IMG/VR virus record: IMGVR_UViG_3300025071_000055
Coordinates: 1-23,589 of that record
From: a virus
Strand: one strand, 5' to 3'
DNA: 23,589 nucleotides
In this document: positions 1-23,589 of the stretch, piece after piece
Numbering within the stretch: the stretch's first letter is position 1
Layout: each line of letters opens with the position of its first letter
Made by a program: the position numbers and the translations under genes
Notes under the pieces: model-generated
Database searches by the model: none
Told to the model about the DNA's origin: nothing
The model's input: only the letters and a program-made list of their open reading frames with translations

Positions 1-153
1 TATAACCTTTATAAAAAAGGAGGTAAACCAACTGGTTTTGGTGAATATATGAATACTAAATATAGTCTTACTGATATAGATCTTGTAAAAGAGATAGATA
101 ACAACATGGCTATGTTGAGAATACTAAAGGATTATGTCATGGATAAAGAATAG
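1..153 (+). CDS. 3' end of an unknown protein (partial)
   Basis: An open frame runs from the first base of the window to a TAG at 151-153, so the 5' part lies outside. The visible 50 residues begin YNLYKKGGKPTGFGEY and end LKDYVMDKE; they are charged and look helical at the C-terminus. The next gene starts inside it (ATG at 134), a 20-nt overlap typical of this genome, which supports this being a real gene end. I do not recognise the family. Confidence 0.5.
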   Translation, partial: YNLYKKGGKPTGFGEYMNTKYSLTDIDLVKEIDNNMAMLRILKDYVMDKE

Positions 154-391
154 TAAAAGATTTGGTATAGTTAAATACCAAGTCATGACAGATCCAGCTG
201 TATCAGTATCAGCTAAGGCATTATATGCCGTTTTATGTTGTTATGCAAATAAAGAGAGAGAATGTTGGCCATCTATTAGTAGATTAGCTGATGAACTTGA
301 CTCAGGTCAATCTAGTGTAAATAGATGGATAAAAGAGCTAAAACAACATAAATATATTAAAAGAGTAGGCAGAAAGTTAACAATAAAATAA
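134..391 (+). CDS. winged-helix (HTH_36-type) DNA-binding protein
   Basis: 85 residues, essentially one winged helix-turn-helix domain. The pattern 'vsaKALYAVLCCYAN...CWPSISRLADEL...SSVNRWIKELK..KYIKR' (about residues 25-78) is the signature of the HTH_36 group found at the N-terminus of phage and plasmid replication initiators and some regulators. The helical pair SISRLADEL and SSVNRWIKELK would be the HTH, and KYIKRVG the start of the wing. Members are usually much longer; this one stops right after the wing at GRKLTIK, so no second domain is present. It overlaps the upstream gene by 20 nt. A small transcription factor or origin-binding protein are both possible. Confidence 0.75.
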   Translation: MSWIKNSKRFGIVKYQVMTDPAVSVSAKALYAVLCCYANKERECWPSISRLADELDSGQSSVNRWIKELKQHKYIKRVGRKLTIK

Positions 392-451
392 GACGTTAGC
401 TATATGTATGCTTTTTATTTTCAGAATTAATTAAAATACATTTAATTAGAC

Positions 452-482
452 TGACTGAATGCAAGTTATATTATTATCTTTA
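452..482 (+). promoter_or_regulatory. Bacteroidota-type promoter candidate
   Basis: TATCTTTA at 475-482 lies 16 nt before the ATG of the gene at 499 and resembles the -7 element TAnnTTTG. The upstream element is weak (CTG at 451-453 instead of TTG). The 13-mer TTATTATCTTTAC here recurs exactly upstream of the gene at 21121. Confidence 0.5.
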
Positions 483-498
483 CCTCAATAAAATAAAG

Positions 499-771
499 AT
501 GATATTACAGCTTCCAAACGGCAGAATTATTGAGTGTTCATTAGAACAATACCTTTCATTGACAGATGAAGAGTATCAGGATCTTAATGGTTTGAGTTCT
601 GTATATACTAAGGAAGTGGGTGACCCGTTTTATAATAGGTTTGCTAGACACACTAAAGCACCAGTTCAAGAAGATGCAATAGAGCATATTGAAGAACATG
701 AACCAGCTTTAGATGAACTAACAGCTTATGAAAAACTAGATGACCCATATTTTCATTCAGATGATTGCTAA
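499..771 (+). CDS. unknown small acidic protein
   Basis: 90 residues. The N-terminus MILQLPNGRIIECSLEQYLSLTDEEYQDL reads as a short beta hairpin followed by helices; the C-terminal half is strongly acidic (EDAIEHIEEHEPALDEL, ending HSDDC). It has no signal peptide and no catalytic motif. It is the first gene after a gap of 107 nt that carries a promoter-like TATCTTTA, so it probably opens a transcription unit that continues into the gene at 814. I do not recognise a function; the acidity would fit a protein-protein or DNA-mimic role, but that is speculation. Confidence 0.7.
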   Translation: MILQLPNGRIIECSLEQYLSLTDEEYQDLNGLSSVYTKEVGDPFYNRFARHTKAPVQEDAIEHIEEHEPALDELTAYEKLDDPYFHSDDC

Positions 772-813
772 ATCATCAATCAATTATTTTATTAATCCAT
801 AAACAATTTAAAA

Positions 814-1383
814 ATGCAAAATCAAGTAAACATCATTGCTGATGACATGGGAAATGTTATCCGCCAGTCAAACACTAATTCAGAATTTGGCTATGTAAGG
901 CTACAACAGAAAAGAGTAACCTTTGGTACTAACAGTAGCTTTGTTAAAAGTTCTAACCTATCTACGTTAATACATGGTAAGTTAGAAGACTTACAAGAAA
1001 TGAATTGGAAAGCTGATCAAAAATTAGCTGGTAAAATCCAAGTTAGAGAACAATTAGAGCCATTTAGTTCTAATGATCCTGACAGAGACTATAAATATGC
1101 AGGTGATACAGGTATCATATGCTGTGTAGATGGTCAACCAATTTATAGAAAGACGTTCTTTACACCAGATGTAAATGCTGGAGATGTATTATTGACGCAC
1201 ACTAATGGTGCTGATATAAGAGAAGCTAATGGTTCTACTAGTATATTAAATGCTAATAGTGCTAAGCCTACATCAGCTCAAGCTTTTGGAATTAACGTTG
1301 ATGAGAAAGAAGAAGTTAGTAATGAAGTAGTAGAAGAAGAAACAGAAGAAGTTCTAGAAGAGGCAGAGACCTTTGAACTTTAA
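814..1383 (+). CDS. unknown protein with acidic C-terminal tail
   Basis: 189 residues. Residues 1-135 look like a compact mostly beta domain (GYVRLQQKRVTF, KLAGKIQVREQLEPF, GQPIYRKTFF). After a Ser/Ala/Asn-rich linker, the last 30 residues are very acidic (EEVVEEETEEVLEEAETFEL in part). A beta-rich domain followed by an acidic tail is the layout of ssDNA-binding proteins, so a second SSB-like role is conceivable, but no diagnostic motif is visible and a clearer SSB candidate is at 8966. It sits 42 nt after the previous gene with an A-rich leader and no promoter. Confidence 0.7.
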   Translation: MQNQVNIIADDMGNVIRQSNTNSEFGYVRLQQKRVTFGTNSSFVKSSNLSTLIHGKLEDLQEMNWKADQKLAGKIQVREQLEPFSSNDPDRDYKYAGDTGIICCVDGQPIYRKTFFTPDVNAGDVLLTHTNGADIREANGSTSILNANSAKPTSAQAFGINVDEKEEVSNEVVEEETEEVLEEAETFEL

Positions 1384-1411
1384 TAAAGATTTCTAAAGAA
1401 TGCATAAAGGT

Positions 1412-1429
1412 TAACCCATCAGAGGGTTA
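1412..1429 (+). other. hairpin in the 814/1514 intergenic region
   Basis: TAACCC at 1412-1417 and GGGTTA at 1424-1429 form a perfect 6-bp stem with loop ATCAGA. No U-run follows, so it is not a standard terminator. It could protect mRNA ends or shape the leader of the next gene. Confidence 0.4.
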
Positions 1430-1513
1430 TTAAATGTGAATCTATTTGTGATCACAGCCTTTGTTCATTTTTATACTACTAAAACATTAACTAATTTCTT
1501 AAATAAACACACT

Positions 1514-2056
1514 ATGCTATCTCATGAACAAATTTCAAAACTAAAATTAAATGAACAACAATTAATCTTAAGCAAACGCATTGAGCGTTATCAATACTTG
1601 GGTATACTGGAAGAATATCAGTTACACCCACCATCACTAATTAACTCCTTTGAATATAGTAAGTTAAATCCATACCAACACTTTTTGTTTAAACGTGTAT
1701 TACATGGTCTTAATGTATATAAACCTGAAGAAGTTAAAAAGTTACATTGGGACAAAAGAAGACGCATTTCTAAAGTTTGGAAGCGTGGGCAAAGAGAAAT
1801 CAATGCTTGGAAACAAACACTTTGTAATAAGAAAATAAATTCTTATCTTAGGGAAACGTTTAAACACTCTCCATTAGCACAGTATATAGCAAGTATACCA
1901 GCTGAAGAGACATTAGATGACTATCATAATACTATGACTTTTAAAGACTTAGGTATAAATTATGAAGATGTGATTCTAAAATTTATGTCTCTAGGTTTGT
2001 TACCTAATAATTTCTTTACAATTAAACCAAATGAGTATCAAAAAAGTCTCAAGTAA
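1514..2056 (+). CDS. unknown basic protein
   Basis: 180 residues from the ATG at 1514. The same frame is open from a GTG at 1436, which would add 26 hydrophobic residues (NLFVITAFVHFY...). I prefer 1514 because GTG starts are not used elsewhere here and the 1514 leader (aaataaacacact) is A-rich. The protein is rich in Lys, Arg, Tyr and Leu, with a basic stretch WDKRRRISKVWKRGQR near the middle, which suggests nucleic-acid binding. It overlaps the HNH-like gene at its 3' end. I do not recognise a family. Confidence 0.65.
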   Translation: MLSHEQISKLKLNEQQLILSKRIERYQYLGILEEYQLHPPSLINSFEYSKLNPYQHFLFKRVLHGLNVYKPEEVKKLHWDKRRRISKVWKRGQREINAWKQTLCNKKINSYLRETFKHSPLAQYIASIPAEETLDDYHNTMTFKDLGINYEDVILKFMSLGLLPNNFFTIKPNEYQKSLK

Positions 2057-2300
2057 AATGTCAAAATTAAATGCTGCTTATAGCAAATTGCGTAAGCAGT
2101 ATTTAACAGACAAACCAATCTGTCATGCTAAAATACATAACTGTAGTTTACATGCCACAGATGTACATCACAAACATGGCCGTGGAGTGTATCATTTAGA
2201 TACTACTACATGGTTATCTGTTTGTAGAAACTGTCATATGTGGATAGAAGAACATCCAGCTGAATCTTATGAATTAGGATTCTCAGGCTCAAGATCATAG
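2031..2300 (+). CDS. HNH-like zinc-finger protein
   Basis: 89 residues. Cysteines at CHAKIHNC, the pair HH in ATDVHHKHGR, and CRNCHMWIEEHP make a treble-clef arrangement typical of small HNH endonucleases: a CxnC knuckle, an HH catalytic strand and a second CxxC(H) zinc pair. The usual central Asn is replaced by a Thr/Trp segment (TTTWLSVC), so nuclease activity is uncertain. An alternative start at 2058 lies one base after the stop of the previous gene and removes nine residues. It lies immediately before a tRNA gene, a common setting for HNH genes, but it could equally be a recombination-associated (NinG-like) protein. Confidence 0.65.
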   Translation: MSIKKVSSKMSKLNAAYSKLRKQYLTDKPICHAKIHNCSLHATDVHHKHGRGVYHLDTTTWLSVCRNCHMWIEEHPAESYELGFSGSRS

Positions 2301-2306
2301 TAATAT

Positions 2307-2380
2307 GGTCTCATAGCTCAACTGGATAGAGCAACAGCCTTCTAAGCTGTAGGTTCTAGGTTCAAATCCTAGTGAGATCA
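2307..2380 (+). tRNA. tRNA-Arg (anticodon TCT)
   Basis: Complete cloverleaf: acceptor GGTCTCA pairs with TGAGATC (one G-U pair). The D arm is GCTC/GAGC, the anticodon arm ACAGC-CTTCTAA-GCTGT with anticodon TCT, and the T arm CTAGG-TTCAAAT-CCTAG. The discriminator base is A at 2380. The CCA end is not encoded (next bases CAAA). It decodes AGA, which is visibly the dominant Arg codon in this AT-rich window. Confidence 0.96.
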
Positions 2381-2393
2381 CAAAAAATAATTT

Positions 2394-3494
2394 ATGAATA
2401 ATAGAGAAACTGTACAGGCAGATGCATTAGCAATTGCTACAAATAATAAAAGATGTGGATTAGGTATATCTATGGGTGTTGGTAAAACAAGAATTGCTAT
2501 AAAGCACCTTATGATTAACTTTAATCCTTTAATAGAAGCCTTGGTAGTGATACCAAAACACTCAGTAGCCCAGTCATGGATTGATGAGTTAGGTAAGATG
2601 AATTTAGAAAAGTTAACAAAACATATAACATTTACTACATATCTATCATTAAAGAAACATAATCCAAATGATTATGATATAGTATACTTAGATGAATGTC
2701 ACTCACTTAAATATTCACATGAGTTATTTTTAGGACCTTACGTTGGTAAAATCTTAGGATTAACAGGTACACCACCAAAGAATAAAACAACTGAGAAAGG
2801 TATGTTAGTACAAAAGTACTGTCCTATTAAATATGAATTTAGTGTTGATGAAGCAACTGACTCAAATATATTAAATGATTATCAAATAGTAATACATGAA
2901 TTAGAGCTATCAAAAGTACCTGCTTTAAAAAAGAAAAATAAAGCCGGTGGCCATTGGTGGACAACAGAAGAAAAAGATTATAACTATGTCACGTCTAGAT
3001 TAGCAGAAGCACAATCACAACAGCAAATACAATTTGCAAGAATTATGAGAATGCGTGCTTTGATGGACTATACAAGTAAAGAGAGCTATGTAAAGAGTAT
3101 ACTAAAGAATATAAATACACAGTGTATTGTATTTGCAAATACTCAAAAACAAGCAGACAGAATATGTAAGCATAGTTATCATTCTGGAAATCCAAAATCA
3201 GAGGATAACCTTGAGTTGTTCTCTGATGGTAGGATTAATCATTTATCCTGTGTGTTACAGTTATCAGAGGGTGTTACAATACCTAATTTAAAACAAGGTA
3301 TTATTATGCATGCATATGGTAATGAAAAGAAAACTGCTCAAAGAATAGGTAGATTACTTAGACTTAATCCATCTGAGACAGCAGTATGTCACATACTATG
3401 TTATAAAGGAACCCAAGATGTAAAGTGGGTAGAAGCTGCTATTAGTAGTTTTGATAAAAATAAAATAAAACGTTATAATCCACTTAAAAGATAA
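2394..3494 (+). CDS. SF2/SNF2-like DEAD-box helicase
   Basis: 366 residues, a two-domain superfamily 2 helicase. Visible motifs: Walker A GISMGVGKT (24-32), motif Ia VVIPKHSV (about 51-58), DECH box in YLDECHSL (98-105), motif III LTGTPP (123-128), motif V-like SEGVTIPN (291-298) and motif VI QRIGRLLRL (316-324) with two arginine fingers. ATP-driven translocation on duplex DNA, as in the SNF2-like helicases of phage replication regions, is the likely role. It starts 13 nt after the tRNA and is followed after 4 nt by a zinc-ribbon protein. The protein is short for SNF2 (no large insertions), so the exact subfamily is uncertain. Confidence 0.88.
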   Translation: MNNRETVQADALAIATNNKRCGLGISMGVGKTRIAIKHLMINFNPLIEALVVIPKHSVAQSWIDELGKMNLEKLTKHITFTTYLSLKKHNPNDYDIVYLDECHSLKYSHELFLGPYVGKILGLTGTPPKNKTTEKGMLVQKYCPIKYEFSVDEATDSNILNDYQIVIHELELSKVPALKKKNKAGGHWWTTEEKDYNYVTSRLAEAQSQQQIQFARIMRMRALMDYTSKESYVKSILKNINTQCIVFANTQKQADRICKHSYHSGNPKSEDNLELFSDGRINHLSCVLQLSEGVTIPNLKQGIIMHAYGNEKKTAQRIGRLLRLNPSETAVCHILCYKGTQDVKWVEAAISSFDKNKIKRYNPLKR

Positions 3495-3498
3495 AATT

Positions 3499-3732
3499 AT
3501 GGGAAAAATGAAAGAAATATTTATGGAACAAATGGAAAAAGAATACCATGGAAGCCATGAAGCAATGATAGCTGATATGGCTAGACAAACATGTGAAGAA
3601 TTCATAAAAGATGAGGCAAACATGTGTCCTAATTGTTATAATGCATCATTAGAACGTAATGAAACAGAAGCAAGGTGTGTACATTGTGGACAAGAATTTA
3701 TATTTGTTGGTGAAGCACTTAGATACAAATGA
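3499..3732 (+). CDS. zinc-ribbon protein
   Basis: 77 residues. The N-terminal 40 residues are helical and charged. The C-terminal part carries two cysteine knuckles, CPNC (43-46) and CVHC (60-63), separated by 13 residues, a classic zinc ribbon. The gene lies 4 nt after the helicase and its stop overlaps the next start as ATGA. A role as an accessory nucleic-acid-binding factor of the helicase or of transcription is plausible, but only the zinc ribbon is seen. Confidence 0.75.
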   Translation: MGKMKEIFMEQMEKEYHGSHEAMIADMARQTCEEFIKDEANMCPNCYNASLERNETEARCVHCGQEFIFVGEALRYK

Positions 3733-4007
3733 CTTTTGACTACAAGCATAATGATATAACAATAGAGTTTCATTATGATTATGAACCAGGAGAACCAGAA
3801 GTACATACGTACTCTAATGGTGATCCAGGTCATCCTGGCTCAGGACCTGTTGTGTCAATACACAAAGCTATGCTAGTGCTAGCAGACATACATGATCATA
3901 AAGTTACTGTGGATATAAGCCCATTATTAACTGAAATGTATGATTTAGACCTAGATAGAGTAGAAGAAGATATAATAGAAGAACATTTAAATAATAGTTA
4001 TGAATAA
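3729..4007 (+). CDS. unknown acidic protein
   Basis: 92 residues, start overlapping the previous stop as ATGA. The first part is beta-like with many His, Asp, Pro and Gly (PGEPEVHTYSNGDPGHPGSG); the last 40 residues are an acidic helix (DLDLDRVEEDIIEEHLNN). There are no known motifs and no signal peptide. It overlaps the next small ORF by 8 nt, as expected for co-translated genes. I do not recognise a function. Confidence 0.65.
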   Translation: MTFDYKHNDITIEFHYDYEPGEPEVHTYSNGDPGHPGSGPVVSIHKAMLVLADIHDHKVTVDISPLLTEMYDLDLDRVEEDIIEEHLNNSYE

Positions 4008-4143
4008 AAAAGTAAGACAATACAGAAGTAATCAAGGACGCAGTCCTGAAAAAATGGAAAAAATATATAAAGGTTGCTTTGCACTGATATGTGCAGGCTT
4101 TGTATTATTTATAGTTACTTTAGCTTGTAAGATTATATTATGA
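4000..4143 (+). CDS. one-helix membrane peptide (47 aa)
   Basis: ATG at 4000, TGA at 4141-4143; the product begins MNKKVRQYRSNQGRSPEKME and ends with a hydrophobic segment GCFALICAGFVLFIVTLACK (about 25-44). That makes a single-pass membrane protein with a basic N-terminus, likely Nin-Cout. It overlaps the upstream gene by 8 nt and its stop forms an ATGA overlap with the next start, the junction used throughout this block. This fills a gap that would otherwise be unexplained. Its function is unknown. Confidence 0.6.
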   Translation: MNKKVRQYRSNQGRSPEKMEKIYKGCFALICAGFVLFIVTLACKIIL

Positions 4144-4523
4144 AAGATCAGCTATTTGTACAAGCCACAATAAAGGAAGGTAAATTACACTTCCCTATAA
4201 AAGCCTTTGAAACTAAGTATAATAAGTTTCTTAAAGATATGCCGGAGGGTGCACGTATAGAATTATTTATAGGTGTACAAGATGGTAAAGGTAGCAACCC
4301 ACAATTAGCAAGGGTACATGCAATGATAAGAGAGATAGCAAATGAAATAGGCTATACATTTGAAGAAGCAAAACTACAAGTTAAGCGTAAAGCTGGCCTA
4401 TGTTTTGTTAAAAATGGTGTAGAGCACTGTAAATCTTTTGGTAAATGTGATAAAGAAGAACTCAATTTAGCTATACAAGCTTGTATTGAGATAGGAGATT
4501 TTAGTGGTATGCAACTTAGATAG
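4140..4523 (+). CDS. NinB-like phage protein (tentative)
   Basis: 127 residues. The central part QLARVHAMIREIANEIGYTFEEAKLQVKRKAGL followed by KSFGKCDKEELNLAIQ resembles the NinB / phage recombination-accessory fold, where a helical 'qnr..ha.i..ia...Gyt..e.k...K' segment is followed by a Ser-containing turn and a 'eEl...i' helix. The N-terminal strand segment (FVQATIKEGKLHF) also fits. The resemblance is by pattern only. The gene ends exactly one base before the 3' end of the convergent minus-strand gene, with no terminator between them. Confidence 0.55.
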   Translation: MKDQLFVQATIKEGKLHFPIKAFETKYNKFLKDMPEGARIELFIGVQDGKGSNPQLARVHAMIREIANEIGYTFEEAKLQVKRKAGLCFVKNGVEHCKSFGKCDKEELNLAIQACIEIGDFSGMQLR

Positions 4524-4985
4524 TTATCTTACTATCTTTAATTGATCAGCTATATCTTCTACTTTCTTTTGTAGATCAGGGTCTATTTTACCTGAAGCAA
4601 CTTGTTGAGCTAAATTTTGAATTTCAGCATCATCATACTCTACTTCAACTTCTTTAGCTAGACCTTGTTGTTGAGCTTCATATTTCATTAGCTGAACCAA
4701 AGAAAATAATACATAGAGATCAGACTGCCATTCATCAAACCTGATGCCTGGATCACCATCTCTTTCTATATTATGAACTACTAGTTTGTTAAATTCATTT
4801 ATAGTTTCTGGTAATCTTAACTGATCTTCTTCAGATGACCTTAAAATAAATTTACTAGTAATACGCTGCAGTGCATCAATATAAGATGTATGAACTTTTA
4901 GGTTTTCAATCAATTTAGTTTGATCATATTGCCAGACAGTTCTTTTATCATCAGATCTGCTTTGTATATTTTTTTCTTCAGCCAT
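4524..4985 (-). CDS. unknown protein on the opposite strand
   Basis: 153 residues, MAEEKNIQSRSDDKRTVWQYD to QLKIVR. It looks all-helical and acidic, with a segment WQSDLYVLFSLVQLMKYEAQQQGL and a C-terminal amphipathic helix (DLQKKVEDIADQLK). It has no signal peptide or metal motif. It is the only minus-strand gene inside about 22.5 kb of plus-strand genes. It abuts the 3' end of the 4140 gene and diverges from ung across 26 nt. A TATCTTTG -7 element on the minus strand (5005-5012) would start transcription about 20 nt before its ATG. Inverted orientation suggests separate timing or later insertion; the function is unknown. Confidence 0.75.
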   Translation of the reverse strand: MAEEKNIQSRSDDKRTVWQYDQTKLIENLKVHTSYIDALQRITSKFILRSSEEDQLRLPETINEFNKLVVHNIERDGDPGIRFDEWQSDLYVLFSLVQLMKYEAQQQGLAKEVEVEYDDAEIQNLAQQVASGKIDPDLQKKVEDIADQLKIVR

Positions 4986-5004
4986 AATAAATTATTTAAT
5001 AACA

Positions 5005-5012
5005 CAAAGATA
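5005..5012 (-). promoter_or_regulatory. Bacteroidota-type -7 element for the 4985 minus gene
   Basis: The plus strand reads CAAAGATA, so the minus strand reads TATCTTTG, a perfect TAnnTTTG match, 19 nt before the minus-strand ATG. No TTG lies 20 nt upstream. The element overlaps the ung start codon (5012-5014). Confidence 0.5.
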
Positions 5013-5695
5013 TGGAAAATATTGAAATAAACATAATAAAACTCAGGGAAACACTGAATGCTAACCTGATAGAGAGTGATTGGCATAATATGTTATCACC
5101 ATATATAAACGGTCTTAACTTTGATATAATTGTTGACAATCTTGTAAAAGATGTGAATGAGGGTAGAAGATTTACACCAAGATTTAAAGACATTTTTAAT
5201 GCGTTCTATGAATGTCCTTATGGGGATACTAAAGTTGTAATAGTTGGTCAAGACCCTTATCCTCAATTAGGAGTTGCTGACGGAATAGCATTTAGTTGTA
5301 GTAGAAAAGGTAAAGCAGAAAAATCCCTGCAGTATATTAATAAAGCATTAGGAACTGATCATGTAGATCTTAGATGCTGGTCTAATCAAGGCGTACTTAT
5401 GATTAATACAGCATTTACTTGTGAGATAAACAAAATAGGCTCACACTATGGTAGATGGAAAAGCTTTACTGAATACTTATTTGAAAATATAAATAGACAT
5501 AAGTCTAAAACTATATTTATACTGATGGGTAAGAAAGCAGAAGAATGGCAAACTTTATTGCCAGACTGTATAATCCTTAAATGTCCACACCCAGCATCAG
5601 CTGCTTATAGAGGTGGTGAATGGGATTGTAAAGACGTATTTAATAAAACTAATGAAGAACTAACTAAACAAGGTAAAAGTTGTATAGATTGGTAA
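5012..5695 (+). CDS. ung: uracil-DNA glycosylase, family 1
   Basis: 227 residues, the normal family 1 length. It excises uracil from DNA by hydrolysing the N-glycosidic bond. Signature motifs are in order: water-activating loop GQDPYP (79-84, Asp81), GIAFS with the stacking Phe (91-95), LMINTAFT with the uracil-binding Asn (about 129-136), and HPAS (193-196) with the catalytic His, a variant of HPSPL. Conserved GRWKSFTEYL follows the NTAFT strand. The start at 5012 follows an A-rich leader and lies within 26 nt of the divergent gene. Phages use it in replication repair and to keep dU out of their genome. Confidence 0.95.
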   Translation: MENIEINIIKLRETLNANLIESDWHNMLSPYINGLNFDIIVDNLVKDVNEGRRFTPRFKDIFNAFYECPYGDTKVVIVGQDPYPQLGVADGIAFSCSRKGKAEKSLQYINKALGTDHVDLRCWSNQGVLMINTAFTCEINKIGSHYGRWKSFTEYLFENINRHKSKTIFILMGKKAEEWQTLLPDCIILKCPHPASAAYRGGEWDCKDVFNKTNEELTKQGKSCIDW

Positions 5696-5710
5696 AATTT
5701 GTTATATTTG
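5680..5710 (+). promoter_or_regulatory. Bacteroidota promoter (TTG-N20-TATATTTG)
   Basis: TTG at 5680-5682 is followed after exactly 20 nt by TATATTTG at 5703-5710, matching the consensus TTTG/TTG-N19-21-TAnnTTTG. The next ATG (5734) lies 23 nt downstream, leaving a short leader. It overlaps the end of ung and would drive the replication genes that follow. Confidence 0.7.
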
Positions 5711-5733
5711 TAAACACTAAAGATTAATAATAA

Positions 5734-6264
5734 ATGACTGATAATCAGGAAGTTACACAAGCAAGTCAGGATAAAAAGATACAAAAGTTCAAGAAGAAGT
5801 TTTTTAAGGAATATGGGGTTCATCTCTATATATACTCCTCTGGAGAACCAGATTATAGAATAGATCTGAAAACCTTAGAAGAATGTACTCTAGTAGCTTT
5901 AAAAAAAAGTTATCCTCAGTATAATTACATGGAGCATTTAAGATATAGAAATAGAGAAAAAGCATACATAATTCATTGTCATGTGATGTCATACTTAGCA
6001 CACAATGAAGGGTATACTAAATCTTCAATAGCTAAATTCTTATTAAAAAATCATGCTACTGTAATTAATTCATGTAAACAAATTGATAATGCTATGTTTA
6101 CAAAAGATAAATTAATATTAACTGCACTAAATAACATTTTAAAAGAAATAGAAACTTATGTGGGAACTGTTCCAAAAAATTTTGAAAGCCAACTTAACCC
6201 CAAACCAAGCGTTGATCCTATTTGGGATAAAGCAAGGAATTTCATTAAAGCAAACAACCAATAA
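5734..6264 (+). CDS. DnaA domain IV-like DNA-binding protein
   Basis: 176 residues with no AAA+ domain. Residues 76-118 (REKAYIIHCHVMSYLAH..GYTKSSIAKFLLKNHATVINSCKQI) resemble DnaA domain IV: a helix, then an HTH whose recognition helix carries the 'g.rdHsTV..a..ki' signature, here LLKNHATVINSCKQI. In DnaA this HTH reads 9-bp DnaA boxes. A stand-alone version just ahead of the helicase genes suggests origin recognition or helicase loading. The N-terminus is Lys-rich. The gene has its own promoter (5680-5710) and overlaps the next gene by 107 nt. Confidence 0.65.
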   Translation: MTDNQEVTQASQDKKIQKFKKKFFKEYGVHLYIYSSGEPDYRIDLKTLEECTLVALKKSYPQYNYMEHLRYRNREKAYIIHCHVMSYLAHNEGYTKSSIAKFLLKNHATVINSCKQIDNAMFTKDKLILTALNNILKEIETYVGTVPKNFESQLNPKPSVDPIWDKARNFIKANNQ

Positions 6265-6748
6265 AGAAAAGTATGAGTTGGTACTAAATGGTTATCTAGA
6301 AAAAAAAGATGACCAATATATAATGACACAAGAAGCTAAGCTTATTTGTATCAAGCTTGATAACTATTTTGTTAAAGCTAAAAAGAAAACAGATATACAA
6401 CTGATGGGTAAAAACTTTGTAGATAAGATAAATAACTATAGAGAAATATTTCCTGCTAAAAAATTACCAAGTGGTAAACCTGCAAGAAACAATGTTAAAG
6501 CACTAGGAGAAGCATTTAGATGGTTCTTTGAAACTTATGACTATACCTGGGATGATGTAATAAAAGCTACTAAGATGTATGTTAATGAGTATAGAGATGC
6601 TCAGTATATGTATATGCAAACCAGCCAATATTTTATCTGCAAACAAGATAAGCATAGAGTAAAGCACTCTACATTAGCAGACTACTGTGATATGATACTA
6701 GAAGGTGTCAGTACAGAGGATGATCACTTTAAAGAAAACGTAGTATGA
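6158..6748 (+). CDS. unknown protein, possible winged helix (helicase-loader position)
   Basis: 196 residues. The N-terminal part (LTPNQALILFGIKQG...YELVLNGYLEKKDDQYIMTQEAKLI, about 13-64) has the periodicity of a winged helix. The rest is helical with WFFETYDYTWDDVIKATKMYVNEY and ends acidic (STEDDHFKENVV). The N-terminal 35 codons overlap the preceding gene in another frame. I accept this start because the N-terminal sequence reads as a folded helix. The stop forms ATGA with the DnaB-like helicase. Its place between a DnaA-like protein and a helicase would suit a helicase loader, but no P-loop or loader motif is present. Confidence 0.7.
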   Translation: MWELFQKILKANLTPNQALILFGIKQGISLKQTTNKEKYELVLNGYLEKKDDQYIMTQEAKLICIKLDNYFVKAKKKTDIQLMGKNFVDKINNYREIFPAKKLPSGKPARNNVKALGEAFRWFFETYDYTWDDVIKATKMYVNEYRDAQYMYMQTSQYFICKQDKHRVKHSTLADYCDMILEGVSTEDDHFKENVV

Positions 6749-7701
6749 AGAAAACATCAGAAGCATGGGTTGGGCAATATGCAGCTTTCAATGAAGCTCT
6801 TAAATATATGTTTAAGAGATCAACTGGAGAAGAGAAGTCTATATATACACCTTGGCCTAAATTTAATGATGCTGCTACTGATGGTATAGAGTGGAATACA
6901 CTAACTGTAATTGGTGGTAGACCTGGTTCAGGTAAAACATTGATTAAAGATCAAATTATTAGAGAGTCTTTTGCTCTTAATCCTAATGATAAATTTAGAG
7001 TATTAGAATTTCAATTTGAGATGGTTGGTAGAACCTCAGCTATTAGAGAGTTTAGTTCTATTACTGGTAAAACTTATAAAGAACTGTGTAGTGCAGGATC
7101 TATACTAAGTAATGATACACTAAACACATGTCATTTATATGCTAAAGAAAGAGTAAAGCATCCGGTTGATATAATTAGTACACCTATGACTGTTAACCAA
7201 ATGCGTGAACAAATAGATGCCTATATGAATTTACATAAAGGAGTAAATACAATGATAACTCTTGACCATACTATGTTAGTTAAGAGGGCACCATATCAAA
7301 ATAGCACATTAGACATGTTATTTGAGTTAGGTGAGTTCTTTACACAGTGTAAGAGAGATTATCCTTGTTTGTTTATTGCTTTGTCACAACTTAATAGGAA
7401 TATAGATAACCCGGATAGGGCTATAGATGGTAAATATGGTAACTATATACTTGAGTCAGATATATTTGGCTCAGATGCAATGCTACAACATGCAGATATG
7501 TTAATAGGTATCAACAGGCCAGCTAAACAAAAGATTAGGTTTTATGGACCTGATAGATATATAATAGAAAATGATAGAACATTAGTACTACACTTCTTAA
7601 AAGCAAGAAATGGTGATGCACGTATGTCATTCTTTAAAGCAAAGTTTGAACAAATGCAGATAGAAGAAATGGCTACACCTGGCCAGCAACCAAGAAGATG
7701 A
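6745..7701 (+). CDS. DnaB-like replicative helicase (RecA-fold domain only)
   Basis: 318 residues. It shows Walker A GGRPGSGKT (57-65), an acidic/aromatic strand LEFQFEM (87-93), Walker B ITLDHT (171-176) and the DnaB motif ALSQLNR (212-218), followed by ESDIFGSDAMLQHADMLIGINRP, which matches the DnaB segment before the arginine finger. The late LHFLKARNGDAR (about 282-293) corresponds to the 'K.R.G' helicase element. The DnaB N-terminal primase-interacting domain is missing, so the protein equals the C-terminal motor. It unwinds DNA 5'-3' as a hexamer in this family. ATGA overlaps join it to both neighbours. Confidence 0.88.
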   Translation: MKKTSEAWVGQYAAFNEALKYMFKRSTGEEKSIYTPWPKFNDAATDGIEWNTLTVIGGRPGSGKTLIKDQIIRESFALNPNDKFRVLEFQFEMVGRTSAIREFSSITGKTYKELCSAGSILSNDTLNTCHLYAKERVKHPVDIISTPMTVNQMREQIDAYMNLHKGVNTMITLDHTMLVKRAPYQNSTLDMLFELGEFFTQCKRDYPCLFIALSQLNRNIDNPDRAIDGKYGNYILESDIFGSDAMLQHADMLIGINRPAKQKIRFYGPDRYIIENDRTLVLHFLKARNGDARMSFFKAKFEQMQIEEMATPGQQPRR

Positions 7702-8252
7702 TAAACACAAAAAAAATAAATATTGAAATTATGGGATTAACACCTGCAGAACGCAAAAGTAAAGTTAAAAAATTAAGAGAAGAGCATGAAGATTACTTTC
7801 AGAAAGAAGGTAACTTAAGTGCACTATACATTCCTAAGATGGCATATAGACCAACTGGTAAGGATGAGTTACATGTTAGTTTCTTTCCAAGTGAAATGGA
7901 AAAAGAAAAAGATATATATACAGAGTTTGTAAGTATTGATTATGAAAGTGAAGATCCTAAGAGAACTTTATACTTACATAAATACAATCCACATTGGAAA
8001 GCAGAGTATGAATTAATCACAAGCAACTCTGGATTTCAAAGACATTTAATTCCAGTAGGTGAATTAAAAGTTGTAAGTGATGTAACTAATAGGTTGGGTG
8101 GTATGAAAGTATCAGACCCAGTAAAGGTCCAAACTATATTTGATTTACCTAATCCTGATGACAAGGTTGAGAACCCTGTTGCAGAAGCTTTAAAAGAGTT
8201 AAATGAAACACTCAAAACAATTAGAAATATTATGCAAAAATTAAGTAACTAA
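7698..8252 (+). CDS. unknown replication-region protein
   Basis: 184 residues, start overlapping the helicase stop (ATGA). A charged helical N-terminus (LTPAERKSKVKKLREEHEDYFQKEG) is followed by a beta-rich middle with HVSFFPSE, LYLHKY and FQRHLIPVGELKV, and a C-terminal helix EALKELNETLKTIRNIMQKL that could form a coiled coil. It has no known motif. It sits between the DnaB-like helicase and the Sak4-like ATPase with 2 nt to the latter, so it is probably part of the same replication or recombination machinery. I do not recognise the family. Confidence 0.7.
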   Translation: MINTKKINIEIMGLTPAERKSKVKKLREEHEDYFQKEGNLSALYIPKMAYRPTGKDELHVSFFPSEMEKEKDIYTEFVSIDYESEDPKRTLYLHKYNPHWKAEYELITSNSGFQRHLIPVGELKVVSDVTNRLGGMKVSDPVKVQTIFDLPNPDDKVENPVAEALKELNETLKTIRNIMQKLSN

Positions 8253-8254
8253 CT

Positions 8255-8938
8255 ATGGCACAAAGTATATTAGTAATAGCAGATTCAGGTACAGGAAAGT
8301 CTACCTCAATCAGAACATTAGACCCTAAAGAGACTTTCATTATAAATATTGCAAATAAACCTTTACCTTTTAAAGGCTATAAGAGTAAGTATACTCAGAT
8401 TAGTAAAGAAAACCCAAAAGGTAATTTAACATCAGCAGCATCAGCTCCTGGTATTATTAAGGCAATGAAGCATGTTAATGATAAAATGACAGACATCAAA
8501 ACTATTGTTGTAGATGACTGGCAGTATATGAGTTCTTTTGAATACTTTGATAGAGCTAATGAGAAAGGTTATGATAAGTTTACTCAGATTGCAGCAAACT
8601 TAGCAATGGTTGCTAAGCTACCTAAAGATTTGAGAGATGATCTAACTGTTATCTTTTTAACTCACTCAGAAGATTCAACTGATATAAATGGAAATAGGAA
8701 AATAAAAGCAAAGACTATTGGTAAAATGATTGACAATACTCTTACTTTAGAAGGCCTGTTCTCTATAGTCTTATTTGGTAAAGTAAATAAAAATGATGAT
8801 GGTGAACTCACTTATGGTTTTGAAACACAAAACTCAGGAGAGAACACATGTAAATCACCTATGGGTATGTTTGAGGATAAGTTTATCCCTAATGACCTAA
8901 AATTTGTAAAAGATTGTATTGAAGAATATAATCAATAA
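8255..8938 (+). CDS. Sak4-like RecA-fold ATPase (AAA_24 type)
   Basis: 227 residues. Walker A DSGTGKST (10-17) lies almost at the N-terminus, Walker B is TIVVDDWQY (83-91), and VIFLTHSE follows. The single RecA core with the P-loop at residue 10 and 'VDDWQYM..eyfdra.ekgydkFtqia' is the layout of Sak4-type phage recombinases, which anneal ssDNA with the help of a cognate SSB. The next gene is such an SSB. A DNA-damage or helicase ATPase role cannot be excluded from sequence alone. Confidence 0.8.
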   Translation: MAQSILVIADSGTGKSTSIRTLDPKETFIINIANKPLPFKGYKSKYTQISKENPKGNLTSAASAPGIIKAMKHVNDKMTDIKTIVVDDWQYMSSFEYFDRANEKGYDKFTQIAANLAMVAKLPKDLRDDLTVIFLTHSEDSTDINGNRKIKAKTIGKMIDNTLTLEGLFSIVLFGKVNKNDDGELTYGFETQNSGENTCKSPMGMFEDKFIPNDLKFVKDCIEEYNQ

Positions 8939-8965
8939 TTAATAATTAATAAAAAAAAGTAAATT

Positions 8966-9640
8966 ATGTTAAGTACTAAAGACATGTCTGCCGGATCAGG
9001 TGGAACTAAACCAGTAATTGGAACAGGTAATCACAAAGTGAAAATCAACTCAATTACATTTGATCAAACACCATATGATGCAGATGCATATAATATTACC
9101 CTGCATATAGAAGGTGAACCTGTAACAGGAGAGTTTAATGGTTTCTTAAAAGATATGAATAATCCTAATGGTCCACGTTATGAAGGTCAAGTAGGTAGAG
9201 TGAGATTCTCTCCATATCCATTTAAAGATGCTACATTAAATAATGGTAATGAGATCAGCCGTGATACTGAGGTATTGAAAGCAATGGTCTTCTTATCAGA
9301 AGTAGTAGGTAAAAGAACTGAGCTAGATGCTATTGAAGCAAATACAATTGAAGACTTTATGGTAAAAGCTGCAACTGTATGTTCAGAAACAGGTTGGATT
9401 AATGCATGCTTAGGTGCACGTGAGTGGGAAAACAAAGAAGGTTATGTAAATAATGATTTGTTCTTACCTAAGAGAAGCAGAAACGGAGTGCCATTGGAAG
9501 CTTTGGATACTGAAGGTTCTAGCTTGTTAACATTTGACAAAAATGATACTAACCACTTTAGACCTATGGTCCAAAAAGCTCCTACTGTAGCTACTAGCTT
9601 TGAGCCAGCAGTAACTAGTGGAGATGACTTTGATTTATAG
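8966..9640 (+). CDS. single-stranded DNA-binding protein (SSB-like)
   Basis: 224 residues. A beta-rich domain (HKVKINSITFDQTP, AYNITLHIEGEP, GRVRFSPYPF) is followed by a low-complexity linker and ends SGDDFDL, an acidic hydrophobic-tipped tail like the DDDIPF tail with which SSBs recruit partners. Position after a Sak4-like ATPase and before the primase supports an SSB role; Sak4 proteins are known to work with SSBs encoded nearby. The OB fold itself is inferred, not proven. The start follows the A-rich leader aaaaaaaagtaaatt. A strong terminator follows the stop. Confidence 0.75.
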   Translation: MLSTKDMSAGSGGTKPVIGTGNHKVKINSITFDQTPYDADAYNITLHIEGEPVTGEFNGFLKDMNNPNGPRYEGQVGRVRFSPYPFKDATLNNGNEISRDTEVLKAMVFLSEVVGKRTELDAIEANTIEDFMVKAATVCSETGWINACLGAREWENKEGYVNNDLFLPKRSRNGVPLEALDTEGSSLLTFDKNDTNHFRPMVQKAPTVATSFEPAVTSGDDFDL

Positions 9641-9658
9641 TTAGTAATTTGAAAAGAG

Positions 9659-9702
9659 TGGGCTCAGTATAATGCTGGGCCCATTTCTTTTTATTATTTT
9701 TG
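9659..9702 (+). terminator. rho-independent terminator after the SSB gene
   Basis: TGGGCTCAG (9659-9667) pairs with CTGGGCCCA (9675-9683) in a 9-bp stem with one G-U pair around a 7-nt loop (TATAATG). It is followed by T-rich TTTCTTTTTATTATTTTT. This closes the 5.7-9.6 kb transcription unit. Confidence 0.85.
9695..9702 (+). promoter_or_regulatory. possible -7 element before the primase gene
   Basis: TATTTTTG matches TAnnTTTG but lies only 4 nt before the primase ATG (9707) and has no TTG 20 nt upstream. It would imply a nearly leaderless transcript. It may simply be the U-tract of the terminator. Confidence 0.25.
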
Positions 9703-9706
9703 GAAT

Positions 9707-10684
9707 ATGTTTAATACTAAAAACTTTGTACTAGAAGGATCTGATATACCAAGTACGTGGGTTTTCCAATACTATCTAAACTTACCTGAAAAATTAACAG
9801 GACAAGACTTAAAGATTGTATCTATCTTTAATACCAATGAGAGAACACCAAGCTTTTGCATATATGTTGATAAAACTATTATGCAATATAAGTTTAAAGA
9901 TTTCTCTACTGGTAAAAGCGGCAATAAGATTGACTTAGTTAAATCAATATTTAACTTTGACTTTCCTACAGCAATGCAGAGGATGGTTAGAGATTACAAT
10001 GCTTACGTGAGATCATCAGAATATATTGAACAAAAATTTGAACCTCAATCCAAATGGGAAGTAGACCTTATTAAAGATAGGGCCTGGACCGTGGAGGATA
10101 AAGATTATTGGTTATCTTTTAGAATTGGTAAAACATTACTAAGTAATTATAATGTAAAGCCTATTGAATACTATAACTTAATAAAAGAACAAGAGGGAGA
10201 AATTAAAAAATTGAGAATTGCTAGCAAACATATGTACGGATACTTTGATAAGTATGGTGAAGTATATAAAATCTATCAACCTCATAGTAAGAAGCACAAG
10301 TTTCATAAAGTTAAACCTTATTTACAAGGGTTTGACCAGCTGAAATTTGATCAACCATACTTAGTAATATGTTCATCTCTTAAAGATGCTATGTGTTTAA
10401 AAGGTATGGGTTATAATTTAGAAGTATTAGCACCAGACAGTGAGAATACTATGATTAAACCTCATATAATTGAGCATCTTAAGAAAAAGTATAAAAAAAT
10501 AATAACTCTTTTTGATAATGATGATGCAGGCAAAGCAGCTATTAAAAAATATAGTGAGCTTTATAAACTAGATGGTATGGTATGTCCTACAGCTAAAGAT
10601 ATATCTGATGCTATGAAAAATTCTGGTTTTAAATTAGTGCATTTGATGATTCAACCTATATTAAAAAAGATTTTAAATAAATAA
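9707..10684 (+). CDS. divergent DnaG-type primase (TOPRIM)
   Basis: 325 residues. The N-terminal part (YKFKDFSTGKSGNKIDLVKSIF, 61-82) resembles the primase zinc-domain strand region 'f.d.stG..GdaidlV', but the zinc cysteines are absent. A TOPRIM domain follows at about 217-302: LVICSSLKDAMCLKGMG, then ITLFDNDDAG (266-275) with the DxD-type metal motif, then KDISDAM. The first TOPRIM glutamate (EG in most primases) is replaced by Ser223-Ser224. It would make RNA primers for lagging-strand synthesis. It begins a unit right after the terminator. Confidence 0.8.
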   Translation: MFNTKNFVLEGSDIPSTWVFQYYLNLPEKLTGQDLKIVSIFNTNERTPSFCIYVDKTIMQYKFKDFSTGKSGNKIDLVKSIFNFDFPTAMQRMVRDYNAYVRSSEYIEQKFEPQSKWEVDLIKDRAWTVEDKDYWLSFRIGKTLLSNYNVKPIEYYNLIKEQEGEIKKLRIASKHMYGYFDKYGEVYKIYQPHSKKHKFHKVKPYLQGFDQLKFDQPYLVICSSLKDAMCLKGMGYNLEVLAPDSENTMIKPHIIEHLKKKYKKIITLFDNDDAGKAAIKKYSELYKLDGMVCPTAKDISDAMKNSGFKLVHLMIQPILKKILNK

Positions 10685-10687
10685 ATT

Positions 10688-11011
10688 ATGGATTATTTTG
10701 AATTAGAATGTGCAGTTGAAAGCTGGGCAGAAGAAAAAGGTATCCTTGATAAAATTCAAGGACCAGATAAAGTAGCTTCACCAATGGCTCAAGCACTGAA
10801 GACACTAGAAGAAACAACTGAGCTTATACAAGCTATCAATAGTAATGACCATGCAGAGACCATTGATGCTATAGGTGATATAATGGTCACCTTGATTATT
10901 CAGGCTAAGATGCAAAATGTATCTTTAGAATACTGTCTTGAATCAGCTTATAATGTAATCTCAAAACGTACAGGTAAAATGATTAATGGTCAATTTGTAA
11001 AAGATAAATAA
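10688..11011 (+). CDS. MazG-like nucleoside triphosphate pyrophosphohydrolase
   Basis: 107 residues, a single all-alpha MazG domain. The metal-binding pattern KTLEETTEL (38-46; Glu41, Glu42, Glu45) and ETIDAIGD (57-64; Glu57, Asp60, Asp64) is the EExxE...ExxD motif of the family. It hydrolyses non-canonical or surplus (d)NTPs to monophosphates. In phages such enzymes adjust the nucleotide pool or lower ppGpp-type alarmones. It is placed 3 nt after the primase and 1 nt before the RusA-like gene, so it is co-transcribed with them. Confidence 0.85.
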   Translation: MDYFELECAVESWAEEKGILDKIQGPDKVASPMAQALKTLEETTELIQAINSNDHAETIDAIGDIMVTLIIQAKMQNVSLEYCLESAYNVISKRTGKMINGQFVKDK

Positions 11012-11012
11012 T

Positions 11013-11414
11013 ATGAGAAAAATAAGATGGTGGATACCAGGTAACGTTCCTAGCAGTAAAAATGGTAGGCGTTGGACAGGTAAATACTTTATTGCTAGCA
11101 AAGCTGTAATGAATTATAGAAAAGCTACTAAGGATATATATTTAAAATATACTAAGGATTTTAAGCAAGAACTAGAAAAGGTAGAATTACCAGTAAAAAT
11201 ATCTTTTGAATTTATCAGAGGAAGCCGCCATAAGTTTGACTATATAAATCCTGCACAGACAGTGCAAGATGATATGGTTAAGTATGGGTGGATTGAAGAT
11301 GACAATGCAGAGTTTATAATTCCTGCATTTGAACAATATACTTATGATAAAGAAAATCCAGGTGTGTGGATAGAATTAATAATTAATGAAAAAAAAGAAG
11401 ATAATATCAATTGA
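11013..11414 (+). CDS. RusA-like Holliday-junction resolvase
   Basis: 133 residues, close to RusA length. It starts with the diagnostic WIPGNVPSSKNGRR (7-20). The catalytic acidic cluster follows: FDYINPAQTVQDDM (75-88) and WIEDDNAEFI (93-102), matching the RusA pattern 'r.D.dN..k...D.L......i.DD'. The family cuts Holliday junctions as a dimer to resolve recombination or branched replication intermediates before packaging. Its end overlaps the next gene by 29 nt. Confidence 0.85.
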   Translation: MRKIRWWIPGNVPSSKNGRRWTGKYFIASKAVMNYRKATKDIYLKYTKDFKQELEKVELPVKISFEFIRGSRHKFDYINPAQTVQDDMVKYGWIEDDNAEFIIPAFEQYTYDKENPGVWIELIINEKKEDNIN

Positions 11415-11682
11415 TGAATTCTTTAGAATGAAAGAAATGTTTTCTGGATCATTAGAAGACAAAGAACTTGCATTTGAAATATACAACAATCAGTATACAG
11501 ATAGAAAGATACTTGATCTATTGATGCTAAAAGCATTAATGTTCAGTGACAGAAAAGCTTTTGCTGCTACTATAAAAGTAGATTTTACCGTAGGTAATGG
11601 TAAAAAATTATATACATTTTTATCATTGGAACAAGCTGATGATATTTATAAACAAATTTTAGATAAATTAATGGATGATTAA
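11386..11682 (+). CDS. unknown small helical protein
   Basis: 98 residues, starting inside the RusA-like gene and overlapping the VWA gene by 8 nt. The sequence (SIDEFFRMKEMFSGSLEDKELAFEIYNN...ILDLLMLKALMFSDRKAF) is helical with regular hydrophobic spacing, and the end (LEQADDIYKQILDKLMDD) is an acidic helix. No motif is recognised. The overlaps tie its expression to RusA upstream and to the MoxR/VWA block downstream; it could be an adaptor of either. Confidence 0.7.
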   Translation: MKKKKIISIDEFFRMKEMFSGSLEDKELAFEIYNNQYTDRKILDLLMLKALMFSDRKAFAATIKVDFTVGNGKKLYTFLSLEQADDIYKQILDKLMDD

Positions 11683-12838
11683 TATACAAGATCAGGTTGC
11701 AAGAACAACCAAAAGTTTAATATTTACTGAGCCCTTTTACGGGCTCTTTTTAATTGGTATCAATAAAAAGTATAGTGAGAACATTCCCACTGCAGGTGTA
11801 AGTAAACACAATATTGGTATACAATTGACTATAAACCCAGAGTTCTATAATGATCTCAGTGAAGACCATAGATTTGGTTTGATAAAACATGAGCTATTAC
11901 ATATAGCTTTTGGACATCTTATTTTAAGGGACCTATATACAGATCATAAGTTATTTAATATAGCTGCAGATTTGGAAATAAACCAGTACATACTGGAAAG
12001 CAAACTACCTACGGGTGGGCTGTTATTAAATAGTTTTCCTGAATTAAATCTTCCTACAAAAGCAGGTACCAAAAAGTATTATGAGCTTTTGGAACAGGCA
12101 AAAGAGGATGGAACATCTCCTTCATTAGATAATCTTATGAATCAAATGGATGGTACCAGTCAGTACTGTCATGGCACGTGGAATGATTTTGATGAACTGC
12201 CTGAAGCAGATAAAAAACTAATGCAAAAACAAATTGAGCATCAGTTAAAAGATTCTGCTGAACAAACAATCAAGAAAATGGGAACTATTCCGGGTGAATT
12301 AGCAGACCTTATACATAGACTTACTCATATTGAGCCAGCTAAATTTGATTGGAAAGGTTATTTAAAAAGGTTTGTTGGTAATTCAAGTATAGTATATACT
12401 AAGAAGCTCAGACGTAAGTATAACAAACGGTATGCTGCTAATCCAGGCCTTAAAATTAAGTTTAAGAATCATATTCTTGTTGGTGTTGACACAAGTGGGT
12501 CTGTAAATAATGATGAATTAAAAGAATTCTTTAATGAGTTAGCACATATGTGCAAAACTGGTCATAAAATTACAGTAGCACAATGTGATACAAAACTTAA
12601 TAGTGTGAAAGAGTTCAATCCTAAGCATGATTGGGAAATACATGGTAGAGGTGGGACTTCATTCCAACCTGTAATAGACCATTACAATGAAAAGAAAGGA
12701 GCTTATACAGCTCTAATATATTTAACAGATGGTGAAGCATATTCTCCTGATGACTGTCCTAAGAACACATTATGGGTTCACAGCAGTGTATCAGAAATAA
12801 ATGATGAATTACCAGGACAAAAAATCAAATTAAATTAA
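11675..12838 (+). CDS. VWA-like protein with HExxH metallopeptidase-like N-domain (DUF2201 type)
   Basis: 387 residues, two domains. The N-terminal domain holds KHELLHIAFGH (71-81), an HExxH zinc site, followed by NIAADLEINQYI, where the 'aADleiN' segment supplies the family's further conserved acids. The C-terminal VWA-like domain (about 265-387) has a complete MIDAS: DTSGS (272-276), GGTS with Thr328, and LTDGE with Asp352. This is the DUF2201 arrangement, usually encoded beside a MoxR AAA+ ATPase as it is here. The likely role is to bind a substrate through a metal and present it to the ATPase. A terminator hairpin lies inside codons 19-26. Confidence 0.85.
   Translation: MINIQDQVARTTKSLIFTEPFYGLFLIGINKKYSENIPTAGVSKHNIGIQLTINPEFYNDLSEDHRFGLIKHELLHIAFGHLILRDLYTDHKLFNIAADLEINQYILESKLPTGGLLLNSFPELNLPTKAGTKKYYELLEQAKEDGTSPSLDNLMNQMDGTSQYCHGTWNDFDELPEADKKLMQKQIEHQLKDSAEQTIKKMGTIPGELADLIHRLTHIEPAKFDWKGYLKRFVGNSSIVYTKKLRRKYNKRYAANPGLKIKFKNHILVGVDTSGSVNNDELKEFFNELAHMCKTGHKITVAQCDTKLNSVKEFNPKHDWEIHGRGGTSFQPVIDHYNEKKGAYTALIYLTDGEAYSPDDCPKNTLWVHSSVSEINDELPGQKIKLN
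11729..11751 (+). terminator. intragenic intrinsic terminator / attenuator
   Basis: GAGCCC (11729-11734), loop TTTTAC, GGGCTC (11741-11746), then TTTTT. This is a perfect 6-bp GC-rich stem and U-run in an otherwise AT-rich window. It lies 55 nt after the ATG of the VWA gene and is in frame with it (coding E-P-F-Y-G-L-F). It could act as an attenuator for the MoxR/VWA block. Confidence 0.6.
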
Positions 12839-12845
12839 TAAAACA

Positions 12846-14117
12846 ATGGCACAAGTAAATTTAAACGTTACAGAACTAAAAGGATTTGTAAATCACATAA
12901 TAAAAAATAATAGATTCCTACAAACAGAGGGTAAAAGTCCTGTATCAGTAGAAGTTGTAGGAGAATCAGGTATAGGTAAGACATCTACCATAGTAGAGCT
13001 TGCTCAGGATAATAATTTAAAGTTTGTTAAGCTAAACTTAGCACAGATAGAAGAGTTAGGTGACCTTGTTGGTTTCCCTGTACGTCAATTTCAAATGTAC
13101 AAAGAGAAGACAGTACCGGCTAAAAAATTAGATGATCTAAGTATGGTTACTGCTGCACAAAGAGCTGCAGGTAATAGTTTAGCTAATTTAAATACAACAA
13201 CTACTAAGAAAATTGGTATGTGGGTTGATGAACTAGCTGTACAAGAGTACCTAAAGAATGGATATAAAATGTCAGGTAAAAATAGAATGTCTTATTGTGC
13301 TCCTGAATGGATTGCTGATGCAAAAGAAGGTGGTATATTATTACTAGATGACTGGAACCGTGCTGATACAAGATTTATTCAGGCAGTTATGGAACTGATA
13401 GACCGTCAGACTTATATTTCATGGACATTACCAAAAGACTGGCACATAATTTTAACAGCAAACCCTGATAATGGAGATTATATGGTTAACAGTGTAGATA
13501 GTGCACAGAAGACTAGATATGTAACCGCTAACCTTAAGTTTGATGTTAATGTATGGGCACAATGGGCAGAGGGTGCAGGAATTGATACTAGATGTATTAA
13601 CTTCCTATTACTTCACCCAGAGTTAGTAACTCAAGAAACAAATGCAAGATCAATTACAACGTTCTTTAATGCTATATCTAGCTTTGAAAAGTTTGAAGAT
13701 AGTTTATCATTAATTCAAATGATTGGTGAAGGTAGTGTAGGAGATGAATTTGCTTCTATGTTTACTACATTTATTAATAATAAACTTGATAAACTAGTAA
13801 CACCTAAAGATTTATTGACTCATGATAATGAATCTTATATTCTTGGTGAACTAAGATCTTGTATTGGACAAGATGATACATACCGTGCAGATATTGCTGC
13901 AACCTTAGCAACTAGACTTGGTAATTATTCTGTAGTATATTCTAAAGAAAATACTATAGGGCAAAAGCAAACTGATAGATTAATCTCTCTCTGTACAAAA
14001 GATTATTTTACTAATGATCTTAAGTATTTAATTGTGAGAACAATCTTTAACGGAAATAAAAAGAAGTTTAATAAGATGATGATGAATCCAGACATTATCA
14101 AAATGACAATGAAATAA
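12846..14117 (+). CDS. MoxR-type AAA+ ATPase
   Basis: 423 residues. Walker A is GESGIGKTS (39-47), the MoxR-like ELGDLVGFP segment is at 70-78, Walker B is ILLLDDWNRAD (164-174), sensor 1 is ILTANPDN (202-209), and a candidate arginine finger lies in KTRYVT (222-227). The C-terminal 170 residues are helical lid and unknown. MoxR ATPases act as chaperone-like remodelers with VWA partners; the VWA gene ends 7 nt upstream. CobS-like cobaltochelatase subunits share this fold, but no CobN is seen. An insert at about 84-145 between Walker A and B is longer than in typical MoxR proteins. Confidence 0.85.
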   Translation: MAQVNLNVTELKGFVNHIIKNNRFLQTEGKSPVSVEVVGESGIGKTSTIVELAQDNNLKFVKLNLAQIEELGDLVGFPVRQFQMYKEKTVPAKKLDDLSMVTAAQRAAGNSLANLNTTTTKKIGMWVDELAVQEYLKNGYKMSGKNRMSYCAPEWIADAKEGGILLLDDWNRADTRFIQAVMELIDRQTYISWTLPKDWHIILTANPDNGDYMVNSVDSAQKTRYVTANLKFDVNVWAQWAEGAGIDTRCINFLLLHPELVTQETNARSITTFFNAISSFEKFEDSLSLIQMIGEGSVGDEFASMFTTFINNKLDKLVTPKDLLTHDNESYILGELRSCIGQDDTYRADIAATLATRLGNYSVVYSKENTIGQKQTDRLISLCTKDYFTNDLKYLIVRTIFNGNKKKFNKMMMNPDIIKMTMK

Positions 14118-14118
14118 A

Positions 14119-15171
14119 ATGGCAAATAAATCAGTATATCAAAACCTTGATCTTGCTGCTTTATCTTACTTTGATTTAGAGAGTGATACCATAAACGGTA
14201 TCCTCTCTTCTTCAAATGAGATAAATGAAGTGTTATGCACTGAAGATCAAACAACATATGAAAAAATACACAGTATATTAACGGTCCCTACAGAAGATGA
14301 CCAAACTTTTAGAACTAAAAAGAAAGCTTTTATATTACCTAAGTGTAGTGTATCACAAGATAGATTAAAAGCAGCTCTTAAAGAGCACGGTATTACTGTA
14401 ACTAATGATTATGAATTAGCAGACTTAATTATAGGTCATGATGAAATAGCACCATATGAGAAGTTAAGTAATGGAGATAACATACCCAGTACTCTTATGA
14501 TGGCAAAGTTATGGAATTATGAAACTACTAAAGGTAGAAGCACAGCTTGTCATCCTATGGAAATATCAATTTATAACTCAGGTATTCCAACTCTAATAAC
14601 TGGTAAGTTGACTGACAAAGTAAGATACTATGATTTAGATATAGAAAGTAGTGTATATGATGTGTGGATGATTACAGGTATGGCTTTAAACTTAGCACAT
14701 CTTATAGATACAACAGACTTAAGTGTAGTTGATCCTGAGACAGTGTTACATAGCTCAGCTAGTAAAATGGTTCTTGATGAACAATTGCTAGCAGATCTTA
14801 AAACTCAACTTAATTCTTATAGTGATGATAAAGCTATTGCTCTTAAGATTGTCCCTACTATTGACTATAAAAGAAACTATCATTTATTATGGCAGTTTGC
14901 ACAAGACTGTAATAGTATAACCTATGCAGATAATAGAGATAAAGATCTTCAGTATTGGTTAGAAGCTTCTGGATTTAAAAAGTTTGAAAGAAAAAGTGCT
15001 CAAGATATGATACTATGGTTAGAAGTAAATGATAAGTTATGTAAAACAACTTTTAGATATTTAGAACCTATAGTAAGAAGAGAAATAAGCATACATAATA
15101 GAGATCTTTATACATTTCAAGTAGCTGTAAAGAAAGAATATCAACAATATTTAAAAAAACAAGATGATTAG
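14119..15171 (+). CDS. unknown protein, paralog of the next gene (MoxR/VWA block)
   Basis: 350 residues, starting 1 nt after the MoxR stop. Residues 68-108 (KKAFILPKCSVSQDRLKAALKEHG...ADLIIGHDE) align by eye with 76-116 of the following protein and have a BRCT-like strand-helix-strand rhythm. A second shared region is LLADLKTQLNSYSDDKAIALKI (222-243). Between them lies a segment with TACHPMEISIYNSGIPTLIT. No catalytic motif is seen. Being locked to the MoxR and VWA genes, it is probably a substrate, adaptor or effector of that ATPase. Confidence is good for the gene and low for any function. Confidence 0.8.
   Translation: MANKSVYQNLDLAALSYFDLESDTINGILSSSNEINEVLCTEDQTTYEKIHSILTVPTEDDQTFRTKKKAFILPKCSVSQDRLKAALKEHGITVTNDYELADLIIGHDEIAPYEKLSNGDNIPSTLMMAKLWNYETTKGRSTACHPMEISIYNSGIPTLITGKLTDKVRYYDLDIESSVYDVWMITGMALNLAHLIDTTDLSVVDPETVLHSSASKMVLDEQLLADLKTQLNSYSDDKAIALKIVPTIDYKRNYHLLWQFAQDCNSITYADNRDKDLQYWLEASGFKKFERKSAQDMILWLEVNDKLCKTTFRYLEPIVRREISIHNRDLYTFQVAVKKEYQQYLKKQDD
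14178..14208 (+). other. strong hairpin in the 5' coding region
   Basis: AGAGAG-T-GATACC (14178-14190), loop ATAAAC, GGTATC-CTCTCT (14197-14208). This is a 12-bp stem interrupted only by one bulged T. It lies 60 nt into the gene at 14119. No U-run follows (TCTTC), so it is not a terminator; an RNA processing or translation-control element is possible. Confidence 0.45.
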
Positions 15172-16348
15172 AAAATTCAATTTAAGTATACAAGTAGATG
15201 AAAAAACTACTGTAACTAATAACAATAGCATAGTAAATAATAATAAAGTAACCACAAAACTATTGAGTAATGCATTTACTCTAGTAGAAGAAGGTGTATA
15301 TGTTGGTCAAACTAACAGTTGGCAAATAGAGAAAGAGTTAATAAAAGAAATCTTACCTCCGTCACCAGAAGTAATAGATGTACAAGATAAAAAGCTGTAC
15401 AGATGGCCACATTTAGATTTACCTAGACAAAAAGTTGATCTATTAAAAGAAAAGTTTAATTGTAAAATAACTAGATCTATAGATAAAGCTGACATAGAGG
15501 TAATATCTATTAATACAATGAGAAAGTTAATGGAAACTAATTGGTACCCCTCATATAATTACAGTGGTATGTATGATCTATTAAGCTTTCTTAAAAAGTC
15601 TGACTCTCTAACAGCAGATTCTTTATTAAAGTGTAAGGAACTGTTAGAAGGAATACCTAAAGACTCAAGAATACATATTAGTAAATCTTACTTTCATGGG
15701 AACTCAGTACATTTACTTGATGCTAATAGAATTATAGGTAATTATATAGAAGCTGAAAGGGATAAACTGAGAGATAATGGTGGTAGAGAAATACTAGTTA
15801 AAGGACAAGAGAACATAGATAAATATCATAGTATAATTAATACTTCATCTCAAATAGTATTTGATGTTGATATAAATAACTTAATTGATAAAGACTTAGC
15901 TGTTATTGAAAATACTGAATTAGAAAACATTGAACAAATGATTACTAGTTCAGATAGAGATAATAGATCCTTAGCCTTAGAAATGCTAGCAAATTGTAAT
16001 GTTAATGCTTCTTTTGATGTAGTTAGTAATATTTATTACTGGCAATATGACTGGTTAAAAGACACTAATAATTGGAATACAGTAAATGTTAAAGCACTGA
16101 GATCTAAAATGAAAGTCTTTGAAGGTGGTGGTAGTGTAAGCAACTGCTATAGCTACAATAATTATATCAAAAATTTGATACATCATGATAAATTAACTAA
16201 GTTTGCTATTGATAATACAAGAGAGAAAATGTATAAACACATTATGTCTCCTCTAGTAGGTAATGATAGAGAAGACACAGTGTTCCATGTATCTTTAGAA
16301 GCTCTTCAACTAAGAGATAACTTAATAGAAAACATTAATAATGACTAA
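15164..16348 (+). CDS. unknown protein, paralog of the previous gene (MoxR/VWA block)
   Basis: 394 residues, overlapping the previous gene by 8 nt. After an Asn-rich N-terminus it shares the KKLYRWPHLDLPRQKVDLLKEKF...ADIEVI region (76-116) with its neighbour. It also has a helical-repeat-like stretch ENIEQMITSSDRDNRSLALEMLANCNV (254-280) matching the neighbour's second shared region. The C-terminus (HVSLEALQLRDNLIENI) is helical. No enzymatic motif. Two tandem diverged copies beside MoxR and VWA genes suggest a heteromeric partner complex. Function unknown. Confidence 0.8.
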   Translation: MIRKFNLSIQVDEKTTVTNNNSIVNNNKVTTKLLSNAFTLVEEGVYVGQTNSWQIEKELIKEILPPSPEVIDVQDKKLYRWPHLDLPRQKVDLLKEKFNCKITRSIDKADIEVISINTMRKLMETNWYPSYNYSGMYDLLSFLKKSDSLTADSLLKCKELLEGIPKDSRIHISKSYFHGNSVHLLDANRIIGNYIEAERDKLRDNGGREILVKGQENIDKYHSIINTSSQIVFDVDINNLIDKDLAVIENTELENIEQMITSSDRDNRSLALEMLANCNVNASFDVVSNIYYWQYDWLKDTNNWNTVNVKALRSKMKVFEGGGSVSNCYSYNNYIKNLIHHDKLTKFAIDNTREKMYKHIMSPLVGNDREDTVFHVSLEALQLRDNLIENINND

Positions 16349-16481
16349 AAAAGATGATAGAAAAGCGTTGATAGAAACTATATTATTCTATAAAGAAAAA
16401 ATAAACCAGACACCCGGTGTTAAAGCAATGATACAGAAACTACAACAAAAATTAGATAAACTAGATGATAAAAACAAATAA
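16341..16481 (+). CDS. small basic helical protein (46 aa)
   Basis: ATG at 16341 overlaps the previous stop, and TAA at 16479-16481 overlaps the start of the nuclease gene by 17 nt. The product begins MTKKDDRKALIETILFYKEK and ends KLQQKLDKLDDKNK; it is a charged helix hairpin, probably partly coiled-coil. Overlaps on both sides and the lack of any other use for this stretch support a real gene. Its place between the MoxR block and the nuclease leaves its partner unclear. Confidence 0.5.
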   Translation: MTKKDDRKALIETILFYKEKINQTPGVKAMIQKLQQKLDKLDDKNK

Positions 16482-17457
16482 AGAAAAAGAAGAGAAGTTT
16501 TATGCAAATAAAGATTTTTGCTTTAGCTACTCTTCTTTGAATAAATTATTATTTTCACCATCCTTATTCTATAAGGACTATATATTACATGACCGTGAGG
16601 TCAGAACTGATAAACATTTAATTGAAGGTAAACTAATACACTGTCTCTTGTTTGAGGCAGGTGAAGTTAATAATAAATTTAATGTTGTACCAGGGAAAAG
16701 CCCAAGTGATAATATCAGAAAGGTATTAAAAGATATGGCTCTTCATACTGATGCAGAAACATTAGTAGATTGTGATGACTTTATCATACTAGATTCACTA
16801 AAGAATTTAAACCTATATCAATCTCTTAAAGCTGATGAGTCAAGAATAGCTAAGATAAGAACAGAAGACAATGAACCTTATTGGAAATTTGTTGGTAACA
16901 GTAATGTTGATGTAGTTGATCAAGATACTTTAGTGAGATGTACTGAGAGAGTAGAAATACTAAAAGAAAATAAAGATGTTATGTCATTGTTTAGTGAAGT
17001 AACAACTGATTTTGATTTAGATCCTATTGAAACATTTAGTGAGAAGTATCTTAAGTCTGAACTTAAAGGTTTAGATTTTGGCCTGCATGGATTTATAGAT
17101 TATTATAAGGTTGATAGTGATAAAAAGCAAGTAACCATATGTGATCTTAAGACAACTGGGAAGACAATCTCAGACTTTAAAGACACTGTAGACTTTTATA
17201 ATTACTGGTTACAAGCTTCTATTTATATGAAGTTAGTGTATGATACCTTGGGTGATGATGCTGATGATTATGAATTAATGTTTAAGTTTGTTGTAATTGA
17301 TACATATGATCAAGTATATGTCTTTGATGTATCTAGAGAAACTATGGGTGGATGGGCTGATGGCCTTGGAGGTGCAATTAAAACTGCTGAATTCCATTAT
17401 AAAAGTAGAAATTACTCATTGCCTATTGAATTTTTATCAAAAAAGGTTACCTTATAG
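16465..17457 (+). CDS. PD-(D/E)XK exonuclease (RecB/Cas4-like)
   Basis: 330 residues. SYSSLNKLLFSPSLFYKDY (21-39) is the typical N-terminal 'S.S.l..l..sP..f' motif. GKLIHCLLFE (55-64) contributes His59, GFIDYY contributes Asp212, CDLKTTG (226-232) gives the DxK pair Asp227/Lys229, and QASIY (250-254) is the QxxxY motif. This is the RecB-like/Cas4-like nuclease family (DUF3799-like in phages), acting as a 5'-3' exonuclease in recombination with annealing ATPases such as the Sak4-like protein at 8255. It starts inside the 3' end of the preceding small ORF. Confidence 0.87.
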   Translation: MIKTNKEKEEKFYANKDFCFSYSSLNKLLFSPSLFYKDYILHDREVRTDKHLIEGKLIHCLLFEAGEVNNKFNVVPGKSPSDNIRKVLKDMALHTDAETLVDCDDFIILDSLKNLNLYQSLKADESRIAKIRTEDNEPYWKFVGNSNVDVVDQDTLVRCTERVEILKENKDVMSLFSEVTTDFDLDPIETFSEKYLKSELKGLDFGLHGFIDYYKVDSDKKQVTICDLKTTGKTISDFKDTVDFYNYWLQASIYMKLVYDTLGDDADDYELMFKFVVIDTYDQVYVFDVSRETMGGWADGLGGAIKTAEFHYKSRNYSLPIEFLSKKVTL

Positions 17458-17458
17458 T

Positions 17459-18046
17459 ATGGGTTTAATATATACTGACTATTTTCAGAAGAGTAAAGTA
17501 TTTCTATATCCTTTATTAGGTATAGGTAGAAAAGCTAAATACGTCCCTTTACAGACTTATGTCTGTTGGGACAGTGTTTACTCTGTTGAAGATTGCAGAT
17601 TAATATTAGAATATAAAACTAAACAGACAAAGGGCTTTAAGGATTTTGCAGAAAAGTATTTAGATAATCATGATATGTATGATGACTTTGTAGAACTATC
17701 AAAAGATAAAGTTATATATATATTTAATTTGACTAAAGCATTTAAACCTGATCATAAAAGGTTTATAAATGGGAAATATTCTCAACTTAGTCTAAATGCT
17801 AAGATACTTATTATAGATTTCTTTGGTGATAAAGAAAAGGCAGGAGAATATATCCAGACATTTCTCACACCAGATGAAAGTTTTGAATCATATGCTCAAT
17901 ACTTTAAAGTAGATAAAGATTTACTAGAGAGTATAGGGGAATTATGTTCAAAACCTGACATAGAAAAAGAAACTTTAGTTAATAATAATGCAGTATTGTA
18001 TCAATTGTTAAAAAAAGATTCCATACATTTGACAAAACAAAAATAA
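17459..18046 (+). CDS. unknown protein following the nuclease
   Basis: 195 residues from the ATG at 17459, one base after the nuclease stop. The frame is open further upstream (to 17297), but that part lies inside the nuclease gene and reads as non-protein-like sequence, so I reject the longer form. The protein is Tyr/Lys/Asp-rich (LYPLLGIGRKAKYVPLQTYVCWDSVYS, KDKVIYIFNLTKAFKPDHKRFINGKYSQLS) with a helical C-terminus. Part of the sequence encodes a perfect hairpin at 17543-17572. No family recognised; co-transcription suggests a replication/recombination role. Confidence 0.7.
   Translation: MGLIYTDYFQKSKVFLYPLLGIGRKAKYVPLQTYVCWDSVYSVEDCRLILEYKTKQTKGFKDFAEKYLDNHDMYDDFVELSKDKVIYIFNLTKAFKPDHKRFINGKYSQLSLNAKILIIDFFGDKEKAGEYIQTFLTPDESFESYAQYFKVDKDLLESIGELCSKPDIEKETLVNNNAVLYQLLKKDSIHLTKQK
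17543..17572 (+). other. two-part hairpin in the 5' coding region
   Basis: GTCCC (17543-17547), TTT, ACAGAC (17551-17556), loop TTAT, GTCTGT (17561-17566), T, GGGAC (17568-17572). These are 6-bp and 5-bp stems separated by a 3/1 internal loop, starting 84 nt into the gene at 17459. No U-run follows. Confidence 0.4.
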
Positions 18047-18050
18047 AATT

Positions 18051-18470
18051 ATGGCAAACCAAATTGGACAAAATATGATGTTAGTAAATTCTACATTTAG
18101 AAATGCTAAATCATTTACATTAATTCCAGTGAGCATGGACTCACCATACACAGAAGCTATGTTTGACCCTGCGTCAGGCATCTTAGCAGTCATCAGTAAA
18201 GTAATGAAACAATCTTATCATATGGTCCCAAAGTTAGATGATGATGGGCAACCAATTAGACTTAAGAAACCTAATCCACAAACTGGTAAGACACATAAAG
18301 AAGAAAGAAGATTAGTAGATACATTTTCTGAGTTCTATCTTAGTGATAGAGCTGATATAGAAACATTTATTCATATGTTTGCAATAAATGCAGAACATTT
18401 TAAAGTAGATGAATTCTTTGTAGACTTAAAAAAGACTGAACCTTCCAAGATTATATTACCTGGTCAATAG
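18051..18470 (+). CDS. unknown protein, last gene of its unit
   Basis: 139 residues. It starts MANQIGQNMMLVNSTFRN after the A-rich leader aaaaataaaatt. The middle part is KVMKQSYHMVPKLDDDGQPIRLKKPNPQTGK, a beta hairpin with a polar turn, and the rest (DTFSEFYLSDRADIETFIHMFAINAEHFKVDEFF) is helical. No catalytic motif or signal peptide is visible. The gene is followed by a clear terminator and is therefore the end of the 9.7-18.5 kb transcription unit. I do not recognise a function. Confidence 0.75.
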   Translation: MANQIGQNMMLVNSTFRNAKSFTLIPVSMDSPYTEAMFDPASGILAVISKVMKQSYHMVPKLDDDGQPIRLKKPNPQTGKTHKEERRLVDTFSEFYLSDRADIETFIHMFAINAEHFKVDEFFVDLKKTEPSKIILPGQ

Positions 18471-18500
18471 TTCTTGGTTGACTCTATTGACTTAAAAAGA

Positions 18501-18526
18501 AAAGCTCATTGATTTGGGCTTTTTTT
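18501..18526 (+). terminator. rho-independent terminator
   Basis: AAAGCTC (18501-18507) pairs with GGGCTTT (18516-18522) with one G-U pair around an 8-nt loop, followed directly by a T7 tract (18520-18526). It lies 30 nt after the stop of the gene ending at 18470. Confidence 0.85.
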
Positions 18527-18546
18527 GGCTCTAATAAATAAATTAC

Positions 18547-18831
18547 ATGGCAGAATTAACTGATTCAGATATAATGGATATAAATATCCTATTAGCAATG
18601 ACCAAGTGTATGGGAGAAATAGCACATGGCCTGCAGTATAAACATACCCATCAAGTTAAACAGAAAATCAAACACGTGATTAAAACTGTTGACTTATATG
18701 AAAGAGAAATAAATAAAAAAATGAAAAGAGGTGGTAGTGATGGTATAGAACAAATATATGATTGTATTATGGATCTTGTTTTAGAAGCTAAAGAAATTAC
18801 TCTTAAGAATGTCAAGGATGAAAAGAAATAG
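18547..18831 (+). CDS. unknown small helical protein
   Basis: 94 residues, first gene after the terminator, with the leader aataaataaattac. The sequence (MAELTDSDIMDINILLAMTKCMGEIAHGLQ...KQKIKHVIKTVDLYEREINKKMKR...IYDCIMDLVLEAKEI) is all-helical with heptad-like spacing, and the C-terminus is charged. No motif is recognised. It overlaps the next gene by 23 nt and is two genes upstream of the DNA polymerase, so it may be a replication accessory protein. Confidence 0.7.
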   Translation: MAELTDSDIMDINILLAMTKCMGEIAHGLQYKHTHQVKQKIKHVIKTVDLYEREINKKMKRGGSDGIEQIYDCIMDLVLEAKEITLKNVKDEKK

Positions 18832-19018
18832 ACTTCCTGGCTATAATCCTGAGACTAAAGAATATAATACATTTGCAATGATGTTTGGAGAAAGTATGTG
18901 TACTGTCTCTAAATATCCAGAAAAAAAGAAATACAAATATGTTGATAAGAGAACTAAGAAATATGGTAATCCTAGAAAACATAGTGGTATAATGGGTAAA
19001 TATAAACAAAAGGTATGA
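18809..19018 (+). CDS. unknown small basic protein
   Basis: 69 residues from ATG 18809; a second ATG at 18818 is equally possible. It is strongly basic (Lys/Arg/Tyr-rich, KKKYKYVDKRTKKYGNPRKH), which suggests nucleic-acid binding or a ribosomal-type tail. The stop forms an ATGA overlap with the DNA polymerase start, so translation of the polymerase is probably coupled to it. No known family. Confidence 0.65.
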   Translation: MSRMKRNRLPGYNPETKEYNTFAMMFGESMCTVSKYPEKKKYKYVDKRTKKYGNPRKHSGIMGKYKQKV

Positions 19019-21009
19019 AGAAACATTGGGTAATGGATTATGAGACTTTATCTAATTGTTTTACAGGCGTATTTGAACATTACAAAACTCAGGAAACTAA
19101 AGTTTTTGTAATTCATAACCTGCAAAATGATTTAGATATATTAGTTCATTTTCTAGAAAGTAATATTAATAACAAAGAGTGGCATATATCCTATAATGGA
19201 TTAGCTTTTGATTCACAGATCACTCACTATATATTAGATAACCACTTCATGTGGTCTGACCTAAGTGGATCAGAGATAGCTGAGATTATATATGCCTATG
19301 CACAAAAAACTATTGAGGCTTCTAATAATAAACAGTTTGCAGAGTATGCACCTTGGAAGATGCAGATAATGCAAATAGATATATTTAAAATGCATCATTG
19401 GGATAACCCGGCTAAACGTTCTAGTCTTAAATGGATACAATATAGTATGGATTGGCAAAACATTCTTGATATGCCTATTCACCATGAGACAAAGATAACT
19501 ACACAAGCTGAGATAGATACAATTATAGAGTATTGTATTAATGATGTGAAGTCAACTAAAGAAATATACAATAGATCTAAGTCTCAAATAAGACTTAGGA
19601 AAGAACTTACTAAAACATATGGTATTAACCTATTCAGTGCATCAGAACCAAGAATAAGTAAAGAACTCTTTGGTTATTACTTAATGCAGAAACTTAATAT
19701 ACAGAAGCGTGACCTTAGAACTATGAGGACTAAAAGAGATATAATTAAAATATCAGACATTATTCTTCCTTATGTTAAATTTACATCTGCTGATTTTAAT
19801 CTTTTATTAAATAGATTTAAATCTTTAGAAGTTAATGCAGACAACCTTAAAGGTAGTTTTAAGTATCATGTAAACTATAAGAATGTAAAGACTCATTTTG
19901 GCACAGGTGGTGTTCACGGTGCAGCTAAGAAAGGTGTTTATGAAAGCACAGATGATATGATTATAATGTCTTCAGATGTTACTAGTTATTATCCTAACTT
20001 AGCTATAAAGAATAAGTGGTCTCCTGGACATTTTCCTAAAGAAGCATTTTGTGATCAGTATGAATGGTTCTTTACAGAACGTAAGAAGATTCCTAAGAGT
20101 AATCCAATGAATTATGTATATAAGATTATACTTAACTCAACATTTGGCCTTAGCAATGATGATAAGAGCTTCTTTTATGATCCTGAATTGTTCTGTAGAA
20201 TAACAATTAATGGTCAACTTAGTCTTATGATGTTATATGAACAGATAATGGAAAGAATACCCGGTGCTGTAGCTTTATTGCAAAACACAGATGGTGTTGA
20301 GACTATTATACCTAGGGATTATATAGATGAATACATGCAAATATGTAAAGAATGGGAGGAAACAACCAATCTTAATCTTGAACATGATAAATATCAGAAG
20401 CTTGTATTAGCTGATGTCAACAATTATATAGGCGTTAATGAGTTTATAGAAGTTGACATTACCAAATGGAGAGAAATTAAACAGAGTCAGCCTCATTACT
20501 TATTTAAAGTAGAGAATGATAAATTTAGTTATGCTCCTGTTAAACTTAAGGGACGTTTTGATTTTCATGATTTACAATTGCATAAGAATAAGTCCAAATT
20601 AGTTATACCAAAAGCTATCTATCAATACTTTGTTAATGATAAGCTACCTGAAGACTATCTAGATGAGAATAAAAACATTCTAGATTATTGTATAGGTGGT
20701 AAATCTAAGGGTAACTGGAAACAAGTTGCTAGAAAGATTAAGGATGGTAAACTAAATGAAGAAGAACTTCAGAAAATAAATAGATACTTTATCTCTAAGG
20801 ATGGAGTGAAAATAATCAAAGTAAATAAATCAGATGCAAGAGAAATACAATTAGAAGCAGGCCGGTGGCTGCAGACAGTATACAATGAGATGGTTGTGGA
20901 ACCCAAGTGGGAGACATATAACATCAATAAAGGTTACTATATGCAAGCAATTGAGTCTGAGATAAATTCTATTCTCTCTGTGTCAACAAATCAATTAAAA
21001 TTATTTTAG
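19015..21009 (+). CDS. family B DNA polymerase
   Basis: 664 residues, compact for family B. Proofreading 3'-5' exonuclease: ExoI MDYETL (Asp8, Glu10), ExoII SYNGLAFDSQI (Asn61, Asp66), ExoIII EYCINDVKST (Tyr173, Asp177). Polymerase: motif A SSDVTSYYPNL (Asp321), motif B KIILNSTFG (Lys370, Asn374) and motif C QNTDG (423-427). In motif C the first Asp of the usual DTD is Asn while the catalytic Asp426 is kept. Only about 45 residues separate motifs A and B, so the fingers are short. The C-terminus NQLKLF is a beta-clamp-binding motif. It is the phage replicase. Confidence 0.93.
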   Translation: MKKHWVMDYETLSNCFTGVFEHYKTQETKVFVIHNLQNDLDILVHFLESNINNKEWHISYNGLAFDSQITHYILDNHFMWSDLSGSEIAEIIYAYAQKTIEASNNKQFAEYAPWKMQIMQIDIFKMHHWDNPAKRSSLKWIQYSMDWQNILDMPIHHETKITTQAEIDTIIEYCINDVKSTKEIYNRSKSQIRLRKELTKTYGINLFSASEPRISKELFGYYLMQKLNIQKRDLRTMRTKRDIIKISDIILPYVKFTSADFNLLLNRFKSLEVNADNLKGSFKYHVNYKNVKTHFGTGGVHGAAKKGVYESTDDMIIMSSDVTSYYPNLAIKNKWSPGHFPKEAFCDQYEWFFTERKKIPKSNPMNYVYKIILNSTFGLSNDDKSFFYDPELFCRITINGQLSLMMLYEQIMERIPGAVALLQNTDGVETIIPRDYIDEYMQICKEWEETTNLNLEHDKYQKLVLADVNNYIGVNEFIEVDITKWREIKQSQPHYLFKVENDKFSYAPVKLKGRFDFHDLQLHKNKSKLVIPKAIYQYFVNDKLPEDYLDENKNILDYCIGGKSKGNWKQVARKIKDGKLNEEELQKINRYFISKDGVKIIKVNKSDAREIQLEAGRWLQTVYNEMVVEPKWETYNINKGYYMQAIESEINSILSVSTNQLKLF

Positions 21010-21076
21010 AAAAGGGAGAGTAGGCATACTGCCAAACAACAATTTATTAAATGTTTTTTACAACTCTCCCTTTTTT
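21010..21076 (+). terminator. long-stem terminator with nested hairpin
   Basis: AAAAGGGAGAGT (21010-21021) pairs perfectly over 12 bp with ACTCTCCCTTTT (21063-21074), with the 3' arm running into T6. The 41-nt interior contains a second hairpin, GGCA-TAC-TGCC (21023-21033). The unusually long loop makes it either a terminator or a small structured RNA element. Confidence 0.7.
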
Positions 21077-21092
21077 ATTCCATTAAATTTAT

Positions 21093-21100
21093 TATCTTTA
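21093..21100 (+). promoter_or_regulatory. Bacteroidota-type -7 element before the DUF932 gene
   Basis: TATCTTTA lies 20 nt before the ATG at 21121, in the 13-mer TTATTATCTTTAC also found at 471-483. The upstream region is T-rich with no clear TTG. Confidence 0.5.
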
Positions 21101-21120
21101 CACTTTAAAAGTTTATAATT

Positions 21121-22008
21121 ATGGGTTATACAAAACCAAAAGAAACAACTAAATGGCATTTAGAAAATGCAAGCTTACCTAATCATGGTAAGACATATAC
21201 AGTAGTATCACATAAATCCGTGATAGACAATACATTACAGCTTTTAGCTAGTAGTGGATTTACAATAGAAAAAGAAATATATAGAGCAAACATGAATGCC
21301 AATGTAGCACAAGGCATATATCATATCTACCCTTCTCAAACAACTGATGAAGAAATCATCAATGAGAAAGAACTTGGGATGATGTTTGCCTGGACTAATT
21401 CATATGACAAAAGCACACGTTTTCAATGTGCTGTTGGTGCCTATGTAGCAGTATGTTACAATGGTATGGTAGCAGGTGATATGATGAACTTTAAAAGAAA
21501 ACATACTGGGTCAGCTGATTATGATGTTAAAGTACATTTAGCAGATCAGATTAAGAATGCTGAAAAGTACTATAAACGTATCTTACAAGATAAAGAATCA
21601 ATGAAGCTTACAACTTTAGATTGTAGTCAACAGTCTGAGCTTGTTGGTAGATTGTTTATTGAAGAAGATTTACTTGACTCACAACAAATGTCTTGTGTTA
21701 AGAGTGAAATGAATAAGGGATCATATGATTATGGGACCTTAGAAAACAGTGCTTGGACATTTTATAATCATATTACACATGCATTAAAGAAAGCACATCC
21801 ACGGGATTGGCTAGCAGATCAACAAAACTTTCATGACTTTATGATGGTAGAGTGTGTAAATAATAATTTATCAGGTCTAAACACTTTTGAATTAAATACA
21901 GATAACACTGACCTTGGTATTAGTATGACTGATACAGACAATGCAATAGAAATAGATGAGGATATAAGCCACTCTATATTAGTTCAAGATGTATACATGG
22001 GTAGATGA
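21121..22008 (+). CDS. DUF932 family protein
   Basis: 295 residues. The core LGMMFAWTNSYDKSTRFQCAVGAYVAVCYNGMVAG...FKRKHTG (about 85-132) matches the DUF932 (phage/plasmid-like) signature with its 'NSyd.s..f...vGayv.VC.NGmv..d....RkHtg' blocks. The C-terminal 60 residues are acidic (NTDNTDLGISMTDTDNAIEIDEDI). DUF932 proteins are common in large phages and plasmids but their biochemical role is not established. It has its own promoter-like element and terminator-separated position, so it is probably highly or separately expressed. The stop overlaps a possible 24-aa ORF as ATGA. Confidence 0.82.
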   Translation: MGYTKPKETTKWHLENASLPNHGKTYTVVSHKSVIDNTLQLLASSGFTIEKEIYRANMNANVAQGIYHIYPSQTTDEEIINEKELGMMFAWTNSYDKSTRFQCAVGAYVAVCYNGMVAGDMMNFKRKHTGSADYDVKVHLADQIKNAEKYYKRILQDKESMKLTTLDCSQQSELVGRLFIEEDLLDSQQMSCVKSEMNKGSYDYGTLENSAWTFYNHITHALKKAHPRDWLADQQNFHDFMMVECVNNNLSGLNTFELNTDNTDLGISMTDTDNAIEIDEDISHSILVQDVYMGR

Positions 22009-22079
22009 TAAACACTGTGTTTTTTCTTGTGGTATGTGTTCTATGCTTTTATCTTTGTAGTAAAGCTGATATTGATTAA
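22005..22079 (+). CDS. possible 24-aa membrane peptide
   Basis: ATG overlaps the DUF932 stop as ATGA, and TAA is at 22077-22079. The product MINTVFFLVVCVLCFYLCSK plus ADID is one hydrophobic helix with three cysteines. The ATGA junction is the same as at five other junctions in this window, which is the main support. A promoter lies inside it, so it may be only leader sequence. Confidence 0.3.
   Translation: MINTVFFLVVCVLCFYLCSKADID
22027..22057 (+). promoter_or_regulatory. Bacteroidota promoter (TTG-N20-TATCTTTG)
   Basis: TTG at 22027-22029, 20-nt spacer, TATCTTTG at 22050-22057. This is a full consensus match with the same spacing as the promoter at 5680. It would transcribe through the hairpin at 22086-22142 into the membrane-protein gene. 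Confidence 0.7.
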
Positions 22080-22085
22080 ATAACT

Positions 22086-22142
22086 GGGAGACTTAAACCA
22101 ACTCAAGATCTAAGTTTATGCATTCTTGGATCTTGGGCTCCC
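22086..22142 (+). other. structured leader or terminator hairpin
   Basis: CAAGATCTAAG (22104-22114) pairs with CTTGGATCTTG (22125-22135) over 11 bp with one G-U pair and a 10-nt loop. GGGAG (22086-22090) and CTCCC (22138-22142) add an outer 5-bp stem. T-rich TTCCTTTT follows. It sits about 22 nt downstream of the predicted transcription start and just before the ATG at 22154, so it may be an attenuator or 5' UTR element. Confidence 0.6.
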
Positions 22143-22153
22143 TTCCTTTTACT

Positions 22154-22372
22154 ATGAAAAGATTTATAATATTTACAATTGTATGGATTAGTCAACAACT
22201 TGCAATTCCTTTTTGGATAGTTGGACATATTCATTTATCAATACATAACTATCAGGACCTATATGAAATATTAACTAGTATAGGCCTGCATGTTATAGTA
22301 GCTATAGGATTTGTTATAGACTACAAGCTCAATAAAAAAAATTACAATTTTCCTCCTCATAAAAAAGAATAA
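22154..22372 (+). CDS. two-helix membrane protein
   Basis: 72 residues from the ATG at 22154. An in-frame ATG at 22118 lies inside the loop of a strong hairpin and is a poor start. There are two hydrophobic segments, IIFTIVWISQQLAIPFWIV (about 4-22) and LTSIGLHVIVAIGFVIDY (about 40-57), with a basic C-terminus (KLNKKNYNFPPHKKE). It is a small inner-membrane protein; size and layout would suit a holin or superinfection factor, but nothing specific is visible. The next gene starts 3 nt after its stop. Confidence 0.7.
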   Translation: MKRFIIFTIVWISQQLAIPFWIVGHIHLSIHNYQDLYEILTSIGLHVIVAIGFVIDYKLNKKNYNFPPHKKE

Positions 22373-22375
22373 CAC

Positions 22376-22678
22376 ATGAATTCTAAAGAAAGAAAAGAAA
22401 GACCAGTCTTTACTGGTGTATTAAGATATTTTCCTGATGCTATTATGGAAATTGCTAAGGTGTCGTTAGCTGGCAACAAACAACATCACCCTGATAAACC
22501 TTTGCATTGGGACCGTAGCAAGTCTAATGATGACTTAGATGCATTGACTAGACATTTAATGGATGCAGGAACTATTGATGATGATGGTATTCGTCATACT
22601 GCTAAAGTTGCTTGGCGTGCTCTTGCATGTTTACAAAAAGAATTAGAAGAAGATAAGAAATATTCTAATGATGACTAG
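22376..22678 (+). CDS. DUF5664-like dATP/dGTP diphosphohydrolase
   Basis: 100 residues. LRYFPDAIMEIAKVSLAGNKQHHP...LHWDRSKSNDDLDALTRHLMDAGTIDDDGIRHTAKVAWRALACLQ matches the family pattern: 'yfP..al.eiA.v...G..kh', then 'W', then 'd.l.RHl' and 'D..G..H.a..awral'. Conserved His, Asp and Arg residues suggest a metal-dependent nucleotide hydrolase of the all-alpha NTP pyrophosphatase type. The related phage proteins are annotated as dATP/dGTP diphosphohydrolase N-terminal domain. It would adjust purine deoxynucleotide pools, like the MazG-like gene at 10688. It is the last plus-strand gene; its 3' end overlaps the convergent gene by 14 nt. Confidence 0.75.
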   Translation: MNSKERKERPVFTGVLRYFPDAIMEIAKVSLAGNKQHHPDKPLHWDRSKSNDDLDALTRHLMDAGTIDDDGIRHTAKVAWRALACLQKELEEDKKYSNDD

Positions 22679-22868
22679 CTAAAACTTCTTTTAACCATTC
22701 GTAATCTGGGTGGTTCTTAGTTGCTAGCAATCTAAAAGAAATTTCATCTGCTAACTTCTCTGATGAATTAAATTCTTCTACAGATTTATGATCTTCAACC
22801 TTTCTGTTTCTATTATACTGGTCAGCTAACCACTCTTTACCTCTTAAATATTTATTTAAAAGTTTCAT
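22665..22868 (-). CDS. unknown small protein at the end of the structural block
   Basis: 67 residues from the ATG whose A is the last base of the upstream stop (TAATG overlap on the minus strand at 22868). An ATG three codons earlier (22877) is less likely. The sequence is charged and helical (MKLLNKYLRGKEWLADQYNRNRK...SEKLADEISFRLLATKNHPDYEWLKEVL). It converges with the 22376 gene, with 14 nt overlapping at the 3' ends and no terminator between. Translation is probably coupled to the virion-type protein upstream. No family recognised. Confidence 0.65.
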   Translation of the reverse strand: MKLLNKYLRGKEWLADQYNRNRKVEDHKSVEEFNSSEKLADEISFRLLATKNHPDYEWLKEVLASHH

Positions 22869-23287
22869 TATCTCCAAAGTATTCCACCAACAACATCTTC
22901 TGCTACTATTGCAGTTGCATTTCCATTTGTTGCAGCAGCTGTAATATTAAAACCTAAACCAAGTTTAAACCTTAACCCAATAGGTAACTCCATAGCTAGA
23001 GAACCTACTGCAGGTATTGTCAATGTTACTAAAGGTATATCAGCATCTACTGGAGCTGAAGCTTTGTCAAATATTCTTAGATAAGCAGGGGCTGCAGCTT
23101 TGTTATGTAAATTAATTCCATAGACTGAACCAGATCCTTTTTTTATAAAGCCTAGATTTGTAGTAGCAGCTGAAATAACTGCATGTACTTCTAATCCACC
23201 AAATCCATATTGGTTTGGCATTGCCATATCTTTTGGATACTCTGCATTAAGACTTGATGATTCTGATGTATTAAATTGTACTCCCAT
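22868..23287 (-). CDS. probable virion structural protein (beta-sandwich)
   Basis: 139 residues, Ala/Gly/Val/Thr-rich and predicted all-beta. VYGINLHNKAAAPAYLRIFDKASAPVDADIPLVTLTIPAVGSL followed by GLRFKLGLGFNITAAATNGNATAIV is the pattern of phage capsid-decoration or adhesin-type beta-sandwich proteins ('N......YlriyD.a..P......P..ti.ip'). It is on the minus strand, 19 nt downstream of another Ala/Thr/Tyr-rich gene, so the structural arm starts here. The start at 23287 follows a poly-A leader. Exact virion location cannot be told. Confidence 0.65.
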   Translation of the reverse strand: MGVQFNTSESSSLNAEYPKDMAMPNQYGFGGLEVHAVISAATTNLGFIKKGSGSVYGINLHNKAAAPAYLRIFDKASAPVDADIPLVTLTIPAVGSLAMELPIGLRFKLGLGFNITAAATNGNATAIVAEDVVGGILWR

Positions 23288-23306
23288 TTTTTTATTTTTT
23301 TAATTG

Positions 23307-23589
23307 TTATAATGTATATCCACTATTGTTCAATGCAGCTTTTACTTGATTATAGTAATATTGATTAGTATTACCGTCAGCTACTTCTGCTGTATAAGTT
23401 AAATAAGTTGGAGATCCTGATGACTCTGGATACAACGTTTGTGTTGTTGTATTGTATGCAGAAGCTTGTGGTGCATATGCAAATCCATTTGCAGTTAAAC
23501 CACCAGTTGCCATTAAACCGTCATTAGCCAATAAAGGATTAAGTTGTACTCCGTTAGGACCTGTGTTATAATCAACTGGGAAAAATATA
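23307..23589 (-). CDS. C-terminal part of a probable virion protein (partial)
   Basis: The minus-strand frame stays open to the window edge, so the 5' end is missing. Reading it through gives FFPVDYNTGPNGVQLNPLLANDGLMATGG and so on, ending NQVKAALNNSGYTL. A TTG at 23531 is only an internal Leu codon, not a start. The Ala/Asn/Thr/Tyr/Gly-rich, low-charge composition fits a phage structural protein or fibre tip. It is the upstream neighbour of the 139-aa beta protein. No family recognised. Confidence 0.6.
   Translation of the reverse strand, partial: IFFPVDYNTGPNGVQLNPLLANDGLMATGGLTANGFAYAPQASAYNTTTQTLYPESSGSPTYLTYTAEVADGNTNQYYYNQVKAALNNSGYTL

Follow-up and report, generated by a model that had tools for sequence, protein, structure and literature searches.

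The locus analyzed here raises the question of what a MoxR AAA+ ATPase and a VWA protein do in the replication arm of a phage, and what two further proteins encoded directly behind them contribute. The window, that is, the whole 23,589-nucleotide stretch of IMG/VR virus record IMGVR_UViG_3300025071_000055, carries four consecutive plus-strand ORFs. They encode a VWA protein (387 aa, 11675–12838), a MoxR-like ATPase (423 aa, 12846–14117), protein C (350 aa, 14119–15171), and protein D (394 aa, 15164–16348). VWA and MoxR are separated by 7 nt and MoxR and C by 1 nt, and C and D overlap by 8 nt; the ORF positions, the 1-nt gap, and the overlap agree with the first-pass annotation.

Because the window covers only 23.6 kb of a replication arm, Crassvirales markers were scored on the long contigs of relatives. 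Of 16 such contigs from the phage group, 11 carry a crAss-type TerL, and all 11 of these also carry the portal; a single crAss001 major capsid protein sequence, used as the query, matched none of the 11. By TerL, portal, and replication genes, the source appears to be a marine, Crassvirales-like phage. The block lies between a RusA-like Holliday junction resolvase (11013–11414, plus strand; 157 bits to phi14:2 gp55) and a PD-(D/E)XK or exonuclease VIII-like nuclease (16465–17457, plus strand; 52 bits to crAss001 gp70, and family profiles), which starts 116 nt after D. In the loci listed, the gene string is primase, RusA, a 98-aa protein, VWA, MoxR, C, D, and nuclease, except that the 98-aa gene is sometimes undetected and the nuclease of locus L058 lies ~2 kb further on. 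The DnaG-type primase that opens it (9707–10684, plus strand) matches PHROG 12622 and, by HMM, crAss001 gp80 and phi14:2 gp47. The primase-to-UDG interval of crAss001 and phi14:2 holds other gene sets, annotated as JAB/E1-like and GGCT/ATP-grasp/GFAT, and the VWA, MoxR, C, and D HMMs found no match in the pieces of these two genomes that were read. crAss001 gp77 ("metalloprotease") and gp78 (hypothetical) were considered as VWA and MoxR counterparts and rejected: gp76 is a ThiF/E1 protein by Pfam, gp77 gave a weak JAB match below the cut-off (E 4.9e-4), and gp78 had no Pfam match. A scan for sigma-70-like promoters was uninformative, with 48 candidates against 53 expected from shuffled sequence.

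The order VWA, MoxR, C, D was complete in 215 of 250 overlapping IMG/VR loci, among the matches listed, which were retrieved through similarity to C, D, or VWA themselves; 34 of the 35 incomplete loci end at a contig edge, and one (L122) is ambiguous. That the partners might occur without MoxR/VWA in most relatives, which the first-pass annotation had named as evidence against a joint system, is thus not what was found. The 208 clean cases among these matches comprise 96 distinct quadruples, with median spacings of 8, 1, and −4 nt and a VWA–MoxR gap of up to 429 nt. All four genes were also present in the three loci from a bacterial genome collection. No IMG/VR locus with room for the block lacked it among the matches listed, L122 aside, and C and D were never seen apart from the pair in complete loci. 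Beyond this phage group, sequence searches of the collections covered here found no relative of C or D. The linkage counts and the gene context bear out the earlier description of a block that lies within a phage replication arm and has its own partner proteins of no known family, and they show its composition to be fixed.

The VWA protein is covered to residue 375 by two Pfam domains, an N-terminal zincin-like DUF2201_N (E 8.6e-19; 68.6 bits against a cut-off of 23.2) and a C-terminal VWA domain, DUF2201 (E 3.2e-15; 56.8 bits against 26.4). The HELLH zinc site occupies residues 72–76 (11888–11902, plus strand), and the MIDAS motif DTSGS at residues 272–276 (12488–12502, plus strand) is completed by T328 and D352. 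His72, Glu73, His76, His81, Asp99, and every MIDAS residue show no variation across the 89 distinct full-length sequences compared, a set that includes the window and from which fragments and the broken copy L034 were excluded by length. Both sites had been recognized in the first-pass annotation. The invariance of the candidate zinc residues and the conserved C-terminal tail of C (mean identity 0.77) would fit a processing protease, in which the zincin is the working end, C and D are substrates or inhibitors, and MoxR only presents them. A zinc site can be structural, however, and a jumbo-phage review describes a viral MoxR–vWA system without a peptidase domain (PMC7824862), so we regard this reading as improbable.

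The ATPase matches PHROG 1297 (E 2.4e-34), and its Pfam AAA_5 score of 21.1 bits falls just under the cut-off of 22. Walker A (GESGIGKT; 12960–12983, plus strand) and the sensor 1, Arg finger, and sensor 2 residues, all assigned by visual comparison with the motif pattern, are present in 82 of 82 distinct full-length sequences. Walker B departs from the usual pattern: it reads LLLDD (13338–13352, plus strand), with Asp where the catalytic Glu normally stands. Since this Asp pair is found in 81 of 82 sequences (the other has a gap), the ATPase is described here as MoxR-like, its catalytic residue being altered; Glu occupies the place in all six other phage ATPases compared (two by eye). The family HMM matches the MoxR proteins of S-TIM5, Salmonella SP-076, AR9, Alteromonas, and Moorella phages (E 2e-15 to 4e-8), and the ATPase of Thermus phage phiFa only at E 0.055.

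The MoxR/VWA pair itself is not new to phages, and the earlier view that the version here is no standard phage module is not supported: a VWA relative is present in 314 of 50,697 phage records, and the pair is known from N4-like and some jumbo phages. In a 7-kb search set of N4 (Schitoviridae), the VWA HMM matched gp25 (E 9e-21) and the MoxR HMM matched gp24 (E 1.8e-6). According to one study, both belong to the set of 14 genes that form the core of 25 N4-like phages, and their function is unknown (PMC4193335). The gene order in N4 is reversed, C and D had no match within the 7 kb examined, and the Walker B motif of an N4-like Salmonella phage has Glu. In the jumbo phages (group 2.2, and also AR9/PBS1), an N-terminal metallopeptidase is likewise fused to VWA next to MoxR, and the review names this pair and proposes a role in virion assembly (PMC7824862). 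A chaperone or protease that builds and trims the particle would also agree with the analogy to a two-tailed archaeal virus and with the S-TIM5 pair, which adjoins a gene annotated as virion structural and packaging. Here, unlike the proposal for the jumbo phages, the pair is locked into a replication operon between primase, resolvase, and nuclease, with partners that look BRCT-like in the models, and N4 gp24/gp25 lie next to a dCTP deaminase rather than to any gene annotated as structural. Virion assembly is an unlikely role for the present block. No recognizable C or D was found by tblastn (E 0.1) in other phages with the pair. A low-sensitivity profile test of individual proteins of 120 aa or more encoded near VWA in eight phages (Moorella, Alteromonas, S-TIM5, Salmonella SP-076, MinM2, AR9, Vibrio Va1, and Thermus) brought out no C/D-like neighbor (best score 24.1 in 246 comparisons; controls D–C 27.6 and D–98-aa 30.8).

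The window C and D had no match in Pfam, PHROG, NCBIfam, or PADLOC at the thresholds used. With every member scanned at E ≤ 1, only weak and scattered families came up, the strongest for C being a function-unknown PHROG (E 0.0015, 2 of 30 members). The AlphaFold models (best pLDDT 80 for C, with five models ranging from 80 to 59.5; 86 for D) predict a BRCT-like domain split by an insertion and followed by HEAT-like helices. In C, the BRCT-like part spans residues 62–216 (14302–14766, plus strand), interrupted at ~109–170, and the helices span residues 217–300 (14767–15018, plus strand). The corresponding parts of D are residues 72–246 (15377–15901, plus strand), interrupted at ~129–205, and the HEAT/armadillo-like residues 247–322 (15902–16129, plus strand), the best-conserved part of D (mean identity 0.63). 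The VIA-align Z scores of the BRCT matches, up to 5.7 for C and 7.0 for D, lie in the range of 4–7, under the caution level of 8. Of 30 C sequences, 4 matched Pfam BRCT at E ≤ 1, with a best E of 0.051 that stays below the cut-off; this family was absent from those listed for D in the corresponding member scan. The first BRCT-like part of D carries a conserved basic cluster (Arg80, Arg88, Lys90, Lys95, Lys97, Lys101, and Arg104). A Foldseek search of the D model against the PDB gave no match at E ≤ 1e-3; RFC subunits and ketol-acid reductoisomerases were rejected as its fold because of poor TM scores. Two of the four BFVD viral proteins that structurally match C and D come from one phage, ctz6O13.

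The first-pass annotation had described the two partners as resembling each other. BLASTP shows no such likeness (E 1.4), but profile ranking, common matches of both models to the same four viral proteins, and the common predicted layout support it. C and D were each compared by hhalign with 26 families of this phage in both directions and with each other both ways (106 comparisons). The six comparisons among C, D, and the 98-aa family ranked as the top six by score and probability (24.9–30.6; the other 100 ≤ 23.0). The C–D pair scored 30.6 and 27.0 in the two directions (reversed controls, 21.3 and 20.4) and ranks first only by raw score with C as the query. Because the C–D probabilities are low (3–27%), the relationship rests on fold and ranking rather than on a strong sequence score, and C and D are likely distant paralogues. 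The 98-aa protein (11386–11682, plus strand) overlaps VWA by 8 nt, and in 230 of the 239 loci that allowed the test an HMM match to it directly precedes VWA. Its family gave a score of 29.1 with D (E 0.0011; 4.3e-4 with first-row columns), and it may share the HEAT-like stretch of C and D as a stand-alone unit.

Median identities to the window were 0.89 for MoxR and 0.84 for VWA, compared with 0.92 for DnaB, 0.89 for Sak4, 0.80 for DNA polymerase, and 0.67 for primase; the values for VWA, C, and D are inflated because the loci were chosen by similarity to those proteins. The conservation of MoxR nearly equals that of the replicative helicase. Mean identities over the first BRCT-like part, insert, and second BRCT-like part were 0.85, 0.52, and 0.70 in C and 0.57, 0.21, and 0.34 in D. 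D is the most divergent protein of the block (median 0.42; N terminus 0.24). This variability of its N terminus and insertion would suit a host-takeover or counter-defence device that removes or destroys RNA polymerase, the replisome, or a defence ATPase, with D reading a variable target; the crAss001 and phi14:2 primase-to-UDG gene sets could also act on proteins. However, MoxR, VWA, and C are well conserved and not patchy as anti-defence genes are, and the near-helicase conservation of MoxR/VWA is unlike a fast-evolving anti-defence device, although D does evolve fast. From PADLOC came only a weak BrxF match (E 0.009), covering the P-loop region of MoxR. We therefore give host takeover a fairly small chance.

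Comparison of distance trees as an interaction signal gave a mixed, weak result. The distances of C correlated best with those of VWA (rank correlation 0.65 in 59 loci; 0.51 in 46 trimmed loci, followed by D with 0.47). This exceeded the correlation with MoxR (trimmed bootstrap 0.08 to 0.34), despite MoxR lying between the two genes, and was not clearly above that with D. For VWA, the values with primase, the 98-aa gene, and MoxR were equal (0.52, trimmed set), and D agreed best with primase (0.52–0.53), not C.

Here, we propose tentatively, at somewhat less than an even chance, that the four genes make up a phage-specific machine in which MoxR and VWA carry out remodelling in replication or recombination, with C and D as BRCT-like adaptors or clients. 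The proposal draws on the tight linkage, the string of replication genes, the near-DnaB/Sak4 identity of MoxR/VWA, the predicted layout of C and D, the basic cluster of D, and the C–VWA distance correlation. The BRCT Z scores of 4–7, the low C–D probabilities, the occurrence of the pair elsewhere without recognizable C or D, and the weak distance signal count against it. Both what the machine acts on and its connection to C and D are inferences. MoxR would form a hexamer on which the VWA protein sits. The MIDAS would grip an acidic residue on C, D, or the complex they hold, as proposed for NorD–NorB; a NorQD study indicates that the NorD MIDAS likely binds the client, not NorQ (PMC9976466). 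Recognition of DNA ends, nicks, or a partner may fall to the BRCT-like part with its basic patch, and contact with the machine to the helices. ATP hydrolysis would then pull apart or load a replication or recombination complex, for which DnaB–primase, Sak4 on ssDNA, and the nuclease are candidates. The zincin possibly clips what is pulled out, and D, the variable member, would set specificity. A more specific form is rather doubtful: a motor with a protease-like arm, sent to DNA ends or nicks by duplicated split-BRCT and HEAT adaptors and a HEAT-only third subunit, with a DNA transaction complex as the client. As NorQD inserts iron into its client (PMC9976466), the pair might instead be a cofactor-insertion chaperone for a phage metalloenzyme such as ribonucleotide reductase, with C and D as unrelated operon passengers. 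This is very improbable: no cofactor-dependent metalloenzyme was recognized among the 20 window proteins scanned, several of which have no family match, and C and D were not seen apart from the pair in complete loci.

The proposed remodelling machine likely shares its working principle with NorQ–NorD, RavA–ViaA, and CbbQ–CbbO, which also combine a MoxR AAA+ ATPase with a MIDAS-bearing VWA partner. The described clients of these systems are respiratory enzymes or rubisco, and none of them was recognized in the window. A pair fixed in a replication operon with two partners provides concrete client or adaptor candidates for a phage pair of no known job. No paper joining BRCT, phage, VWA, and AAA+, or crAss-like phages and MoxR, was found in the open-licence PMC literature, from which subscription journals are mostly absent. 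The predicted fold of C 62–216 and D 72–246 resembles BRCT proteins (PARP1, XRCC1, BRCA1, and RFC1) but is split by a ~60–80-residue insertion and has no family-level sequence match. If the BRCT reading is true, the reach of MoxR/VWA machines, which covers metalloenzymes and rubisco, would come to include DNA replication or recombination, and a split BRCT-like fold would enter phage replication. The VMAP/iSTAND ternary conflict systems also comprise vWA, MoxR, and a third component, but they are described from cellular genomes and have variable effector domains fused after vWA (PMC7159879). The VWA protein here is strongly conserved and ends with the VWA domain, with no effector after it. Among PDB entries, the closest sequence match of the MoxR profile was midasin (Rea1/Mdn1; E 1.1e-7), over residues 31–76 only. 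Midasin strips assembly factors from pre-ribosomes via a MIDAS and differs in being a single giant eukaryotic chain with ribosome clients.

The four genes of the block lie consecutively on the + strand, and open reading frames are present at all four positions that the first-pass annotation had assigned: the VWA protein (11675–12838), the MoxR ATPase (12846–14117), and the partner proteins C (14119–15171) and D (15164–16348). Both DUF2201 Pfam domains were found in VWA above the cut-off. The zinc site and complete MIDAS that had been read from the window hold throughout the group: the HExxH motif, H81, D99, and the MIDAS residues D272, S274, S276, T328, and D352 are all invariant in 89 distinct full-length sequences, that of the window included. 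PHROG 1314 and several phage records name this family (11675–12838) "HNH endonuclease," which is contradicted by its metallopeptidase and VWA domains in Pfam; the name is probably a propagated mislabel. In one contig (L034, 5539–6718), the VWA reading frame is split in three pieces, by assembly error or decay. Not one of the 82 distinct full-length MoxR sequences deviates at the Walker A, sensor 1, Arg finger, or sensor 2 residues. The usual catalytic residue of Walker B is a glutamate. The MoxR motif reads LLLDD (13338–13352 in the window) in 81 of the 82 sequences, with one gap, and Asp (D169) replaces the catalytic Glu group-wide, whereas Glu is kept in all six other phage ATPases read (two of them by eye). 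With DD instead of DE, MoxR may hydrolyse ATP slowly or act as a switch.

Five scans of IMG/VR viral contigs with the block's own proteins gave 250 loci, several per contig. All four genes stand in the order VWA–MoxR–C–D in 215, and in 34 of the 35 incomplete loci, the contig ends within 76 nt on the side where the missing gene is expected. The one possible exception to the co-occurrence of the four genes is L122, which has 338 nt on that side reading as another open frame. Where each gene is a single ORF (208 loci, encoding 96 distinct protein quadruples), successive genes are separated by medians of 8, 1, and −4 nt and by at most 429, 119, and 10 nt. Because three of the five scans took the best 80 loci each (of 201, at least 505, and 266 confirmed relatives), these counts come from a sample in which close relatives are over-represented. 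In a bacterial genome collection, C is encoded in three loci, all of which also carry VWA, MoxR, D, a primase, and RusA. Among 50,697 phage records, no match to C or D was found (tblastn, E 0.1); VWA has matches outside the group of the window in 314 of them at 1e-5.

The claim that the block is not a standard phage module is not supported. The same kind of pair is described in a review on jumbo phages, with a proposed role in virion assembly (PMC7824862), and gp24/gp25 of phage N4, which are matched by the HMMs of the window's MoxR and VWA, are core genes of unknown function (PMC4193335). The cellular ternary vWA–MoxR conflict systems share the two-part core with the block but differ in architecture and variability (PMC7159879). 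In view of these three precedents, the pair itself is not new; C/D as partners and the replication setting make the block a new variation on it.

Neither C nor D of the window matched any family in Pfam, PHROG, NCBIfam, or PADLOC at the thresholds used. Their proposed resemblance to each other is absent by BLAST (E 1.4), and profile comparison gave weak C–D probabilities (15%, 27%, 9.8%, 3.4%, and 4.3% in separate runs). However, 106 profile comparisons were made in all (C with D, and each of them with 26 further protein families of this phage, always in both directions), and the six best, whether ranked by score or by probability, were those within the trio of C, D, and the family of the 98-aa gene directly upstream of VWA (11386–11682), with scores of 24.9–30.6; the remaining 100 scored at most 23.0, and reversed sequences used as two controls reached 21.3 and 20.4. 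The AlphaFold models are of fair quality, with a pLDDT of 86 for D and, for C, 80 in the best and 59.5 in the lowest of five. Each model matches four predicted viral structures at E ≤ 0.001, and the four proteins are identical for both; phage ctz6O13 supplies two of them and the crAss-like virus ctYsL76 a third. A0A6J5LXR8 is also among these relatives. Comparison with PDB chains listed many BRCT domains for both proteins, on C 62–216 and D 72–246. Since the approximately 60–88 aligned residues are scattered over a longer range, these regions are predicted to adopt a BRCT-like fold that an insertion interrupts; with Z values of 4–7, a range where chance arrangements occur, "BRCT-like" is a prediction for C and D. 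The helices that follow match HEAT/armadillo-type repeats. In D, Lys/Arg accounts for at least 95% of residues at seven positions of the first BRCT part (R80, R88, K90, K95, K97, K101, and R104; 86 sequences), and C has five such positions (K68, K69, R82, K84, and K88; 84 sequences).

Median identities to the window were calculated for 82 loci with distinct MoxR, dropping rows outside the set length and coverage limits. DnaB (0.92, 56 loci) was followed by MoxR (0.89, 82 loci), Sak4 (0.89, 79 loci), DNA polymerase (0.80, 51 loci), the nuclease (0.68, 65 loci), the primase (0.67, 79 loci), and the 98-aa gene (0.48, 74 loci). VWA (0.84, 79 loci), C (0.75, 77 loci), and D (0.42, 73 loci) have inflated values because loci were picked by similarity to one of them. 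Within D, the N terminus (0.24) and the BRCT insertion (0.21) are variable, and the HEAT-like part reaches 0.63. Correlating the distances of ten genes from the string over 59 loci gave a mixed picture, in which the closest agreement of C is with VWA (0.65) and that of D with the primase. In a trimmed set of 46 loci, C–VWA fell to 0.51 with C–D close behind at 0.47, and VWA agreed equally with the primase, MoxR, and the 98-aa gene.

crAss001 and Cellulophaga phage phi14:2 both belong to Crassvirales. HMMs of window genes match the helicase, uracil-DNA glycosylase (UDG; 5012–5695 in the window), Sak4, primase, and nuclease in both, and further matches in phi14:2 are to DNA polymerase, RusA, and the gene at 17474; the DnaB HMM matched neither. 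Contigs of the window's group reach 118 kb. The crAss001 TerL matches 11 of 16 long contigs and its portal all 11 of these, at 23–26% identity; its capsid protein as a single query matched none of the 11. The HMMs of VWA, MoxR, C, and D had no match at E 0.01 in the pieces of crAss001 and phi14:2 read. In passages of a 2021 crAss survey, the conserved replication genes are the primase, DnaB, an SNF2 helicase, and one AAA ATPase, and MoxR/VWA is not named among them (PMC7886860). The primase–UDG interval holds ThiF/E1 and a weak JAB match in crAss001 (gp75–gp78, L261 30582–35065), and GGCT, ATP-grasp, and GFAT, by annotation, in phi14:2 (gp48–gp52, L269 22025–27669). These gene sets differ from that of the window, whose block likewise falls between primase and nuclease, but behind RusA; the stretch may be a site that takes up modules for modifying or remodelling proteins.

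Here, we propose a mechanism by analogy with NorQ/NorD, for which a model has the VWA domain plugging the MoxR ring, with the MIDAS of the VWA protein likely binding an acidic residue on the client (PMC9976466). VWA and MoxR together would form the motor. C and D, never seen apart from them in complete loci, are for that reason the obvious candidate clients or adaptors. In this scheme, the BRCT-like part with its basic patch may contact DNA ends or a replication partner, the conserved helical part may dock onto the motor, and specificity may come from the insert of D, which varies. The location of the block between the Holliday resolvase and the nuclease, and a degree of conservation that approaches the replicative helicase's, suggest that the target lies in phage replication/recombination.

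Several other features of the window were noted. Between 9600 and 18600, there are 13 terminator-like hairpins against 2.2 expected, including one with a 14-pair stem before the primase (9656–9686) and another within the first part of the VWA gene (11729–11746). A MazG-like gene (10688–11011) between the primase and RusA appears mobile, as it is elsewhere or undetected in many relatives. A 224-aa protein (8966–9640), with no match in PHROG or NCBIfam, occurs in 79 of 82 loci at a median identity of 0.76, and a tRNA-Arg (anticodon tct, 2307–2381) precedes the helicase gene.
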